From Saccharopolyspora gloriosae (GTDB lineage: Bacteria > Actinomycetota > Actinomycetes > Mycobacteriales > Pseudonocardiaceae), in contig NZ_CP059557.1 of assembly GCF_022828475.1 (NCBI RefSeq), forward strand, positions 3,953,470 to 4,017,469: 64,000 nt of DNA, given 5' to 3'. Positions 1 to 64,000 of the stretch are shown here, piece after piece; position 1 is the stretch's first letter; each line of letters opens with the position of its first letter. The notes beneath the pieces are model-generated. The model was not told where the DNA came from and did no database searches. It saw nothing but the letters and a program-made list of their open reading frames with translations. The position numbers and the translations under genes were made by a program.

Positions 1-314
1 AGCAGCAGGATCACCAGGGCCGCGATCAGCACGGGCGGCCTGCGCAACGCTCCCAGTCTCGTTCGACCGGGGGCGCCCGTCGCGGATTCCCCGATCTCCA
101 CTCGGGATTCGGCCTCATCTTCATCCACAGTGGACTCTGGTTCGATGGTTCCCCCGCCCTGATCCGCGAGGTCGGCCGCCTCGGGTCCCGCAGGGGCCGC
201 TTCCGCGCCCTCACCGGGCGCGGAAGTTCCAGCGGTGCCGGGCGCGTCCGCCTCCGGGAGGCGGGTGCGGGTCGTCCCGGCGTCGCGGTCGGATTCGGCT
301 CGGTCGCTGGTCAT
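1..314 (-). CDS. Mce-associated membrane protein, N-terminal part (runs off the window edge)
   Basis: About 104 N-terminal residues are visible. They form a long acidic, Ala/Gly/Pro-rich cytoplasmic tail, then a basic stretch (GRTRLGALRRPP) and the start of a membrane helix (VLIAALVILLL) at the window edge. Mce-associated (Mas) proteins have this layout: a charged tail, one membrane segment and a periplasmic domain thought to stabilise the Mce complex. The ATG overlaps the mceF TGA as ATGA, so it is the last visible gene of the translationally coupled mce operon. The C-terminal domain cannot be judged here. Confidence 0.75.
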   Translation of the reverse strand, partial: MTSDRAESDRDAGTTRTRLPEADAPGTAGTSAPGEGAEAAPAGPEAADLADQGGGTIEPESTVDEDEAESRVEIGESATGAPGRTRLGALRRPPVLIAALVILL

Positions 315-1549
315 CGCACTCCCTGGAACATGATCGAGGACCACGGCCGTGGCCCCAGGACCCCGCCGTCCCCGCGCACCGCGCCGCTGGGCGCGGCGTC
401 CGGGGAGGCGGGCTGCGCACCCGGCGGCGCCGCCGGGTACTGCGCCGGGTCGGCCTCCGATGCGACCGCCGGCGAGTCGGGGCGCGGGGCGCTGTCGGCT
501 CCGCGCTGTGAAAGGCCCGGCCCCGGCGCGCAACTCCAGCCGAGCTGCGGGTCGCGCGGAGCCGTTTCGGTCGGGGTGCGCCGCTCGGTGCCGTAGTAGC
601 AGGCAGGTCCTTGGGCGGCGACCAGGTAGAAGTCGGCGACGTCGCCGTGCACGATGCTCGCGAGGTCGGAGAGCCCCTGCGGCAGCGCAGTCATCGTCTC
701 CCGCAGCGCGGGAACGTGGCTGCCGAGCACGTCGCCGGTGACCAGCAGGTTCCCCAACAAGGCACTGGCGGCGCCCTCGTTCCGCGCGAGCAGGTCCGTC
801 ACCGAACGCGTCGTTTCCGGCACCGTCTCGGCGAGGTGGCGGATCGCCGGGTCCTGCGCCCGCGCCTCATCGGCGAGCTCCCGCACCGAAGCCGCCAGCC
901 GCGGCAGGCCCCCGTCCCCCTCGATCGAGCCCAGCACCTGCGGCCCCTGCTCGATCAGGTTGCTGATCTGCGGTTCCCGCTCGGCCGCGAGCCGGGTGAG
1001 GTCACGGGTGTTGTCCATGATCCGGCGCAGGTCGGGACCGGCGCCGTTGAGCCCGGTGGATGCCGCCTCGGACAGCACCCGCAGGTCGTGCGGATCGATG
1101 GTCTCGGCCAAGTCGGTGACGTGCACCAGGAACGTCTCCAGCGGCAGCGGGGCGCTGGTGTCCTCGGCTCGGATCACGTCGCCATCGCGCAGGTACGGCG
1201 GCTCGTCGGTGGCGGGTTGCAGGTCCAGGTGCTGCACGGCCATCGGGGTGACCATGCTGATCTTGGCGACCGTGTCGGCGGGGATCCGGCTGCCGGGGTT
1301 CAGCCGCAGCCGGACCGTCACGCCCTCCCCGCCCGGGTCCAGGCCCACCGCTCCCACGGTGCCTGCGCGCACCCCGCGATAGGTGACCTGGGATGACTCC
1401 GCCAGCCCGGCGGCGTCGGGCAGCCGCACCGCCACCAGGATCGGCGCGCGGGTGGCCTGCACTCCCAGCATCGTGTTGACCACGAACACCCCGCAGCCGA
1501 TGCCGATCAGCAGGAACACCGTCAGTTGGATCAGCACTGCGCGGCTCAT
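311..1549 (-). CDS. mceF: MCE family protein, MceF type
   Basis: 412 aa. One N-terminal membrane anchor (residues 4-26) is followed by the MCE/MlaD beta-barrel domain (about 35-120), with VTYRGVRAGTVGAV where MCE domains carry the V-x-G-V-x-V-G-x-V motif. A long helical domain of heptad-like pattern (about 130-310) and a low-complexity Pro/Ala/Ser tail complete it. MCE proteins assemble into a needle-like heterohexamer that carries lipids across the envelope to the YrbE permease. Sixth position in the A-F series and lack of a lipobox give the F assignment. Both ends overlap neighbours by 4 nt (ATGA). Confidence 0.88.
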   Translation of the reverse strand: MSRAVLIQLTVFLLIGIGCGVFVVNTMLGVQATRAPILVAVRLPDAAGLAESSQVTYRGVRAGTVGAVGLDPGGEGVTVRLRLNPGSRIPADTVAKISMVTPMAVQHLDLQPATDEPPYLRDGDVIRAEDTSAPLPLETFLVHVTDLAETIDPHDLRVLSEAASTGLNGAGPDLRRIMDNTRDLTRLAAEREPQISNLIEQGPQVLGSIEGDGGLPRLAASVRELADEARAQDPAIRHLAETVPETTRSVTDLLARNEGAASALLGNLLVTGDVLGSHVPALRETMTALPQGLSDLASIVHGDVADFYLVAAQGPACYYGTERRTPTETAPRDPQLGWSCAPGPGLSQRGADSAPRPDSPAVASEADPAQYPAAPPGAQPASPDAAPSGAVRGDGGVLGPRPWSSIMFQGVR

Positions 1550-2640
1550 CGGGTCCCTCCGGTCAGCAGTTCGGCGGCGGAACCGGGCGGCGTGGGACGC
1601 GTGAACGGCGCGAGGTCGGCGGAAGGGGTGGCCTCCTGATCGGGACTCCCGTACGGCAGCGGTGGGTTCTGCCCCGTCAGCAGCGGCAGCAGAGTGCCGG
1701 ACACGTCGAGCGTGCCGTCCAGGTTCAGGTAGTCGCCCGGGATGGCGCTGCCCAGCTTCACCTGGAACGTGCGCAGCTCCGTCAGCGTGCTCGCGAGATC
1801 ACCGTTGAACCCGGCCAGCGAGTCCAGCACCGGCCGCAACTCGTTGAGCTGCGCGGTGAACGCGGGTCCCGCCTCCTGCACGACCCCGTCGGCGGAGCGC
1901 CCCAGCTCGGTGACGCCGGTCAGCAGCCGATCGAACTGGTCGCGCTGGCTCAACAGCACGTCCACCGCCGGGGTGATGTCGCGCAGCGACGCCTCCAGCA
2001 GCGGGGTGTCGGCGGCCGTGTCGGCCGACAGCCGGTGCAGCGCGTCGATCGTGGCGTCGAACTCCGCACGGTTGGCGTCCACTTCGGACAGCAGTGCGTC
2101 GAGGCGGTGCAGCAGGTCGCGGACCTTCTGCTCCCGGCCGCCCAGTGCGGTGTTGAGCTCGGTGACGACGGTGCGCGCCTGGTCGAGCCCGCTGCCGCCG
2201 AGCACGGTGCCCAGCGCGGCGAGGGTGTTCTCCAGGTCCGGTCCGCGCGAGGTGCGCGAGAGCGGGATCGTATCGCCGTCGGAGAGGACTTCCGGTGAGC
2301 CCGGCTGTGCGGGCGGCTCCAGCACCACGAACTGCTCACCGAGCGCCGCGGTCAGTTCCAGTCGCGCGGCGGTGTCCTTCGGCAGCCGCAGTCCCGGGTT
2401 CAGGTCCAGCCGCGCCACCGCCTTGAAGTCCTTCGTGGACAGTTCGCGCACTCGCCCGACGGTGGCCTGCCCGATCCGCACCGCACCGCCGACGGGCAGG
2501 TTGGAGACGTCGCTGAACACCGCGGTCACCCGAGGACCGCCGCTCGCCCCGCCCGACGGCAGTTCGTGCAGGCTCAGCCCGCACGAACTCGTCAGCACCG
2601 CGATGCCCAGCACCAGCGGTAACAGCTTGAAAGTCCGCAC
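1546..2640 (-). CDS. mceE: MCE family lipoprotein, MceE type (LprK-like)
   Basis: 364 aa from a GTG that shares one base with the TAG of mceD. An in-frame reading further upstream exists but would lie inside mceD. The N-terminus is a lipoprotein signal: VRTFKLLPL, then a hydrophobic core ending in LTSSC, with Cys20 as the lipidated residue. The MCE domain follows (about 40-125), then a long helical region and a short Pro-rich end. MceE is the lipoprotein subunit in actinobacterial mce operons, which supports the ordering A-F. The substrate of this locus cannot be told from sequence. Confidence 0.88.
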   Translation of the reverse strand: MRTFKLLPLVLGIAVLTSSCGLSLHELPSGGASGGPRVTAVFSDVSNLPVGGAVRIGQATVGRVRELSTKDFKAVARLDLNPGLRLPKDTAARLELTAALGEQFVVLEPPAQPGSPEVLSDGDTIPLSRTSRGPDLENTLAALGTVLGGSGLDQARTVVTELNTALGGREQKVRDLLHRLDALLSEVDANRAEFDATIDALHRLSADTAADTPLLEASLRDITPAVDVLLSQRDQFDRLLTGVTELGRSADGVVQEAGPAFTAQLNELRPVLDSLAGFNGDLASTLTELRTFQVKLGSAIPGDYLNLDGTLDVSGTLLPLLTGQNPPLPYGSPDQEATPSADLAPFTRPTPPGSAAELLTGGTR

Positions 2641-3716
2641 TAGCCGCCTCCCGCCATGGTGTGCAGTGGATCGAGATCGGGCGGGAACCGGATCGGGTTC
2701 ACCAGGCCCGGGCCGGAGCACAACGGAACGGGAATCCGCTCGCACAGCCGAGCGGTCGCGGGGAACTGGGCGAGGTTCGAGGAGATGTTCAGCCGGATCC
2801 GCAGCCGCTCGTCCTCCGTGACGGCCCGGCTGAAGTTGCCGAACACCAGCGGCAACGTGGTGAGCACTTCGGAGAGCTGCTCGCGCTGCGCGGCGACCTG
2901 CGCGGTGGTGCCCGCGAGGTCGTGCACGCTGCCGGTGAGGTCACCGCCGTGCTCCCGGATCAACGTGTCCGCCTCCGCGAGCGCCCTGGACAACCGTCCG
3001 ATGGTCCGATCCAGGTGCAGCCGATCCCCGTTGTAGTCCTCGCTCGCCTGCCGCACCCCCGTCGCCAACGAGTCCATAGTGGATCGATGCTCGGCCAGTG
3101 CGCGCACCAGCACGTCGAGGTTGCCGATCAACTCCCCGATCTGTTCCCGGTCGCCCGCCAGCACGTCGGTCGCTCCCGCGAGCCGGTCGATCGCGGTGCG
3201 CACCTGCGGCCCGGTGCCGTCCACCGAGCTCGCCGCCGAGTGCAGCAGCGCGCCCAGGTCATCGCCCTTGCCCAGCCCGTCGGGTCCGAGCGCGGCGACC
3301 ACCGTGTCCAGCGACGACATCAGCTCGTCCCAGCGGATCGGCGCGTGCGCGCGCTGCGCCGGGATCACTCCGCCGTCGGCCATCGCGGGACCGCCGGTGT
3401 AGGCCGGGCCGAGTTCCACGAACCGGTCGCTGATCAGCTGCGGGCTCATGATGTACGCGTGCGCGTCGGCGGGAACGGTGATGTCCGGGCGGACCCGCAT
3501 CACCACCCGCACCACCGGACCGCGCGGATTCACCTCGTCCACGAACCCGACCGGCACGCCGAGCACGTGCACCTTGTTGCCGGGATAGATGCCGTCGGCG
3601 GTGGCGAAGTCCGCCGACACCACGTGCGCCGGATCGGGCCGCAGCAGCACGTGCCACCCGCCCGCCACGAGCAGGGCGGCAGCGCAGCCGAGCGCGATCA
3701 GCCTGGTGAGTCTCAT
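2640..3716 (-). CDS. mceD: MCE family protein, MceD type
   Basis: 358 aa, starting at the ATG that overlaps the mceC stop (ATGA). A membrane anchor (MRLTRLIALGCAAALLVAGG) is followed by an MCE domain with GNKVHVLGVPVGFVDEV and by the usual long alpha-helical domain. The C-terminus contains two Cys (ARLCERIPVPLC) that could form a disulfide outside the membrane. A start 30 nt further upstream would read into mceC and was not chosen. Confidence 0.87.
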   Translation of the reverse strand: MRLTRLIALGCAAALLVAGGWHVLLRPDPAHVVSADFATADGIYPGNKVHVLGVPVGFVDEVNPRGPVVRVVMRVRPDITVPADAHAYIMSPQLISDRFVELGPAYTGGPAMADGGVIPAQRAHAPIRWDELMSSLDTVVAALGPDGLGKGDDLGALLHSAASSVDGTGPQVRTAIDRLAGATDVLAGDREQIGELIGNLDVLVRALAEHRSTMDSLATGVRQASEDYNGDRLHLDRTIGRLSRALAEADTLIREHGGDLTGSVHDLAGTTAQVAAQREQLSEVLTTLPLVFGNFSRAVTEDERLRIRLNISSNLAQFPATARLCERIPVPLCSGPGLVNPIRFPPDLDPLHTMAGGG

Positions 3717-4711
3717 CGGCACCCCTCGACCAGCCCGGTCAGGCACAGCAGGTTGTCCGGCAGCGGACCCGCCGGGCCGGACACGTCGCCCCAGGTGCCG
3801 TTGCCGGTGGCGTTGGCCAGCGACCGCCCGGCCGGGCCGAGGGTGGCGATGGTGCGCGCGATGGCCTGCTCATCGCGCCGCAGCGCCGCCGTGATCTCGC
3901 GCAGATCGCTCAGCAGCGGCCCGAGTTTCGCGGAGTTCTCGCTGAGGAAACCGTCGAGCTGCGCGCTGAGCGCGTCCACGTCGTCGATCAGCCGCAGCAC
4001 CGTCGCCCGGCGTTCGTTGAGGGTGCGCACGATCAGGTCCGCGTCCCCGAGCAACCGCACCAGCGTGCCCTGCTGCTCCACCAGCGTCGCCGTCGTCGAA
4101 CGCGCGCCGTTGAGCAGTTCGTCGAGCTGGGCGTCGTGGCGATCGATCAGTTCGGCCGCGCCGGTGATGCCGGTCAGCGCCTGCCCCAGCAGCTCCGGAT
4201 CCTGCGGGGAGACCTCGCGGACGGTGGACATCATGCCGCGCAGCGCCTCCAGGTCGAGCTCGCCCGCCGTCTCCGTGGCGTCGGTTCCGAGCTCGTCGAG
4301 GCTGTAGGGGATCCGGGTCCGTTCCCGCGGGATCACCGCGTCGGCGGCCAGTTCGCCGAGCCCGGCCGGTTCCACCGCCAGGTAGCGGTTGCCCATGACC
4401 GTCGCCAGCCGCACCGAGGCCGAGGTGGTGGTGCCGAGACGCTGCTCCCGGTCCAGCCGGAACGTCACCCGCACCCGGTCGCCGGCGATGTCCATGCCGG
4501 TGACGCGCCCAGCGGGCACGCCCGCGACGTGCACCTGGGCGTCGGTGGTGAGCCCGCCCGCATTGGCGAATTCGGCGGTGTACTCCCGAGTTCGCCACAG
4601 GAAGGACAGTTGCGGCACCGCCACCACCAGCCCGAGCACCAGCAGCAGCACGAGGATCCCCGCGCCTCCCACGACGATCGGGTCCGGGTCCCGGCGTGAA
4701 CGTCGGCTCAT
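3713..4711 (-). CDS. mceC: MCE family protein, MceC type
   Basis: 332 aa. The N-terminus is Arg-rich (SRRSRRDPDP) before a membrane helix (about 12-34). The MCE domain spans roughly 40-120 with AQVHVAGVPAGRVTGM, followed by the helical shaft domain. The C-terminal LLCLTGLVEGC has two Cys, as in the other Mce subunits here. The start is the ATG of an ATGA overlap with mceB. Confidence 0.87.
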   Translation of the reverse strand: MSRRSRRDPDPIVVGGAGILVLLLVLGLVVAVPQLSFLWRTREYTAEFANAGGLTTDAQVHVAGVPAGRVTGMDIAGDRVRVTFRLDREQRLGTTTSASVRLATVMGNRYLAVEPAGLGELAADAVIPRERTRIPYSLDELGTDATETAGELDLEALRGMMSTVREVSPQDPELLGQALTGITGAAELIDRHDAQLDELLNGARSTTATLVEQQGTLVRLLGDADLIVRTLNERRATVLRLIDDVDALSAQLDGFLSENSAKLGPLLSDLREITAALRRDEQAIARTIATLGPAGRSLANATGNGTWGDVSGPAGPLPDNLLCLTGLVEGCR

Positions 4712-5706
4712 CGGCACACCTCCGAGTGCGGACCGCCGCCGAGGTCGACCTGCGCCCCGCCGACCGACACCCGCAGGTTGCAGACGTAGATGTTGACCCA
4801 GGTTCCGTAGTCCAGCGTCCGGTTCAGCTTCGTGACCAGCTCCGGCAATCCCTGCACGGCGGTGTCGAACCGCTGCCGGTTGTCCACCCAGCCCTGCGAC
4901 ATCGTCCCGAGCGCGTCCACGTCGCGGGTCAGGTTCGGGGTGATCTGATCCATCGAGCCGCGCACCGAGTTCGCCAGCGCGCCGCCGGCGTCGAGCGCTT
5001 CGGCGATGCGGCCCCGATCCTCGGCCACGGCGGAGGTCAGTTCACCGAGCCTGCCGATCAGCGTCCGCAGCTGCTCGCGGTGCTCGGTCGTGGTGGCCAG
5101 CACCGTGTTCAGGTTGACCAGCACCTCACCGATCACCTGGTCGCGTTCGGTGAGCCCGGAGGTCACCGACACCACACGCTCCAGCAGGCTCGTCACAGTG
5201 CCGGATTCCCCTTGGAACACCGCGATCAGCTCATGGGCGAGCTGGTTGGCGGCCTGCGGGTCCAGCGACTCGAACAGCGGCTTGAAGCCGTTCATCAGTG
5301 CCGTGAGTTCCAGTGCGGGCCGGGTGCGTTCGAGCGGGATCGTCGCGCCCTCCGGCAGGACGCCACCGGAGTCCCCGGCGTCGAGGGCGATGAACCGGCT
5401 GCCGAGGAGGTCGGCGTAGCGGACCACGGCTCGGGTACCGCCGGGCAGCGGCTGTTCGGCGAGCACCTGGAAGCTCACCACGGCGGTGCCGTCGCGGAGC
5501 CGCACGTCGTCGACGACGCCGACGCGCACTCCGGCGATGCGGATCTCGCTGCCTTCTTTGACTCCCTGCGCGTCGGTGAACTCCGCGCGATAGGAGCGAG
5601 TGCCGCCTTCGAGGGGATGTTCGAGGGTGTTGACCACGAGGACCGCCGACAAGACCGAGACGACGACGAACGCGGTGAACTTGACGGCGGTCGCGGTGAG
5701 GCTCAT
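4708..5706 (-). CDS. mceB: MCE family protein, MceB type
   Basis: 332 aa. An N-terminal membrane anchor (TAVKFTAFVVVSVLSAVLVV) precedes an MCE domain with SEIRIAGVRVGVVDDV, then a helical region to about residue 290. The C-terminus has two Cys (YVCNLRVS, HSEVCR). Start and stop overlap mceA and mceC by 4 nt each. It is one subunit of the six-protein MCE assembly. Confidence 0.88.
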   Translation of the reverse strand: MSLTATAVKFTAFVVVSVLSAVLVVNTLEHPLEGGTRSYRAEFTDAQGVKEGSEIRIAGVRVGVVDDVRLRDGTAVVSFQVLAEQPLPGGTRAVVRYADLLGSRFIALDAGDSGGVLPEGATIPLERTRPALELTALMNGFKPLFESLDPQAANQLAHELIAVFQGESGTVTSLLERVVSVTSGLTERDQVIGEVLVNLNTVLATTTEHREQLRTLIGRLGELTSAVAEDRGRIAEALDAGGALANSVRGSMDQITPNLTRDVDALGTMSQGWVDNRQRFDTAVQGLPELVTKLNRTLDYGTWVNIYVCNLRVSVGGAQVDLGGGPHSEVCR

Positions 5707-6947
5707 CGGGTCACCACCTGCGTTCCGCGCACGACCGGGCCGAACAGCAGGCCCAGCAGGTCATCATCCGGCGCGGCCCCGGCAGCGGGCTTCGCAGAGT
5801 CCCCTGTGGACGGTGCGGGCGCTTCGATCGGGCTGGTGAACAACCGCTCCAGCTCCCCCTTCTCCCGCGCGGTGCCGACACTGCCGACAGCGCCCCCGTA
5901 GGTCGTGGCCTGCGGGCAGTTCGGGCCGTCCAGCCCCGGATAACGCGGGCAATCCGCCGGCGTGTACGGATGCGGGTCCTCCAGCGTCACCGGCGCCCGG
6001 ATCTGGAAGCGGTCATCGACGAAGGTGCGGCTCGCGTTCGAGGTGAACTCCCGCAGGTCGTGCAACGTCTCGGTGATCCGGTCCGCGTTGCCGCCCAGCA
6101 CCTCCGAAGCGGGCCGCGTGACGTGCACGACCTCGATGGCGCGGGCCGCGTTCTCGTCCAGGAACCGCTGCGATCGCCCGGCCAGTTCGGTCCCGGCGCC
6201 GAGCAGGTCGGTCAGGTTCTCCCGCTGCTGCACCACGGTTCGCGACAGCACCACCGCATCGTCCAAGGTCGCCAGCAGATCCGGTGCCGCCGTGGCGAGC
6301 TGCTCGGTGAGCCCGGCGACCTCGCCCAGCTCACCCACCGTCTCGGCCGGGTCGAACCTGCCGGAGAGGTCGTGCAGGGTGTCGATGGTCTCGCCGAGCT
6401 CGGCGCCGCGACCGCGCAGCACGTCGGCCATGGTGCCCAGCGCCACCTGCAGCTCCGCGGGCCGCAGGTTCTCCAGCAGCTCGAACATCCGGGTGTAGGC
6501 CTCGTAGATCCGCACCGTGCCCGCGTCGGTGTCCGCCGCGATCTCCGCGCCCGGCTGCAGATATCCCTGGGACGCGGCGGATTCCGCACCGGCGAGCTCG
6601 ACGTACTGATCACCGAACAACGTCTTCGGCAGGATCCGCAGCCGCACTCCCGCCGGAATCGAGTCCATCGTGGACGGATCAATCCGCAGGGTCAGCCGGG
6701 ACCCCGCCGTGCCCGCACTGACCTCCGCGAGCTCACCGACCACCACTCCCCGGTACCGGACCGCCGAGTTCACCCGCACCGGCCCCGCCGCCGCGGGAAC
6801 CTCGGCGCTCACGGCCGGGTCGGAGTCGAACGCCTCCGCCCCGCCGAGCACCGCGAACGCCGCTGCGGCCAGCACCACCACAACGCCGCCGATTCCGCGC
6901 AGGGCGAGCGAAGTCCGGCTCACGCCGCCGCGCGTCAGGTCCACCAT
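5703..6947 (-). CDS. mceA: MCE family protein, MceA type
   Basis: 414 aa. The chosen ATG shares its A with the TGA of yrbEB (TGATG). The same frame is open further upstream but there it lies inside yrbEB. A membrane anchor (about 10-40) is followed by an MCE domain with SAVRYRGVVVGELAEV, a second conserved block LFGDQYVELAG, and a long helical domain. The tail carries two Cys (DCPRYPGLDGPNCP). It is the first mce gene after the permease pair, the usual position of MceA. Confidence 0.88.
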   Translation of the reverse strand: MVDLTRGGVSRTSLALRGIGGVVVVLAAAAFAVLGGAEAFDSDPAVSAEVPAAAGPVRVNSAVRYRGVVVGELAEVSAGTAGSRLTLRIDPSTMDSIPAGVRLRILPKTLFGDQYVELAGAESAASQGYLQPGAEIAADTDAGTVRIYEAYTRMFELLENLRPAELQVALGTMADVLRGRGAELGETIDTLHDLSGRFDPAETVGELGEVAGLTEQLATAAPDLLATLDDAVVLSRTVVQQRENLTDLLGAGTELAGRSQRFLDENAARAIEVVHVTRPASEVLGGNADRITETLHDLREFTSNASRTFVDDRFQIRAPVTLEDPHPYTPADCPRYPGLDGPNCPQATTYGGAVGSVGTAREKGELERLFTSPIEAPAPSTGDSAKPAAGAAPDDDLLGLLFGPVVRGTQVVTR

Positions 6948-7795
6948 CACTGCACCCCCAGCGCGGGCAAGCTGGGGCTCAAGCCCCAGAACAGCAGTGT
7001 CAGCAGCATGTCCACGAAGGTGATCGCGACGATGCTGGTGCGCAGCGCCCGTCCCGCCGCGCGCCCCACTCCTTCCGGGCCGCCCGTCGCGTAGTAGCCG
7101 TAGAAGCAGTGCACCAGCGTCACCAGCATCGCGAACACGACGGCTTTCACCAGCGATAACCCGACATCCGACGGGGCCAGCAGCAGCTGGAAGTAGAAGT
7201 CGTAGGTGCCGCCGGACTGGCCTTGCAGGTTCACGACCGCGACCCGCGTCGCGATGTAGGACGCGAACAGGCCCACCAGGTACAGCGGCACCACCGAGAT
7301 GAACGCCGCCGCCATCCGGGTGCTCACCAGGAACGGCAACGAGCGCACCGCCATCGACTCCAGCGCATCGATCTCGTCGGAGATCCGCATCGCTCCCAGC
7401 TGCGCGGTGAACCCGGTGCCCACCTTCGCGGCCAGCGCGATGCTCGCCACCAGCGGAGCCAGCTCCCGGGTGTTGACCATCGCCGACATCAACCCGGACA
7501 TCGGCGTGAGCCCGATCAGGTCCAGCCCGCGGTAACCCTCCAACCCCACCTGGGTGCTGGCCACGAACGACATCGCGAAGATCACGCCGATGGTGCCGCC
7601 CCCGGCCAGCAACGAGGCCGAGCCGAAGCTGATCTCCGCGACGAGCCGCGCCACGTGCTTGCGGTAGCGCGCCGGCGCGAACGGCACCGAGGCGATCGCC
7701 CGAAAGTAGAACGTGACCTGCACACCCCACGCCACCAGCAGGTCGAACAGCCCCCGGGTACGCCGCCGCGCCGCGCGGACCAGCAGATCCGCCAT
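6947..7795 (-). CDS. yrbEB: YrbE/MlaE-family ABC permease, subunit B
   Basis: 282 aa integral membrane protein of the MlaE permease family with about five to six membrane segments. The family core is clear: SFGSASLLAGGGTIGVIFAMSF near residues 55-75 and the conserved EIDALESMAVRSLPFLV loop near 165-185. It pairs with YrbEA to form the inner-membrane channel of the Mce importer. The ATPase (MceG/Mkl) is not encoded nearby, which is usual because mce operons share one. TGATG overlaps link it to both neighbours. Confidence 0.9.
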   Translation of the reverse strand: MADLLVRAARRRTRGLFDLLVAWGVQVTFYFRAIASVPFAPARYRKHVARLVAEISFGSASLLAGGGTIGVIFAMSFVASTQVGLEGYRGLDLIGLTPMSGLMSAMVNTRELAPLVASIALAAKVGTGFTAQLGAMRISDEIDALESMAVRSLPFLVSTRMAAAFISVVPLYLVGLFASYIATRVAVVNLQGQSGGTYDFYFQLLLAPSDVGLSLVKAVVFAMLVTLVHCFYGYYATGGPEGVGRAAGRALRTSIVAITFVDMLLTLLFWGLSPSLPALGVQ

Positions 7796-8601
7796 CAGAA
7801 CTCACCCTTCGGCGGCAGCAGCAGCGGGTGCAGTTCGGTCAGCACGGTGTTCGCCACGAACACGAGCACGAACGCCATCACCACCGCCTCGTTGACGGCG
7901 TCGCCCAGCCCGCTCGGACCGCCTTTCGCGGTGAGGCCCTTGAACGCCGACACCACGGCGGCCAAGACCGCGAACGTCCCCGCCTTGATCTCGGCCATCA
8001 GGAACCCGCCCGGGTCCGAGTACGTCGTCAGCGTCGCGAGGAACCCGCCGGAGGAACCCCCCAGCAGCACGTGCACGAACAGCGTGGCGCTGATGCCGAT
8101 GGCCATCACCACGCCGTTGAGCAGCACCGTCACCAGGATCGCGGCCAGCACCCTCGGCACCACGAGACGTTCCATCGTGGACAACCCCATGACCTCCATG
8201 GCCTCGGTCTCCTCGCGCAGCTTGCGCGAACCGAGGTCGGCGCAGATCGCCGAGCCGCCCACTCCGGAGATCATCAGCGCGCACACCAGCGGCGCCGCCT
8301 GCCCCACCACGACGAACGCCACCACCGCCCCGGCATAGCTCTCGGCACCGAGCTGCCCGGCGAGCGAGCCGATGTTCACCGCCACCAGCACGCCCAGCGG
8401 AATCGTCATCAGCACCGCGGGCAACGTGCTCACCGAAGCCAGGAACCAGGACTGCTCCAGGCATTCCCGCCACGACAACCGGCGCCCCAGCAGCGCCCGC
8501 GCTCCGGCGCGCGCGGTCCGCACCGAGAACACCACCAGCATCCCCGCCTGGGCCGCCGCGTCGGCGAACGGACCGCGAGGTGGCGGTGTCTCCAGGGCCA
8601 T
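7795..8601 (-). CDS. yrbEA: YrbE/MlaE-family ABC permease, subunit A (first gene of the mce operon)
   Basis: 268 aa permease with the MlaE signature: VGGSAICADLGSRKLREETEAMEVMGLSTMERLVVPR, seen here in parts around residues 125-165, plus four to six hydrophobic segments. The ATG at 8601 was chosen because a strong ribosome-binding site (GGAGGGAG) lies just upstream. An in-frame start further upstream would place coding sequence over the operator. It heads the nine-gene mce operon and faces the divergent TetR gene. Confidence 0.9.
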   Translation of the reverse strand: MALETPPPRGPFADAAAQAGMLVVFSVRTARAGARALLGRRLSWRECLEQSWFLASVSTLPAVLMTIPLGVLVAVNIGSLAGQLGAESYAGAVVAFVVVGQAAPLVCALMISGVGGSAICADLGSRKLREETEAMEVMGLSTMERLVVPRVLAAILVTVLLNGVVMAIGISATLFVHVLLGGSSGGFLATLTTYSDPGGFLMAEIKAGTFAVLAAVVSAFKGLTAKGGPSGLGDAVNEAVVMAFVLVFVANTVLTELHPLLLPPKGEF

Positions 8602-8642
8602 CGTCGGCTCCCTCCGAAGTGTGATGCACCTCCTAGAACGAG

Positions 8643-8668
8643 TGTTACGTAGCATGCGTTACGGAACA
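8643..8668. promoter_or_regulatory. 26-bp imperfect palindrome, candidate TetR operator of the mce operon
   Basis: The arms begin TGTTACGTA and end CGTTACGGAACA around a GCATGC centre. 20 of 26 positions are symmetric. It sits in the 96-bp gap between yrbEA and the divergent TetR gene. A related direct repeat (GAACGAGTGTTACG at 8636 and GAACAAGTGTTTCG at 8664) overlaps it. Position and symmetry fit the operator of a self-regulating TetR repressor that also controls mce. Confidence 0.55.
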
Positions 8669-8697
8669 AGTGTTTCGAATTTTCGGGGAGAGTCACC

Positions 8698-9315
8698 GTG
8701 GCCAAGAAGATCCGCGACCCGCGCTCGCGCCAGCACATCGTGGAGGCGGCGTGGCGGCTGCTCGCGCACCGCGGCCTCAGCGCCACCACCGTGCGAGCCG
8801 TCGCGGCCGAAGCCGAAGTGTCCACGGGATCGGTCACGCACTACTTCGAGGACAAGGCCGAGTTGATCAACGAGGTGCTGCGGCACAACGGGAAGATCGC
8901 GTCGCAACGCGTCGCGGAAGCGGTCGGCGACCGGCATGGGCTCGACGCGGTGCAGCGCGCCACGCACGGGCTGCTGCCGGTGGACGAGGAAATGCTCACC
9001 TGCTGGCGGGTGTGGCTGGCGCTGTGGTCGCACCAGCCGGACGACACCGCGGACGGCTCCTCGGGCGGCTTCGCGGAGGGCTATCAGGTGTGGCGCTCAC
9101 TGCTGCGCAGGCACCTCAACGAGGCGGTGGCCGACGGTGAGCTGCCGGATGGGCTCGACCTGCCGCATGAGATCGGCGTGCTGGCCACGCTCGTGATCGG
9201 CACCGGGCTGCTGGCGGGGTCCGATCTCTCCACCCGCGGCCAACTGCACCGGCGGGCTCGCCGCATCTTCAACGAGCACTTCGCCCGCCTGGCCCAGCAG
9301 GGTTCGACGGTCTGA
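8698..9315 (+). CDS. TetR-family regulator, probable repressor of the mce operon
   Basis: 205 aa from GTG, with GGGGAGAG upstream. The N-terminal TetR HTH is plain: IVEAAWRLLAHRGLSATTVRAVAAEAEVSTGSVTHYFEDKAEL (about 14-57). The rest is the ligand/dimer domain, in which LTCWRVWLALWSHQ and LVIGTGLLA match TetR_C packing. It is divergent from yrbEA with a palindrome between, so regulation of mce is the likely role. The ligand is unknown; a lipid or acyl-CoA is plausible for an mce regulator. Confidence 0.85.
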   Translation: MAKKIRDPRSRQHIVEAAWRLLAHRGLSATTVRAVAAEAEVSTGSVTHYFEDKAELINEVLRHNGKIASQRVAEAVGDRHGLDAVQRATHGLLPVDEEMLTCWRVWLALWSHQPDDTADGSSGGFAEGYQVWRSLLRRHLNEAVADGELPDGLDLPHEIGVLATLVIGTGLLAGSDLSTRGQLHRRARRIFNEHFARLAQQGSTV

Positions 9316-9350
9316 GCCCGCCACGCCGGGAGGTGGCGCGCACACGAAAA

Positions 9351-9405
9351 CGGGGCTCCGGCCGGGCGGGCGATCCTCCGATCAGCGCCGCCGTGCCGAG
9401 CCCCG
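9351..9405. terminator. Weak hairpin between convergent genes
   Basis: CGGGGCTC at 9351-9358 pairs perfectly with GAGCCCCG at 9398-9405 across a long GC-rich loop. It lies between the ends of the convergent TetR and FHA genes and has no T-run. A terminator role is plausible only. Confidence 0.3.
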
Positions 9406-9429
9406 GAACGTTGGTGTCTACGCCGGCTC

Positions 9430-9879
9430 TCAGCTGCCCGCGTGGAACGTGAAGCGAACCTTGCCCACCCAGATCTCGTCGCCCTCGGTGAGCACAGCCC
9501 GATCCACCACGTGGCGGTTCAGGTACGTCCCGTTGAGCGAACCGGCGTCCTGGATGACGAAACCATCCCCTTCCCGGCGGATTTCGGTGTGGTAGCGGGA
9601 CACGGTCACGTCGCCGAGCACGATGTCGCAGTCGCGGTGCCTGCCGAGCACCGTGCAGCTCTGCTCCAGCGAGAAGACCGCCCCTTCTTCCGGGCCGCGG
9701 GCCACCACCAGTGCCGCCGTGCCCGTGCGCGGACGCACCATCGAATCCGGGGCCGCCGTGGCGAGGCCGGGCTCGTCGGCTCGCGGGGCGGGCACTCCAA
9801 CGATGTTCTCATCCTGCGGCGACGCCGCCGGATCCTGGGAACCGGGGCGGAACGTTCCGAACGGGGATCGGATCATCAT
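9430..9879 (-). CDS. FHA-domain protein, GarA/OdhI-like
   Basis: 149 aa, ATG with GGAG upstream. The first 55 residues are disordered and Pro/Asp-rich. The FHA domain spans about 65-145 with the phosphothreonine-binding signature GRHRDCDIVLGDVTVSRYH, EIRREG and SLNGTYLNRHVV. Overall size and FHA sequence resemble GarA/OdhI, which bind and inhibit 2-oxoglutarate-using enzymes when the N-terminal Thr is unphosphorylated. No ETTSVF-type phosphorylation motif is recognisable in the N-terminus, so the GarA role is not certain. It is a single gene, convergent with TetR. Confidence 0.75.
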   Translation of the reverse strand: MMIRSPFGTFRPGSQDPAASPQDENIVGVPAPRADEPGLATAAPDSMVRPRTGTAALVVARGPEEGAVFSLEQSCTVLGRHRDCDIVLGDVTVSRYHTEIRREGDGFVIQDAGSLNGTYLNRHVVDRAVLTEGDEIWVGKVRFTFHAGS

Positions 9880-10092
9880 AGTTCTCCCTTGCGCGGACCA
9901 CTCAGTTCGTGCGTTTCCCACTGTGGCCCCGATTCGGCCACCACGACCGGGCCGTTCGTCCCGAACCGCCGGTGGCCTCCCGCACACCGGGTGACAGAAC
10001 CACTCCCCTCCGGCACCGAACAGGCGACCCGACGTTCCGCCCCACTACCCCCAGCCACCACATCGATCCCGCCATCCCGGGCGGGCGCTCGA

Positions 10093-10892
10093 TCAGGTCG
10101 CAGGCAGAGCGTGCACTTCGGCGAGCGCCCGCTCCAGGCGGGATCGGACGGCACCGGCGGTCACGACGAGCTGCTCCGTGCCCGGTTTCAGCTCGGCGAG
10201 CAGGTCGTCCACATCGCGCAACCCGGCCCGCTGCAGCAGGCGCTTCTCGTTGGTCACCCACTCGCCGCGTGCGGCCAGCACGGCGTGCCCGACCTGGCAC
10301 GCGGCTTGCGCCAGCAGCCCGGCGCACTGGGTGACCCGCCCGCGCGCGCCATGCGCGCTCGTCGCGTACGCCAGCGACAGCACCGCCTGCCCGGCCCACA
10401 CCGCGGGCGCGGATCTCCGCAGCGCGTCCGGGAATTCCGGGCTCGGCAGGCTCCCGGAGAGCACCTGGTTCCCGGCGAGTTCGGCGACCACCAGGTAGCT
10501 CGGAATCCCCGCCAGGTGGAACGCGAGCGGTTCCCAGTGGAACCGGCCCGCCCGGGCTTCCGCGAGCTCGCGCTCCACGACGTCCAGGTCGCGGTAGTGC
10601 ACGTCGACGTGCCTGCCGTCGACCTCCAGCCACGCCCGCCGTTGAAGACCCCGCCGCCCCAGTCGCCGAGCTCGCTCACCTCTCCCGGCCGGCCGAGTGC
10701 GCGCAGCTCGGCAGGGTCCAGGGGTGAATCGGGGCGGTAGTACACACCGAGGTCCCAATCGCTTCCCTCGTGGTGCTCACCGGTGGCGCGGGACCCGCCC
10801 AAGGTCACCGCCAGCGCCCCGGACAACCCGCCGAGCGCGGCGGTCAGCGCCGACAGGAAACGTGCGTCCTCCGCGGACGTTCTGATGGACAT
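10093..10892 (-). pseudogene. Nucleotidyltransferase (MNT type), frameshifted near 10.63-10.64 kb
   Basis: The start (ATG 10892, GAGAGGG upstream) gives a nucleotidyltransferase N-terminus with the polymerase-beta signature GGSRATGEHHEGSDWDLGVYY, that is GS-x(n)-D-x-D. After GGGVFNGG the frame is lost. The continuation (WLEVDGRHVDVHYRDLDVVE to the C-terminus) lies one frame over. One missing base in the GC-rich stretch 10630-10643 joins them into a protein of about 265 aa. It is related to DUF4037/aminoglycoside-adenylyltransferase-like proteins. It could be a real pseudogene or a homopolymer error. Confidence 0.7.
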
Positions 10893-11080
10893 GCGCCCTC
10901 TCAAGTGATGATCGTTCGATTCCGTTCATGGACGGCTCCGACCGCGCCGACGCAACGGAAACTCTCGCGTCGGCGAACCGGTCGTGGATCATCACAGGGC
11001 CATACCCGGAAGTTAGCAGCACACTCCCGGAGATCAAAACCGCGATCGCGCTCAGCCCGAACCGTGCCCGGACAGGAAAA

Positions 11081-11119
11081 GGGGCCGGTCTGCCGCCCCG
11101 ACCACGGCAGACCGGCCCC
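11081..11119 (-). terminator. Intrinsic terminator of the small secreted protein gene
   Basis: A perfect 15-bp stem (GGGGCCGGTCTGCCG / CGGCAGACCGGCCCC) with a 9-nt loop. Read on the minus strand it is followed by TTTTCC. It lies 37 nt after the stop of the minus-strand gene ending at 11157. This is one of the clearest terminators in the window. Confidence 0.75.
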
Positions 11120-11156
11120 GCCGGCGTTCCCCGCTGAAGTACCGCCTCGTCCGGCC

Positions 11157-11477
11157 CTAAGCGGGGTGCGCCTCGCTCACGTGCAGCGGAGTTCCCTGCA
11201 TGCACGTGGTGAGCGCGCCGGGGTCCGGCCGGCCACGCACCACCAGGTGCGCACCGGGTTTCACCACTGACGGGTCGCCGCCGACCAGCAGGTACGGAGT
11301 GCGGCCCTGGCCGGGCAGCAGCGCGCAGCGCGGCTCCACTCCTGCCTCGACCCGGCCGGTCACCGTGATCTCCTGCTCACCGCTGCCGGCGACCGCGGGC
11401 GTCGCGCCCGCCAAGCCCAGCACCGATACGAGCAGCACTCCCACCGTTACCCACCGCGACGTCGTCATGGCGCCCAT
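11157..11477 (-). CDS. Small secreted protein of unknown function
   Basis: 106 aa from ATG 11477. An internal ATG at 11468 gives 103 aa, and neither has a strong ribosome-binding site. A Sec-type signal peptide (VTVGVLLVSVLGLAGATPAVAG) ends at Ala-x-Ala near residue 29. The mature part has about 75 residues with two Cys (EPRCALL, LTTCMQG) that could form one disulfide, and a beta-rich pattern (EITVTGRVEAGVE, HLVVRGRPD). I do not recognise the family. A strong terminator follows, so it is monocistronic. Confidence 0.6.
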   Translation of the reverse strand: MGAMTTSRWVTVGVLLVSVLGLAGATPAVAGSGEQEITVTGRVEAGVEPRCALLPGQGRTPYLLVGGDPSVVKPGAHLVVRGRPDPGALTTCMQGTPLHVSEAHPA

Positions 11478-11499
11478 TGCACAAGGAACCAGCGACGAT

Positions 11500-11790
11500 C
11501 GCCACTTGAAGGCGATGCCGACCGCTACGGCCGCCCGGCGCCGGAACATCATCGGCGGCGCCGCCGGATGCGCGATGCAACCGCGGGGCCGCTGCGCGAG
11601 GCCGCCCCGCAGGGCCGGATCGGCACCGACGTCGATGCCGCGCGAGCCGCGCACCGGGTGCTGGAGCTGACCGACATCTCGCACCCGCACCGGCGTCGAG
11701 CAGGACTTCGACGCCCTCGACCAAGTGCCGATGCTCCGGCTGATCCTCGCCCACTACCTCGGGGCGCCCGAAGAGAAGGCCGGGCGCTGA
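11500..11790 (+). pseudogene. Remnant of a TetR-family C-terminal domain
   Basis: The plus strand holds a TetR_C-like segment (MRDATAGPLREAAPQGRIG, TDVDAARAAHRVLELTD) at about 11568-11672. About 30 nt later a second piece in another frame (FDALDQVPMLRLILAHYLG) ends at TGA 11788-11790. There is no N-terminal HTH and no start. Both pieces look like the degraded end of a regulator, followed by a small hairpin (CACCACG/CGTGGTG, 11793-11808). This rests on pattern recognition only. Confidence 0.35.
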
Positions 11791-11862
11791 ACCACCACGG
11801 TCGTGGTGATCAGAGCCCGGCCCGACTTCCTCATCAGCCGCCTGCCAGCGGCGATGCCCGCT

Positions 11863-12612
11863 TCAGCTGTCGAACAACGGGCCGCGGTGGACCTTGTGCT
11901 GGGCGGCCTGCGCGAGAGGGCGCAACACCAGGCTGTCGATGTTGACGTGCAGCGGTTGCGCCACCGTCATGGCCACGACTCCGGCCACATCGTCCGCGGT
12001 CAGCGGCCGGTCCACGTCGGCGTAGACGGCGTCGGCCTTGTCCTGATCGCCGTGGAAGCGGTTCCGGGAGAACTCGTCGGTGTGCACCATGCCCGGCTGG
12101 ATCTCGATGACCCGGACCGGCTGCCCGGCCAGCTCCAGGCGCAACGTCTCGGTGAGCGCGTGCGCACCGTGCTTCGCGGCGCTGTAGCCCGCCCCGCCCT
12201 CGTAGTTGACGAAAGCGGCCGTCGAGGTCATGTTGACGATCGTGCCGCCGCCCCCGGCGCGCAGCAGCGGCAGCAGCGCCTGGGTCACGTGCAAGGTGCC
12301 GAGCACGTTCACCGAGTACATGCGCTGCCATTCTTCGGGTTTCCCGGCCGAGACCGGGTCCGATCCCCACGCGCCACCGGCGTTGTTCACCAGCACGTCG
12401 CACGCATCGAGCTCGGCGGCGAACGCGGCGACAGAGGCCTGGTCGGTGACGTCGAGCGGCAACGCCCGCCCGCCGATCTCCTCCGCGAGGTCGGCGAGGC
12501 GGTCCTGCCTGCGCGCGGCCACCACAACGTGGAATCCGTCCCCGGCCAGGCGACGGGCGGTCGCCGCGCCGATCCCACTGCTCGCTCCGGTCACCACGGC
12601 GGTCTGTGTCAC
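11863..12612 (-). CDS. SDR-family NAD(P)-dependent oxidoreductase
   Basis: 249 aa from GTG (VTQTAVVTG), with GGGGAG upstream. Classical short-chain dehydrogenase: the Rossmann motif TGASSGIG (about 8-15), NNAG (about 83-86), Ser in STAAFVNYEGG and the catalytic YSAAK (about 150-154). An Arg pair after the second strand (AARRQDR) suggests NADP(H). The sequence resembles the YdfG/serine-3-dehydrogenase-like group. The substrate is not predictable. It stands alone, divergent from the lysozyme gene. Confidence 0.85.
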   Translation of the reverse strand: MTQTAVVTGASSGIGAATARRLAGDGFHVVVAARRQDRLADLAEEIGGRALPLDVTDQASVAAFAAELDACDVLVNNAGGAWGSDPVSAGKPEEWQRMYSVNVLGTLHVTQALLPLLRAGGGGTIVNMTSTAAFVNYEGGAGYSAAKHGAHALTETLRLELAGQPVRVIEIQPGMVHTDEFSRNRFHGDQDKADAVYADVDRPLTADDVAGVVAMTVAQPLHVNIDSLVLRPLAQAAQHKVHRGPLFDS

Positions 12613-12803
12613 ACGAACTCCCCTGCTCACGCTGATCTCCCGAGCAACCCTAGAAAACGGTCCGGGTGGTCTCAACATGGGGCTTTTCCGGTCCGATTTC
12701 TCCTAAACGCGCCACTCCGCCCGCGATCTTGGCTACGGTGAGTAGTGCCCTGATCATCCACGGCGAGCCACCGCCGTCCGACCATCGCGAGGTGAGGCCG
12801 GCC

Positions 12804-13946
12804 GTGCTCTACGGCATCGACATCTCCCACCATCAAGGCGCGTTCGACCTCGGCCGCACCCGGGCCGAGGGGTTCGAGTTCGCCTTCCTCAAAGCGACCG
12901 AAGGGAGTTCCTTCGTCGACAGCCGGTTCGGCGCGAACCTCGGCAATGCGCGCGCCGCCGGCCTGCTCGTCGCCGCCTACCACTACCAGCGCGCCGATTC
13001 GAGCGCCGCCGCGCAGGCCGGGCACATCATCAACACGGTGCCCGCCGACGTGCCGGTGATCCTCGACGTGGAGGCCAACGGAGGCGGCCCCGACATCTCC
13101 CGCGACATCATCGGCCGGCTGCAAGCCGCCGGGTACCGGTCGCCGCTGCTGTACCTGCCGCGCTGGTACTGGGAGCAGATCGGCTCGCCGCCGCTCGGTG
13201 GGCTACCACCGTTGTGGTACTCGCGTTACGCGAGCAACGAGGGCGGCTACGCCAGCGAGATCTACGAGCGCTACCGGGACTTCTACGACGCCCAGTGGGG
13301 CGGCTACGGCGGTCTCGGCGTCGCGATCCTGCAGTTCACCAGTTCCGCCACCGTCGCCGGGCACGCACCCGTCGACGCCAACGCGTTCCGCGGTACCCGC
13401 GAGGAGCTCGCGGGGCTGCTCGGCTCATCTACTCCGGAGGACGACTTGACTCCCGATCAGGCGCAGAAGCTCAACGAGATCCACCACGAGCTGTTCGGCC
13501 CGCGCGGACCGCAGGGCCAGATCGTGGGCTGGGGCACCGAAGCGGGCAACCACACCGCGATCGGACTGCTGGTGCACATGTTCAACGCCCTGCTCGGGCC
13601 GCGACCGTCCAGAGTGCCGGGCGCCGAACACGTGCAGGTGCCGGCCGTGGACGCGATCCGGGACACCAACGGAGTGGTGTACCAGCTGCCCGCGATGATC
13701 AACGCGGGTGCGACGGGTGATCCGCAGGCCGTGGCCGAGGCGCTGCGCCCGGTGGTCGCCGAGGCCGCCGGTCCCGCGATCCGCGAGTCCATCGCCGAGG
13801 TCTACGGCGCCGACGACCCGGCTCGCACCGAGGCCGTGGTGCAGGCGATCGCCAACCGCCTCGCCGCCCGGCAGGCACCCGCCCAGCAGATCCCGGCCCA
13901 GCCCCAGGCTCCGCAGGCACCGGTCGAGCAACCGCCGGCGCAGTGA
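12804..13946 (+). CDS. Glycoside hydrolase family 25 (lysozyme-like) protein
   Basis: 380 aa from GTG 12804, preceded by GAGGTGAGG. Residues 1-200 are a GH25 domain: VLYGIDISHHQG with Asp6, FLKATEGSSFVD, AAYHYQRAD, and the catalytic D-x-E in VILDVEANGG (Asp89, Glu91). After about 210 comes a region that resembles phage tail or endolysin linkers (LTPDQAQKLNEIHHELFGPRG, GNHTAIGLLVHMFNALLGP) and an Ala/Gln/Pro tail. No signal peptide is seen, which suits a phage-type endolysin or holin-dependent export. It may be a domesticated phage lysin, since no other phage gene is present. Confidence 0.8.
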   Translation: MLYGIDISHHQGAFDLGRTRAEGFEFAFLKATEGSSFVDSRFGANLGNARAAGLLVAAYHYQRADSSAAAQAGHIINTVPADVPVILDVEANGGGPDISRDIIGRLQAAGYRSPLLYLPRWYWEQIGSPPLGGLPPLWYSRYASNEGGYASEIYERYRDFYDAQWGGYGGLGVAILQFTSSATVAGHAPVDANAFRGTREELAGLLGSSTPEDDLTPDQAQKLNEIHHELFGPRGPQGQIVGWGTEAGNHTAIGLLVHMFNALLGPRPSRVPGAEHVQVPAVDAIRDTNGVVYQLPAMINAGATGDPQAVAEALRPVVAEAAGPAIRESIAEVYGADDPARTEAVVQAIANRLAARQAPAQQIPAQPQAPQAPVEQPPAQ

Positions 13947-13978
13947 TCCCGAAGGCGGGCGCAGCGGCGACCTGATCA

Positions 13979-14218
13979 GAGTGAACGGACCGTTCGCCCA
14001 ACAAGAGTGGACGAACGGTCCGTTCACTCCCGCCGCACTGCTCGCCGACGGTGCGTCGGCGCCCAGTGCGTCCGCGTCGGCCGGGTCGCGCCCACTCCTG
14101 ATCTGAGTGAACGGACCGTTCGCCCGATCTCGTTGGTCAAGCGGTCCGCTCACCCCGAACCGGAAGTGAGTGAACGGACCGTTCGTCCAGCGGGATGGGA
14201 CCAACGGTCCGTTCACTC
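13979..14218. repeat. Three tandem long inverted repeats (GAGTGAACGGACCGTTCG family)
   Basis: The motif GAGTGAACGGACCGTTCG occurs at 13979, 14105 and 14168. Each is followed by its inverted partner: 14012-14029 (perfect 18 bp), 14138-14155 (four mismatches) and 14201-14218 (one mismatch). Loops are about 15 nt. The half-site AACGGNCCGTT is itself near-palindromic, so each unit is a nested inverted repeat. They fill the gap between the convergent lysozyme and arabinosyltransferase genes. There is no coding potential. Confidence 0.85.
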
Positions 14219-14229
14219 CGGGAAAGACA

Positions 14230-14272
14230 GCGGCCCACCTGCCCGGGAGATCCGGGCGGGTGGGCCGCTTTT
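14230..14272. terminator. Strong bidirectional intrinsic terminator
   Basis: A 17-bp stem (GCGGCCCACCTGCCCGG / CCGGGCGGGTGGGCCGC, one wobble) with a 5-nt loop is followed by TTTT on the plus strand and preceded by an A-rich stretch for the minus direction. It ends transcription between the convergent lysozyme and emb genes. Confidence 0.8.
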
Positions 14273-14286
14273 GCGCCGTACGGCGG

Positions 14287-17200
14287 CTACTTGTCGTCGT
14301 CCTCGGTGTCGGGCTCCAACGGGCGGATGTCGTTGCGGTCGTCCGAGCTCGGCACGTCACCCGGCAGCGAGACGGTGTGCGGGAGCACGCCGGGCGTCCA
14401 GTCGCCCCAGTGCGTCTCCTCGTGCACCCGCATCGCGGCCTCCGCGGGCAGCGCTCCCCGTTCGTACGGGTCCACGGCGTAGAGCGACCCCCAGTCCCGG
14501 TAGAGGTCGTTCTTCAGGTACGTCGGCAGCTCCCGCATGCTCGCCGCGACGTTGAGCCAGCCGAACGGCCCGCCCGCGTCCGGCGAGGACCAGCCCTGCC
14601 CGGTGGGCCGCACCGCCTCACCACCGGCCACCCGGAACCGCGGCATCTCGGCGATGCCGTGGTGCAGGCCGGAGATCTGCAGGCACGGGTGCACCAGGGC
14701 CGCGGGCCATTCCACATAGGCGGGGCTGTCGCCGACGACGTCGGTCATGTTCGTGAGCTGCGGTGCGCGCGGAGCGCTGACCGCTTGCCAGCCGCGCGCC
14801 GACACGGACTGGTCCACGGCCACGACGCGCATCTTCGTGGTGTCCTGGGCGTCGCCGTCAACGACGAGGCGGTGATCCCGCCAGGCCGGGCCGCCCGCCT
14901 GCAGCAGGTAGCGGCGAGCGGTGATCTGGAAGCCCTGGTCGGTGTCCTTGCCGAACTCCACGGCCAGCGAGTTCGCGCCGCCTTCGATCCCCGCCATCGC
15001 CAGCACGATCGGCACTTCCCCGTTCGCGGCGCGTTCGGGCACGTCGTACCACTGGGTGCGCAGTTCGCCGGTGCCCTGCGGGGTGTAGCTGCCCCACACC
15101 GGGGCGTTGTCGCCGCCGAACTGGTACGGCGGCCGCCACTCGTCGGCGACGCCGCTCGGGCCGGGCGGCGTGCCGTCGCGGTTGAAGCCGGTCAGCTTGG
15201 CCTTCAGGTACTCCTCCGGCGTCTCCTCACCTTCGAGGCGCTTCGACGGCACCGGCACGTCCGGGGAGAACGCGGGCGCCGGTTCGGTGGGCTGTTCCCC
15301 GGCGACCTTGAGCATCCCGGACTGCGGGTTCGTCTCCACGTAGACGTAGTCGGAGAGCCCGCAGCTGCCGCCGGTGAGCTGTTTGATGTTGTCGGCGCCC
15401 ATGCTGTAGCCGCCTTCGCGTTCCTGGATGGCCTTCCCGAACGCGGCGAGCTCACCGATGATCAGCAGCGCGCAGATCAACGCCAGCGGGGCGGTACCGA
15501 GCCGCAGCGCTCGGCTGCGGTGCTCGACGCCGTTCGCCGGCGCGAGGCTGCGGTCCCCGCGCAGGTGCTCCACCAGCGCGACGACGGCGGCGATGGCGGC
15601 GACGCCGAGCAGGATGGTGCTGGCGTTGCGCCCGTTGACCGCGGGTGGCATGTCGTACCAGGGCACGCCCCAGCCCGACACGTACCACCAGGCGTTCGGC
15701 CCGGTCGCCGAGAACGCGGAGATCACCATGAGCCCGGAGAAGAACGCCGCCCGGTTGCGCCGGGACCGCAGCACGGTGGTGCTGGTGGCGAGCGCGGTGA
15801 GCGCCGCGACCGCTCCGCCCACCGCCGCGAAGATGCCGAAGTGGTGGGTGTGCTTGGTCTGGGTGAGCGCGAGCGCGACGAACGACATCGCCGCCACCGC
15901 CAGCAGCCTGCGGCTCGGGCCGAGGGCGGCGCCGCGGATCCGGTTGCGCCGCAGGAGCACGACCGCGCAGGTCGCCAGGCACAGCATCACCAGCAGCACC
16001 GGGAATCGCCGCGTGAGCGAGCCGTCCGGGATCTGGCTGAACAGCATGTTGTAGCGGTTGAGCTCCTGGTACCACTTCTCGCTGGGACCCAGGTCGATCT
16101 TCAACGAGGTGGCGTCCATGATCGACTGCCAGGTCTGGTCCCAGACCAGCCAGGTCAGGATCACGAAGCCGGAGGCCGAGATCGGCGCGAGCACCGGCAG
16201 CCAGCCGAACTCCTTCGCCCGCCGCGACACCAGCTTGATGAGCGGTTTGAGCGCGGCGATGAACGGCAGCACCGCCACGATCCCGTGCGGCCCGGCGCCG
16301 ACGGCGAGCGCGGCCATCACCAGGCCGAGCGCGGCGGGCATCAACCTGCTGGTCGCGACGGCGCGCTCCACCGCGCACAGCGCCAGCAGCGAGAACACCA
16401 CGATGACCGGCTCGGAACGCAGGCCGTTGTTGTAGGGCAGCCAGAACGCGAGGAACACGGCGGCCGCGGCCCAGCCGGCGGCGTTGCTGCGGCGGACCTG
16501 CTGGCCCAGCCTCGGCAGCACCTCCCGGCTGATCAGCAGCCAGCTCGCGCAGGCCATCAGCAGCGAGGGCAGCCGCACCCACGGGATCGCCGTGGACACC
16601 TGCACCCACAGCGCGTAGATCTCGTAGAACCAGCCCCACGGCGCTTCGGGGTTGGCGAACCAGCGGTAGTAGTTGCTGATGTACCCGGCGGACTCGCGCG
16701 CTCGCGCGATGGCCATCGTGTAGCCGTCGTCGGAGCTCATCGCCCCGATCAGCCACCAGACCACGAGCGAGCCGAGCACCGCCACGTCGCGGGCGGTCGG
16801 CTTCCACCAGCCGGGCTGAACCCAGCGCGGCGGCCGCCGCCCGGCGCGCTTGTCCAACCGGCGCAGGCACACCACGGATCCGATGAACGCGAGGACCGCC
16901 AGCGCGATCACGCTCAGTTTCAGCGCGGTCGGCGAGCTTTCGAAGCGGTTGTCCACCCTGGCTTCGAAGCGGAGTCCGGCGACGTCGTCGGCGCGGGCGT
17001 TGAGGTCCGAGTAGATCCCGGTGACCTGCGGACGGTGATCACCGGCGATGTTGGTCAGCCAGCGGTCCTCGCCGAAGCCCGCCTTGAAGCCGACCGCGTC
17101 GTTGTGCATCGCGAGCGTGCAGTCGTCGGCGGGGATCGCCATGGTGTTGACCTGGCGCCCCTTCGACAGCAGCGTGATCGTCCCGCGGTCGACCGTCATG

Positions 17201-17577
17201 CTCATCCCGGTGAGCCGGCCGTTGTCGGAGTTCGGCGGGTTCGTGCTCAGCAGGTTCGCCGGTCCGTCGGTGCGCGCGTCGAGACTGCGGGCGCTCACGC
17301 ACGGGATCTCCGCGTCCAGCCATACCGGGGAGAACGTCGTGAGCGGCGCCGACACGGAGGTGGTGCCGCTGGCGGTGGGCCAGCGCAGCGTGGTGATGTC
17401 GTGGTGCACCGGCAGGAACGGAACCGAGAGGGACAGCACCGTGCCGAGGAAGCCGAGGACGGTCGCGATCAGCTTCAGCCGCCGCAGCCGCCGGTCCGTC
17501 CGGGGCGGTTCGGCCTCCGCGGGCGGCGCGGATTCCGCCTCCGCGTGATCGGTGTCGTCTTTCTCCGCATTGAGCAC
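14287..17577 (-). CDS. emb: Arabinosyltransferase, EmbA/B/C family
   Basis: 1096 aa, typical for Emb (about 1,090). A membrane GT-C enzyme that transfers arabinose from decaprenyl-phosphoryl-arabinose to cell-wall arabinan. Membrane helix 1 is at about 35-55. A beta-rich extracellular domain follows to about 210, then some twelve hydrophobic segments to about 700. The acidic GT-C motif is SSDDGYTMA near 300. The C-terminal carbohydrate-binding region includes PYQFGGDNAPVWGSY and NLAV-type blocks. GTG start. It is a single copy rather than the embCAB triplet of mycobacteria, as in arabinan-containing non-mycolate genera. I cannot tell A, B and C apart. Confidence 0.92.
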   Translation of the reverse strand: MLNAEKDDTDHAEAESAPPAEAEPPRTDRRLRRLKLIATVLGFLGTVLSLSVPFLPVHHDITTLRWPTASGTTSVSAPLTTFSPVWLDAEIPCVSARSLDARTDGPANLLSTNPPNSDNGRLTGMSMTVDRGTITLLSKGRQVNTMAIPADDCTLAMHNDAVGFKAGFGEDRWLTNIAGDHRPQVTGIYSDLNARADDVAGLRFEARVDNRFESSPTALKLSVIALAVLAFIGSVVCLRRLDKRAGRRPPRWVQPGWWKPTARDVAVLGSLVVWWLIGAMSSDDGYTMAIARARESAGYISNYYRWFANPEAPWGWFYEIYALWVQVSTAIPWVRLPSLLMACASWLLISREVLPRLGQQVRRSNAAGWAAAAVFLAFWLPYNNGLRSEPVIVVFSLLALCAVERAVATSRLMPAALGLVMAALAVGAGPHGIVAVLPFIAALKPLIKLVSRRAKEFGWLPVLAPISASGFVILTWLVWDQTWQSIMDATSLKIDLGPSEKWYQELNRYNMLFSQIPDGSLTRRFPVLLVMLCLATCAVVLLRRNRIRGAALGPSRRLLAVAAMSFVALALTQTKHTHHFGIFAAVGGAVAALTALATSTTVLRSRRNRAAFFSGLMVISAFSATGPNAWWYVSGWGVPWYDMPPAVNGRNASTILLGVAAIAAVVALVEHLRGDRSLAPANGVEHRSRALRLGTAPLALICALLIIGELAAFGKAIQEREGGYSMGADNIKQLTGGSCGLSDYVYVETNPQSGMLKVAGEQPTEPAPAFSPDVPVPSKRLEGEETPEEYLKAKLTGFNRDGTPPGPSGVADEWRPPYQFGGDNAPVWGSYTPQGTGELRTQWYDVPERAANGEVPIVLAMAGIEGGANSLAVEFGKDTDQGFQITARRYLLQAGGPAWRDHRLVVDGDAQDTTKMRVVAVDQSVSARGWQAVSAPRAPQLTNMTDVVGDSPAYVEWPAALVHPCLQISGLHHGIAEMPRFRVAGGEAVRPTGQGWSSPDAGGPFGWLNVAASMRELPTYLKNDLYRDWGSLYAVDPYERGALPAEAAMRVHEETHWGDWTPGVLPHTVSLPGDVPSSDDRNDIRPLEPDTEDDDK

Positions 17578-17743
17578 GCCCCGGAGAATAGCGTTCGCGG
17601 TAACCGCAACGACGCAGCATCAACCTCCGTGTTGGGGTCGCCACACCGGTTAACGACACGGCTGAGGGAATCAGCGGGAGAACTCAGGTTCCTCTCAGTA
17701 TCCCGTGACCCTTCGGTTATCAAAAAGAAGTCGAACGTCCAGT

Positions 17744-18925
17744 TCAGACGGCAAGTGAAGCGGTACCGGCAGCAGTGAGCGCGGTGTCGTCCTGCGGGGT
17801 GTGAATCCGGCTGCACAACACGTTCCGGTAGTGTCGCTCGATCGGGTTGTTCCGGGAAAGGCCCGGATTCCCGATGAGTTCGATACCGAGTTCCACCGCC
17901 CGAATCGCATTCGTCGTGACGGCGTGTTTGGTAAGTCCGGCCTGGCCGCTGGATTGTGTCCCTTCGTCGACGGCCCGCGCGGCGGCGTCCAGCAGCGAAC
18001 CATTGCTCAGCAGCAGGGCCTCGATCCGCCCGACGGTCTGCTGGAACCGCGGCAGGCTCGCCAACGGCTTGCCCAGGTTCGCCGGGACTCGCTCGTTGAG
18101 GTACCCGACGAGCCAATCGCGGGCCGCGCGCGCCACGCCGTCGTAGATCGCGCTGAGCACCACTGGATTCCAGGCGGCGAGCACTCCACCGTTGCGTCCC
18201 GGCGCGTCCGGCCGGTTGAGGTCCACGGCGTGCTCGGCGGAGATCCGGGTCCCTTCGAAGATCACGTCGTCGCTGCGGGTGCCGCGCATCCCGAGGTGGT
18301 TCCAGGTCTGCTCGATCCGGTAGTTCCCGGCGTCGCGCGGTACGAGGAACGCGCCGACTCGCGGTTCGGGTTCGTCGGTGCGCGCCCACACCAGCAGCCA
18401 CCGCAGGCCGGGGATGCCGGTGGAGTAGGTCTTGTGGCCGCGCAGTGCCCAGCCGTCGGCGGTGCGTTCGGCCGTGGTCGCGGGCAGGCCGCCGCGCGCG
18501 GGGGTGCCCAGGTCCGGTTCGACGCGCAACGCGTTGATCAGCGCCACTCCGGCCACCGAACTGTCCTGCACGTCGCGACGCACCTGTTCGGGCCAGGGAT
18601 TGCCGGGGGCGCGCAGATCGGCGTGGTTGAGCAGGTGCATCGCCAGCACCAGCGCCACCGACGGGTCGGCGGCGCCGACGGCCCGCACCACCGGCACGAC
18701 CTCGGCGAGTCCCGCGCCCCCGCCACCGGAGCCGGTGGGCACGGTGAGGTTCAGGACGCCCGTGCGGTGCAGGTCTTCGAACGCCTCGTGCGGGAAGGTG
18801 CCGTCCCGGTCGTGCTCGGCGGCCCGGTCGGCGATGCGCCCGAGCGCCGCCGTGAACTCCGGTGCTCCCTCCGCGGATCGGGCCGGCCGGGCCACCGGGG
18901 AGAGTTCCTGGTCGGTGCGGGTCAT
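17744..18925 (-). CDS. Acyl-CoA-dehydrogenase-like flavoenzyme (SfnB/DszC-like), last gene of sulfur operon
   Basis: 393 aa. The start is the ATG overlapping the upstream TGA (ATGA). Acyl-CoA dehydrogenase fold: helical N-domain (AAEHDRDGTFPHEAFEDLHRTG), middle beta-domain with WALRGHKTYSTGIPG, NHLGMRGTRSDDVIFEG, and a C-terminal four-helix domain. The catalytic Glu of true acyl-CoA dehydrogenases is not evident. With an ABC uptake system and a sulfoxide-reductase-like enzyme in the same operon, a flavin-dependent monooxygenase role on an organosulfur compound (as in SfnB/DszC) is likelier than beta-oxidation. That role is inferred from context. Confidence 0.75.
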   Translation of the reverse strand: MTRTDQELSPVARPARSAEGAPEFTAALGRIADRAAEHDRDGTFPHEAFEDLHRTGVLNLTVPTGSGGGGAGLAEVVPVVRAVGAADPSVALVLAMHLLNHADLRAPGNPWPEQVRRDVQDSSVAGVALINALRVEPDLGTPARGGLPATTAERTADGWALRGHKTYSTGIPGLRWLLVWARTDEPEPRVGAFLVPRDAGNYRIEQTWNHLGMRGTRSDDVIFEGTRISAEHAVDLNRPDAPGRNGGVLAAWNPVVLSAIYDGVARAARDWLVGYLNERVPANLGKPLASLPRFQQTVGRIEALLLSNGSLLDAAARAVDEGTQSSGQAGLTKHAVTTNAIRAVELGIELIGNPGLSRNNPIERHYRNVLCSRIHTPQDDTALTAAGTASLAV

Positions 18926-21282
18926 CGGGTGCCTTCCTGTTCGGGGACGAGCCGCGGTGGACGCGAGTAGCTCGGCGGCGGTGGTTCGGTGTCGAAGGGT
19001 TCGACGTCCACCCTCGTCTGCTGCCCGGAGCAGCCTTGCGACAGCGCGGAGGTCGGCCGGTCGGCGGTGAGGACGTTCGGGTTGCCGTGCACGCACAGTG
19101 AGCCGCCGGGCTGCGCCGGGTCGTCTACGGGGTCGTACCAGGCTCCGGTGGCGAGCACGACCACTCCGGGCAGCACGTCCGCGGTGAGCCGGGCTCCCGC
19201 GAGGCAGGCGCCGCGGTCGTTGAACACGCGCACCACCGTCCCGTCGGCGATGCCTCGAGCGGCGGCGTCGTCGGGGTGCAGCACGATCGGTTCGCGGCCG
19301 TGGATCTTGGCGGCTTGGCTGACGGCGCCGACGTCGCCTTGACCGTGCAACCGGGTGCGCGGCTGGTGCGCGATCAGGTGCAGCGGGAACCGGGCGTGGT
19401 CGAGGCCGTCCACCGGTTCGCGCCACACCGGATGCCCGGGCATGTCCGGCAGGCCGAATCCGGCGATGTCCGCGGAGAACAGTTCGATGCGCCCGCTGGG
19501 CGTGGCGAGGGGCCGGGAGCGCGGGTCGGCCCGGAACTCGGCGAGCGGTGTGGACTGCGCCCGCGCGGGAAGCACCAGTTCTCCGGCCGTCCAGAATTCC
19601 TCGAACGACGGCACGTCGTGGCCTTCCCCGGCGAGCGCGTCACGCCACTGCCCGTACAGGTGCGCGAGCCATTCCCGCGGAGTCCGGTTCTCGGTGAACT
19701 CCGCTCGTGCGCCGAGCCGGTCGGCCAGCGCGGCGAACACGTCGTGATCGTCGCGCGCCTCCCCGACGGAGTCCAGGATCCGGTGCATCGCGAGCAGGTG
19801 GGTGTCGCGCCGCCCGCCGCCGATGTCCTCGCGTTCCAGCGTGGTCGTCACCGGCAGCACCACGTCCGCGTGCCGCGCGGTGGCCGTCCAGTGCGGCTCG
19901 TGCACGATCACCGTGTCGGGCCTGGTGAACGCGCGGCGCAACCGGTTGAGGTCCTGGTGGTGGTGGAACGGGTTGCCGCCCGCCCAGTACACCGCGCGGA
20001 TGTCCGGGTAGGTCAGCCGCCGCCCGTCGTAGTCGAACTCCTCGCCGGGGTGCAGCAGCAGGTCGGAGATTCGGGCCACGGGAATGAACTCCGAGACCGG
20101 GTTGGCGCCTTGCGGCAGGGTCGGCAGGGGTAGCAGCGGACCGGTGTCGCCGACATCGCCGATGGAGCCGTAGCCGTGGCCGAAACCCCCGCCGGGCAGG
20201 CCGATGTCGCCGAGCATCGCGGCCAGCGCCAGTCCCGTCCACACCGGCTGCTCGCCGTGCTCGATGCGTTGCAGCGACCAGCTGACGGTGATCAGCGTGC
20301 GCCCGGCCGCCATCCGGCGGGCGAGGGCGCGGATGTCCTCGGCGGGCACGCCGCACAGCGCGCTCGCCCATTCCGCGTCCCGTGCCGGGCCGCCGTTGCC
20401 GAGCAGGTAGCCCGCGAACTCGTCGAATCCGGTGGTGCAGCGGTCCAGGAACTCCTGGTCGTGCAGCCCTTCGGTGAGCAGGGTGTGCGCGAGCCCCAGC
20501 ATCAGCGCGACGTCGGTGGCGGGGCGAACCCGGATCCAGCGCGCCCGTTCGGAGCGGGGCAGGTCGGTGGCCAGTGGACTGATCACGGCCAGGTCCACTT
20601 CCGAGCGGTCCCAGTCGGCGAGGACTTCGGAGCTGGTGTGCCGGGTGACTCCGCCTGGCGTGACGGAGACGTTCTTCGGCGGCAGCCCGCCGAACGCGAC
20701 GACCAGGTCGGTGTTCCTGCGGATGGTGTCCCAGCCGTCGGCCCGCCGCAGGTAGGTGTCGGCGTCGCCCACCAGGTGCGGCAGCAGCACCAGGGAGGTG
20801 CCGAGGCTGTAGGAGTTCCGGGAGGCCGTGTAACCGCCGATGGTGTTGAGGAACCGGTGCAGCTGGCTCTGCGCGTGGTGGAACCGGCCCGCGCTGGCCC
20901 AGCCGTAGGAGCCGCCGAAGATCGCCCGGTTGCCGTGGCGTTCGCGGACTCGGCGCAGCTCGGTGGCGACGAGGTCGAGCGCGGTGTCCCAGCCGACCTC
21001 GACGAACTCCTCCCGGCCGCGCCGGTCCGACGGTCCCGGTCCGTTCTCCAGCCAGCCGCGGCGGATCGCGGGGCGGGCGACGCGCGTTTCGTGCCGGGTG
21101 GCGGTCGCGACGTTGCCGAGCAGTTCCGACGGTGCCGGGTCCGCCGGGTGCGGGGCGACCTCGAGCGCGCCGTCGGGGCCGAGCCGGGCGCGGTAGGCGC
21201 CCCAGTGCGAGGTCGTGTTCCGCCAGCCGTTCATGCCGTCCAACCTAACCACCCGCCCCGTTCGATCCGGGTCCGCTTTCAC
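18922..21282 (-). CDS. Molybdopterin oxidoreductase of the BisC/TorA/DMSO-reductase family
   Basis: 786 aa, near the 740-830 usual for the family. GTG start overlapping the ATPase stop. Lacks the N-terminal Cys cluster of formate dehydrogenases and lacks a Tat signal, so a cytoplasmic BisC-like enzyme is indicated. Diagnostic blocks: WDTALDLVATELRRVRE, GGSYGWASAGRFHHAQ, FLNTIGGYTASRNSYSLGTS (with a Ser where DMSO-reductase-type enzymes bind Mo), VYWAGGNPFHHHQDLNRL, and a C-terminal MopB-CT domain (HLIAHQPRTRLHGQGD, NDRGACLAGA). Likely reduces an S- or N-oxide; a sulfoxide fits the operon. The Mo-cofactor genes are not in the window. Confidence 0.85.
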   Translation of the reverse strand: MKADPDRTGRVVRLDGMNGWRNTTSHWGAYRARLGPDGALEVAPHPADPAPSELLGNVATATRHETRVARPAIRRGWLENGPGPSDRRGREEFVEVGWDTALDLVATELRRVRERHGNRAIFGGSYGWASAGRFHHAQSQLHRFLNTIGGYTASRNSYSLGTSLVLLPHLVGDADTYLRRADGWDTIRRNTDLVVAFGGLPPKNVSVTPGGVTRHTSSEVLADWDRSEVDLAVISPLATDLPRSERARWIRVRPATDVALMLGLAHTLLTEGLHDQEFLDRCTTGFDEFAGYLLGNGGPARDAEWASALCGVPAEDIRALARRMAAGRTLITVSWSLQRIEHGEQPVWTGLALAAMLGDIGLPGGGFGHGYGSIGDVGDTGPLLPLPTLPQGANPVSEFIPVARISDLLLHPGEEFDYDGRRLTYPDIRAVYWAGGNPFHHHQDLNRLRRAFTRPDTVIVHEPHWTATARHADVVLPVTTTLEREDIGGGRRDTHLLAMHRILDSVGEARDDHDVFAALADRLGARAEFTENRTPREWLAHLYGQWRDALAGEGHDVPSFEEFWTAGELVLPARAQSTPLAEFRADPRSRPLATPSGRIELFSADIAGFGLPDMPGHPVWREPVDGLDHARFPLHLIAHQPRTRLHGQGDVGAVSQAAKIHGREPIVLHPDDAAARGIADGTVVRVFNDRGACLAGARLTADVLPGVVVLATGAWYDPVDDPAQPGGSLCVHGNPNVLTADRPTSALSQGCSGQQTRVDVEPFDTEPPPPSYSRPPRLVPEQEGTR

Positions 21283-22058
21283 GGCGCGGCCCGGTGGAGC
21301 TCGGTGGACGACGGCGCGGGCTCTGCCGGGGTCGGGATCTGCTCGCCGGTCTCGGTGACGCCGAGTTCGGTCAGGAGCGTCTCGCGCAGCCTGGTGAACT
21401 CCGGGTCGGAGCGATCACCGGTGGTGGCGAGGTCGACGCGGTGATCGGCGGCGAGGAGTCCGTCGCGCATCACCACCACCCGGTCGGCCAGCAGCACCGC
21501 CTCGTCCACGTCGTGGGTCACCAGCAGCACGGCGGGCCGGTGTGCCGCGACGAGGCGGCGCACCAATGCGTGCATCCGGATGCGGGTCAGCGCGTCCAGC
21601 GCGGCGAACGGTTCGTCGAGCAGCAACAGCTTCGGTTCCCGCACCAGCGCGCGAGCGAGCGCCACGCGTTGCGCCTCACCGCCGGAGAGCGTCGCGGGCC
21701 AGGAGTCCAGGTGCTGTTCGAGCCCGACCTCCGCCAGCGCGCGGGCCGCGTCGTCGCGCGCTCGCGCACCGCGCAGTCCGATCACGACGTTGCGCCACAC
21801 CCGCCGCCACGGCAGCAGCCGGTGCTCCTGGAACACGACCATGCGCTCCGGTGGCGCCGTGATCGTGCCGCCGTCGGGGGCGTCGAGCCCGGCCAGCAGC
21901 CGCAGCAGCGTCGTCTTGCCGCAGCCGCTCTTGCCGATGAGCGCGACGAACTCGCCGCGCCGCACGTCCAGGCCCAGGTCGTGCAGCACGGTGCGGGTGC
22001 CGAATCGGCGGACCAGTCCGCGCACGCGCACGGCGGGTTCGGAATCGGTGGTGCTCAT
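21279..22058 (-). CDS. ssuB: ABC transporter ATPase, SsuB/TauB type
   Basis: 259 aa. Walker A GKSGCGKTT (42-50), Q-loop VVFQEHRLLPW, signature LSGGEAQRVALARAL, Walker B LLLLDEPFAALD and H-loop THDVDEAV. The compact form, the EHRLLPW Q-loop and the gene context (SsuA-like binding protein, SsuC-like permease) match nitrate/sulfonate/taurine importers. The symbol marks the family. The exact substrate (alkanesulfonate, taurine, sulfoxide or sulfone) is unknown. Confidence 0.85.
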   Translation of the reverse strand: MSTTDSEPAVRVRGLVRRFGTRTVLHDLGLDVRRGEFVALIGKSGCGKTTLLRLLAGLDAPDGGTITAPPERMVVFQEHRLLPWRRVWRNVVIGLRGARARDDAARALAEVGLEQHLDSWPATLSGGEAQRVALARALVREPKLLLLDEPFAALDALTRIRMHALVRRLVAAHRPAVLLVTHDVDEAVLLADRVVVMRDGLLAADHRVDLATTGDRSDPEFTRLRETLLTELGVTETGEQIPTPAEPAPSSTELHRAAP

Positions 22059-22068
22059 GCTCGTCTCC

Positions 22069-23052
22069 TCACAGCCGCACGGAGTGCTCGGCGATGTCGA
22101 TCGGGCCGCTGAGGATGTCCCGTTCGGACAACCAGTCCGCGCCGCGCTGCAACTGGGCGATGCCCTCGTCGTTGATGAACGACAGCTTCGTCTGCACGTT
22201 GTTGCGCGCCATCCGCTCCAGCACGGGCTGCGGGTAGTTCGACACGGCGTTGCCGATGCGCAGCGATTCGGCGTAGTTGGCGTTCTGCCACTCGTATTCG
22301 TCTTGGTAGGCGCGGATCACCGCACGGATCGCGTCGGCGTTGCGTTCGGCGTAGTCGCGGCGGACGAGGAAGCTGGTGAAGTCGATCTGGAAGTCCAGCT
22401 CGTCGCCCTCCACGAAGATGGGCGTGGCGCCGTACTCCTCTTCGGCGATCTCGCGGAATCCTTGCCAGATCGACCAGGCGTCGATCTGCCCGGAGCCGAA
22501 CGCGGCGCTGGCCTCCGGCGGGTTCATGTACACGACGTTCACCGATTCGCGGGGCACACCGTGCTTTTCCAGCGCGGCGACCAGCAGGAACTCCCCGAGT
22601 CCCGCCTTGTTCACCGCAACGGATCGGCCGGCGAGGTCCGGTACCGCGCGGATCCCGGAGTCCTTGCGGGCGAGCACGGCGGAGGTGCGCGGCTCTGCCG
22701 TCGCCCACGCCAGGTACACCAGGTCCGCGCCGGAGAGGATGGCCTGGTCGGCGGGAGTCGTGCTGCCGCCGAAGCTGAAGTCGGCGCTGCCGCCGACGAC
22801 GGCCTGCATGCTCGGCGCGTGGTTGGCGAACGGCCCGACCCATTCGGCCGTGATCCCCTGCTGTCGCAGGGTTCGCGCCAGCGTCCCGCGGATCTTCGGC
22901 ACCGAGATCGGCCCGTGCGTGAGCCGCACCTTCCCGGCCTCGGCCCCACCTGACCCGGCTCCCCCGGCGCAGGCCGCCAGCGACGGCGCCAACGCCGTCA
23001 ACCCCAGGGCGCCCAGCACCGAACGACGCCCGATCACACGCTCGTGGTTCAC
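22069..23052 (-). CDS. ssuA: ABC transporter substrate-binding lipoprotein, SsuA-like
   Basis: 327 aa from GTG 23052, with AGGAG upstream. A twin-Arg lipoprotein signal: GRRSVLGALGLTALAPSLAAC with the lipidated Cys near residue 25, then a Gly-rich linker. The mature part is an NMT1/SsuA-type periplasmic binding fold: GTLARTLRQQGITAEWVGPF, GSADFSFGGSTTPADQAI, DLAGRSVAVNKAGLG, GQIDAWSIWQGF. It lies 365 nt behind the permease, with repeat copy A between them, and 10 nt before the ATPase. Confidence 0.87.
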   Translation of the reverse strand: MNHERVIGRRSVLGALGLTALAPSLAACAGGAGSGGAEAGKVRLTHGPISVPKIRGTLARTLRQQGITAEWVGPFANHAPSMQAVVGGSADFSFGGSTTPADQAILSGADLVYLAWATAEPRTSAVLARKDSGIRAVPDLAGRSVAVNKAGLGEFLLVAALEKHGVPRESVNVVYMNPPEASAAFGSGQIDAWSIWQGFREIAEEEYGATPIFVEGDELDFQIDFTSFLVRRDYAERNADAIRAVIRAYQDEYEWQNANYAESLRIGNAVSNYPQPVLERMARNNVQTKLSFINDEGIAQLQRGADWLSERDILSGPIDIAEHSVRL

Positions 23053-23149
23053 GGAAATCTCCTGATTTCTGTTGTCGAAGAAGGAAAGGCGCACTTCAGG
23101 GCGAGAGCACCGCTCGTCGCCTCATCACGTCGAAATCGTGCAGTCAGCG

Positions 23150-23415
23150 GCAATGCCCGATTGCTTGCGACCGAAGCCCGTGCCTCGCGGCGAAGCCGTG
23201 CATTGGGCGGCGAAGCCAGCCTGCTTTGCGGCCGAAGGCCGTGCCTGTATGTGCGAAGCACATAGCCCACGTCGAAAAAACGACCACCCGCGGGTTCTCA
23301 GTGGCTTCCTCGCGAGGACAGCTTTTTCCCTCGTGGCGGAGCCACCAGGGAAAAAGATCCCGCAGCGAGGAAGCAACTGAGGTTCCGCTACCCGACCCCC
23401 AAAGCAAAACGAGCC
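23150..23415 (+). repeat. Dispersed structured repeat, copy A (long form), inside the sulfur operon
   Basis: Core stem arms CTCAGTGGCTTCCTCGC (23297-23313) and GCGAGGAAGCAACTGAG (23365-23381), one mismatch. The loop holds an inner stem CTTTTTCCC/GGGAAAAAG and a tip GTGGC-GGA-GCCAC. Flanks CGACCACC..GGTTCTCAG and CTGAGGTTCCGCTACCCGAC are shared by all copies. To the left (23155-23280) lies an array of GAA-loop mini-hairpins, e.g. TATGTGC-GAA-GCACATA (23248-23264) and GGCC-GAA-GGCC. The right end (..GCAAAACGAG) stops 5 nt from the permease stop codon. The element separates ssuC from ssuA. Confidence 0.85.
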
Positions 23416-23417
23416 CA

Positions 23418-24239
23418 TCAAGCCGAAATCCGTGCATAACTCGGATTCCAGCGTAGGAGGCGGCGTTCCAGGAGTCTGGTGACCAGATCACATGCCACTC
23501 CGATCACCGCGTAGATCACCACGACGAGCACGATCACATCCGTCTGCAGGAATTCGCGGGCGTTGGTGGCCATGAAGCCGATTCCGGCGTCGGCACCCAT
23601 CGTCTCGGCGATCACCAGCGCCAGCCAGGAATGCGTCAGCGCGAGCCGCAGGCCGGACAGGATCGACGGCAGCGCGCCGGGCAGCACCACCCAGCGGATG
23701 CGTTCGACCCGGCCGAGCCCGACCACCCGCGCCAGCTCCAGCAGTTTCGGGTCGATCTGGCGGATTCCCAGCACCGCGTTGAGGTACAGCGGGACCGCCG
23801 TGCCCAGCGCGATAAGGAAGATCTTGCCGCTCTCCTCGATGCCGAACCACACGATCACCAACGGCAGCATCGCCAGGAACGGGATGGCGCGGATCATCTG
23901 GATTCCGCGGTCCAGCAACGCTTCGGCGATGCGGGACAGCCCCACTGCGAGGCCTAGGCCGAGGCCGGTGATCGCGCCGACCGCGAAGCCGGTGGCGGCC
24001 CGGTACAGGCTCGCGAGCAGGTTCGCAGGCAGCTCACCGTCGGCGGTGAGTTCGGCGGCGGTGCCCAAGACGGTGCTGGGGGCGGGCAGCATCTGCACGT
24101 CGAGCAGGCCGACGCGGGCGCTGATCTCCCACAGCAGCAGGATCAGCACGGGCGTCGCCCAGGACACCGAGCGGTACGGGAACGCCGGACGGCTGCCGAC
24201 GGCGAGGCGGGGTGCGGCGGTCTTCGCGGTCGCCGTCAC
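23418..24239 (-). CDS. ssuC: ABC transporter permease, SsuC/TauC type
   Basis: 273 aa, GTG start. Six predicted membrane segments and the BPD_transp_1 coupling motif EAA---G: ELARVVGLGRVERIRWVVLPGALPSI near residues 175-200. SLYRAATGFAVGAITGLGLGLAVG and ALTHSWLALVIAETMGADAGIGF match SsuC/TauC permeases. Pairs with the ATPase and binding protein downstream. The GTG overlaps the stop of a 20-codon upstream ORF (GTGA), which may couple its translation to the leader region. No closer Shine-Dalgarno is visible. Confidence 0.87.
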   Translation of the reverse strand: MTATAKTAAPRLAVGSRPAFPYRSVSWATPVLILLLWEISARVGLLDVQMLPAPSTVLGTAAELTADGELPANLLASLYRAATGFAVGAITGLGLGLAVGLSRIAEALLDRGIQMIRAIPFLAMLPLVIVWFGIEESGKIFLIALGTAVPLYLNAVLGIRQIDPKLLELARVVGLGRVERIRWVVLPGALPSILSGLRLALTHSWLALVIAETMGADAGIGFMATNAREFLQTDVIVLVVVIYAVIGVACDLVTRLLERRLLRWNPSYARISA

Positions 24240-24298
24240 GGGACATCAGTCCATTTCGGATGGACGAATCCCGTGCGCGGACCAGGTCGGATGCACAT
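24236..24298 (-). CDS. Small upstream ORF overlapping the permease start
   Basis: 20 codons from ATG 24298 with AGGAG 7 nt upstream, beginning MCIRPGPRTG and ending with TGA inside the GTGA that starts ssuC. The overlap would couple ssuC translation to this ORF. It starts with Met-Cys, which is suggestive in a cysteine-related operon. There is no other support, so chance is possible. Confidence 0.35.
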   Translation of the reverse strand: MCIRPGPRTGFVHPKWTDVP

Positions 24299-24475
24299 GG
24301 AGGGCTCCTGGACGTGCGGGCACGGCCGAGCCCCTCCGGGCCACGGCGCGAGAGAGCGACCGATGCGGCGCCGCTCGTCATCGCGATGCGCGGAATCGCC
24401 GCCGTGGCAGGGAGAAACCGGTCAGGCCGTGCGGGAGGACTTTCCGGGAACGAGCAGCCCGGAGCGCGGTGACCT

Positions 24476-24499
24476 CGTGATCACCGGTGGGTGATCACG
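24476..24499. promoter_or_regulatory. Perfect 10-bp hairpin between the leader peptide and ssuC
   Basis: CGTGATCACC (24476-24485) and GGTGATCACG (24490-24499) with a 4-nt loop, 30 nt past the leader stop on the minus strand. The position fits an attenuator or pause hairpin whose folding depends on ribosome progress through the leader. No T-run follows. It could also be a protein operator. Confidence 0.4.
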
Positions 24500-24529
24500 G
24501 CGCGACGCCGGACGGTGGCGGGGCGAGCG

Positions 24530-24607
24530 TCAGCGCCGACACAGCGCGCTCGCGTGCCGCCGCAAGTCGACGTGCCGACGCGTCACGAGCCGCTGAATCG
24601 CCTTCAC
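24530..24607 (-). CDS. Cysteine-type leader peptide of the ssuC-ssuA-ssuB-BisC operon
   Basis: 25 codons from GTG 24607, ending in TGA. It contains TRRHVDLRRHASALCRR, the sequence pattern of actinobacterial sulfur-gene leader peptides (HVDL-x-R-x-x-S-A-x-C). The second leader in this window (34751-34828) has the same length and the same HVDL and SALCRR positions. No Shine-Dalgarno. The GTG lies 6 nt after a -10 box, so it appears leaderless. An alternative GTG lies one codon upstream. Such leaders are known to sense cysteine supply through translation of the Cys codon near the end. Too short for ordinary gene finders. Confidence 0.8.
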   Translation of the reverse strand: MKAIQRLVTRRHVDLRRHASALCRR

Positions 24608-24613
24608 CACCGC

Positions 24614-24643
24614 AGCATCGCCCGGCCCTACCCGGAAAGTCAA
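24614..24643 (-). promoter_or_regulatory. Promoter of the first leader-peptide operon
   Basis: Minus strand: -35 TTGACT (24643-24638), 18-nt spacer, -10 GATGCT (24619-24614), then 6 nt to the leader GTG at 24607. The geometry is identical to the promoter at 34835-34864. Transcription would start at about the first base of the leader codon, giving a leaderless mRNA. Confidence 0.6.
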
Positions 24644-24685
24644 CGTGCCAGGTTCAGATTTCCCGCCAGCTGGACGGGTTCCGGA

Positions 24686-26530
24686 TCACCGCGGGTAGAG
24701 CGCGTCCAAGTGCTCCCGGTTGTGCTTGACGACCACGGCGCGACGGACCTTGCGGGTCGGCGTGAGCTCCCCTTCGTCCTCGCTCCACTGGGTCGGCGCG
24801 AACTCCCAGGCGCGAACGTGCTCCACCCGAGCCAGCCGCGAGTTCGCCAGCGCCACGGCTTGACCGATCTCCTCGCGCAGCTCCGGATTCGCCAGCAGCT
24901 CCGCTCGGTCCGCGTCGGCCAGCCCGCGCTGATCGGCCCACTTCCGCAGCGCCTCCGCGTCCGGCGACAGCAACGCCACCAGGTAGGGGCGGCCGTCGCC
25001 GTGGACCAGCGCCTGCTCGATCAGCGGGTGCTCCACCAGCAGGGACTCGACGGTGACCGGGCTGATGTTCTTCCCGCCCGCGGTGATGATGATTTCCTTC
25101 TGCCGTCCGGTGATCCGCAGCATCCCGTCGTCGTCCAGCGACCCCAGATCACCCGTGCGCAGGTAGCCGTCCATGGTGAACAGCTCCCGGTCGGCCTCGG
25201 GCAGGTTGCGGTAACCGGAGGCGCACAACGGCCCGCGCACCAGCACCTCGCCCGCACCGGTCAGCCGCAGCTCCACACCCGGCATCGCCGTGCCGACGGT
25301 GCCCGGACGCCGCGGATCACCGGCGCGGTGCATCACGGCGGCGCCGCAGGTCTCCGACAGGCCGTACACGCCGGTCAGTCCCATCCCCAAGCCCGCGAAG
25401 AACCGCTCGAGTCCCGGCGGCAGTGGCGCCGCACCGACCGCGCGCACCGCGCACCGGTCCAGCCCCAGCGCCACCGGGATCCGGTGCAGCACGGCTCGAT
25501 GTGCCAGCCGTGCCAGCATCTTCTGCGACTCGGTCGCCTCGGGGTGAACGCCGGCCTCGGCCGCGCGCAACGCCCAAGCGCCCAGCTTTCCGCGCGCACC
25601 GCCCTGCTCGGCGATCTTCGACTCGATGCCGGTGCGCAGCTTGTCCCACACCTGCGGCACGCCGAACAGAATCGTCGGGCGCACCTCGGCGAGCCGCTTC
25701 GGCAATTCCTTGACGCTGGCGCAGAAATGCGTCTCCCCGCCGCTGCGCAACGGCAGGTACACCGACAGCACCCGCTCCGCGATGTGCGCCAACGGCAGGT
25801 ACGACAGGCTCACCACGTGGTCGGGCAGTCCCGCGGCCCGCGCCAACGCCTCCACCTCGTAGAGCAGCGCGCGGTGGCTGAGCTCGACGCCTTTGGAGGC
25901 ACCGGTGGTGCCGGAGGTGTAGATCAGGACGGCGATGTCGTCCGGGTCCGGACACATCTGCTCCTGCAGCAACGGGTCCTCGGGGGAGAACGAACCGTCA
26001 TCGGCCGCCGTCCCGAGTTCCAGGAACTCCTCCCAGCTCAGGATCCGCCCGGTGAACCCCTCCGGGCGGGCGTCGCCGATCTCACCGAGCGTGATCACCA
26101 CGCCGAGTTCGGTAGGCTCGCCCAGCACCGGCAGCCACCGGCGCCACGCGTCCTCGCCCTCGACGACGACCACCTTCGCACCGGAATCCACCACCACGTG
26201 CCGGATCTGCTCCGGCGCCAGCGTCGCGTACAGCGTCGTGGTCGTCGCCCCCAGCGTCGAGGCGCCCAGGTCGGCCAGGATGTGCTCGGGGCGGTTGCTC
26301 GCCATCACGCCCAGCACGTCACCGGGCACGAGGCCCAGCGACCGCAGCGCCGCCGCGATGTTGAGCACCCGGCCGTGCACCTGCGACCACGTCCATTTCT
26401 CGTCGGCCGTGGCGAACGCCGGGGCGTCCGGCCGGGACCTGGCGATCTCTGCGAGCAGACTCGGCACGGTCCGGCCTTCGATGGCCGCCTCGATCTCGTC
26501 CCGCTCGGCTTGGACCTCGGTCGCGGTCAT
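24686..26530 (-). CDS. fadD: Long-chain fatty acid-CoA ligase, FadD15-like
   Basis: 614 aa AMP-forming acyl-CoA synthetase. ATP/AMP motif YTSGTTGASKG near 210-220, the LSYLPLAHIAER linker, YGLSETCG adenylate motif, GYLRTGDLG and the C-terminal hinge/lysine region GRQKEIIITAGGKNISP. Length and motifs match the FadD15/long-chain group. Divergent from an AraC gene across 110 nt. It activates fatty acids for degradation or lipid synthesis; the chain length is not readable. Confidence 0.9.
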   Translation of the reverse strand: MTATEVQAERDEIEAAIEGRTVPSLLAEIARSRPDAPAFATADEKWTWSQVHGRVLNIAAALRSLGLVPGDVLGVMASNRPEHILADLGASTLGATTTTLYATLAPEQIRHVVVDSGAKVVVVEGEDAWRRWLPVLGEPTELGVVITLGEIGDARPEGFTGRILSWEEFLELGTAADDGSFSPEDPLLQEQMCPDPDDIAVLIYTSGTTGASKGVELSHRALLYEVEALARAAGLPDHVVSLSYLPLAHIAERVLSVYLPLRSGGETHFCASVKELPKRLAEVRPTILFGVPQVWDKLRTGIESKIAEQGGARGKLGAWALRAAEAGVHPEATESQKMLARLAHRAVLHRIPVALGLDRCAVRAVGAAPLPPGLERFFAGLGMGLTGVYGLSETCGAAVMHRAGDPRRPGTVGTAMPGVELRLTGAGEVLVRGPLCASGYRNLPEADRELFTMDGYLRTGDLGSLDDDGMLRITGRQKEIIITAGGKNISPVTVESLLVEHPLIEQALVHGDGRPYLVALLSPDAEALRKWADQRGLADADRAELLANPELREEIGQAVALANSRLARVEHVRAWEFAPTQWSEDEGELTPTRKVRRAVVVKHNREHLDALYPR

Positions 26531-26640
26531 GCACTGCTCCCCTGCAAATGGCCTACACGGTGTCGTCCGTCACGATCACGTTAAGGCGAAAAGGGGGTGG
26601 GGCTATGACGTCCACGGTCACGTGATTGATACTTCCGGAC

Positions 26641-27726
26641 ATGCCGCACCGCCGCGACAAAGATCACAACTCGAGTGTGCACGCCCTTGACCCCGTCCCG
26701 GACCCCGTAGTCCGCGATTGGGACTTCCCGCGCAGCCCGATCAGCGCGCTGCTGCTCACCCGATTCGCCGCCGAGCATCACGTGGCCGCGGAAATCGTGC
26801 TGCAAGGCACCGGACTCACCGAACCCGAACTGGAAGACCCGTCGTTGTCCGTCGACGCGCACCAAGAGCTGCGCATCGTGCGGAACCTGGCGACGGCGCT
26901 GCCCGACATACCGGACCTCGGCATGCGCGCCGGCCTCCAGTACCACCTGACCTCGTACGGGATTCTGGGGTTCGCGTTCATCAGCAGCGCGACGGTGAGC
27001 GACGGCATGGCGGTGGCGCTGCGCTACCTGGAGCTGAGCTTCGCGTTCTGCATCCCGCGCATCCGGCTGGCCGAAGGTGAACTGCGGGTCGAGCTCGACG
27101 CGTCCGCGATCCCGGCCGACGTGCGGGATTTCCTGGTCGCACGGGACCTTTCCGCGATTCACACCATTTTCGTGGAACTGATTTCGTCGCCCATCCCGGT
27201 GCAGCGCATCGAGCTGAACCTGCCGGAACCGCCGGACGGGGTGCAGGCTCCGGTCTTCTTCGGCACGGTGCCGGAGTTCGGCGCGGCCAAGAACGTGATC
27301 GTCCTCGATCCGGAGTTCCTGACCCAGCCGCTGCCGCAGGCCAACGAGCACACCCTGGCGATGTGCGAGGCGCAGTGTCGCGATCTGCTGGCGGGCAGGC
27401 GGGAACGCACCGGCTTCGCCAAGCAGGTGCGGGATCAGATGCTCGGCCCCGACGGGGTGCGGCTGGGAATGGAGGACGTGGCGCGCAAACTGCACACCAC
27501 GGCCCGCACGCTGTACCGCAGGCTCAACGCCGAGGGCACCAGCTTCCAGACGGTGCGCGACGAGGTCCGTGCCGCGCTCGCCGAGGGGATGCTGCGCGAC
27601 GGCGCGCTCTCGGTGGACGACATCGCGATCCGCCTCGGTTACGCGGAAGCGGCCAGCTTCATCCACGCCTTCAAACGGTGGACCGGCACGACGCCCATGT
27701 CCTACGCGCGGCGGCGCCAGAACTGA
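26641..27726 (+). CDS. AraC-family regulator with N-terminal Arabinose_bd-type domain
   Basis: 361 aa from ATG 26641; a TTG 15 nt upstream is the alternative, and neither has a clear Shine-Dalgarno. Residues about 30-230 match the OruR/ArgR-like sensor domain (PF12625): AAEIVLQGTGLTEPELEDP, LGMRAGLQYHLTSYGILGFA. The C-terminal double HTH includes GMEDVARKLHTTARTLYRRL and LSVDDIAIRLGYAEAASFIHAFKRWTG. Divergent from fadD and upstream of the orphan mceA, so it probably regulates lipid use here. That is inferred from position. Confidence 0.85.
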   Translation: MPHRRDKDHNSSVHALDPVPDPVVRDWDFPRSPISALLLTRFAAEHHVAAEIVLQGTGLTEPELEDPSLSVDAHQELRIVRNLATALPDIPDLGMRAGLQYHLTSYGILGFAFISSATVSDGMAVALRYLELSFAFCIPRIRLAEGELRVELDASAIPADVRDFLVARDLSAIHTIFVELISSPIPVQRIELNLPEPPDGVQAPVFFGTVPEFGAAKNVIVLDPEFLTQPLPQANEHTLAMCEAQCRDLLAGRRERTGFAKQVRDQMLGPDGVRLGMEDVARKLHTTARTLYRRLNAEGTSFQTVRDEVRAALAEGMLRDGALSVDDIAIRLGYAEAASFIHAFKRWTGTTPMSYARRRQN

Positions 27727-27781
27727 TCGAGCGCCGGCATCACCCGTTGCGGCGAGGGCGATCCCGGCGCTGCGAGCAGGT

Positions 27782-27816
27782 CCGTCGGGCCGGGGCGCAC
27801 CTCCCCGGCCCGACGG
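27782..27816. terminator. Strong bidirectional hairpin terminator
   Basis: A 14-bp perfect stem, CCGTCGGGCCGGGG (27782-27795) and CCCCGGCCCGACGG (27803-27816), with a 7-nt loop. It lies between the ends of the convergent AraC and orphan mce genes. There is no long T-run, as is common in high-GC actinobacteria. Confidence 0.65.
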
Positions 27817-27860
27817 GGCTTCCGGCCCGCGAACGCACGTGGGGGTTCACGGGCGGGCTG

Positions 27861-29159
27861 TCATCGGTAGCTGACCTCCGCGCCACGCAGCACGGGGCCG
27901 ACCAGCAGCGAACCCCATTCCGGGACGGTGCTCGCCGGAACTCCCATCGACGGCGCCAGGACCGTGGACATCGCCTCGCGTTCCTGCGGGGAGTTGGCCA
28001 GGCCGAGCCCGCCCGATGAGGCCGCCCCCGGCGGCTCGGCCGCGACCGGCGCCGTGGAGCCGTCCTGAATAGGGCCGTCCACCGGATATTGCGGCCGGGT
28101 GCCCGGCGGGTAGTCGTAGCAGCGCGGTCCACGCTTGTCCTCATAGGACGGTTCGTCGCGGCCCGGCTCGTACACGCCGCGCGCGGCCACCACTTCGAGC
28201 GTGATGTGCGCGCCGGGTTCCTTGGTGCCCTCGCCGAAGACCTCGTCCACGCGGGGGATGATCCCGGTCAGGCTGCGCAGCAGGCACGGGTACTGCGGGG
28301 AGTACTTGGCGAGCACGTCCGCGGTGGGCCGCGCCGACTCGCCCAACCTGATCAGGTCGTCGCCGTTGGCCTCCAGGAAACCGGTCGCGTCGTTCGAAGT
28401 CGTGGTCAGCTGCGAGGTCAGCGACCGCAGGTTCTCCTGCTGATCCACCAGCGTCCGCGAGGTCGTCGACAGATCACCCAGCGCCTGCAGCACGTCCGGC
28501 GCGGCCTGCTCGTAGGTCTCGGCCACCCCCACCAGCTGCCGCAGGTTCTCCTGCAACTGCGGCACCGACGGGTTGAGCCCCTCGACGTAGTCGTTCAACC
28601 GCGTGATCGTGTCGCCGACTTCCTCCCCACGACCGTCCAACGCCTGGTTCAACGAGTTCAACGTTACCGCCAGGTCGTCCGGGTGGATCGCCTCCAGCAC
28701 CGGCATCGTGTCCGCCAGCACCGTCTCCAGCTCCACCGACGCCCGCGACCGGTCCTGCGAGATCACATCACCCGCCGCCAACCGCGTCGACGACGACTGC
28801 TCCGGCACGTCCAGCGACACGTAACGCTCACCGAACAACGTCCGCGGCAACAAGCGCGCCGACACGTTCGACGGCAGCAGCTTCGCCTTGTCCGGCTCCA
28901 ACGCCAAGTGCAACTCGGCACCCTCGTTGATCGGCCGCACCTCGTCGACCCTGCCGACGGTCATGCCGCGGACCTTCACCTCGGAGTCGGGCATCAGCTG
29001 GTTTCCCGTGGACGCGGCCCGGAGAACCACGTTCACGCTGGGCCGGAAGACACCTTGATAGGTCGCCACCGTCACGCTCAGGAACAACGCGACGCACAGC
29101 AGCAGTGCCAAACCCAGCAACCTGCGCCGCACCGTCGCGAAGGTGCTGTCTCTGCTCAT
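27861..29159 (-). CDS. Orphan MCE family protein, MceA-like
   Basis: 432 aa from ATG 29159. A membrane anchor at about 14-34, then an MCE domain with SEVKVRGMTVGRVDEV and the second block LFGERYVSLDVPE that fits the MceA type, a helical shaft (about 125-300) and a long tail with SPQYPCLLR and GPRCYDYPPGTRPQYP (one Cys in each). Yet no YrbE, MceB-F or Mas gene lies nearby. It might join the complex of another operon, such as the one at 1-8.6 kb, or be a remnant of a lost operon. The frame is intact throughout, which argues for function. Confidence 0.85.
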   Translation of the reverse strand: MSRDSTFATVRRRLLGLALLLCVALFLSVTVATYQGVFRPSVNVVLRAASTGNQLMPDSEVKVRGMTVGRVDEVRPINEGAELHLALEPDKAKLLPSNVSARLLPRTLFGERYVSLDVPEQSSSTRLAAGDVISQDRSRASVELETVLADTMPVLEAIHPDDLAVTLNSLNQALDGRGEEVGDTITRLNDYVEGLNPSVPQLQENLRQLVGVAETYEQAAPDVLQALGDLSTTSRTLVDQQENLRSLTSQLTTTSNDATGFLEANGDDLIRLGESARPTADVLAKYSPQYPCLLRSLTGIIPRVDEVFGEGTKEPGAHITLEVVAARGVYEPGRDEPSYEDKRGPRCYDYPPGTRPQYPVDGPIQDGSTAPVAAEPPGAASSGGLGLANSPQEREAMSTVLAPSMGVPASTVPEWGSLLVGPVLRGAEVSYR

Positions 29160-29535
29160 CGGACCGCCGTTGACTCGTACCCGGACACCCCGCGAGACGC
29201 GCATGCGTCGATTCCGCGAGGAGATCATTCACGGCGCTCACCCGGACGGAACACGCTCGGGGAGGCCGGACAGGGCAGAAGAGTAGGGCGTCGGCGTGAG
29301 CTACGTCATGAGAACCCCGGTCAGCCGATTGACCATTCCGGACAGATCAATACATCCGCACGTCACCGGCCGGATCGAGGCTCGAATCCCCTGGTGCGGG
29401 CGGAAAACGCGCTCGCCGACCGCGACACGGCCAGGGGCGGAGCAGACCGGCGCACACGGACGGCGCCGGGGAACCGTTGAGATTTCAGGACAGGCGGCGG
29501 CCGTGCACGACCTGGATCAGCCGGACCGGGCGGGG
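29160..29535. other. Intergenic region upstream of the orphan mceA
   Basis: 376 nt without a convincing gene. It must hold the promoter of the orphan mceA and the 3' end region of the small Cys gene. In-frame extensions of the mce gene up to about 29228 are possible but lack a ribosome-binding site. A tRNA-like T-loop string near 29388 was examined and rejected. Confidence 0.4.
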
Positions 29536-29820
29536 CTAGCTCGCGGCGTCCTCGGGCAAGGCGGCCCCGACGGGCATCGCCGCGACGCAGGAAACGCAGG
29601 GCATGCAGCCGCCTTCCGGCACATCTCCGATCGCATCCGGGCGGAGGCCCATTCCGCAGGCGGTCCGCGCCAGGCCCGCGTCCCAGTCGACCGAGACGAT
29701 CGCGTGCGCCTGCCGCAGCGACACGCGGTGGTGCTTGCGCAGCACCCACACGCGTTGCTCCAAGGCCGCGTCCGGATCACGCCGGAGGTGTGCGGAGCTG
29801 TTCGCAACGCTGGGCATCAT
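29536..29820 (-). CDS. Small Cys-containing protein (CxxC), unknown function
   Basis: 94 aa, ATG-ATG start with GGAGGGAG upstream. Features: RVWVLRKHHRVSLRQAHAIVSVDWDAGLARTACGM, seen here in parts, and a C-terminal GGCMPCVSCVAAMP with CxxCxxC spacing. Together with Cys in TACGM they could bind a metal ion. Paired divergently with a DUF397 gene across an 85-bp gap containing two palindromes. Small Cys proteins of this kind accompany WhiJ/BldB-type systems in actinomycetes. I do not know a name for this family. Confidence 0.65.
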   Translation of the reverse strand: MMPSVANSSAHLRRDPDAALEQRVWVLRKHHRVSLRQAHAIVSVDWDAGLARTACGMGLRPDAIGDVPEGGCMPCVSCVAAMPVGAALPEDAAS

Positions 29821-29837
29821 TGCTCCCTCCTAAGCTT

Positions 29838-29866
29838 GAGATTAATCCTACTCAACGATTAATCTC
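29838..29866. promoter_or_regulatory. Paired palindromic sites (GATTAATC) between divergent genes
   Basis: GAGATTAATC at 29838-29847 and GATTAATCTC at 29857-29866 form a perfect 10-bp inverted repeat with a 9-nt spacer. Each arm also contains the self-palindrome GATTAATC. It sits in the middle of the divergent promoter of the small Cys gene and the DUF397 gene. Such AT-rich symmetry is rare in this DNA and suggests an operator, perhaps for the nearby XRE regulator. Confidence 0.6.
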
Positions 29867-29905
29867 GTTGTCGAGCTGAACTGAACAGTGTGGAGGGAGC
29901 GCCAC

Positions 29906-30142
29906 GTGCACGCACCGGATCCGACCCCAACGACCCCGCACTTCCCCCGGCGCGGCTGGACGGCCGCCAACCGCTGCGGACCCAACGGCGGCAACTGCGT
30001 TGAGGTCAACCACCCCGTGGCCGGCGGCCACGTCGGAGTCCGCGACAGCAAGAACATCGCCGACGGGGTCCTGGTGTTCAACGCCGGTCAGTGGCGTTCG
30101 TTCATGTCCAGGACCCGCGACGGTGCGTTCGACCTGCCGTGA
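29906..30142 (+). CDS. DUF397 domain protein
   Basis: 78 aa from GTG, with GGAGGGAG 7 nt upstream. DUF397 pattern: W24-like WTAANRC, GGNCVEV, VGVRDSKN, LVFNAGQWRSFM. DUF397 proteins are small partners of XRE/DUF5753 regulators (the WhiJ or Scr1/Scr2-type pairs) and act with them in development or phenotype switching. The XRE gene lies 153 nt downstream on the same strand. Confidence 0.85.
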   Translation: MHAPDPTPTTPHFPRRGWTAANRCGPNGGNCVEVNHPVAGGHVGVRDSKNIADGVLVFNAGQWRSFMSRTRDGAFDLP

Positions 30143-30228
30143 TCACCATCGGCCGGAACAGCGGGGTCGATTATTCCCCTTAAGAGTGAACTTGTGGATG
30201 AACTCCGGCAACCTGCCGGGGACCACGC

Positions 30229-30253
30229 CCGAGTGAGCCCACTCGGCTAAAAT
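30229..30253 (+). promoter_or_regulatory. Inverted repeat and possible -10 box before the XRE gene
   Basis: CCGAGTG (30229-30235) and CACTCGG (30240-30246) with a 4-nt loop lie directly before TAAAAT (30248-30253), which could serve as a -10 about 40 nt ahead of the GTG at 30296. Autoregulation by the XRE protein is conceivable. No good -35 is seen. Confidence 0.35.
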
Positions 30254-30295
30254 GATCTGCTTGTCGAGACACTGAACGTAGAGCGGAGATTCCGA

Positions 30296-31156
30296 GTGCC
30301 GAGCACGGTGACGTCGCGGCGCAGACAGCTCGGCAACGAGATCCGCCGAGCGCGGATCGCGGCGGGGATGACCCAGCAAGAGGTCGCCGAGTTGCTGGGC
30401 TGTCGGCAGGGCAAGGTCAACAAGATCGAGTCCGGCGCGGTGGCGGTCAAGCAGGCCGAACTCAAGCAGATGCTGGAGGCGTTCCAGTGCACTGACGCGC
30501 AGTCGGAGCTGATGCTGGAACTGGCCCGGTCCAGCACCGGGCAGCGCGGGCAGTGGTCCGGGTACCGCTCGGCGGTGCCGCAATGGTTCCGCACCTTCAC
30601 CGACCTGGAGCCCGCCGCGGGCGAGATCCTCAGCTGGCATGGCGAGCGGATCCCCGGCCCGTTGCAGTCCGAGCATTACATGCTCACCCAGTTCAGCGAA
30701 GACCGCGCCACGGACGTGACATCGCTGGTCCGCAACCGGCAGGACCGCAAGCAGGTGTTCGACCTGGAACGGCCGCCGTACTACCGCTTCGTGATCGGCG
30801 AGGCGGCGTTCCGGCGGATGCCCGGCGGACCGAACCCCTCGGTGGCGCTCGACCAGGTGGAGCACCTGCTGGACCTGGGCGAGCGGTACTCGCGCACCTT
30901 CATCCACGTGCTGCCGTTCGACGTGCGCCTGGCGTTCACGCCGAACGATTTCACGATCATGCGTTTTCCGGACGCCACCAAGGACTTCGTGTTCATCGAA
31001 CATGCCGCAGGCGGCATTTACCTGGACGACGAGGGGGACTTCGAGTTGTTCGTCGACGCGTGGGACCGGATCCGCGGCGCCGCGCTGGAACTCAACGAAT
31101 CGGTGGATTTCCTGCGCGGGCTGGCGGCCGAATTCCGCTCGCAGATGAAGTTCTGA
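30296..31156 (+). CDS. XRE-family regulator with DUF5753 domain
   Basis: 286 aa from GTG. The N-terminal Cro/CI HTH is RRRQLGNEIRRARIAAGMTQQEVAELLGCRQGKVNKIESG, seen here in parts (about 8-50). The DUF5753 domain covers about 100-280, with VPQWFRTFTDLEPAAGEILSW, IPGPLQSEHYM, YYRFVIGEAAFRR and LPFDVRLAF. Belongs to the large actinobacterial WhiJ-like family that works with a DUF397 partner. The partner precedes it here. Confidence 0.87.
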   Translation: MPSTVTSRRRQLGNEIRRARIAAGMTQQEVAELLGCRQGKVNKIESGAVAVKQAELKQMLEAFQCTDAQSELMLELARSSTGQRGQWSGYRSAVPQWFRTFTDLEPAAGEILSWHGERIPGPLQSEHYMLTQFSEDRATDVTSLVRNRQDRKQVFDLERPPYYRFVIGEAAFRRMPGGPNPSVALDQVEHLLDLGERYSRTFIHVLPFDVRLAFTPNDFTIMRFPDATKDFVFIEHAAGGIYLDDEGDFELFVDAWDRIRGAALELNESVDFLRGLAAEFRSQMKF

Positions 31157-31390
31157 TCTTTTTCGCCCGCGATGCGATTCGAGGGAGCGGCGACACCTCT
31201 TCCTCAATCGTGAAAGCCGAACGATCCTCCGCCGGGGGACGTCGGCGCATTTCGCGCGTCCGCTGCCGGAAAGGCCTGTGACCACCTGCGTTGCCGGAGA
31301 TTTCACCCGGATGGCCCCCGCTCACAGTCGGCGTTCGAGGGGTTACGATTCGTCGCAAGATCACCCGGTTGTGACTGAAGGACCATACGT

Positions 31391-32260
31391 ATGAGCGATG
31401 TTGACGACGACCCGTTTCCCCCGCAGAGTGCGGATCTGACCAAACCGAGCGTCGCCCGGGTGTACGACTGGTACCTCGGCGGCAAGGCGAACTGGGCCAT
31501 CGACCGCGAATTCGGTCAGCACGTGGTCAACGAATACCCGTTGTTACGTCCGATCGCGATCAGCAATCGGCTCTTCCTGCACCGCGCGGTGCGCCACCTC
31601 GTGGCCCGGGGCGTGCACCAGTTCATCGACATCGGTTCCGGGGTGCCCACGATGGGCAACACGCACTCGGTGGCCGACGAGGTGGAACCGGGCTCGAAGG
31701 TCGTCTACGTCGACCACGAGCCGGTCGCGGTGGCGCACTCCCAGGTGCTGCTGGACAAGCACGGCGACCCCGAGCGGCACGCGGTGATCAACGCCGACTT
31801 CCGCAACCCGGAGCGGCTGTGGCAGCGCGCCATCGAAACCGGCGTGCTGGACCTGGAACAGCCGGTCGCCATCCTGCTCATCGCGGTGCTGCACGTGAAG
31901 CAGCCCGGCCCGAACGGCGACGACATCTCGCCGCAGGTCATGAAGCGGTACCGGGAACTCCTCCCGCCCGGCTCCTACCTGGCGCTGTCGCACCTGACCG
32001 ATGACGGCGTGCCCGCGAGCCTGGACGACCAGCTCGTCGGCATCAAGCAGATGTACGACAACTCCTCCAGCCCGGTGATCTGGCGCAGCCAGCAGGAGAT
32101 CGCGGACCTGTTCGGCGACTTCGAGATGCTCGATCCCGGCATGACGTGGACGACGGACTGGCACCCGGAGGACCGCAGCCCGAACTTCTCGCCGGACCTG
32201 GACTTCAGCGAGTCCGGCGAATCCGCCATCTGGGCGGGCGTCGGGCGCAAGCAGCCCTGA
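31391..32260 (+). CDS. SAM-dependent methyltransferase, PF04672 (Methyltransf_19) family
   Basis: 289 aa. Family marks: KPSVARVYDWYLGGKANWAIDRE, the SAM motif QFIDIGSGVPTMGNTHSVAD, VVYVDHEPVAVAHS, and the C-terminal SGESAIWAGVGRK. This actinobacteria-specific family is often encoded beside XRE/DUF397 pairs, as here. Substrates are unknown. A second, more divergent member lies at 38747-39703. Confidence 0.85.
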   Translation: MSDVDDDPFPPQSADLTKPSVARVYDWYLGGKANWAIDREFGQHVVNEYPLLRPIAISNRLFLHRAVRHLVARGVHQFIDIGSGVPTMGNTHSVADEVEPGSKVVYVDHEPVAVAHSQVLLDKHGDPERHAVINADFRNPERLWQRAIETGVLDLEQPVAILLIAVLHVKQPGPNGDDISPQVMKRYRELLPPGSYLALSHLTDDGVPASLDDQLVGIKQMYDNSSSPVIWRSQQEIADLFGDFEMLDPGMTWTTDWHPEDRSPNFSPDLDFSESGESAIWAGVGRKQP

Positions 32261-32270
32261 AGCATCCGGT

Positions 32271-32314
32271 GATCACCTCGGTGTTGCTCAGCGCCGATCA
32301 ACACCGAGGTGATC
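32271..32314. terminator. Perfect 16-bp hairpin between convergent genes
   Basis: GATCACCTCGGTGTTG (32271-32286) pairs without mismatch with CAACACCGAGGTGATC (32299-32314). The right arm overlaps the last codons of the LLM monooxygenase gene. There is no T-run. A bidirectional terminator or mRNA-stabilising element is likely. Confidence 0.6.
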
Positions 32315-33604
32315 CCGCAAGGTATGACCGTGATACTCCGTTCGGAATAATCCTCGATGCTGGAGTTCCGGGACCACGTGGTCGAAGAAGTCCGTCACAC
32401 CGCCGGGCGAGTAGGCGGGCATCAGGACGAATCCATCGCAGGCGCCCGCTTCGTACCAGCGCTGCAGCTCGTCGGCGATCGTCACCGGCGAGCCGGCCAC
32501 CAACGGGAACGACAGCGTCGCGGCGTATTCCGCCCCGAGCTCGCCGAGCGTGAGCCCGCGTTCGATGGCGTCGGCGATCACGTGCTGGAACCGGCCCTTG
32601 CTGCCGCGGATCTCGTCGCGGATGTCGGGCACCGGCCCGTCCACCGGATACCGGGCGAGGTCGTGGTTCATGCTCGCCGACATGAAGGTGAGGCCCGCGA
32701 TCGGCAGCACCAGCGACCGCAGTTCCCGCTCGATCTCCGCGGCCCGCTCGTCGGTTTCGCCGACGAGCGGCATGATCCCCGGCAGCACCCGTACTTCGTG
32801 CTCGGCTCGGCCCGCTTCCCGCACCTGTTCCTTGAACCCGCGGTAGAACTCCGCGCCGCGCTGCAACGTCGGCGCCACCGCGAAGACCAGGTCGGCGTTC
32901 TCGGCCGCGAGCCGCTGGAACACCCCGGAGGCCCCGGCCTGGATGACCACCGGATGTCCTTGCGGCGGGCGGGGCACGGTGAGCGGTCCGCGCACCTGGA
33001 ACCACGGCCCGCTGTGGTCGGCGTAGCGCACCTTTCCCGAATCGGCGAACCGTCCCGCCCGCTGGTCGGCGAGCACCGCGCCGTCGTCCCAGGTGTCCCA
33101 CAGCGCCCGCACGGCGGTGATGAACTCGGCCGCGCGCTCGTAGCGGGTCGCGTGGTCGAGGTGTTCGGATCGGCTGCAGTTTCGCGCCTCCCCGTCGCTG
33201 ACCGAGGTCACCGCGTTCCACGCCGCTCGCCCGCCGCTGAGGTGATCGATGCTGGCGAACATCCGCGCCACGTGGAACGGCTCCGAGTAGGTCGTCGACG
33301 CCGTGGCGGCCAGCCCGATCCGCTCGGTCACCGACGACAACGCCGACAACAGCACGATCGGATCGAGGTGGGTGTTCGGCCGGTGCTCCAGCACCGTGGA
33401 GAAATCGCCGCCGTAGATGTCGTCGACGGCGAGCTTGTCCGCGATGAACACCAGATCCAGCTTCGCCCGCTCCGCTGCTTCGGCCAGCCGCCGGTAGTGG
33501 TCCAGGCCGTGTTCGCCCGGCGCCTCCGCACCCGGATAGCGCCAGCCGCCCGCGTGGATCCCCGCGTCGCTCAGGTAGAGCGCGAGATGGAGTTCCCCGG
33601 TCAT
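32288..33604 (-). CDS. LLM-class flavin-dependent monooxygenase (NtaA/SnaA/DszA family)
   Basis: 438 aa from ATG 33604, 13 nt after the binding-protein stop. The luciferase-like barrel of the NtaA/SnaA/DszA subfamily: HYRRLAEAAERAKLDLVFIAD, NTHLDPIVLLSALSSVTERIGLAATASTTYSEPFHVAR in parts, SGGRAAWNAVTS, ARNCSRSEHLDHATRYERAAEF and GHPVVIQAGASGVFQRLAAE. These enzymes use FMNH2 to oxygenate substrates such as sulfones, nitrilotriacetate or pristinamycin precursor. Following a cysteine leader peptide and a sulfonate-type binding protein, a desulfurising or sulfone monooxygenase role is likely. Confidence 0.85.
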   Translation of the reverse strand: MTGELHLALYLSDAGIHAGGWRYPGAEAPGEHGLDHYRRLAEAAERAKLDLVFIADKLAVDDIYGGDFSTVLEHRPNTHLDPIVLLSALSSVTERIGLAATASTTYSEPFHVARMFASIDHLSGGRAAWNAVTSVSDGEARNCSRSEHLDHATRYERAAEFITAVRALWDTWDDGAVLADQRAGRFADSGKVRYADHSGPWFQVRGPLTVPRPPQGHPVVIQAGASGVFQRLAAENADLVFAVAPTLQRGAEFYRGFKEQVREAGRAEHEVRVLPGIMPLVGETDERAAEIERELRSLVLPIAGLTFMSASMNHDLARYPVDGPVPDIRDEIRGSKGRFQHVIADAIERGLTLGELGAEYAATLSFPLVAGSPVTIADELQRWYEAGACDGFVLMPAYSPGGVTDFFDHVVPELQHRGLFRTEYHGHTLRDHLGVDRR

Positions 33605-33617
33605 CGCCGCGCCCCGA

Positions 33618-34616
33618 TCAGTACAGGCCGCGATCGACGTGATCACCGATCACCAGATGTTCGCGCAGCACGCCGAATTCCCGGTAGTTGTCGGCGACCT
33701 CCTGCAATTGGGTGGTCACCTGCTCGTCGACGGGGCCGCCGATGCGCTGCGAACGGTCGGAGACCAGCCGGGCCACGTTCGGCGGGCGGTGGCTGATCTC
33801 GCCGTAGATCCGCGCGTTCTCCGCGGGCTCGGCCCGCGCCCAGTCCAGCGCCTTGTTGTACCGGCCGACGAAGTCGCGGATGGCGGCGCGGCGGCCCGGA
33901 TCGTCAAGGGCCTCCTGGTAGGCGTTGATGAAGCTGAGCCCGTAGGCGAGGCCTTGCGCGTCGCGCAGCACGGTCGCGCCCTGATCGAGCTGGGCCGCCG
34001 CGGTGTAGGGGTCCCAGGTGGACCAGGCGTCGATGGCTCCGGAGCTCAGCGCGGCGCTGGCGTTGACCGGTTCCAAGAAGCTGATCCGCACGTCGTTCGC
34101 GGACAGCCCGGCTTCGCGCAGCGCGCTGAGCAGCAGGTAGTGCCCGACGCTGCCGGGAGTGGTGGGCGAGACGGTCTTGCCGCGCAGGTCGGCCACCGAC
34201 TTGATCGGGGAGCCCTTCGGCACGACGATGGCCAGCCCGTACTGCTGCTGGGACCTGGTCGCCGAGACGATCTTGATGTCGGCACCGGAACCGAGGGCGT
34301 TGAGCGTCGGCGCGTCGCCCGCCAGCCCGATGTCGACCGCTCCGCTGCGCAGCGCCTCCAACAGCGGTGCGGCGGCGGCGAACTGGGACCAGTTCACCTG
34401 GTACTGCGTGCCGTCGAGCACGCCCGCGGCCTCCACCAGGGACTGCTGGATGCCCGCCTGGTCTCCGATGGTCAGCGTGACCTTGGTGAGGTCGACGCTG
34501 CCGTCCTCGCGGACCGCATCGTTGCCGCCGCAGGCCGCCGCGGCGAGCGGGCTCAGCGCGAGCGGGGCGACGGCCAGTTTGGACAAGAAGGAACGCCGCG
34601 TGGAGCGGGTAGGCAT
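33618..34616 (-). CDS. ABC transporter substrate-binding lipoprotein, aliphatic sulfonate type
   Basis: 332 aa from ATG 34616, with GGAGGA upstream. Twin-Arg-like lipoprotein signal: STRRSFLSKLAVAPLALS ending in AAAAC, Cys near 27. The binding fold is SsuA-like: LTIGDQAGIQQSLVEAAGVLDG, SGAVDIGLAGDAPTLNAL, DLRGKTVSPTTPGSVGHYLL, SGAIDAWSTWDPYTAAAQ. No permease or ATPase accompanies it. It may feed the SsuB/SsuC pair at 21-24 kb, which would make this a second receptor for one transporter. Confidence 0.85.
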   Translation of the reverse strand: MPTRSTRRSFLSKLAVAPLALSPLAAAACGGNDAVREDGSVDLTKVTLTIGDQAGIQQSLVEAAGVLDGTQYQVNWSQFAAAAPLLEALRSGAVDIGLAGDAPTLNALGSGADIKIVSATRSQQQYGLAIVVPKGSPIKSVADLRGKTVSPTTPGSVGHYLLLSALREAGLSANDVRISFLEPVNASAALSSGAIDAWSTWDPYTAAAQLDQGATVLRDAQGLAYGLSFINAYQEALDDPGRRAAIRDFVGRYNKALDWARAEPAENARIYGEISHRPPNVARLVSDRSQRIGGPVDEQVTTQLQEVADNYREFGVLREHLVIGDHVDRGLY

Positions 34617-34750
34617 GAGTCCTCCAGCAAGGAGCGCGCGAGCAGGTACGCCCCCGCGCGCGGGATGAGCGGAACCAGCATTCGTCCACATAGGACAGCT
34701 GGAGAGAAGGGATCAGCGGCGCCGGGACGAGTCGGCGGAGCCGGGCCGGC

Positions 34751-34828
34751 TCAGCGGCGACAGAGCGCCGAGGACACCCGGGACAGATCCACGTGATCCC
34801 GGGTGGTGAGCATCGGCCGCTGCGGCAT
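34751..34828 (-). CDS. Cysteine-type leader peptide of the binding protein/monooxygenase operon
   Basis: 25 codons from ATG 34828 to TGA. It contains MLTTRDHVDLSRVSSALCRR, the known actinobacterial sulfur-gene leader pattern with HVDL-x-RV and a Cys four codons from the stop. There is no Shine-Dalgarno. The ATG begins 6 nt after the -10 box, so it should be translated as a leaderless mRNA. It precedes the binding-protein gene by 134 nt. Members of this leader class attenuate downstream sulfur genes according to cysteine supply. It matches the leader at 24530-24607 in length and in the HVDL/SALCRR register. Confidence 0.87.
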   Translation of the reverse strand: MPQRPMLTTRDHVDLSRVSSALCRR

Positions 34829-34834
34829 ATCAAG

Positions 34835-34864
34835 AACCTAGCCAGGCCCCGACGCCCCTGTAAA
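34835..34864 (-). promoter_or_regulatory. Promoter of the second leader-peptide operon
   Basis: Minus strand: -35 TTTACA (34864-34859), 18-nt spacer, -10 TAGGTT (34840-34835), then 6 nt to the leader ATG. The transcription start would coincide with the ATG. Same geometry as the promoter at 24614-24643. Confidence 0.65.
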
Positions 34865-35009
34865 CCCAATCCAACAGGTTGGGAATGCGATCGGCATCAC
34901 CGCCGATACCGCCACCGAGCCCGCGCCGAACGTGATCGTTGCTGGTCAACGTCGCGATGCGACCACTCGGGACGTGCGGCACGGTGTTACTGCCGCAGGG
35001 AGGGCGCAC

Positions 35010-35426
35010 ATGACCGAGACCTATCAGATCGTGACCGGAGTGGACGGCTCCGCCTCGTCCCGCGCCGCGCTGCGCTGGGCGCTGTGGCACGCGGACCTGA
35101 CCGGCGGGGCGATCACCGCACTCATGGCCTGGGACCTGTCCCCCATCTACGGCTGGGCGCCGGACGACGCAGGCCACGTCACCGCACGGACGTTGCGGGA
35201 CGCGGTGCACGACGTGGCCGGTGCATCGCGGGTGCCCGTCCAGCACGTCGTCGCGCAAGGCAGTCCGGCCAAGGCACTGCTCGACGCCGCCGCCGGGGCC
35301 GACCTGCTCGTCGTCGGCAGCCGCGGCCACGGCGGCTTCACCGGAGCCCTGCTCGGCTCCGTCGGCCAGCACTGCGTCCAGCACGCCACCTGCCCCGTCG
35401 TGGTGGTCCGCGAAAGCAGCCGCTGA
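35010..35426 (+). CDS. Universal stress protein
   Basis: 138 aa, ATG with AGGGAGGG upstream. A single UspA domain: IVTGVDGSASSRAALRWAL at the N-terminus and the ATP-binding pattern G-x2-G-x9-G-S in VGSRGHGGFTGALLGSVGQH near residues 108-127. Divergent from the leader peptide. Proteins of this size bind ATP and act in stress or dormancy; no specific role is visible. Confidence 0.88.
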   Translation: MTETYQIVTGVDGSASSRAALRWALWHADLTGGAITALMAWDLSPIYGWAPDDAGHVTARTLRDAVHDVAGASRVPVQHVVAQGSPAKALLDAAAGADLLVVGSRGHGGFTGALLGSVGQHCVQHATCPVVVVRESSR

Positions 35427-35437
35427 CCGGGCCGAAG

Positions 35438-36241
35438 TCAGCGGTCCGGGTGCTCCGGAGCGCCGTTGCCGAAATCAGGGGTTTCCTTGGCGAAGAAGGC
35501 TCGGACTCCCTCGCGGGCTTCGGGGGAGGTGAACGCCTCGTCGCTGGCCGCGAGCGAACGCCGGAGCATCTCCTCGTCGGGCTCGTCAGCAGTGGCGTTG
35601 ATGAGGGACTTGCACAGGGCGAGCGAATTGCGAGGGCGCTGCGCGAGGGTCGCCGCCCACTCCTTCGCCGCCTCGAGCGCCGCACCGCGTTCCACGACGC
35701 GATTCAGCAGTCCCCACGACAACGCCGTGTCCGCGTCGACGGGCTCGCCGAGCAACATCAACTCCTTGGCCCGCACCTGGCCGATCCGCCGGGTGACGCG
35801 GAACGTGCCACCGCTGCCGGGGAAGATGCCGAGCTTGATCTCCGGCAACGCCAGCCGAACCTGCCGCTCGGCGATCAGCAGGTCGCAGCACACCGCGATC
35901 TCCAGGCCGCCGCCGTAGGTGAGACCACCGAGCGCGGCGATCGTCGGCACCGGCAACGCGGCCAGCCGGTCGAAAGCCGCGTTCTGCCTGCGCAGCTTCC
36001 TGTCCACGACCTCACCGGGCCGCATCAAGCCGGGGAACTCCGAGACGTCCGAGCCCGCGCAGAACGCCCGCTCCCCCGCTCCGGTCACGATCACCGCACG
36101 TGCACCGTCGCGTTCGACCGCGTCCAACGCGGCCTCCAACGCCGGGACCGTCTCCAACGCCACCAGATTCATCGGCGGGTCGTCCAAGGTCAGCACGGCG
36201 ATGCCGGAGTCGAACTCGTACCGGACGGGCTCGGATGCCAC
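35438..36241 (-). CDS. Enoyl-CoA hydratase/isomerase family protein
   Basis: 267 aa from GTG with GGAGG upstream. Crotonase fold: oxyanion-hole blocks AFCAGSDVSEF and ALGGLTYGGGLEIAVCCDLLIA, then ALPEIKLGIFPGSGGTFRVTRRIG. One catalytic Glu is present (LPEIKLG); the GGGLEIA block supplies the other. Could be a hydratase or isomerase for beta-oxidation. Convergent with the USP gene. Confidence 0.85.
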   Translation of the reverse strand: MASEPVRYEFDSGIAVLTLDDPPMNLVALETVPALEAALDAVERDGARAVIVTGAGERAFCAGSDVSEFPGLMRPGEVVDRKLRRQNAAFDRLAALPVPTIAALGGLTYGGGLEIAVCCDLLIAERQVRLALPEIKLGIFPGSGGTFRVTRRIGQVRAKELMLLGEPVDADTALSWGLLNRVVERGAALEAAKEWAATLAQRPRNSLALCKSLINATADEPDEEMLRRSLAASDEAFTSPEAREGVRAFFAKETPDFGNGAPEHPDR

Positions 36242-36354
36242 GTTTCCTCCACTGCGGTCGGCGGAACTCTCCGCACATCGTGGATCACGAGGCGGCCTGC
36301 TCGCCGAGCCCGCCCGAACCGCTCAACACACCGGAGATGCCTAGGGTGGGGCAC

Positions 36355-37071
36355 ATGGCTGAGAAGATCACCGGAGAGTTCGTGCCGGTCGGCACCTCCC
36401 GCACCTACCTGGCCCGTCCCGAAGTGGACGAAGGCGGCGGAATGCTGCTGCTGCCGATGCTCACCGGCATCGGCGAGCAAGTGCGCGAATTCGCCGCGGA
36501 CCTCGCCGCGGCCGGCGTCACCGCGCTGTCCTGGGACCCGTGGGACGGACCGAGCGCCGACAACACCGGGCACGAAGAGCTGGTGCGGCTGATGGGGCGG
36601 CTCGACGACGAAACGGCGCTCGCCGAGCAGCAGCGGCTGCTCTCGCACATGTTCAACGAACTCGGGCTGCGGCGAGTCGGAGTCATCGGCTGGTGCCTCG
36701 GCGGCCGGTTCGCACTGCTGCTCGGCGGGCGGGACAAACGGCTCGCCAACGTGATCGCCTACCACCCGACAGTGCCCATCCCGGCCGCGCCGAACCACGC
36801 GCTCGACGCCGCCGAACACGCCGCCCGCATCGACGCGCCGGTCATGATGCACTACCCGGGCGCGGACGACCTGGTGCCGAGGGAGAGCTTCGACGCGCTC
36901 AACGCGGCGCTCACCGGCCGCAGCCACGGGGCGAGCATCGTGCACACCTACCCCGGCGCCGAACACGGCTTCAGCGCCCGCGCCCGGCAGACGAAACCCG
37001 TCAACGAAGAGGCCTACCTCCACTCCTGGCCCCAATCCCTGAGCTTCGTCCGGACTACTGTTCTTCGGTGA
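36355..37071 (+). CDS. Dienelactone hydrolase family protein
   Basis: 238 aa. Alpha/beta hydrolase of the DLH type with Cys as nucleophile: VGVIGWCLGGRFALLL (G-x-C-x-G-G), Asp in MHYPGADDLVP and His in YPGAEHGFSARAR. Chlorocatechol-pathway enzymes have this triad, but many members act on other lactones or esters. No ring-cleavage genes are nearby. Repeat copy B follows its stop codon within a few nucleotides. Confidence 0.85.
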   Translation: MAEKITGEFVPVGTSRTYLARPEVDEGGGMLLLPMLTGIGEQVREFAADLAAAGVTALSWDPWDGPSADNTGHEELVRLMGRLDDETALAEQQRLLSHMFNELGLRRVGVIGWCLGGRFALLLGGRDKRLANVIAYHPTVPIPAAPNHALDAAEHAARIDAPVMMHYPGADDLVPRESFDALNAALTGRSHGASIVHTYPGAEHGFSARARQTKPVNEEAYLHSWPQSLSFVRTTVLR

Positions 37072-37075
37072 TTCC

Positions 37076-37440
37076 ACGGCTCGTTTTGCTTTGGGGGTCG
37101 GGTAGCGGAACCTCAGTTGGTCTCTCGCTGCGGGATCTTTTTCACTAGTGGCTCCGCCACGAGGGAAAAAGCTGTCCTCGCGAGAGACCAACTGAGAACC
37201 CGCCGGTGGTCGGCTTTGTGACGTGGGCTATGTGCTTCGCACATACAGGCACGGCCTTCGGCCGCAAGGCAGGCGTGGCTTCGCCCGCCCTTCGCGGACT
37301 TCGCCGCCAACGGAACGGCTTCGCCGCAAAGCACGGGCTTCGCCGCGAGGCAAGTGGGGTTTTGTCCGGTCTTCGCGGGCTTTGCCGCCGACTGCACGGG
37401 TCGGCCGTCGAGGAGGGTTTGCTTCGTTCTTCGTGGGGTT
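37076..37440 (-). repeat. Dispersed structured repeat, copy B (long form)
   Basis: Inverted relative to copy A. Stem arms CTCAGTTGGTCTCTCGC (37112-37128) and GCGAGAGACCAACTGAG (37180-37196), perfect 17 bp. The inner loop stem is partly eroded (CTTTTTC..GGGAAAAAG). Outside it is the hairpin TATGTGC-TTC-GCACATA (37229-37245), GGCC-TTC-GGCC (37253-37263) and an irregular array of TTC-loop hairpins to about 37440. CTCGTTTTGC begins about 7 nt after the dienelactone hydrolase stop. The convergent AEC gene ends at 37481. Confidence 0.85.
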
Positions 37441-37480
37441 CGCGGCTGCGAGTTTGATGATCAGGGTGTGGGGCGGGGGG

Positions 37481-38401
37481 TTAGCCGAGCAGGGCTGCTA
37501 CTACGCCGATCACGGGGGCCGCGAGGATCGTTGAGAGTAGTACCGACTCCCGGGCCAGGGCGAGGGAGGTTTCGTAGCGGGCGGCATAGGTGAACAGGTT
37601 CTGGGCGGCGGGCAGTGCTGAAGTCACGACCACCGCGAACAGCTCTGCCTCTGCCAGGCCGAACACGAAGTGTCCCAGCGCCCAGGCGACCAGGGGCTGC
37701 ACGACGGACTTCAGCGCCACGGAGAAGAACACCACGCGCTTCTCGGGGCTTCGTCCCGGCAAGCTCGCGCCGCGCAGCGAGATGCCGAACGCCAGCAGCA
37801 CGCCGGGCACCGCCATGCCGCCGAGCAGGTTGATCGGATCGAACACGGCATCCGGGATGTGCAGGCCGGTTGCGGCGACCGCCACGCCGCCGAGCGAGCC
37901 GAGCACCACGGGATTGCGAAACGGCGTGGTCAACCGCGCGACCCACGAGGTGTGCGCGCCGGGCCGCGACAGATCCAGCACCGACAGGGCGACCGGGGTG
38001 ATCACCAGCTGTTGCAGCAACAGCACCGGCGCCACCAGAGAGGCATCGCCGAGCACGTAGACGGCGATGGGGATGCCGAGGTTGCCGGAGTTGACGTAGC
38101 TGGAACACAGCGCGCCGATGGTGGTGCGGCCGACGTCCCAGCCGCGGATCACCCCGGCCGCCACGAACAGACCGGCCGCGACGAACGTGCTCAACGCGGT
38201 GATCAGCAACGGCAGTGAGACGATCACGGAGAGGTCTGCGCGGGCCAGCGTCGTGAACAGCAGAGCCGGAGTACCGATGGAGAACGCGAGCCTGCTCAGC
38301 ACCTCCTGACCGTGGTCGCCGAGGGATCCGCGCAGCGCCACCAGGTAGCCGACGGCGATGATGGCTCCGATGACGGCGAACCCGGTGAGCACTCCGGTCA
38401 C
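37481..38401 (-). CDS. AEC-family (auxin efflux carrier-like) transporter
   Basis: 306 aa from GTG 38401, with GGAG upstream. An in-frame TTG at 38443 would add 14 residues and is less likely. About ten membrane segments. Family blocks: LSRLAFSIGTPALLFTTLARADL, SSYVNSGNLGIPIAVYVLG (the characteristic N-x-G-N motif) and LLAFGISLRGASLPG. AEC members export malonate, malate or other small acids. The gene ends 40 nt from repeat copy B. Confidence 0.85.
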   Translation of the reverse strand: MTGVLTGFAVIGAIIAVGYLVALRGSLGDHGQEVLSRLAFSIGTPALLFTTLARADLSVIVSLPLLITALSTFVAAGLFVAAGVIRGWDVGRTTIGALCSSYVNSGNLGIPIAVYVLGDASLVAPVLLLQQLVITPVALSVLDLSRPGAHTSWVARLTTPFRNPVVLGSLGGVAVAATGLHIPDAVFDPINLLGGMAVPGVLLAFGISLRGASLPGRSPEKRVVFFSVALKSVVQPLVAWALGHFVFGLAEAELFAVVVTSALPAAQNLFTYAARYETSLALARESVLLSTILAAPVIGVVAALLG

Positions 38402-38746
38402 GCCGACTCCGATCGGCGAGCGGGGAACGGCTCCCCGTGCCAAGCGCGGTGCGCGCGACTCATCGGTGCCACTCCGATCCTCGACCCGACGCGTCCTGCC
38501 GCGTTGAGAATGGACGGGACGCCGGAATGGTGCCCGGCGATTCGTCCGGGACCATCGTGCGAATCGGAGAATAGCCGACCACCGGACTCACGGAAATTAG
38601 CCACGGCAATGACATATGTCATGCTGTGAGCCGCATCCGAGTTCCCGCGCATTGCGGACGGATCCCGAACACGTTCACATGTTGGGAAATTCCGCCGCGC
38701 GATCACCCCTGCATGATCGTCTACAAAGGACCGCTCTGGCAGTCGA
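38402..38746. other. Intergenic region with a 14-bp perfect palindrome
   Basis: 345 nt between the AEC transporter start and the methyltransferase stop. No convincing gene. ATGACATATGTCAT at 38609-38622 is a perfect 14-bp palindrome in otherwise GC-rich DNA, about 200 bp upstream of the AEC start. A plus-strand reading from about 38626 is Pro/Ser-rich and overlaps the methyltransferase; it was not accepted. Confidence 0.45.
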
Positions 38747-39703
38747 TCAAATCAATTCTGCCACGCCGCACCACGTCTCCGACGCCTCCGGCGCGGAATC
38801 CTCCGGCCCCGGTCTCGGTCCCCGCCACTGCGGCGTCCACACCACACCCGGCTCCACCAAGCGCCAACCTTCGAACACCGCGCGCACCCCGGCATGATCG
38901 CGATGAGTCACCTCGGTGCCGGATTTCGCCAGCACCTCCCGCAATTCGCGAGCGGCGTCCGGCAAGTGATCTTGGGTTGTGTGCGAGACCACCAGGAAAC
39001 TGCCGCGCGAGCAGCGGTTCCGATACGCGGCGAGCATGTCCTCGATCCCGTCCGCATCGCTGACGTAGTGCAGCACCGCGACCATCAGCACCGCGACCGG
39101 CCGGGAGAAGTCGAGCAGCTCCCGCGTCGGATCAGCGTTGAGCACCGAGCTCGGATCGCGGACGTCGGCCTGCACCATCGCCGCGTTCGGATTGCCCTGC
39201 AGCAACTGGCGGGTGTGCGCGGCCGCCACGGGCTCGTTGTCCACGTACACCACTCGCGCATCCGGGTTCCGAGCCTGCGCGATCTCGTGCGTGTTGCCCC
39301 GGGTGGGAATTCCCGAACCGAGGTCGAGGAACTGGTCGATCCCCTCGTCCACGCAGAATTCCACGGCACGCCGCAGGAACGCCCGATTGGACCGGGCGAC
39401 CGCAGGCCCGCTGGGCATCACCGCGAACACCTGGTCCGCGACCTCGCGGTCGATCTTGAAATTGTGGTCGCCGTTGAGCGCGTAGTCGTACATCCGCGCG
39501 GCGTTGGCGTGCTTCACATCCACTCCCGGAATCGCGTGGAGGGAGAACTCCGAATCGAGCCGGCGCCCGGACTCCGGTTCCCTGGCCGCGGGAACATCGG
39601 CCGCCCGCGGCGGAGTCACCCGCATCGCGGAACCCGACGGCCCCTGTTCGGGCACGTCCGGAGCGGTCGTGCCTGCTTCACGCTGTTGTTCGCCCGGCTT
39701 CAT
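38747..39703 (-). CDS. SAM-dependent methyltransferase, PF04672 family (second copy)
   Basis: 318 aa, ATG with GGGGAG upstream. A disordered 50-residue N-terminus, then HANAARMYDYALNGDHNFKIDRE, QFLDLGSGIPTRGNTHEIAQ, VVYVDNEPVAAAHT and VLMVAVLHYVSDADG. It differs from the copy at 31391 in its long N-terminal tail and its ending (SETWCGVAELI). No XRE/DUF397 pair adjoins this copy. Substrate unknown. Confidence 0.83.
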   Translation of the reverse strand: MKPGEQQREAGTTAPDVPEQGPSGSAMRVTPPRAADVPAAREPESGRRLDSEFSLHAIPGVDVKHANAARMYDYALNGDHNFKIDREVADQVFAVMPSGPAVARSNRAFLRRAVEFCVDEGIDQFLDLGSGIPTRGNTHEIAQARNPDARVVYVDNEPVAAAHTRQLLQGNPNAAMVQADVRDPSSVLNADPTRELLDFSRPVAVLMVAVLHYVSDADGIEDMLAAYRNRCSRGSFLVVSHTTQDHLPDAARELREVLAKSGTEVTHRDHAGVRAVFEGWRLVEPGVVWTPQWRGPRPGPEDSAPEASETWCGVAELI

Positions 39704-39893
39704 CGGACGCTCCCCTCAGCCCGCTCCCCTGGTCGAGCTCCCCCGAGTCAGAGCGTGGCGCCGGTCGTCGCCGCCCACAAGGCCCAGCCGGGGGAACCTG
39801 CCGCGTGCCGACGGCCGAAGGGGCACCGGTTCACCACACCGCCGACGGGCCGGCGCACGACGACCCGACAGAACGTTCCACTGTGGACGTTCA

Positions 39894-40697
39894 TCAGCGC
39901 CAGGAGACCTGGGACGTCGGCCAGCGCAGCGCCGCCCGCTCTATCTCGTCCCGCGCCCGCAGCATCCGCTCGACCGCTTCCCGCTGGATCTCCGGAGTCA
40001 CTCGCGCGGTCGGCATCGAGCAGCTGATCGCGTCCTGCACCGGACCGTCGTAGCGCAGCGCGACGCCGATGCAGTGCACGCCGACGTTGCTCTCCTCCCG
40101 TTCGATCGCGTAGCCGCGCTCCCGCGTGGCGGCCAGATCGGTCTGCAGCGCCGCGCGGTCCAGCGTCGACTCGGTGAACCTCGGCAACGGGTCCGGCAGC
40201 AGCTCGGCGATCTCGGAATCGTCGCGCTCGGCCAGCAGTGCCTTGCCGAGCGAGGTCGCGCTCGCCGGGAGCCGCCTGCCGACCCGGCTGAACGGACGCA
40301 GGTGGTGCTTGGATTCGCGGGTCAGCAGGTAGACGACGTCGGCGCCGTCGAGCCGGGCGAAGTGCACCGTCTCCCCGAGATCGGCCACCAGGTCGTCCAG
40401 GTACGGCTTGATCTCCGCCACGCGCAGGTCACCGTCGATGTAGGAGGTGCCGACCAGCAGCGCCCGCACCCCGATCCCGTACAGCGAGCCGGTGGCGTCG
40501 GTGCGGACCCAGCCGCGAGCGACCAACGTCTGGAGCAGGGCGTAGAGGCTGCTGCGCGGAACCTGGGTGCGTTCGGCCAGTTCACGCAGGTTCACCGGCT
40601 CGCCCTCAAGGCCGCCCAGCACCTCCAGGACCTCCACCGTCCGGGCCGCCGATTTGACGTCCCGCACACCCTTCTGCCCGTCCGCCATGCCGCTCAT
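39894..40697 (-). CDS. IclR-family regulator, probable regulator of the glucarate cluster
   Basis: 267 aa from ATG 40697, with GGGGAG upstream. The N-terminal winged HTH is VNLRELAERTQVPRSSLYALLQTLVARGWV in parts (about 32-62). The C-terminal IclR effector domain has RVGRRLPASATSLGKALLAE and SNVGVHCIGVALRYDG. It is the last gene behind kdgD, gudD and the MFS gene, all on the same strand, so local control by a sugar acid is likely. Confidence 0.87.
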   Translation of the reverse strand: MSGMADGQKGVRDVKSAARTVEVLEVLGGLEGEPVNLRELAERTQVPRSSLYALLQTLVARGWVRTDATGSLYGIGVRALLVGTSYIDGDLRVAEIKPYLDDLVADLGETVHFARLDGADVVYLLTRESKHHLRPFSRVGRRLPASATSLGKALLAERDDSEIAELLPDPLPRFTESTLDRAALQTDLAATRERGYAIEREESNVGVHCIGVALRYDGPVQDAISCSMPTARVTPEIQREAVERMLRARDEIERAALRWPTSQVSWR

Positions 40698-40857
40698 CAC
40701 GCACTCCCCTGCGACCGGAAAACCCCCGGCCACCACGCCTTTTCCGCAAAGCAACACCGTACACATCGGCGGTGCGCCCAGCCGTCGAAGGGCACGAGGC
40801 CTGCGCCGGCCGCCGGGGGAACCGGGAGGCTCGGTCCCGGTGACCCCGACGGGTCGC

Positions 40858-42171
40858 TCAAACGGGCGCGGGCGCCTGGCGTCTGCGGCCGATCAGCGTG
40901 GCCAGGCCCGCCGCGAGCAGCGAGGCCACCGACAGCCCGTACAGGCCGACCGCGGTGGATCCCGTCGACTCCTCCAAGAACCCGATCACCGTGGGTGCGA
41001 CGAACCCGCCCAGGTTGCCCAGCGAGTTCACCAGGGCGATGCCCGGAGCCACGATCTTCCCGTCGAGCCCCTGCTGGGCGATCGGCCAGAAGATCGACGC
41101 CGAGCACTTGAACCCGACCGCGGCCACGCACATCGCCAGCACCCCGAACCACGGACCGCCCAGCGTCGTGAGGAACGTGCCGATCGCGGCCACCACCAGC
41201 GCCGCGGTGACGTACGGGCGCCGAGCACCGGTGCGGTCGGTGAACCGGCCCATCAGGTACATCGCCGCGATCGCGCACGCCCACGGGATCGCCGTGACGA
41301 GCCCGACGCCGAAGTCCGGCAGCCCGTTGATGCCGTCGACCAGGCTCGGCAGCCAGAACGTGATCGTGTACCCGGTCAGCGAGATGGCGAAGAAGATGAA
41401 GCACAGCAGCAGAACCCGCGGATTCACGAGCAACCGCAGCTTCGAGATCCGCTCGCCCGCGTCCGCCCGTTGCGCGTCGTCGGCGGCGACCGCTTCGCGC
41501 AGCGCCGCCTTCTCCTCGGCGGTGAGCCATTTCGCGTCGCCGATGCGGGACACCAGGAAGAACGCGGCGCCGATGCCGATCAGGACCGATAACACGCCCT
41601 GCGACAGGAACATCCACTTCCAGCCCGCCAGCCCGGCGAGACCGTCCAGCTCCAGCAGCGCGCCGCTGACCGGACCGGTCACCACGTAGGCCCCGGCCGA
41701 GCCGCCCAGGAAGATCGCGACGGCCCGGCCTCGATACCGGTCCGGCAGCCAGCGGGTGAAGTAGTACATGACGCCGGGGAAGAAGCCCGCCTCCGCCACA
41801 CCCAGCAGGAGCCGCATCACGTAGAACGTGGTGGTGTCGGTGATGAACGCCATCGCGAACACCACCAGACCCCAGCTGATCATGATGCGGGTCAGCCAGA
41901 CCCGGGCGCCGAAGCGCTCCATGAGCATGTTGCTCGGCATTTCGAAGATGGCGTAGGCGACGAAGAACAGGCCCGCGCCGAGCCCGTAAGCCGCGGCGCC
42001 GATGCCCAGATCCGCTTCCAGGTCGTTGCGCACGAACCCGATGTTCGTGCGGTCCATCTGGTTGATGATCAGCATGAGCACCACGAGCGGAATCATGCGT
42101 CGGAAGAACTTGCCGACCGCGCTGCTCAGCGCGGGATCGTCCACTGTGGACGCAGGCGGCACCGTCGTCAT
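40858..42171 (-). CDS. MFS transporter, ACS family (glucarate/galactonate-type)
   Basis: 437 aa, twelve membrane segments. ACS-family marks: INQMDRTNIGFVRNDLEADLG near 35-55, GVAEAGFFPGVMYYFTRWLPDRYRGRA in parts near 120-145, and LVNSLGNLGGFVAPTVIGFL. This group includes GudP and other sugar-acid:H+ symporters. It follows gudD with repeat copy C between them, and precedes the IclR gene. Confidence 0.87.
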   Translation of the reverse strand: MTTVPPASTVDDPALSSAVGKFFRRMIPLVVLMLIINQMDRTNIGFVRNDLEADLGIGAAAYGLGAGLFFVAYAIFEMPSNMLMERFGARVWLTRIMISWGLVVFAMAFITDTTTFYVMRLLLGVAEAGFFPGVMYYFTRWLPDRYRGRAVAIFLGGSAGAYVVTGPVSGALLELDGLAGLAGWKWMFLSQGVLSVLIGIGAAFFLVSRIGDAKWLTAEEKAALREAVAADDAQRADAGERISKLRLLVNPRVLLLCFIFFAISLTGYTITFWLPSLVDGINGLPDFGVGLVTAIPWACAIAAMYLMGRFTDRTGARRPYVTAALVVAAIGTFLTTLGGPWFGVLAMCVAAVGFKCSASIFWPIAQQGLDGKIVAPGIALVNSLGNLGGFVAPTVIGFLEESTGSTAVGLYGLSVASLLAAGLATLIGRRRQAPAPV

Positions 42172-42288
42172 TGACGTCTCCGGTTTTCAGTTCGTCAGCA
42201 CGGATTCAGTGCGCGAGAGAGGGAAATTCCCGAAGGGAGATCTTTGCGTCATTGTCAGCGGCGGAGCCGCCGTGCAGTGACCAGCTTG

Positions 42289-42437
42289 AGCAGGCCGACC
42301 ACCGGCGGGTTCTCAGCGGCTTCCTCGCAAGGACGGCGTTTTCGCCGTGTATCGGAATTCGATCCCACCGCGAGGAAGCCGCTGAGGTTCCGCTACCGGA
42401 CACCCACGCGAGCCATTCAGAAAGAGCTCAATACCCG
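42289..42437 (+). repeat. Dispersed structured repeat, copy C (short form)
   Basis: Stem arms CTCAGCGGCTTCCTCGC (42312-42328) and GCGAGGAAGCCGCTGAG (42370-42386), perfect 17 bp. The loop differs from copies A/B/E: GGCG-TTTT-CGCC and ATCG-GAAT-TCGAT replace the usual inner stem. The flanks CGACCACCGGCGGGTTCTCAG, in parts, and CTGAGGTTCCGCTACC are kept. No mini-hairpin array. The right end lies about 10-15 nt from the gudD stop. It separates gudD from the MFS gene within the cluster. Confidence 0.8.
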
Positions 42438-42438
42438 A

Positions 42439-43731
42439 TCACCAGACGGGGAAGGCCGGGGCGGTCCACTCCGGGTGCACGCGGCGCATCGCGGCGGCGT
42501 CGTCGCGGTCCCGGACGTCGCTGTCGAGCCAACGCCGGTGCAGCTTCGCCAGCGACTCCCGGTCCAGTTCGATGCCCAACCCGGGCGCGTCGGTGACTTC
42601 CACGGCGCCGTCGGTGAAGGTGTGCGGCACCGTGATGACGTCCTCGGTCTGCCACGGCCGGTGCGTGTCGCACGCGTAGTACAGCTCGGGGATGGTGGCC
42701 GCCACGTGGGTCATCGCGGCCAGGCTGATGCCCAGGTGCGTGTTGGAGTGCATCGACAGCTGCTTGCCGTAGGTGCGGCAGACCGCGGCCAGGTCCTGAG
42801 TCGCGCGCAGTCCGCCCCAGTAGTGGTGGTCGGAGAGCACGACCTGCACGGCGTCGCTGGTGAACGCGGCCGGAACCTCGTCGATCGCGGTCACGCACAT
42901 GTTGGTGGCCAGTGGCAGGCTGGTCTTCGCGGCGACCTGGGCCATCTGCTCGGTGCCCGCAGTGGGGTCCTCCAGGTATTCGGCGACGCCCTCCAGCGCC
43001 GCGGCGACCTCCAGGCTCGTCTGAACCGACCAGGCGCCGTTCGGATCCAGCCGCAGCGGCGCGTCCGGGAACGCCTCGTGCAGGGCGTGGATCGCCGCGA
43101 CTTCCTGCTTCGGTTCGAAGGCGCCGCCCTTGAGCTTGAAGGACTTGAATCCGTAGCGGTCGGCGAACTGCCGCGCCTGCTCGACGACGCCCGCCGGGTC
43201 CAGCGCCGCACCCCAGTCGTCCTCGGGTTCGCCCGCCACGGGGTGCTCGGCCCAGCGGTAGAATAGGTAGCCGCTGTACTCCACGCGGTCTCGGACCTTG
43301 CCGCCGAGCAGCGCGTGCACCGGCAGCCCGGTCTCGCGGCCCAGCGCGTCGAGCAGCGCCACCTCGAATCCGGACACGACGCTGTGCACCAGTTTCACCT
43401 CGGTGCGGGCACCGCGGAGGCCTTCGGCGACCACGGTGTTGTCGATCTGCGCGATGTCGACTTCGGCGGCCGCGGCGGTGACCCTGGCGAACAGGTCGTT
43501 GCGGGCGGTCAGCGGCTGCCCGATGAGTTTCGGGCCGAACGCCTGCGCGATCTTCAGGTAGTCGGTGTCGCCGTAGGTCTCGCCGATGCCGCTCACCCCG
43601 TTCTCGGTGACGACCTCGATGATCGTGCGCGGCGTGTAGGGCTGGTGCACGCCCTGCACGTTCAGCAGCGGCGGGTCGCTGATCAGGATCGGGGTGACAC
43701 GGACCTCGGCGATGCGGATGCTCTCGGACAT
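42439..43731 (-). CDS. gudD: Glucarate dehydratase
   Basis: 430 aa enolase-superfamily enzyme of the GlucD group. K-x-K motif in GFKSFKLKGGAF, metal ligands in LRLDPNGAW and YLEDP, Asn in NMC, and the catalytic His region in SDHHYWGG and SMHSNTHLGIS. Converts D-glucarate to 5-dehydro-4-deoxy-D-glucarate. The next step is encoded by the gene just upstream, kdgD. Length is close to the usual 440-450. Confidence 0.9.
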   Translation of the reverse strand: MSESIRIAEVRVTPILISDPPLLNVQGVHQPYTPRTIIEVVTENGVSGIGETYGDTDYLKIAQAFGPKLIGQPLTARNDLFARVTAAAAEVDIAQIDNTVVAEGLRGARTEVKLVHSVVSGFEVALLDALGRETGLPVHALLGGKVRDRVEYSGYLFYRWAEHPVAGEPEDDWGAALDPAGVVEQARQFADRYGFKSFKLKGGAFEPKQEVAAIHALHEAFPDAPLRLDPNGAWSVQTSLEVAAALEGVAEYLEDPTAGTEQMAQVAAKTSLPLATNMCVTAIDEVPAAFTSDAVQVVLSDHHYWGGLRATQDLAAVCRTYGKQLSMHSNTHLGISLAAMTHVAATIPELYYACDTHRPWQTEDVITVPHTFTDGAVEVTDAPGLGIELDRESLAKLHRRWLDSDVRDRDDAAAMRRVHPEWTAPAFPVW

Positions 43732-43746
43732 GAGTGTTCTCCCTGT

Positions 43747-44700
43747 TCAGGCCTGGTCGACGAGCGCCAGGCCCGTCGTGATCAGCTTGTCGAGCTCGGC
43801 GACGTCGGTGGCGGAGGGATCGATCAGCGGCGCCCGGGCCGGGCCGACCGGCAGACCGCGCAGCCGCGCGCCGGCCTTCACCAGCGACACCGCGTACCCG
43901 GCCTTGCGGTCCCGGAGTTCGACCAGCGGGAAGTAGAACTCGCGCAGCAGCTCGTCGACCCGATCCTGTTCATCGGCGCGCAGGGCGCCGAAGAAGGCCT
44001 TCGCGATCTCGGGGGCGAACGCGTGCACCGCCGAGGAGTAGGGGCTGATGCCGATCGCCGAGTAGGCGCGGGCCTGCATTTCGGCGGTGGCGGCTCCGTT
44101 GAAGAACAGGAAGTCCGGCGGGGTGCTCAGCTTGATGCGCTGCAGTCCGTCGAGGTCGCTGTGCCCGTCCTTGATGCCGATGACGGTGGGGATCTCGGCG
44201 AGCAGCGCGGCGCTCTCCGCGCTGAACCGGACGTAGTCGCGCTGGTAGGCGATCAGCGGCAGCGAGGTGTGCTCGGCGACCCGGCGCACCTGCTCGACGA
44301 GCCCGTCCTGCGGGGCTTTGACCAGGTAGTGCGGCATCAGCAGACCGGCGGCGGCGCCCGCGTCCACGGCGCGTTCGGCGAACTGGCGCGCCAGCGCCCA
44401 GCCGTAGCCGACGCCGGCGATCACCGGAATCCGGCCGTCCGCGACCTCGACGGCGGTCCGCACCACGGACGAGTACTCCTCGGGCGTCAGCGAGAAGAAC
44501 TCGCCGGTGCCGCAGGCGACGAAGAACGCCGCGGGTTCGGCTTCGGCCTGGCCTTCCAGGTAGGTCCGCAGCCCGGCGAGGTCGAGCTCACCTGCTGCGG
44601 TGAACGAGGTGAGCGGGAAGGACAGCACACCGGTGTCCATCCGTTCGCCGAGCCGGGCGGCGAATCGGCTGACGTCCTGCGCCGTGGAAGTCGAAGTCAT
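43747..44700 (-). CDS. kdgD: 5-dehydro-4-deoxyglucarate dehydratase
   Basis: 317 aa from ATG 44700 (GACGAG upstream); ATG 44706 would give two more residues. A DHDPS/NAL-family TIM barrel: FFVACGTGEFFSLTPEEY, VIAGVGYG, the YQRDY catalytic Tyr block and the Schiff-base Lys in GIKDGHSD. It decarboxylates and dehydrates the GudD product to 2-oxoglutarate semialdehyde. Heads the glucarate cluster and has a palindromic site just upstream. Confidence 0.9.
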   Translation of the reverse strand: MTSTSTAQDVSRFAARLGERMDTGVLSFPLTSFTAAGELDLAGLRTYLEGQAEAEPAAFFVACGTGEFFSLTPEEYSSVVRTAVEVADGRIPVIAGVGYGWALARQFAERAVDAGAAAGLLMPHYLVKAPQDGLVEQVRRVAEHTSLPLIAYQRDYVRFSAESAALLAEIPTVIGIKDGHSDLDGLQRIKLSTPPDFLFFNGAATAEMQARAYSAIGISPYSSAVHAFAPEIAKAFFGALRADEQDRVDELLREFYFPLVELRDRKAGYAVSLVKAGARLRGLPVGPARAPLIDPSATDVAELDKLITTGLALVDQA

Positions 44701-44708
44701 GAGCATCT

Positions 44709-44745
44709 CGTCTTCATATGTAGACGGCGATTCCTGATGTAGACG
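44709..44745 (-). promoter_or_regulatory. Palindrome plus half-site upstream of kdgD, candidate IclR operator
   Basis: CGTCTTCATATGTAGACG (44709-44726) is symmetric at 16 of 18 positions. ATGTAGACG occurs again at 44737-44745, 19 bp away, so the two half-sites lie on one face of the helix. The palindrome ends 9 bp from the kdgD ATG. A regulator bound here would block the promoter or translation start of the glucarate genes. Confidence 0.6.
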
Positions 44746-44927
44746 AGATTAGGAACCAGTCGCTCTTGATGTCAACGCTGGGCTCCTCCGCCGAACCACC
44801 CGACCGCCCCAACTCGGCGACGCCGCACCGGAACCCCGCAGGAACGGGGCGACAAAGCGTTCGGCTCATAAATCCCCAAACTTCCTTATCGTTCCCTGTT
44901 ATGGTCCATTCAGGGAGTGATACGGAC

Positions 44928-45340
<413 letters not shown>

Positions 45341-45344
<4 letters not shown>

Positions 45345-46222
45345 CCTCGATCTACACCTCCGAAGCGGGTGCCGAGCGACTGTCCCGGCTCTACCGCGAA
45401 CACCTCGCTTCGTGGCCGGTTCCCAGCGAACATCGGCACCTGCCGACCTCCCAGGGGGACACGTTCGTGCTCAGCTGCGGACCCGAACACGCGCCCCCGG
45501 TGGTGCTGCTGCACGGTTCCTCCACGAACGCGCTGAACTGGTTCGCCGACGCGCCCGAGTGGTCCCGCGAATTCCGGCTGCACGCCGTCGACCTCATCGG
45601 CGAGCCCGGCCTGAGCGCGCCGTCCCGGCCGCCGCTGACCTCGGACGCGCACGCGCGCTGGCTGGACGAGGTGTTCGACGGGCTGGGCCTGGAAACCGTT
45701 GCGGTCGTGGCGGAATCATTGGGCGGTTTCCTCGCGGTGGACCACGCGAGCAGGCGGCCCGGCCGGATCACGCGGCTGGCGCTGCTGTGCCCCGGCGGGC
45801 TCGGCAGGCAGCGGCGGGAGATGGTGCTGTTCGCCGCGGCACTGATGGTTTTCGGACGCGGCCGTGCGGCGATGTCGTGGTTGTGCGGAACCTCGGACAT
45901 CCCCGAGTACGCGCGGACCGTCTCGTCGCATTTCCGCCCGCGCATGGAGAAGCTGCCGCGGTTCGATGCCGCGGCGCTGCGGCGGCTGGCCATGCCGTTG
46001 CTGGTGATCGTGGGCGACCGGGACCGCATGTTCGACTCCGCCGGAACGCGGCGCGCTCTGGAGCGGGCGGTGCCGCACGCCGTCGTCCGGAGGCTGGCGC
46101 ACACGGGTCATTTCCTGCCCCGGCAGACCGGCCCGATCGCCGATTTCCTGCGCTCGCGGGAGAAAACGGGAAACCGAGGGTCCGTCGGGATCGGCGATCC
46201 GAAACAGATTCGACGCGGCTAA
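45341..46222 (+). CDS. Alpha/beta fold hydrolase
   Basis: 293 aa. Oxyanion block VVLLHGSSTNALNW, nucleophile elbow VVAESLGGFLA (Ser in A-E-S-L-G, a variant of G-x-S-x-G), Asp in IVGDRDRMFD and His in LAHTGHFLP. Complete triad. Resembles haloperoxidase-like and carboxylesterase hydrolases. Coupled to the HTH gene by a 4-nt overlap. The 30-residue C-terminal tail is polar and may be extra. Confidence 0.8.
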
Positions 46223-46340
46223 CCCTTTTTCCTGCGGTACCTCACCACCCAGGTCGGCAGCGACATCATCCGGGAACAGGGCAGCCACGTTCCCTGCGCG
46301 AGCCTCGACGAACCGCTGCAGTGCCGCCCGTCCTGACATT
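46223..46340 (+). pseudogene. Possible coding remnant after the hydrolase
   Basis: The plus strand from about 46229 reads FLRYLTTQVGSDIIREQGSH, then VPCASLDEPLQC and a stop at about 46336. The composition looks protein-coding but there is no start and no recognisable family. It may be the end of a lost gene. Low certainty. Confidence 0.25.
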
Positions 46341-46346
46341 GCCCCT

Positions 46347-46445
46347 CAGGTGACCGCTTCCTCGGTACTGGTCCGAGGAGGTCGTCACCTCAGATGGGCG
46401 CCGGAGCCTCGGGGACGTCCCGACCCCCGAGGCGGGACGTCCCCG
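46347..46445. terminator. Two consecutive hairpins between convergent genes
   Basis: An imperfect 19-bp hairpin (46347-46391) is followed by a perfect 13-bp stem, CGGGGACGTCCCG (46410-46422) and CGGGACGTCCCCG (46433-46445), with a 10-nt loop. They lie between the hydrolase and methyltransferase ends. Bidirectional termination is likely. Confidence 0.6.
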
Positions 46446-46449
46446 TCGC

Positions 46450-47080
46450 TCAGCGGCGGCGGATGCGCGCAAGCCAGGCGGCGGAGTCGACGACGGCGCC
46501 GTCCTCGACGCCCAGCCGTCGCGCGTTGTCGTCGGAGGCGATGCCGCGGTAGTGCGTCCGGCCGACCTCTTCCAGGTCCCAGCCGTCGGCGAACGCGGCG
46601 CCGAAATCGTCTCTGCTCACCGTCGGCCCGATGCTCTCCTCGACGTCGGCCAGCGCGAGGACGTGCACCACGGCACCGGGATTGCTCACCCGGTGCAGCG
46701 ACCGCGCGTAGGCGACGCGGTCCTGCGGGCCGAAGACGTGGAACAGCGCGCTGTCGATGACGGTGTCGAACCGCGGTTCTCCAGGCAGCCGCAACGCGTC
46801 CGCGATGTCGAACCGGACGCTGACGCCGTGTTCAGCCGCGTTCGCGCGAGCTCGTTCCACCGCGTTCCGGGAGGAATCGAGACCCAGGGACGTCGTAGCC
46901 CAGACGGCCCAGGTGGATCGTGTGCTCACCGGTGCCGCAACCGATGTCGAGCACCGCTCCCCCGATGGCACCGGTACGTTCCAGTTCGACCACCGCCGAC
47001 TGCGGTGCGCCGATCACCCACGGCGGATCTCCTGCCACGTAGCTGTCGTCGAGCGCGGCGATCGGAACCGTGTGATCCAT
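46450..47080 (-). pseudogene. Class I SAM methyltransferase, frameshifted at a GGG run (about 46887)
   Basis: From ATG 47080 (GGAGGAG upstream) the frame gives PPWVIGAPQSAVVELERTG and the SAM motif VLDIGCGTGEHTIHLGRLGYDV. The next codons are out of frame. Reading resumes one frame over as LGLDSSRNAVERARANAAEHG and continues to the C-terminus at 46450. Removing one base from the GGG at 46887-46889 restores YDVLGLDSS exactly. A protein of about 209 aa would result. A homopolymer error is quite possible. Confidence 0.75.
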
Positions 47081-47244
47081 GAGCTCCTCCAAGACGGTGA
47101 TGGGGACCGGGCGGAACCGCGCCGCCACGAGCAGGGCGGTTGTAGCCCGCGAGAGCGAAGGCGCCGCCCGATCTGGACTCACGTTAAAAGTTCGAGCGAG
47201 CTCGAAGTCAAGGGCGAATCACCCCGAAGGGGAGGAGGAACATC

Positions 47245-47784
47245 GTGGCGACAGTGCGGCGGATCGTCGTGACAGGCGGGCCGGGTTCCGGCAAGACCAC
47301 CTTGCTCGACCGGCTCGGTGCCGCCGGGCACGAGCGGTCTGAGGAAGCCGGGCGCGGCATCATCCGCGATCAGCTCGCCGTCGGAGGCGCGGCGCTGCCC
47401 TGGGCCGATCCGGCGCTGTTCGCGGAACTGATGCTGTGCTGGGAACTGCGCAACTACCGCACAGCCATCAACGGCACCGTGTTCTTCGACCGCGGACTGC
47501 CCGACATCGTCGGCTACCTGCGCGTCGAAGGCCTGCCCGTGCCCGCGCACATGCGCACCGCCGCGCGAGATTTCCGCTATGCGCGGCGGGTTTTCATCGC
47601 CCCGCCATGGCCGGAGATCTACCGCACCGACGCGGAACGCGCGCAGACACCGGAGCTGGCCCGGCGGACTTTCGAGGCGATGTCGGAGACCTACGCCGAC
47701 TACGGCTACGAGCTGGTCGAACTGCCGAAGGCACCCGTCCACGACCGCGTCCGCTTCCTGCTGAACGCCATCGAGGAACGCTGA
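47245..47784 (+). CDS. AAA-family ATP/GTP-binding protein (AAA_28 type)
   Basis: 179 aa from GTG, with GGAGGAGG upstream. Walker A VVTGGPGSGKTTLLDRL (about 8-24), SEEAGRGIIRDQ, Walker-B-like TVFFDRGLPDIVGYL and a C-terminal SETYADYGYELVELPK. Small single-domain kinase-like proteins of this type (PF13521) have few known functions. It is divergent from the broken methyltransferase. Confidence 0.8.
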   Translation: MATVRRIVVTGGPGSGKTTLLDRLGAAGHERSEEAGRGIIRDQLAVGGAALPWADPALFAELMLCWELRNYRTAINGTVFFDRGLPDIVGYLRVEGLPVPAHMRTAARDFRYARRVFIAPPWPEIYRTDAERAQTPELARRTFEAMSETYADYGYELVELPKAPVHDRVRFLLNAIEER

Positions 47785-47785
47785 G

Positions 47786-48313
47786 TCACGACCCGATGCC
47801 GAGGTCCGCACCGAGTTGACGCGTCGTGCTCGCGCCGTCGATGCTCTCGCGGATGATGTCGGCGTGGCCGCAGTGTTGCGCCGTCTCCCGGATCAGGTGC
47901 ACCAGCACGGACCGTGCGGACCACTCGGTGCCCGGCGGGAACCAGGGCGTCTCGGGTAAGCAGAGCATCACGTCCATTGAGGACAGTTCGGTGGCGGCGC
48001 GTTCGGTGTCGCGGGCGGCCAGCCGGTAGTCGTCGATGAGCTCGACGAGCGTCTCGCCGGGCTGCATCCGCAGGCCGGCCCGGTCGTCGTCCGCCGTGGT
48101 GTCGTCGCGGAACAGCTGCCCCCGGAGGGTGCGGGTCCAGTCCCGCTCGACCGCGGTGACGTGCTTGACCAGGCCGCCGAGGGTGAGCTCGCTGACCGTG
48201 CTGCGCCTGGCCGCGCTCTCGTCGCTCAGCCCGCGGACCGTGATCAGCAGCGCGTCGCGCTGCACGGCCAGCATCCCCAGCAGTTCCGCTCGTTCGCCCG
48301 CACCGGTCGCCAT
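47786..48313 (-). CDS. DinB-family (DUF664) protein
   Basis: 175 aa. Four-helix DinB/YfiT-like fold with the metal-ligand His at LVKHVTAVERDW and in HLIRETAQHCGHADIIRE. These proteins act as thiol transferases (bacillithiol or mycothiol dependent) or are uncharacterised. In an actinobacterium a mycothiol-dependent role is plausible. Convergent with the AAA gene, 2 nt apart. Confidence 0.85.
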   Translation of the reverse strand: MATGAGERAELLGMLAVQRDALLITVRGLSDESAARRSTVSELTLGGLVKHVTAVERDWTRTLRGQLFRDDTTADDDRAGLRMQPGETLVELIDDYRLAARDTERAATELSSMDVMLCLPETPWFPPGTEWSARSVLVHLIRETAQHCGHADIIRESIDGASTTRQLGADLGIGS

Positions 48314-48394
48314 GACAGCCCCCTCGTCGCCGTATCCGTTCGACGGTAGACGACACCCCTGACGATCTCCGGGGGATCGGTCGCCGTCCGGGGA

Positions 48395-49359
48395 TCAGAC
48401 GCCGACCGGGTCTCGCTCCGGGACGCTGCCGCGGAAGGCCTGCCGATAGCGGGCGGGGCTGGTGCCGACGAGCCGTTTGAACCGGTCCCGGAACGTCGTC
48501 GGCGAGGTGAATCCGACCTGCTCGGCGATGCGCTCCACCGGATGGCCCGTCGTCTCCAGCAGGTGCTGCGCCCGACGCAGCCGCGCCCGGTGCAGCCACT
48601 GCAACGGCGTCGTCCCCGTCTGCTCGCGGAACCGCCGGTTGAGCGTGCGCCCGCTCAACGCGGCGTGGGAGGCGATGTCCGCCAAGGTCAGCGGCAGGTG
48701 CAGGTGATCCTCCAGCCAGCACAGCAACGGCTGCACACTCGCTCCGTCCGGGGCCGGCGGCTCGTGCACGATGAACTGCGCCTGCCCGCCGTCGCGTTCC
48801 AGCGGCATCACCGCGAGCCGCGCCGAATCAGCCGCGACCGCCGAACCGTGGTCGAGCCGGATCATGTGCAGGCACAGGTCCATGCCCGCCGCCGCCCCGG
48901 CCGAGGTGAGGATGCTCCCCGCGTCGACGTAGAGCACGTCCGGATCGACGTCGATCAGCGGGTAGCGGCGGGCGAGCTCGCCGGTGCCGAGCCAATGCGT
49001 GGTCGCCCGCCGCCCGTCGAGCAACCCCGCCTCGGCCAGCACGAACGCGCCCGAGCAGATCGAGGCGATGCGGCTCCCGTTCGCCTCGGAGCTCCGCAGC
49101 GCCGCGAGCGCCTCCACGGGCACCGGGAGCGTCGGATCCGACTGGCCGGGCACGATCACCGTGTCCGCGCCGCGGAGCCCTTCCAGCCCCCACGGCGCCC
49201 GCAGCGTGAACGCGCCGGCGCTGACTTCATCGGCCACCGCGCACACCCGGACCTCGTAGGCGATCCGTCCGGAAGCCGGGCCAGTCCGAAGGCGTTGACC
49301 GGGATGGACAAGTCGAACGCGATGACCGGATCTAGAGCGAGCACGGCAACGGTGTGCAT
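48395..49359 (-). pseudogene. GlxA-type AraC regulator, frameshifted near 49.26-49.27 kb
   Basis: ATG 49359 begins MHTVAVLALDPVIAFDLSIP, the start of a DJ-1/PfpI-like sensor domain. After FGLARLPDG the frame changes, and YEVRVCAVADEVSAGAFTLR continues one frame over. The rest is intact: ASICSGAFVLAEAGLLDGR, ATTHWLGTGELARRYP and a C-terminal AraC HTH pair (GFTSPTTFRDRFKRLVGTSP). One inserted base in 49261-49272 would restore a 320-aa GlxA-like protein. It is divergent from a DJ-1/PfpI gene, a common pairing. Confidence 0.75.
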
Positions 49360-49537
49360 GGCGGAACCTGTTCGTCGGCGGAGATCGCGGCTCGGGAAGG
49401 AGCCGAATCCACAGCTACCACCGGAACCGAGCGGGTGGCCGGAATCCGGTGGAAGCTGACGTTTTCGCCACAGTCGGCAGCCTGTCCCCGTCCCTAGCGT
49501 GGAGCTCGCAAGCGGTTCGGCGAGGAAAGGCCCCACC

Positions 49538-50188
49538 ATGCACGCGCAGTTCGTTCTGTTCGACGGGTTCGACCCGCTCGACGCCATCGGCCCGTACGAG
49601 ACGCTGCTCGCCGGCGGCGGCGCCACCGGCGGCCTGCTCACCGGCGAGTTCGCCACCGCCGAAAGCCCCCGCGAGGTCAGCTCCGGCGTCGGCGGCGTCA
49701 CCCTGCGAGCGACGGCGACCGTGGACGCGGACCGGGCCGACCTGATCATCGTGCCCGGCGCCGCTCCGGGCGACGGCTCCGGCGGCATGGTCGAAGCGAT
49801 CAACGAGCGGCTGGCGGCGGCCGCTCGCTCGGAACTGGGCGGCCGGCTCGAAGAGGCGATGCTGCGCCCGGGGACGACGGTCGCCACGGTGTGCGGCGGC
49901 TCGGTCGTGTTCGGCATGGCCGGGCTGCTCGTCGGCCGCAACGCCACCACGAACCGGATGGGGTTGGCGGACTTCGCCGCGACCGGCGCCCACGTGATCG
50001 ACGCCCGCGTCGTCGACGACGGCGACCTGATCACCGCTGGCGGGGTCAGCTCCGGAATCGACCTGGCCCTCCACCTGCTGGAGCGGGAACTCGGCCCACT
50101 GGTGGCGCGAGCAGTGGAGGACCTCTTCGACCACGAACGCCGCGGCACCGCCTGGCGCCACCACGGCCCGGTACCGACCTGGTCGTAA
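49538..50188 (+). CDS. DJ-1/PfpI-family protein
   Basis: 216 aa, ATG with GAGGAAAGG upstream. Class I glutamine amidotransferase-like fold: FVLFDGFDPLDAIGPYETL, ADLIIVPGAAPGD, nucleophile elbow TVATVCGGSVVFGMAGLLVG with the conserved Cys and ATTNRMGLADFAATGA, then GGVSSGIDLALHLLE. It resembles isonitrile hydratase/ThiJ-like proteins. Probably controlled by the divergent, broken AraC gene. Confidence 0.85.
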   Translation: MHAQFVLFDGFDPLDAIGPYETLLAGGGATGGLLTGEFATAESPREVSSGVGGVTLRATATVDADRADLIIVPGAAPGDGSGGMVEAINERLAAAARSELGGRLEEAMLRPGTTVATVCGGSVVFGMAGLLVGRNATTNRMGLADFAATGAHVIDARVVDDGDLITAGGVSSGIDLALHLLERELGPLVARAVEDLFDHERRGTAWRHHGPVPTWS

Positions 50189-50344
50189 GGCCCGCGCCCC
50201 ACGTCCCGGCCGGACGGAGCCCACCACGGGTCACATCGGCCGGGGCCGGGACCCGAGTACAGGTGAAGCACAGCAGCCCAGGTGCCCATGCAGATCAAGT
50301 GTCTTCTCAGCGGGCAAACCGATGACCGGTGGCCGGGGTGAGCG

Positions 50345-50490
50345 GAACGACCACCAGCCCGTTCTCAGCGGCTTCCTCGCGCGGACCAGCGATTTCCCTC
50401 GGGGCGGAGGTACCCGCGAAATCGATCCCGCAGCGAGCAAGCCGCTGAGGTTCCGCAGCCCGACCCGCTACGCGGGCCACTCCGAAAGAG
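50345..50490 (+). repeat. Dispersed structured repeat, copy D (short form, next to a start codon)
   Basis: Stem arms CTCAGCGGCTTCCTCGC (50364-50380) and GCGAGCAAGCCGCTGAG (50433-50449), one mismatch. The inner stem is CGATTTC/GAAATCG instead of the CTTTTTCCC/GGGAAAAAG of copies A/B/E, again a paired change. Flanks CGACCACCAGCCCGTTCTCAG, in parts, and CTGAGGTTCCGCAGCCCGAC. Unlike the other four copies its right end is 15 nt from a start codon (DUF2277), just before the ribosome-binding site. Confidence 0.8.
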
Positions 50491-50503
50491 GAGAATGCGA
50501 GGT

Positions 50504-50719
50504 ATGTGCCGAAGCATCAAGACCCTCCGCCCGCCCTACGCCGAGCAGGTCACCGACGGTGATGTGCGGGCGGCGGCGGTGCAGTACGTCCGCAAGATCT
50601 CCGGGTTCCGGCAGCCCGCCGCGCACAACGCGGCGGCGTTCGACCGCGCGGTGGACACCATCGCGCAGGCCACCGCGGAACTGCTCGACTCCCTGGAGGT
50701 TCGCGGCTCCCGGAGCTGA
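50504..50719 (+). CDS. DUF2277 family protein
   Basis: 71 aa, ATG with AAAGAGGAG upstream. Matches the small DUF2277 family: MCRSIKTLRPPYAEQVTDGD, VRAAAVQYVRKISGFRQPA, AAFDRAVDTIAQATAELLDS. Function unknown. The conserved Cys2 and Arg-rich helix suggest nucleic-acid or metal contact but nothing is established. Repeat copy D lies in its 5' region. Confidence 0.85.
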   Translation: MCRSIKTLRPPYAEQVTDGDVRAAAVQYVRKISGFRQPAAHNAAAFDRAVDTIAQATAELLDSLEVRGSRS

Positions 50720-50771
50720 GCACCGGCCCGCCGTGGTCGGCGGCGACCGGACCGGCGCGGTGCGAGCCGTG

Positions 50772-51359
50772 TCATCCGGATTCCAAGGTGAGCAGGGTTC
50801 GCTTGGCCTCAGGTCCGCCGGCGTAGCCGCCGAACGAGCCGTCGGAGCGCACCACCCGGTGGCACGGGACGACCACGGGCAGCGGGTTCGTCGCGCACGC
50901 GGTGCCGACGGCCCGGACCGCGCGCGGGCTGCCCGCCGCAGCGGCCACCTGCGCGTAGCTCTCGGTGCCGCCGTAGGCGATCCGGGGCAGGTGGGCCAGC
51001 ACCGCGCGCCGGAACCCCTTCGACAGCCGGAAGTCCAGCGGCACGTCGAACTCGCGCCTGTTCCCGGTGAAGTACTCGTCGAGTTGCGTGCTCACCGCGT
51101 CCAGTCGCGCCGGTGCCGCCAGCACGCGTGGACTGACCTGCTCCGCCAACGCGGTGAGCACCGCCTCGTGGTCCTGGCCGGGGAACGCGACCCGCACCAG
51201 GCCCTGCTCGGTCGCGGCCAGCAGCAACGAGCCGACCGGCGTGTCCACCGTGCGGTAGGCGACGTCGAGCAGCCCGTCCCGTTCGGCGGCGACCGTCAGC
51301 CTCGCGTGCAACCGTTCCAGCGCTTCGTCCGGAGCGGTCGATTCCCTCGCTTCCGTCAT
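50772..51359 (-). CDS. Methylated-DNA--[protein]-cysteine S-methyltransferase (atypical Ogt)
   Basis: 195 aa, start overlapping the sigma-factor stop (ATGA). The C-terminal MGMT domain has FRRAVLAHLPRIAYGGTESY and NPLPVVVPCHRVVRSDGSFGGYAGG with the acceptor Cys in PCHRV. The N-terminal ribonuclease-H-like domain (YRTVDTPVGSLLLAATEQGL) is standard. It has about 30 extra N-terminal residues compared with the copy at 51834. Third gene of the ogt-sigma-ogt operon. Confidence 0.87.
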   Translation of the reverse strand: MTEARESTAPDEALERLHARLTVAAERDGLLDVAYRTVDTPVGSLLLAATEQGLVRVAFPGQDHEAVLTALAEQVSPRVLAAPARLDAVSTQLDEYFTGNRREFDVPLDFRLSKGFRRAVLAHLPRIAYGGTESYAQVAAAAGSPRAVRAVGTACATNPLPVVVPCHRVVRSDGSFGGYAGGPEAKRTLLTLESG

Positions 51360-51832
51360 GGCATTGCCTCCTCGGTGCCGATGGTGGCGCGCAGCCGGGC
51401 GATGCCGTCGGCCGCGGCTCGCCGGGCCGCGTCGGTGCTCCCGCCGATGATCTCGGCGATCTCCCGGTAGGGCAGGCCCGCGATGTGGTGGTAAGCGACC
51501 GCTTGGCGCTGCTTGTCGGGCAGTTCCCGCAGTGCCGCCCACACCGGGTCGGGCTCGCGCGGAACCCCGTCCACGGCGGGCCGTTCCGGGACCTGTTCGA
51601 CGCTCACCGGGCGACGCGCTCGCGCGCGGGTGATGTCGACGGCCTTGCGGTGCGCGATGGTGACCAGCCATGCCTGCACGTTGGCCGTCGGATCGAGTCG
51701 CGGATACGCCTGCAGCGCGGACAGGAACGTCTCGGACCAGGCGTCCTCGGCGTCCACCGGACCCACCACGGCGCGGCACACCCGCAGCACGACCGGCCCG
51801 TGCTCGGTCACGATTCGCTCGAACGGGGTCAT
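51356..51832 (-). CDS. ECF-type RNA polymerase sigma factor
   Basis: 158 aa. Sigma-70 region 2 is short ([41 protein letters not shown]), region 4 is [46 protein letters not shown] in parts. No anti-sigma gene adjoins it. Placed between two MGMT genes, with 1-nt and overlapping junctions, so it likely directs alkylation-stress genes. The upstream MGMT may sense methylation, as Ada does in E. coli. This is inference from gene order. Confidence 0.85.
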
Positions 51833-51833
51833 G

Positions 51834-52331
<498 letters not shown>

Positions 52332-52466
52332 GATCGGCTCCCGTCTGCGCGCCTGCCCTTACCACTATGCAGACGCGCGAGGCACCTCGAACGTGAGCCC
52401 CTGCGACGCGCCCGAGGTCAGGACGACATGATCGGCTGGACACTGCCAACTGGAATAATCCTCCGC

Positions 52467-53084
52467 ATGACGACGGCACCACCGGCACGCGCCGCGAAAC
52501 GCGGCCGCCCCGGCTACGACCTGGAGTCCCTGCTGGCGGTGGCGGTGCAGCTGTTCAACGAACGCGGTTACGACGGGACCAGCATGGAGGACCTGTCCCG
52601 CAAGCTCGGCATCAGCAAGTCCGCCATCTACCACCACGTTCCGAGCAAGCAGGAACTGCTGCGGCTGGCCGTCGACCGAGCGTTGGACGGGTTGTTCGCC
52701 ACCGCCACGGCCGCCCGCGCACGGGACGCGCGTGCCGTGGTGCGGCTGGAACACCTGGTGCGCGGCAGCGTGCTGGTGCTCGTGGACCGGTTGCCGTTCG
52801 TGACGCTGCTGCTGCGGGTGCGGGGCAACACGAAGGTGGAGCGGGCCGCGCTGGCTCGGCGCCGGGAATTCGACCAGCTCATCACCGACCTCGTGGCCGA
52901 AGCGGTCGAGGACGGCGATCTGCGGCCGGACTTCGACGCCGCCACCGTCGGACGATTGCTGTTCGGCATGGTGAATTCGCTGGTCGAGTGGTACCGGCCG
53001 CGTGGCGGCATCGGTGCGAAGGAACTCGCGGACGTCGTCGTGGCGATCGCGTTCGACGGGCTCCGGACGGACCGCCCGGCCTGA
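52467..53084 (+). CDS. TetR-family regulator (PaaR-like HTH)
   Basis: 205 aa from ATG 52467. HTH: LLAVAVQLFNERGYDGTSMEDLSRKLGISKSAIYHHVPSKQEL in parts (about 20-62). The C-terminal domain has VLVLVDRLPFVTLLLRVRGNT and LLFGMVNSLVEWYRPRGG. The HTH resembles PaaR-type regulators of phenylacetate degradation, but no paa genes are present. Divergent from the ogt operon across 135 nt. Confidence 0.83.
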   Translation: MTTAPPARAAKRGRPGYDLESLLAVAVQLFNERGYDGTSMEDLSRKLGISKSAIYHHVPSKQELLRLAVDRALDGLFATATAARARDARAVVRLEHLVRGSVLVLVDRLPFVTLLLRVRGNTKVERAALARRREFDQLITDLVAEAVEDGDLRPDFDAATVGRLLFGMVNSLVEWYRPRGGIGAKELADVVVAIAFDGLRTDRPA

Positions 53085-53561
53085 TCCGATTCTCCAAGGA
53101 GACGGAGATGAACTCACGCGAATCGAGTTCGCCCTGCGCAACGCCGTCTCCGCAACCTCTGTGAAGCACCGGAATCCCGCAGGTGTCCGGCCGATTCCTG
53201 CGGTCGCCGCACGAACGTGACGACATCACGGGTGACCGGAGGCGGAGGTCGTTCGGGAGTCACGACCTCCGCTCTCCACCAGGTGGGACGGCGGCGACGG
53301 CACCGAGTTCGGGGGTCTCGGCCGTCAGCTGGTGCGCAATGCACCGTCGCGGCACCGGAATGCATCCGTTTCGGGGCCGGACTGCCGACTCCGGAATCCG
53401 CGACCACTGATCCCACAACGAGATCGTCACCCTCCCACTGTCCACTCGCAACACAAGACGGCTTCCGATGGCCCACGATCGTGCGGATCTTCTCGTTGCC
53501 CAGCGGTCGATTCCACGGCGGCGCACCCGCACACTGGCGGTTCACCGGGAGGGGAGCCGCC
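53085..53561. other. Intergenic region with one short possible ORF
   Basis: 477 nt between TetR and the M15 peptidase. A tiny ORF from ATG 53108 to TGA 53164 (18 codons, MNSRESSSPCATPSPQPL) has a perfect AAGGAG upstream but no other support. The frame of the peptidase is open upstream to 53217, yet composition and the ribosome-binding site favour the start at 53562. Nothing else is visible. Confidence 0.35.
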
Positions 53562-54218
53562 ATGAGGAAATCCCACGCCGTGCTCATGGCCTGCGTGCTC
53601 GCCGCAACGACCGCGCAGTGCGGCGACCCGCAGCCACCGGCGAGTGTTCCCGCACCGGCGTTCACTTCCAGTGTGCACGGTGTCGACGCCGCGCAGCTCG
53701 GACCTAGCTGGCGCCCCGAATGCCCCGTCGCCCCGGAACAACTGCGCCTGCTGCGGCTTCGGCACGTCGGGATGGACGGCCGGGAGCACACCGGGCGGCT
53801 CATCGTGCACGAGGACCGGGTGGCGCAGACCGTCGCCGCGTTCGCCCGGCTCTACGAGCTGCGGTTCCCCATCGCAAGGATGCACCCGGCCGGGGCATAC
53901 CCCGAGGCGTCGGACGAACTGTCGATGCGCGAGAACAACACCTCCGCGTTCAGCTGCCGCGGGATCAACGGCAGCGACAGCTGGTCGTACCACGCTTACG
54001 GGCGGGCCGTTGACATCAATCCGCTCATCAACCCGTACATCAGCGCGGACGGTGAACTCCAGCCCGCCACGGCAGGCCCCTATCTGGACCGCTCCCGGCG
54101 AGATCCGGGGATGCTGCACGATGGAGACGCCGCCGTGCGGGTGTTCACCGAGGCGGGCTGGACGTGGGGCGGCGGCTGGCGGGATCCCCATGACTACCAG
54201 CACTTCGAGCTTCCGTGA
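53562..54218 (+). CDS. M15-family peptidase (D-Ala-D-Ala carboxypeptidase/endolysin-like), lipoprotein
   Basis: 218 aa, ATG with GGGAGGGGAG upstream. Signal: RKSHAVLMACVLAATTAQC, with Cys near residue 20 and a poor lipobox (Gln at -1). The M15 Zn site is present: FPIARMHP, SAFSCRGINGSDSWSYHAYGRAVDINP in parts (first His and Asp), and a C-terminal DPHDYQHFELP with the last His. Cleaves peptidoglycan stem peptides. Possibly a secreted wall-modifying enzyme. Confidence 0.83.
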   Translation: MRKSHAVLMACVLAATTAQCGDPQPPASVPAPAFTSSVHGVDAAQLGPSWRPECPVAPEQLRLLRLRHVGMDGREHTGRLIVHEDRVAQTVAAFARLYELRFPIARMHPAGAYPEASDELSMRENNTSAFSCRGINGSDSWSYHAYGRAVDINPLINPYISADGELQPATAGPYLDRSRRDPGMLHDGDAAVRVFTEAGWTWGGGWRDPHDYQHFELP

Positions 54219-54221
54219 GCA

Positions 54222-55850
54222 TCACTTCAGGTCGAAACCCCGGTAGTCGTCGGCCGCCACGGCCTCGCAGGTCTGCTCGTAGAGGTCGAGGCCACCGACG
54301 TAGGGCATGAAAACTCGTTCCTTGCCGGGAACGTTCGCCCCGAGGTACCAGGAATTCGCCTTCGGATAGAGGGTCGCCTCCGCCAGCTCGCGCAAGTGCT
54401 CGACCCAGTCCCGCTGAGCCTGCTCGGTGGCCTCGATGGTGCGGTAACCGCCACTTCTCAGGTGCTCGACGCAGGCGGCCGTCCACTGCACGTGCTGTTC
54501 GATGGACGTCACCATGTTCGTCAGCACCGACGGGCTGCCGGGGCCTGCCAGGATGAACATGTTCGGGAATCCCGCCACAGCGAGTCCCAGGTAGGTCGCC
54601 GGGCCGCCGCGCCACGTTTCGGCGAGCTCGTGGCCCGCTCTGCCTCGGACGTCGATTCGCCGCAGCGCGCCGGTCATCGCGTCGAAGCCGGTGGCCAGCA
54701 CGAGCGAATCCAGATCGTACTCCACACCACCGGCCCGCACTCCCCGCGCCGTGACCGTCTCCAGTGGACTGTCCCGGGAGTCGACGAGCGTCACGTGATC
54801 CTGGTTGTAGGTCTCGAAGTAGTCGGTGTCCACGCAGATCCGCTTGGTGCCCAGCGGATGCCCGTAGGGCAACAATGCCTCGGCGGTGGCCGGGTCGTGC
54901 ACGACCGCGCGGATCTTCGCGCGCACGAACTCGGCGATCTCGTCGTTGGCCCGCTGGTCGGCCAGGATGTCGGCGTAGGCGCCGAGCAGCCGGAAACCGC
55001 CGTAACTCCACCGGCCCTCGTACTCGCGGTAGCGCTCTCGTGCGTCGACGTCGAACGTGTTCCGCTCGTTCGCGCTGCGTTCCACGCCACCGGGGCTGGC
55101 CCGGTTCGCCCGGCGCCGTTGCCGGTAGTTCGCCTTGACCGCACGCACCACGTCGGGATCTAGCGGGCCGTTGAACGCGGGGATGGAGAAGTTCGGCGTC
55201 CGCTGGAACACGGTCAGCCGCGCGGCCTGCCCGGCGATCACCGGGATCGCTTGGATCCCCGACGACCCGGTTCCGATCACACCGACACCACGCCCCGAGA
55301 AGTCCACATCGGACTCCGGCCAGTTCCCGGTGTGGTACACGGATCCTTCGAACTCGTCCAGTCCGGGCAACGCGGGCCGCTGCGGCACGGACAGGCAACC
55401 GGTGGCCATCACGCAGAACCGGCTCACCAGCGGCGGCCGCCCCGGCGCGTGCACCGTCCAGCACGCCGTGCCCTCGTCGAAATGCGCCGCGGTGACCCGC
55501 GTGTCGAACTCGATGTCGCGCCGCAGGTCGAACCGCCGCGCGACGTGCGACAGGTAGCGTTGGATCTCGGGTTGCGCGGAATACCGCTCCGACCATTCCC
55601 ATTCCTGCTGCAGGGATTCGGAGAACGAGTACGAGTAGTCGAGGCTCTCGATGTCACAGCGCGCACCCGGGTAGCGGTTCCAGTACCAGGTTCCGCCGAC
55701 GTCCGACCCGGCTTCCAGCACCCGCACCGAAAACCCTCGCGAGCGCAGTTCGTAGAGCATGTACAGGCCGCTGAACCCGGCCCCGATCACCACCACGTCG
55801 ACGTCCGCCAGGGCTTCCCGGCCTTCGGATGTGGCTGAAGAAGCTCGCAT
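54222..55850 (-). CDS. Flavin-containing Baeyer-Villiger monooxygenase
   Basis: 542 aa from ATG 55850; a GTG 9 nt upstream is possible. FAD site VVIGAGFSGLYMLYELRSRG, the type I BVMO fingerprint FEGSVYHTGNWPE (F-x-G-x3-H-x3-W-P), NADPH site GVGVIGTGSSGIQAIP, and LVLATGFDAMTGAL. Length matches cyclohexanone/cyclododecanone-type BVMOs. Oxidises ketones to esters or lactones. The nearest hydrolase (57760-58662) is not in an operon with it. Confidence 0.9.
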   Translation of the reverse strand: MRASSATSEGREALADVDVVVIGAGFSGLYMLYELRSRGFSVRVLEAGSDVGGTWYWNRYPGARCDIESLDYSYSFSESLQQEWEWSERYSAQPEIQRYLSHVARRFDLRRDIEFDTRVTAAHFDEGTACWTVHAPGRPPLVSRFCVMATGCLSVPQRPALPGLDEFEGSVYHTGNWPESDVDFSGRGVGVIGTGSSGIQAIPVIAGQAARLTVFQRTPNFSIPAFNGPLDPDVVRAVKANYRQRRRANRASPGGVERSANERNTFDVDARERYREYEGRWSYGGFRLLGAYADILADQRANDEIAEFVRAKIRAVVHDPATAEALLPYGHPLGTKRICVDTDYFETYNQDHVTLVDSRDSPLETVTARGVRAGGVEYDLDSLVLATGFDAMTGALRRIDVRGRAGHELAETWRGGPATYLGLAVAGFPNMFILAGPGSPSVLTNMVTSIEQHVQWTAACVEHLRSGGYRTIEATEQAQRDWVEHLRELAEATLYPKANSWYLGANVPGKERVFMPYVGGLDLYEQTCEAVAADDYRGFDLK

Positions 55851-56034
55851 GCTCGTCACCCGCTCGCACCGGTCGGCCGCATTGCCGCATTCGTTGCCCC
55901 GCAGCGGAAATCTAGCGCAGCGGTACGGCGGTGACGATGAAAGTCACCGAGGTGGCCGAGTGCGGCCGGGCCATGCGGGTGGCCGCGGCACCGGTTGCGG
56001 GCCGGCGCCACGGCGTAGCGGAGCCGCGAGAGTT

Positions 56035-56235
56035 CTACGCGGCGGAGGCCGATCCGCCGGATCTCGCCTGCGGCACCGGATTCCCTTCCTCCGGGGCCAG
56101 CCCCAGCATGTCGAGCAGCTCCGCCAGCTGAGCGGCGTCCTCCGCGTGGTGCGCGGTGGCGCGTACCGCCCGCGCCCGCTCCTGCGGAGTCGGCTCGTGC
56201 GCGTCCGCGTTCTGCGGCGTGGGTGTCGCTTGCAT
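56035..56235 (-). CDS. Small acidic protein, unknown function
   Basis: 66 aa, ATG with GGAGGAAG upstream. A disordered Pro-rich start (QATPTPQNADAHEPTPQE) leads into a helix RARAVRATAHHAEDAAQLAE and LLDMLGLAPEEG, then an Ala/Ser tail. The LLDMLGL end of the helix is reminiscent of small actinomycete proteins of unknown role. The gene lies 184 nt upstream of the BVMO on the same strand. No operon link is evident. Confidence 0.55.
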   Translation of the reverse strand: MQATPTPQNADAHEPTPQERARAVRATAHHAEDAAQLAELLDMLGLAPEEGNPVPQARSGGSASAA

Positions 56236-56475
56236 GAGTCTTCCTCCCCCGAGTGGTCGATGCGGTCGCCGATACTGCCAGCCGAACGATCCTGCGACAC
56301 GGCCGAAAGTCCTGGTCCCGCGAATGCTGGGACGCGGGAGTCCGGGTGTGGCGCGAGTGGGGGATGACCGCGTCCTGATGCGAGCGGGGTCACTCTCCGA
56401 CCCGTACCTGCTGGTTGAGCAGGGCGGCTTCCGGGCACCTTTCTAAGGGGCGGGAACGGCAAGGAAGGGGCTCAC

Positions 56476-57393
56476 GTGCGCGCACTGATCACGGGCTGGC
56501 CCAGCTTCCTGCACTCCGAGATCGGCGCGGGTGATGTGGCGGCCATGCGTCGGGTGGGGGATGCGCTGGCCGCCGCCGGAATCCCGCATGACTCGGCGTG
56601 GAGCCCGGTGCTGGCCTCGGGGTCGCTCACCTTCGACGACGCGGATCCGGAGAGGTACACCGACCTCGTGTTCGTCAGCGGACCGGCGCACGGCAGGCAG
56701 CTCGACGACCTGCATCACCGCTACGCCCGGTGCAGGCGCATCGCGGTCGGCGTCACGGTCATAGACGAGCGCTCCGCCGCAGTCCAGGGCTTCCACTCCG
56801 TGCTGGCCCGCGACCGCCCGCTGGTACCGGCGTCCCGGGATCTCGCCGCGAGCGCCGCGCTGAGCCCGGCACCGGTCGCGGCGATCGTCGTGTCCCACGG
56901 CCGCCGGGAGTACCCCCCGCTGCGCAGGCACGACAGCGTGCACCGGTACTTGCTGAACTGAATCGGCCGCACCGATTTCGCGCCGCTGATGGCCGATCCG
57001 CGGCTGGACCGGGTCAACTCCAGGTTGTGCTCCACGGCCGACCAGTTCGCGGCGTTGCTGGCCCGCGCGGACGTGGTGGTGACCTCCCGCCTGCACGGAC
57101 TGGTCTTCGGGCTCGCGCAAGGGGCTCCGGTGCTGGCCGTGGACCCGGTAGCCGGTGGCGGCAAGCTCACCGCCCAGGGGGTGGCCTGGCAGTGGCCAGC
57201 GGTCCTCTCCAGCGAAGAGCTGATCGCCGGCGGCGACGGACACTCGGGGGCGCTCCTGGACCAGTGGTGGCAGTGGTGCCTAGGCCCCGAAGCCCGAGAA
57301 CAGGCGAAAGCCCACGCCGCCCAAGCAGCGAGCACCGGCCGACAACAACTCACCGACCTGGTAAACCACCTCACCACCCCCACAGCCAGGTGA
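56476..57393 (+). pseudogene. Polysaccharide pyruvyl transferase family protein interrupted by an in-frame TGA
   Basis: GTG start with AAGGAAGGGG upstream. The first part (161 codons: RALITGWPSFLHSEIGAGDV, VFVSGPAHGRQLDDLHHRYA) stops at TGA 56959-56961 after HRYLLN. The same frame continues at once (IGRTDFAPLMADPRLDRVNS) to a normal stop at 57393, with RADVVVTSRLHGLVFGLAQG typical of the WcaK/CsaB family. Without the TGA it is a 305-aa protein. A single TGG or CGA to TGA change explains it. Read-through cannot be excluded. Confidence 0.75.
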
Positions 57394-57419
57394 ACCAGCG
57401 CCCGTTTCCCCGCGCCCAC

Positions 57420-57757
57420 AACCTCATCCCGCCAGGCGAAGCCCCACCTAACGCCGAAGCCAACTCCTAACGGCGAAGCCAAACCCGTGCGACGAAGCCG
57501 CGCCTTACGGCGAAGCCGAATCTTTGCGGCCGAAGGCCGTGCCTTACGGCGAAGCCGAATCCTTACGGCCGAAGGCCGTGCCTGTATGCGCGAAGCGCAT
57601 AGCCCACGTCACAAAGCCGACCACCCGCGGGTTCTCAGTTGGTCTCTCGCGAGGACAGCTTTTTCCCTCGTGGCGGAGCCACTCGGGAAAAAGATCCCGC
57701 AGCGAGAGACCAACTGAGGTTCCGCCACCCGACCACCAAAGCAAAACGAGACCGAAG
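57420..57757 (+). repeat. Dispersed structured repeat, copy E (long form)
   Basis: Stem arms CTCAGTTGGTCTCTCGC (57634-57650) and GCGAGAGACCAACTGAG (57702-57718), perfect 17 bp. The loop matches copy A at all but two positions although the stems differ. To the left are TATGCGC-GAA-GCGCATA (57585-57601), two copies of GGCC-GAA-GGCC and several CGGC-GAA-GCCG units from about 57425. The hairpin is TATGTGC/GCACATA in A and B, a compensatory change. The right end (..CAAAACGAG) lies about 9 nt from the esterase stop codon. Confidence 0.85.
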
Positions 57758-57759
57758 AT

Positions 57760-58662
57760 TCACCGCTCGGCTGAGACGCCGGTACCCAGGAAGCGGAGCA
57801 TGTCGGCGCCTACTACGTCGAACACCGAGGAGTCGTGGTTCCCCGGCAGCACCGACATCACCGGAGTGTTCGGGTACTCCCCCGCCAGCTGATCCACACC
57901 TTCCCGATACAGGTCGGCGTCGCCGATCCACACGCCGACCGGGACGTCGCCCAGCTGATCGGTGCGGCGCAGCGGGTCGTTCTCGATCCACTCCTGCTCG
58001 GTCGCGAACACGCCCTTCTCGTCCATGTGCGGCCAGGTCACCGGCAGCGCAGGCGCCAACAGCGCGGCGGCCTGGACGGGCAGCTCCACCTCGGTGCGTT
58101 CGGCGGCGTAGTTCAGTGCGCCGAAGCCGCCGGTCGATATTCCGGCGACCGCGAACGGCAAGCCGTCGCGGTCACCGAGCCCGCGGGTGCGGAGCCACGC
58201 GGGCACCTCCTCGAGCAGCATGCTCATCAGGTCGCCGTTGGCGGAGCCATCGTTCCAGTAGCAGTTGAACCCGCCGTCGACGGCGAGCAACCCGAACGGC
58301 GGGATGGCCCCGTTGGCGTACTCGGTTTCCAGCTTGGCCAACGTCTCGTACGGTATCGGAGTCGGACTCATCCCGTCCCTGCCGTGCAGGTACAGCACCA
58401 TCGGCAGGTTCTCGGTGTGTTCCAGACCCGTCGGGAACGCGAACATGAGCTGCACGTCCCCGTCCCGGTAGTGGGAACGCTCCGCGTCCACTTGCAGTAC
58501 CGGTCCGGTCGCCGCCGGAGTCCTCGGCATCGGTCTGCGCAGCGGCGCCTCCGCAGTGGCCGATCCGGGCTCCGTTCGCCCGCACGCCCCCACAGCGGCG
58601 CCTGCCGCCGCCGCACCCATCAAGGACAGCAGGCTTCGCCGCCCCAGTTTCACGTTCCGCAT
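57760..58662 (-). CDS. Alpha/beta hydrolase, esterase family lipoprotein
   Basis: 300 aa. Twin-Arg lipoprotein signal: KLGRRSLLSLMGAAAAGAAV then GAC, Cys near 27. The catalytic domain resembles the esterase D/antigen-85-like family: LPMVLYLHGRDGMSPTP, the Ser elbow FAVAGISTGGFGALNYA (G-x-S-x-G), Asp in VWIGDADLYREG and His in LPGNHDSSVFD. Secreted or surface esterase. Its 3' end adjoins repeat copy E. Confidence 0.8.
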   Translation of the reverse strand: MRNVKLGRRSLLSLMGAAAAGAAVGACGRTEPGSATAEAPLRRPMPRTPAATGPVLQVDAERSHYRDGDVQLMFAFPTGLEHTENLPMVLYLHGRDGMSPTPIPYETLAKLETEYANGAIPPFGLLAVDGGFNCYWNDGSANGDLMSMLLEEVPAWLRTRGLGDRDGLPFAVAGISTGGFGALNYAAERTEVELPVQAAALLAPALPVTWPHMDEKGVFATEQEWIENDPLRRTDQLGDVPVGVWIGDADLYREGVDQLAGEYPNTPVMSVLPGNHDSSVFDVVGADMLRFLGTGVSAER

Positions 58663-58772
58663 TCGCCTGCCACCACGTCGTCAAGGTCCCCCGACACCTT
58701 ACCGAGCCCCCTGATGGTTGTCCGCGAGGCCGACCACGTTCAACATGACCTGGGAAAGCGGACTGGAAGGGG

Positions 58773-60323
58773 ATGGGCGTGAACGGTGCGGAAAGCCTGC
58801 TCGCAGCTGCGCAGGAGGCCGGCGTCGCGGTGTGCTTCGCGAATCCCGGCACGACCGAGATTCCACTGGTGGAGGCGTTCGACTCCGTCGAGGGCGTCCG
58901 TACCGTGCTCGGCCTCTCCGAGGGGGTCGTGACCGGCGCCGCGGACGGGTACGCGCGGATGACGGGGCGACCGGCGATGACGTTGTTGCACCTCGGGCCG
59001 GGTTTCGCCAACGGCATCGCGAACCTGCACAACGCGCGACGCGCCCGCACCCCGATCATCAACGTGGTCGGTGAGCACGCCACCTGGCATCAGGCCGCGG
59101 ACGCACCGCTGGCCAGCGACATCGACTCGTTGGCCCGCCCGGTGTCGGGCTGGGTGGGCCGGACCAGCGGGGCCGCGGCGGCCGCATCGGAGTTCCTCGA
59201 CGCCAGGCAGGCCGCGCTGCGCGAGCGGATGCCGGTGACGTTGATCGCCGCCGCTGATCACATGTGGGGCGATGGCGGCCAACGGGCAGCCGTGCCACCG
59301 GAACCGGCCTTGGCCACTGTGGACGGACAGCGGGTGGCGGGAATCGCGAAGCTGCTCGCCGGGCCTGGACGTCCCGCGCTGCTGCTCGGCGGGTCCGCGC
59401 TGAACGCCGACGGGCTCCGGCTGGGAGCTCGGATCGCGGCGGCGACCGGTGGCGAAGTGTTCGCCGAGCGCAGCCCGGCCCGCGTCGAGCGCGGCCCGGA
59501 CATCCCGGTGGTGCGGTCGCTGCCGTACTTCCCGGAGGACACCCTCGCCGCCCTGGACGGCTTCACGCATCTCGTGCTGGTCGGCGCCGGGGTCCCGGTG
59601 GCGTTCTTCGGTTACCGGGGGCAGCCCAGCGTTCCGGTGCCGGAGCACGTCCAGGTGCACACGCTGGCCGATCTCGACGAGAACGCCGTTGATGCGCTCG
59701 GCGCCGTCGCCGAGGCCATCGGCGCCTCCGGAGTCGAACCGCCGCCGCGGGACCGCCCGGCGCTGCGCGCGCCCGAGGGCGAGCTGCACGCCAAGGCCGT
59801 CGCCACCGCGATCGCGCTCACCCAACCGGACCGGTCGATCATCGTGAACGAGGGCATCACCGCGGCCGCGGCCTATCCGGCGGTGGCCGCCGCCGCACCC
59901 GCGCACACCGAGCTCGGGTTGACCGGCGGGGCGATCGGCATGGGAATCCCGGTCGCCACCGGGGCCGCGCTGGCCTGCCCGGACCGGCCGGTGATCGACC
60001 TGCAGGCCGATGGCAGCGCCGCCTACACGCTCCAGGGGCTCTGGACGCAGGCACGCGAGCGGCTCGACGTGACGACCGTGATCTGCGCGAACTCCCGGTA
60101 CCGCATCTTGGAGGCCGAGCTCGGCAGGGCCGGAGTGCGCACCCCCGGACCGGCCGCGACCGGCATGACCAGCCTCGGCGATCCCGCTACCGACTGGGTC
60201 TCGCTGGCCACCGGTTTCGGCGTCCCCGCCGCCCGGGTCACCACCGGCGAGGAACTCCTCGCGGCCCTGCACAACGCGCACACGACCCCAGGCCCCCACC
60301 TCATCGAGGCGGTCCTGCCCTGA
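58773..60323 (+). CDS. Acetolactate synthase-like ThDP-dependent enzyme (IlvX group)
   Basis: 516 aa. ThDP fold in three domains: PYR with the catalytic Glu (TVLGLSEGV, Glu50), a middle domain (RPALLLGGSALNADGLR) and PP with the ThDP/Mg motif LQADGSAAYTLQGLWTQ ... ICANSRYRIL. It is shorter than biosynthetic IlvB (about 600 aa), has no adjacent small subunit (IlvH), and begins NPGTTEIPLVEAF. It fits the IlvX or benzoylformate-decarboxylase-like group. The reaction is not known. Confidence 0.8.
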   Translation: MGVNGAESLLAAAQEAGVAVCFANPGTTEIPLVEAFDSVEGVRTVLGLSEGVVTGAADGYARMTGRPAMTLLHLGPGFANGIANLHNARRARTPIINVVGEHATWHQAADAPLASDIDSLARPVSGWVGRTSGAAAAASEFLDARQAALRERMPVTLIAAADHMWGDGGQRAAVPPEPALATVDGQRVAGIAKLLAGPGRPALLLGGSALNADGLRLGARIAAATGGEVFAERSPARVERGPDIPVVRSLPYFPEDTLAALDGFTHLVLVGAGVPVAFFGYRGQPSVPVPEHVQVHTLADLDENAVDALGAVAEAIGASGVEPPPRDRPALRAPEGELHAKAVATAIALTQPDRSIIVNEGITAAAAYPAVAAAAPAHTELGLTGGAIGMGIPVATGAALACPDRPVIDLQADGSAAYTLQGLWTQARERLDVTTVICANSRYRILEAELGRAGVRTPGPAATGMTSLGDPATDWVSLATGFGVPAARVTTGEELLAALHNAHTTPGPHLIEAVLP

Positions 60324-60417
60324 TCATTCGTTCTCGTCCTGCGCTGCGATCTTGTCCTGCGCCTGCGTCCCGATGGCGCGTGGTGCGGTGACGCGGGAGC
60401 GGGTCAGTGGTTCGGGG

Positions 60418-61086
60418 TCACCGGTCGGCGAGGGTTCGGGAGGTGAGGAGGTCGTGGCGCAGGGCCAATGAGGCCGCTTCGAGGCGGGAGTGGACGCCGA
60501 GTTTGGTGAGCACCGCCTGCACGTGGGTGCGGACCGTCGTCGGGGAGACGCCCAGGGATTTGGCCATCGTCGCCGTCTGCGCCCCTTCCGTGAGCAGGCC
60601 GAGGCATTCGCGTTCCCGCGCGGTGAGGTACGAGGCGAGCCTGCGGGCGTCGAGGGCGTCGCCGCGCGGCTCCTGCGGCGGAACCCGCGCCGTGGCGAGG
60701 GACACGACGGTCTCCCCGGCGGCGACCGCATCCAGCGCATCGACCAGGTTCTCCAAGCCGCACATCTTGTTCACGTATCCCGCGGCGCCCGCGGACAGGG
60801 CGCCGCGCACCCCGTGGGCGTCTCCGTCGGCGGTGAGCACGACGATCTTCGTGTCCGGCCCGGCGGCGAGCACCTCCCCCAGCCGCGCCACCCCGTCGCC
60901 GTCGCCGAAGAACCGGTCGAGCAGGCAGATGTCCGGTGCGAGCCGCCGCACGGCGGCGACCGTGCCCGCGAGGGATCCCGCCGTGCCGACCACCGGGAAA
61001 CCACGTGCGGACAGCGCCGCGACCAACGCGTCCACGAAGATCGTGTGGTCATCGCCGAGCAGCACCCGCGTTGAACCGTCCCCCAT
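60418..61086 (-). CDS. LuxR-family response regulator
   Basis: 222 aa. Receiver domain 1-120: acidic pocket GDDH, phospho-acceptor Asp57 in DICLLDRFF, Lys in GYVNKM near 106. The HTH is ASYLTARERECLGLLTEGAQTATMAKSLGVSPTTVRTHVQAVLTKLG in parts (about 155-205). A histidine kinase gene lies 34 nt upstream, so they form a two-component pair. The target is unknown. Confidence 0.87.
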   Translation of the reverse strand: MGDGSTRVLLGDDHTIFVDALVAALSARGFPVVGTAGSLAGTVAAVRRLAPDICLLDRFFGDGDGVARLGEVLAAGPDTKIVVLTADGDAHGVRGALSAGAAGYVNKMCGLENLVDALDAVAAGETVVSLATARVPPQEPRGDALDARRLASYLTARERECLGLLTEGAQTATMAKSLGVSPTTVRTHVQAVLTKLGVHSRLEAASLALRHDLLTSRTLADR

Positions 61087-61120
61087 CGAACTCTCCCATC
61101 GTTGGCCGTTCCGACCGGTG

Positions 61121-61759
61121 TCAGGCCCCCGAGAACACCAGCCGAGCGCGCGTTCCCCGCAGTGGTGCCGAGTCCAGGTGCAGCCGTGCCCCGCATTCCC
61201 GCGCCAGCCCCGTGACGATGCCCAGCCCTAGCCCGGAAGCACCGCCGGGGCCGCGACCGAAACCCGGACCGTCGTCGACGATCTCCACGGTGACCGTGCC
61301 CGGCCCGTCGTCGGGAGCCGGATGGCGGGTGATGCCCAGTTCGACGACACCGCCCGGTCCAGCCGCCCGCATCGCGTTGTCCACCAGGTTCGACAGCATC
61401 CGCCACACCGCGGTCTCGTCCGCCTGCACCAGCACCGGACCGCCGGGGCGCACCCGCAGCGCCGGTGCGCCTGCGCGAGCGCGGGCGGTGGCGAGCCGGG
61501 CGAGCAGGCCGCGCAACTCGACCGGTGCCGCCTCGGCGGGCTCCGCACCGGAGGCGACCAGGTCCAGCAGCCTCGCCAGTTCCCGGCTCAGCACCTCCAA
61601 CCGGGCCATGGCCGCCGGTGGCAGCTCACCGTCGGCGCGCATCCCCTCCGCCAAGTACGACACGGCCGCCAAGCCGTGTCCCAGGTCGTGCAGCAAGCCG
61701 CGCTGGCACCGCTCCGCGCCGGGCGGTGCAGGCGCGGGCAAGGATTCGGTTCGCACCAC
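61121..61759 (-). CDS. Soluble sensor-less histidine kinase
   Basis: 212 aa. Residues 20-40 hold the phospho-acceptor region QRGLLHDLGHGLAAVSYLAE (His24 or His28). The HATPase domain follows: WRMLSNLVDNAMRAAGPGG (N box), EIVDDGPGFGRG (G1) and SGLGLGIVTGLA (G2). No membrane segment and no sensor domain. Input must come from a partner protein or be intracellular. Paired with the LuxR response regulator. Confidence 0.83.
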   Translation of the reverse strand: MVRTESLPAPAPPGAERCQRGLLHDLGHGLAAVSYLAEGMRADGELPPAAMARLEVLSRELARLLDLVASGAEPAEAAPVELRGLLARLATARARAGAPALRVRPGGPVLVQADETAVWRMLSNLVDNAMRAAGPGGVVELGITRHPAPDDGPGTVTVEIVDDGPGFGRGPGGASGLGLGIVTGLARECGARLHLDSAPLRGTRARLVFSGA

Positions 61760-61871
61760 CGCTCCCCTCCGCTCCGAGATGACGTGACCGGACTGCCTCC
61801 GGCCGTGCTATCCGGCTCTTCGCGGCGACGGTGTCCGCATGTTGCAGTCTCATACCTTCAGGGGATGACGG

Positions 61872-63056
61872 TCACCGCAGGTCACGGATGTTTCCTGGCG
61901 GTTCCACGACGGCGCCGGACGGCTTTGCCCCGGTGGCGGACGGCGTCACCGGGTCCCGGTAGGCGGCGGCCAGCTCCGCCGCGAGCGCGGCCTCGGTGTG
62001 CACGCCCGCGATCCGAGCGCGGGCGGCTGCGGCGAGTCCCGCCGCCCACGGCGGGTCCGCCAGCAGGCTCGCGACGGCCGAGCCGAGCAGGTCCGGGCGA
62101 GCCGGTGGGACGAGCAGTCCCGTCACCCCCGGCACGATCACGTCGCCGATCGCGTTCACCGCCGTGGCCACCACCGGCACGCCACCGCTCATCGCCTCCA
62201 CCACCGCCAGCGGCAGTCCCTCGTAGCGGCTGGACTGCACGAACACGTCGAATGCCTGCACCAGTTCGGCCGCGTCGGGGCGGTCCCCGGCCAGCTCGAC
62301 GCGGACGCCGAGGCGGGCCGCCGCCGACCGCACCCGCGCGGCGCGTTCGCCGTCGCCGATCCACACGCCGATCACGTCCGGCCTGCGCAGCGCCGCCAAC
62401 GCGCGGACCCAGTCCTCCGGGGCCTTCTGGTAGACGAGCCTGCCGACCGCTCCGACGACGGTCGCCGCCGGTGGCAGTCCCAGCTCGCGGCGGGCCTGGC
62501 CGGGCCGGATCGGGACGGGGCGCACCGCGACTCCGGTGGTGCGCACTCGTTCCGGCGCGATGAGACCGCGCCGGACGGCTTCGACGGCCACGCCGGTGCC
62601 GACGCACAGCGCCACATCGGTGACTCCGCCCAGGGCGCGTTCCACCGCCAGGTAAGCCTGCCTGCGCGGTGCGCGCTGGAACTCGTGGAACGGGAAGCCG
62701 TGGTAGGAGTGCACGATCCGGGCCGCTCCGGCCCGGGCCGCCGCGACCCGGCCGAGCGCCCCGGCTTTCGCGCAGTGGGTGTGCACCACGTCGAACGAGC
62801 CGCGGCGCAGCAGCGCGGTGAGGCGTCGCAGCGCCCGCAGATCGTCGGCAGGGGCGATCGGGGCGCGCAGCGCCGGTTCGAGCACGGTCGCCAGTCCCGC
62901 GTCGGTGGCCTCCCGCAGCAACCGCCCACCGCTGCCGGTGATCACGGTGACGTCGAACTCGCGCGGATCCAGCCCCAGCGCCCCGCGCAGCGCCATCGCA
63001 CCCGCGCCGCCTTCGAGCCTGGTGATGATCGTGGCGACGCGCGGCCTGCGGCTCAT
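61872..63056 (-). CDS. Glycosyltransferase family 4
   Basis: 394 aa GT-B enzyme. The N-domain includes ATIITRLEGGAGAMALRGAL and VVHTHCAKAGALGRVAAARAG. The C-domain has VGAVGRLVYQKAPEDWVRAL and the E-x7-E motif in SSRYEGLPLAVVEAMSGGVP, diagnostic of GT4 retaining enzymes. Overlaps the response regulator by ATGA, so it is co-translated with it. It may make an exopolysaccharide or glycolipid under control of that regulator. Confidence 0.87.
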   Translation of the reverse strand: MSRRPRVATIITRLEGGAGAMALRGALGLDPREFDVTVITGSGGRLLREATDAGLATVLEPALRAPIAPADDLRALRRLTALLRRGSFDVVHTHCAKAGALGRVAAARAGAARIVHSYHGFPFHEFQRAPRRQAYLAVERALGGVTDVALCVGTGVAVEAVRRGLIAPERVRTTGVAVRPVPIRPGQARRELGLPPAATVVGAVGRLVYQKAPEDWVRALAALRRPDVIGVWIGDGERAARVRSAAARLGVRVELAGDRPDAAELVQAFDVFVQSSRYEGLPLAVVEAMSGGVPVVATAVNAIGDVIVPGVTGLLVPPARPDLLGSAVASLLADPPWAAGLAAAARARIAGVHTEAALAAELAAAYRDPVTPSATGAKPSGAVVEPPGNIRDLR

Positions 63057-63760
63057 CGGGGATCCGGCGGGGCGAGTTCCCCGGCGGAACCGGGTGGGGC
63101 CGCGTTGGTGCGCAGGCCCGCCGCTGCCGCCACGCTCACCGCCTCCAGCTGGGAGTGCACGCGCAGTTTCGCGAGGATGCTGCGGGTGTGCGTGCGGACC
63201 GTCTCCGCGGAGATCCGCAGTTCCTCCGCGATGCGGCTGCCGCGTTTGCCGTCGACCATGCCGCGCAGCACGTCGCGTTCCCGGTCGCTGAGCACGTCCA
63301 GCGGCCCGTCCCGCCGACCGGCGCGCACCACGTCCTCCCGCAACCGCACCAGGATCTCGCCGAGCACTTCCGGCGGGTACCACGCGTGCCCCGCGGACAC
63401 GCCGCGCAGCACGGTCGTCAGTTCCTCCACACCGCACTCCTTCGGCACCCAGCCCGCCGCTCCGGCCCGTGCCGCGTCCACCGCGCGCCGCCGGTCGAGA
63501 CCTCCGGTGAGCACCACGACCCGCACCTCGGGGCGCCGCGCTCGCACCGCCGCCACCAGGTCGCCGGTGGAGTGCACCGGGTCCACGTCGATGGTCACGA
63601 CGTCGGGGCGCAGCCGGTCCACCATCGCCGGCAGCTGCGGGTCGTCGGTGGCGCAGCGGCCCACCACCCAGATGTCGCCCGCTTCGGAGAGCCGGGCGCT
63701 CAGCGCCTCGGTGAGCATGAGGTGGTCGTCGACCATCAGCAGCCGCAGCACGTTCACCAC
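63053..63760 (-). CDS. LuxR-family response regulator coupled to a glycosyltransferase
   Basis: 235 aa from GTG 63760; GTG at 63757 or 63814 is possible. Receiver domain: LLMVDDHLMLTEALSARL, phospho-acceptor region PDVVTIDVDPV, AGAAGWVPKECGVEEL. The HTH is LDVLSDRERDVLRGMVDGKRGSRIAEELRISAETVRTHTRSIL in parts. No histidine kinase adjoins it directly; the soluble kinase at 61121 could serve both regulators. The stop overlaps the GT4 start. Confidence 0.85.
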   Translation of the reverse strand: MVNVLRLLMVDDHLMLTEALSARLSEAGDIWVVGRCATDDPQLPAMVDRLRPDVVTIDVDPVHSTGDLVAAVRARRPEVRVVVLTGGLDRRRAVDAARAGAAGWVPKECGVEELTTVLRGVSAGHAWYPPEVLGEILVRLREDVVRAGRRDGPLDVLSDRERDVLRGMVDGKRGSRIAEELRISAETVRTHTRSILAKLRVHSQLEAVSVAAAAGLRTNAAPPGSAGELAPPDPR

Positions 63761-64000
63761 CTCACCGTCGCGCCCGGACGTCCGGAAGTCCTCATCCAAC
63801 TGCGGGAGCACCACCGATTCGTCCCGGGACGACCGGGTGAACCTCCCGCATCCGTGTGCTGCCGAGCAGTGACCACCCGAGCGACCGGCACCGGCGAAGC
63901 TCAGCGCTCTTCCCGCGTGGACGCCGCTGTCGCCGAGCGAGCGCTCGAGACATCGGCCGCCACACCGCCCAGGGACGCGGCAACGCCGAGCCCTTACGCG

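Follow-up and report, generated by a model that had tools for sequence, protein, structure and literature searches.

Why does a long hairpin, constant in its loop motifs and variable in its stem, recur five times within 64 kb of a Saccharopolyspora genome, and is it kept there as RNA, as DNA, or for no purpose at all? An earlier note on this 64-kb stretch (here called the window) described five near-identical, dispersed copies whose stem arms differ in a compensatory way, and read the pattern as selection for a folded RNA or a cruciform DNA. Here, we report the anatomy, distribution, mobility, and genomic placement of this element and weigh the explanations that these results allow.

Both 17-nt arms of the five copies were recovered by pattern search over the 64-kb window (up to 2 mismatches), with arm starts at 23297/23365 (copy A), 37112/37180 (copy B), 42312/42370 (copy C), 50364/50433 (copy D), and 57634/57702 (copy E). 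The arm pattern matched 11 times, 10 of these matches being the arms of the five copies, against an expectation of 0.68, and none of 100 shuffles reached 11. The three arm versions of the earlier note were confirmed, with no arm mismatch in B, C, and E and one each in A and D. All five copies are present as described; "near-identical" holds for A, B, and E only, which form one type (90 to 96% identity over 190 to 197 nt), C and D being more diverged (D versus A, 80% over 87 nt; C versus D, 73% over 83 nt) and unlike A/B/E in their left half.

The core hairpin of copy E (57627..57725, plus strand) is built of GCGG-GTT-, a 17-bp outer stem, a GAGGACAGC/ATCCCGCA loop, an inner stem, and a GGA tip. 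The interval first assigned to it, 57420-57757, does cover copy E; the rest of that interval, outside the hairpin proper, includes an upstream GGCGAAGCC-like array. To the left of the core lie a small hairpin (TATGCGC-GAA-GCGCATA; 57585..57601, plus strand), which in the A/B/E type occupies the place of hairpin 1 of the other copies, and an array of short GNA-loop hairpins (GGCGAAGCC, GGCCGAAGGCC; 57436..57582, plus strand, start approximate) that differs between copies. To the right, an A+C-rich tail (57726..57759, plus strand) reaches the stop codon (TCA, 57760-57762) of a convergent esterase-like gene (PF00756; 57760..58662, minus strand), towards which the right end of the hairpin points and whose stop abuts the copy. 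The core of copy A (23290..23388, plus strand) is followed on the right by a minus-strand ABC permease gene (PF00528; 23418-24239). Copy B (37105..37203, minus strand) is inverted relative to the other four, and its right end faces a plus-strand gene ending at 37071. In copy C (42305..42393, plus strand) the inner stem is shortened; hairpin 1 lies at 42258-42270, and the gene on the right (42439-43731, minus strand) is of the MR_MLE family. Copy D (50357..50456, plus strand) is of a second type and is the window's exception, its right-hand gene lying on the plus strand. The core measures 99 nt and the whole element ~200 to 230 bp. The minihairpin array is seen left of A, B, and E, other types being without it; it is possibly an expansion of hairpin 1. 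A separate palindrome cluster of the form GTGAACGGACCGTTCGCCC, in direct and inverted repeats, was seen elsewhere in the window (13970-14245) and resembles an operator array.

Beyond the window, its genome (G000, 6.88 Mb) contained 99 forward and 99 reverse matches, 198 in all, to a strict pattern (TTCTCAG-N55-85-CTGAGGTTC), and the reversed control gave 0 + 0. These copies are unevenly spread: of the first 100 listed, the first megabase has 38, the second 34, the third 16, and the interval 3-4.01 Mb 12, with the other 98 falling in the remaining 2.9 Mb. Stretches of 400 kb held 17 copies in a sister species (G001) and 4 in G003, with 24 in 450 kb of G000 (score >=35), and seven g50 genomes held one to four copies each; for most genomes copy counts rest on the matches listed and are to be read as "at least." Of 41 genomes in a first DNA search, 10 matched, G000 among them, the named matches being Saccharopolyspora, Halosaccharopolyspora, Halopolyspora, and Actinopolyspora (NCBI taxonomy places Saccharopolyspora in Pseudonocardiaceae and Actinopolyspora in Actinopolysporaceae).

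That relatives carry further copies, on which the earlier reading depended, was borne out with a covariance model (R1) built from 55 copies, i.e., from an alignment prefiltered for arm pairing. R1 matched 54 of 200 genomes and 13 of 46 genera of the window's family (E <=1e-4), "family" here being the search tool's own genome grouping. A class-wide R1 search of 394 genomes, with stricter filters that may lose weak matches, returned two, G000 and G054 of the same family; in the genomes sampled, the element is confined to one family of that grouping. The earlier note knew of no named family with this sequence, and no Rfam match at gathering score was found in the window. An Rfam search of locus L001 with E up to 5 gave one chance-level match, outside the element. 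Plasmid and phage records had no match to the element, viral contigs had none to the exact pattern, and a search of open-license publications found no report of the element family.

In RNA folding, z scores were -5.2 to -9.0 for copies A, C, D, and E (core, plus strand) and -10.1 for the minus strand of E, with no shuffle as stable in either case; each of these five sequences forms one long hairpin. By themselves, five paralogues might owe such a pattern to descent from a small number of mobile types. A larger alignment of 76 copies was made by sequence only, with no pairing filter and with within-genome likeness of at most ~93% (from 190 copies, 30 unanchored, 82 similar, and 2 unplaced were excluded). 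In it, 25 of 35 named pairs had changed on both sides, 83.5% of cells were paired (69.5% when shuffled), and double-changed cells numbered 332, where shuffles gave 113 (sd 9) and slid partners 73 to 143, so that covariation is strong. The 55-copy alignment, prefiltered to <=4 arm mismatches, a filter that favors pairing, agrees with this unfiltered repeat: 21 of 35 pairs were double-changed, with 227 cells against 75 in shuffles, the pair count alone being unexceptional (reached by 46 of 500 shuffles). Helix 3 was paired at 65.8% and 68.8% in the two alignments, and the lower inner stem and tip were poorly paired because several types differ there.

The fold is also kept at a fixed site. In one genus, a copy 3' of gatB is common to five genomes in the same orientation (GatB 92 to 97% identical); between L269 and L271, both from one-copy genomes, six pairs are compensated, two are wobble, and none is broken, and L274 has three broken pairs against each other copy. 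Around the variable stems, two loop motifs (GAGGACAGC, ATCCCGCA) stay conserved across genera. Among 160 anchored copies, 20 show mismatches at more than 4 of the 17 arm pairs, and two copies (L016, L019) are chimeric with mismatched arms. The fold is maintained by compensating changes, and selection for a folded form, as first proposed, is supported by the covariation over 76 copies, the compensation at the gatB site, the loop motifs, and an excess of G.T over A.C mismatches outside the window's genus.

This last signal bears on which strand folds. Outside the window's genus, 54 distinct arm pairs contained 66 G.T and 8 A.C, with 27 other mismatches (14 pairs with >5 mismatches skipped; L256-L261 included). 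An overlapping set of 58 pairs, without loci L256-L261, gave 64 versus 11, or 43 versus 10 when collapsed by position, type, and left context. Within the window's genus wobble is balanced (21 G.T versus 17 A.C in G000; 3 versus 3 in nine further arm pairs), and the first 84 arm pairs, mostly from G000, gave a lineage-dependent 57 versus 31; wobble gives no information on strand for this genus's young copies. Since G.T exceeds A.C outside it, folding probably takes place in the plus strand, either as RNA or as single-stranded DNA. As the folding strand it is strongly indicated, and RNA is the more likely of its two forms. Both 35-nt flanks of the hairpin are A+C-rich and T-poor on the plus strand relative to post-stop background, with T at 0.07 to 0.13 in the right flank (mean, five genomes). 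With no U-tract there, the element is not a standard intrinsic terminator, and that candidate was rejected; the listed right flanks had no outstanding T run.

Mobility was assessed by syntenic comparison of 450 kb of G000 with 400 kb each of G001 and G003 (G000 and G001 are 88% identical over the 0.9-kb stretch tested). Collinear flanks were found in G001 for 14 of 24 G000 copies; 13 of these 14 sites were empty and one was filled (g0 209638). The cleanest empty site corresponds to a 221-bp insertion at g0 157045, flanked by CATTAAGG and CATG and bearing AAGG on either side. At g0 329866 (G000 4.03 Mb), G000 and G002 hold different copies at the same stop codon and G001 and G003 hold none, which suggests that this spot was hit repeatedly or that one copy displaced the other; the G002 counterpart was located in C45 near 59.7 kb. 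The element is mobile DNA, dispersed and absent from collinear sites of the sister species, and the dispersed copies with empty orthologous sites that characterize a MITE were both found. Its ends resemble weak, lineage-specific inverted repeats, with one clean 4-bp duplication. In a non-exhaustive search for an autonomous longer element, a terminal-repeat pattern matched 3 of 8 genomes, and six of seven matches in the local stretches lay at known copies.

Several further variants were observed. A coupling between the two flanking CACCGC/ACCACC motifs, judged by eye, seems lineage-wide only. A second stem type (CTCACCTCG...) occurs in G018, where the left flank of some copies (L176, L180, L184, L190) contains the reversed end of another, as if head to head. 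An extra insert of up to ~60 nt is seen in L278, L283, L291, and L292 (low-copy genera) and in L106, L111, L119, and L121, sitting either within the inner loop or close to the ATCCCGCA side (e.g., CACACCGGC..GGGGC or a GGGGCGGTGGTCGGGCTGGCGGGTGGG block), with the outer stem largely paired.

To locate copies relative to genes, genes were called by a simple codon-position GC script, so gene boundaries are approximate. In contiguous stretches not chosen for holding copies, the right gene was on the minus strand in 35 of 45 cases. All pieces together, many of them chosen for holding copies, contained 190 copies, 160 of them anchored and 151 with genes on both sides. Flanking gene pairs of these 151 were +- 62, -- 61, ++ 18, and -+ 10 (background spacers: 293, 460, 391, and 340, respectively), i.e., the right gene was on the minus strand in 123 and on the plus strand in 28. 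For 86 of the 123, a stop codon lies 30 to 50 nt from the GGTTCCG end; the conserved right end fills ~30 to 38 of those nucleotides, which leaves it ~0 to 10 nt from the stop.

This adjacency is tight even in roomy spacers. In codirectional spacers with at least 60 bp to spare, the right end was within 15 bp of the stop in 33 of 42 cases (expected, 3.9; best of 20,000 simulations, 11), and in 31 roomy convergent spacers the element end was near the stop on the right 22 times and on the left once. The covariance model supplied 50 further loci, none known from the window's genus and nine (L256-L261, L263-L265) of unlisted genome rows. Four were unanchored and one lay at an edge; 41 of the other 45 had a minus-strand right gene, with the stop at 37 to 39 nt in 18, and these 41 are not independent insertions because several are orthologous copies. 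Young and older G000 copies are placed alike (stop 15 to 50 nt away in 21 of 33 and 23 of 37, respectively; loci L256-L261 not included). The stop-codon sequence was rejected as a target motif, as usage near elements (TGA 92, TAG 13, TAA 2) is in line with background (1806, 203, and 47 overall). A common partner gene was rejected as well: of 107 copies with a stop 15 to 60 nt away, 101 yielded a neighbor, these neighbors span 190 Pfam families, and none of the 25 families listed has more than 4 members or is a transposase family. The right end adjoins the stop of a gene that runs towards the element. This position beside the stop of a converging gene is new relative to the earlier note, which missed it together with the mobility and the restriction to one group.

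Candidate mobilizing enzymes were sought with protein family models. Y1 transposase (PF01797) had no match in G000-G003, G018, and G019, with a positive Escherichia coli control; it matched 5 of 24 genomes, carriers G004, G005, G010, and G017 among them. Reverse transcriptase (PF00078) had no match in G000, G001, G003-G005, G010, G018, and G019 and matched 11 of 24 genomes, including carriers G002 and G017. Mobilization of the REP/RAYT and IS200/IS605 kinds was rejected for the first set of genomes, and retro-mobility (group II intron or similar) for the second; with neither Y1 nor reverse transcriptase in G000, G001, G003, and G018, the known routes for such repeats are inapplicable there. 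A search for IS91-type Y2 gave no match anywhere, controls likewise, and integron integrase TIGR02249 was over cut-off in 0 of 15 genomes and in 0 of 14 controls; no mobilizing enzyme emerged from these searches.

Hairpin repeats located 3' of genes are long familiar from Proteobacteria and are not known to have an agreed function. Judged by likeness, the present element appears to be of the hairpin-forming MITE kind, with YPAL and REP elements as its probable closest kin. In the available text of its description, YPAL/RU-2 of Yersinia is 168 bp long (~200 to 230 bp here), has internal, non-terminal inverted repeats, is intergenic and adjoins genes, and has empty and filled sites that mark recent movement, its mobilizing enzyme being unnamed (PMC2229807). 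Compared by description, the element here differs in its fold covariation over several genera, its directional stop-side placement, a folding strand that appears antisense, and its actinobacterial hosts. REP/REPIN-RAYT systems share with it extragenic palindromes in many copies, many near stops (PMC12306157, PMC3733652). REPs are 20- to 40-bp units with a GTAG or CGTC tag (PMC3733652), whereas the core here is 99 nt; two hallmarks of REP/RAYT are missing, the 20- to 40-bp unit and, in G000-G003, G018, and G019, Y1. ERIC and Correia/NEMIS elements, 107 to 155 bp long, are likewise hairpin MITEs and can take part, as RNA, in mRNA processing; they differ in having terminal inverted repeats with TA ends (PMC2229807), the ends here resembling weak, lineage-specific repeats.

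RNA sequencing of Saccharopolyspora erythraea is reported to show 190 putative intergenic noncoding RNAs and an enrichment of antisense transcription towards the 3' ends of genes (PMC3610266). With the known enzymes absent from G000, G001, G003, and G018 and no neighbor family in common, we favor a mobile element whose plus-strand RNA would reach gene borders and limit convergent transcription. We put at about even the chance that this is a miniature mobile element copying into gene ends and carrying a structured RNA at the gene border. The ~200- to 230-bp element of one actinobacterial group would copy itself into gene ends, and its plus-strand RNA would be made left to right and so be directed antisense at the stop-adjacent gene. 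This RNA would combine the long hairpin and its conserved internal loops with a small hairpin at the 5' end and single-stranded linkers rich in A and C. On reaching the gene border it would most likely block or terminate convergent antisense transcription, or else mark or protect the transcript end; in convergent pairs the element would double as the 3' untranslated region of the left gene. Inserts may persist because they are harmless or useful to the host. A transposase encoded elsewhere would act in trans and, in the main carriers, would be based on neither Y1 nor reverse transcriptase. We infer from these points that the plus-strand RNA limits convergent transcription at gene borders. A bolder form, to which we give only a slim chance, is that a ribonucleoprotein on the structured plus-strand RNA targets insertion, in one orientation, to sites just past stops, the RNA then setting the transcript boundary. 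If true, this would be a gene-end-seeking, RNA-bearing mobile element independent of Y1 transposase and reverse transcriptase.

The fold could instead act as a single-stranded DNA hairpin read by the mobilizing enzyme, its structure being kept for mobility, which we consider rather unlikely. GNA-type loops are stable in DNA, and the left hairpins have such loops; folded DNA also favors G.T over A.C, so the G.T excess is compatible with this form too. Structure retained while sequence drifts (76 copies) and active mobility with empty sites in a sister species fit it as well. Y1, the usual reader of such hairpins, is nonetheless absent from G000-G003, G018, and G019 (present in G004, G005, G010, and G017), and the gatB-site fold is kept in one-copy genomes without visible movement. 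Conserved loop motifs outside the stem, found across genera, speak against a functionless MITE like YPAL, ERIC, or REP, in which arms are matched by template switching and placement reflects tolerated insertion; we regard that as improbable. Such correction should be symmetric, yet wobble is one-sided outside the window's genus, and placement is directional, tight even in roomy spacers, and alike for young and older G000 copies, contrary to slow purging. On its side stand the chimeric copies L016 and L019, the 20 of 160 anchored copies with poorly matched arms, the balanced wobble of the window's genus, and the position of known families of such kind 3' of genes (PMC12306157, PMC2229807). Palindrome-templated repair may be a nonselective source of some arm matching.

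A further alternative places the functional form in the mRNA of the adjacent gene, as the reverse complement of the element: a post-stop hairpin would slow translation termination or stabilize the message, as E. coli REP elements do. The minus strand folds well too, and the distance to the stop is within the range in which E. coli REPs stall ribosomes (PMC12306157). Wobble outside the window's genus favors the opposite strand, however, and the A+C-rich linkers are on the plus strand, and we hold this version to be quite improbable.

Whichever form acts, the family yields comparative evidence on the folding strand, on a fold kept at a fixed site by vertical descent, and on directional landing beside stops of each type. 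The evidence on strand, fixed site, and placement opens two questions, what the repeat does and how an insertion can find the ends of genes, to test in actinomycetes that can be cultured, S. erythraea probably among them.
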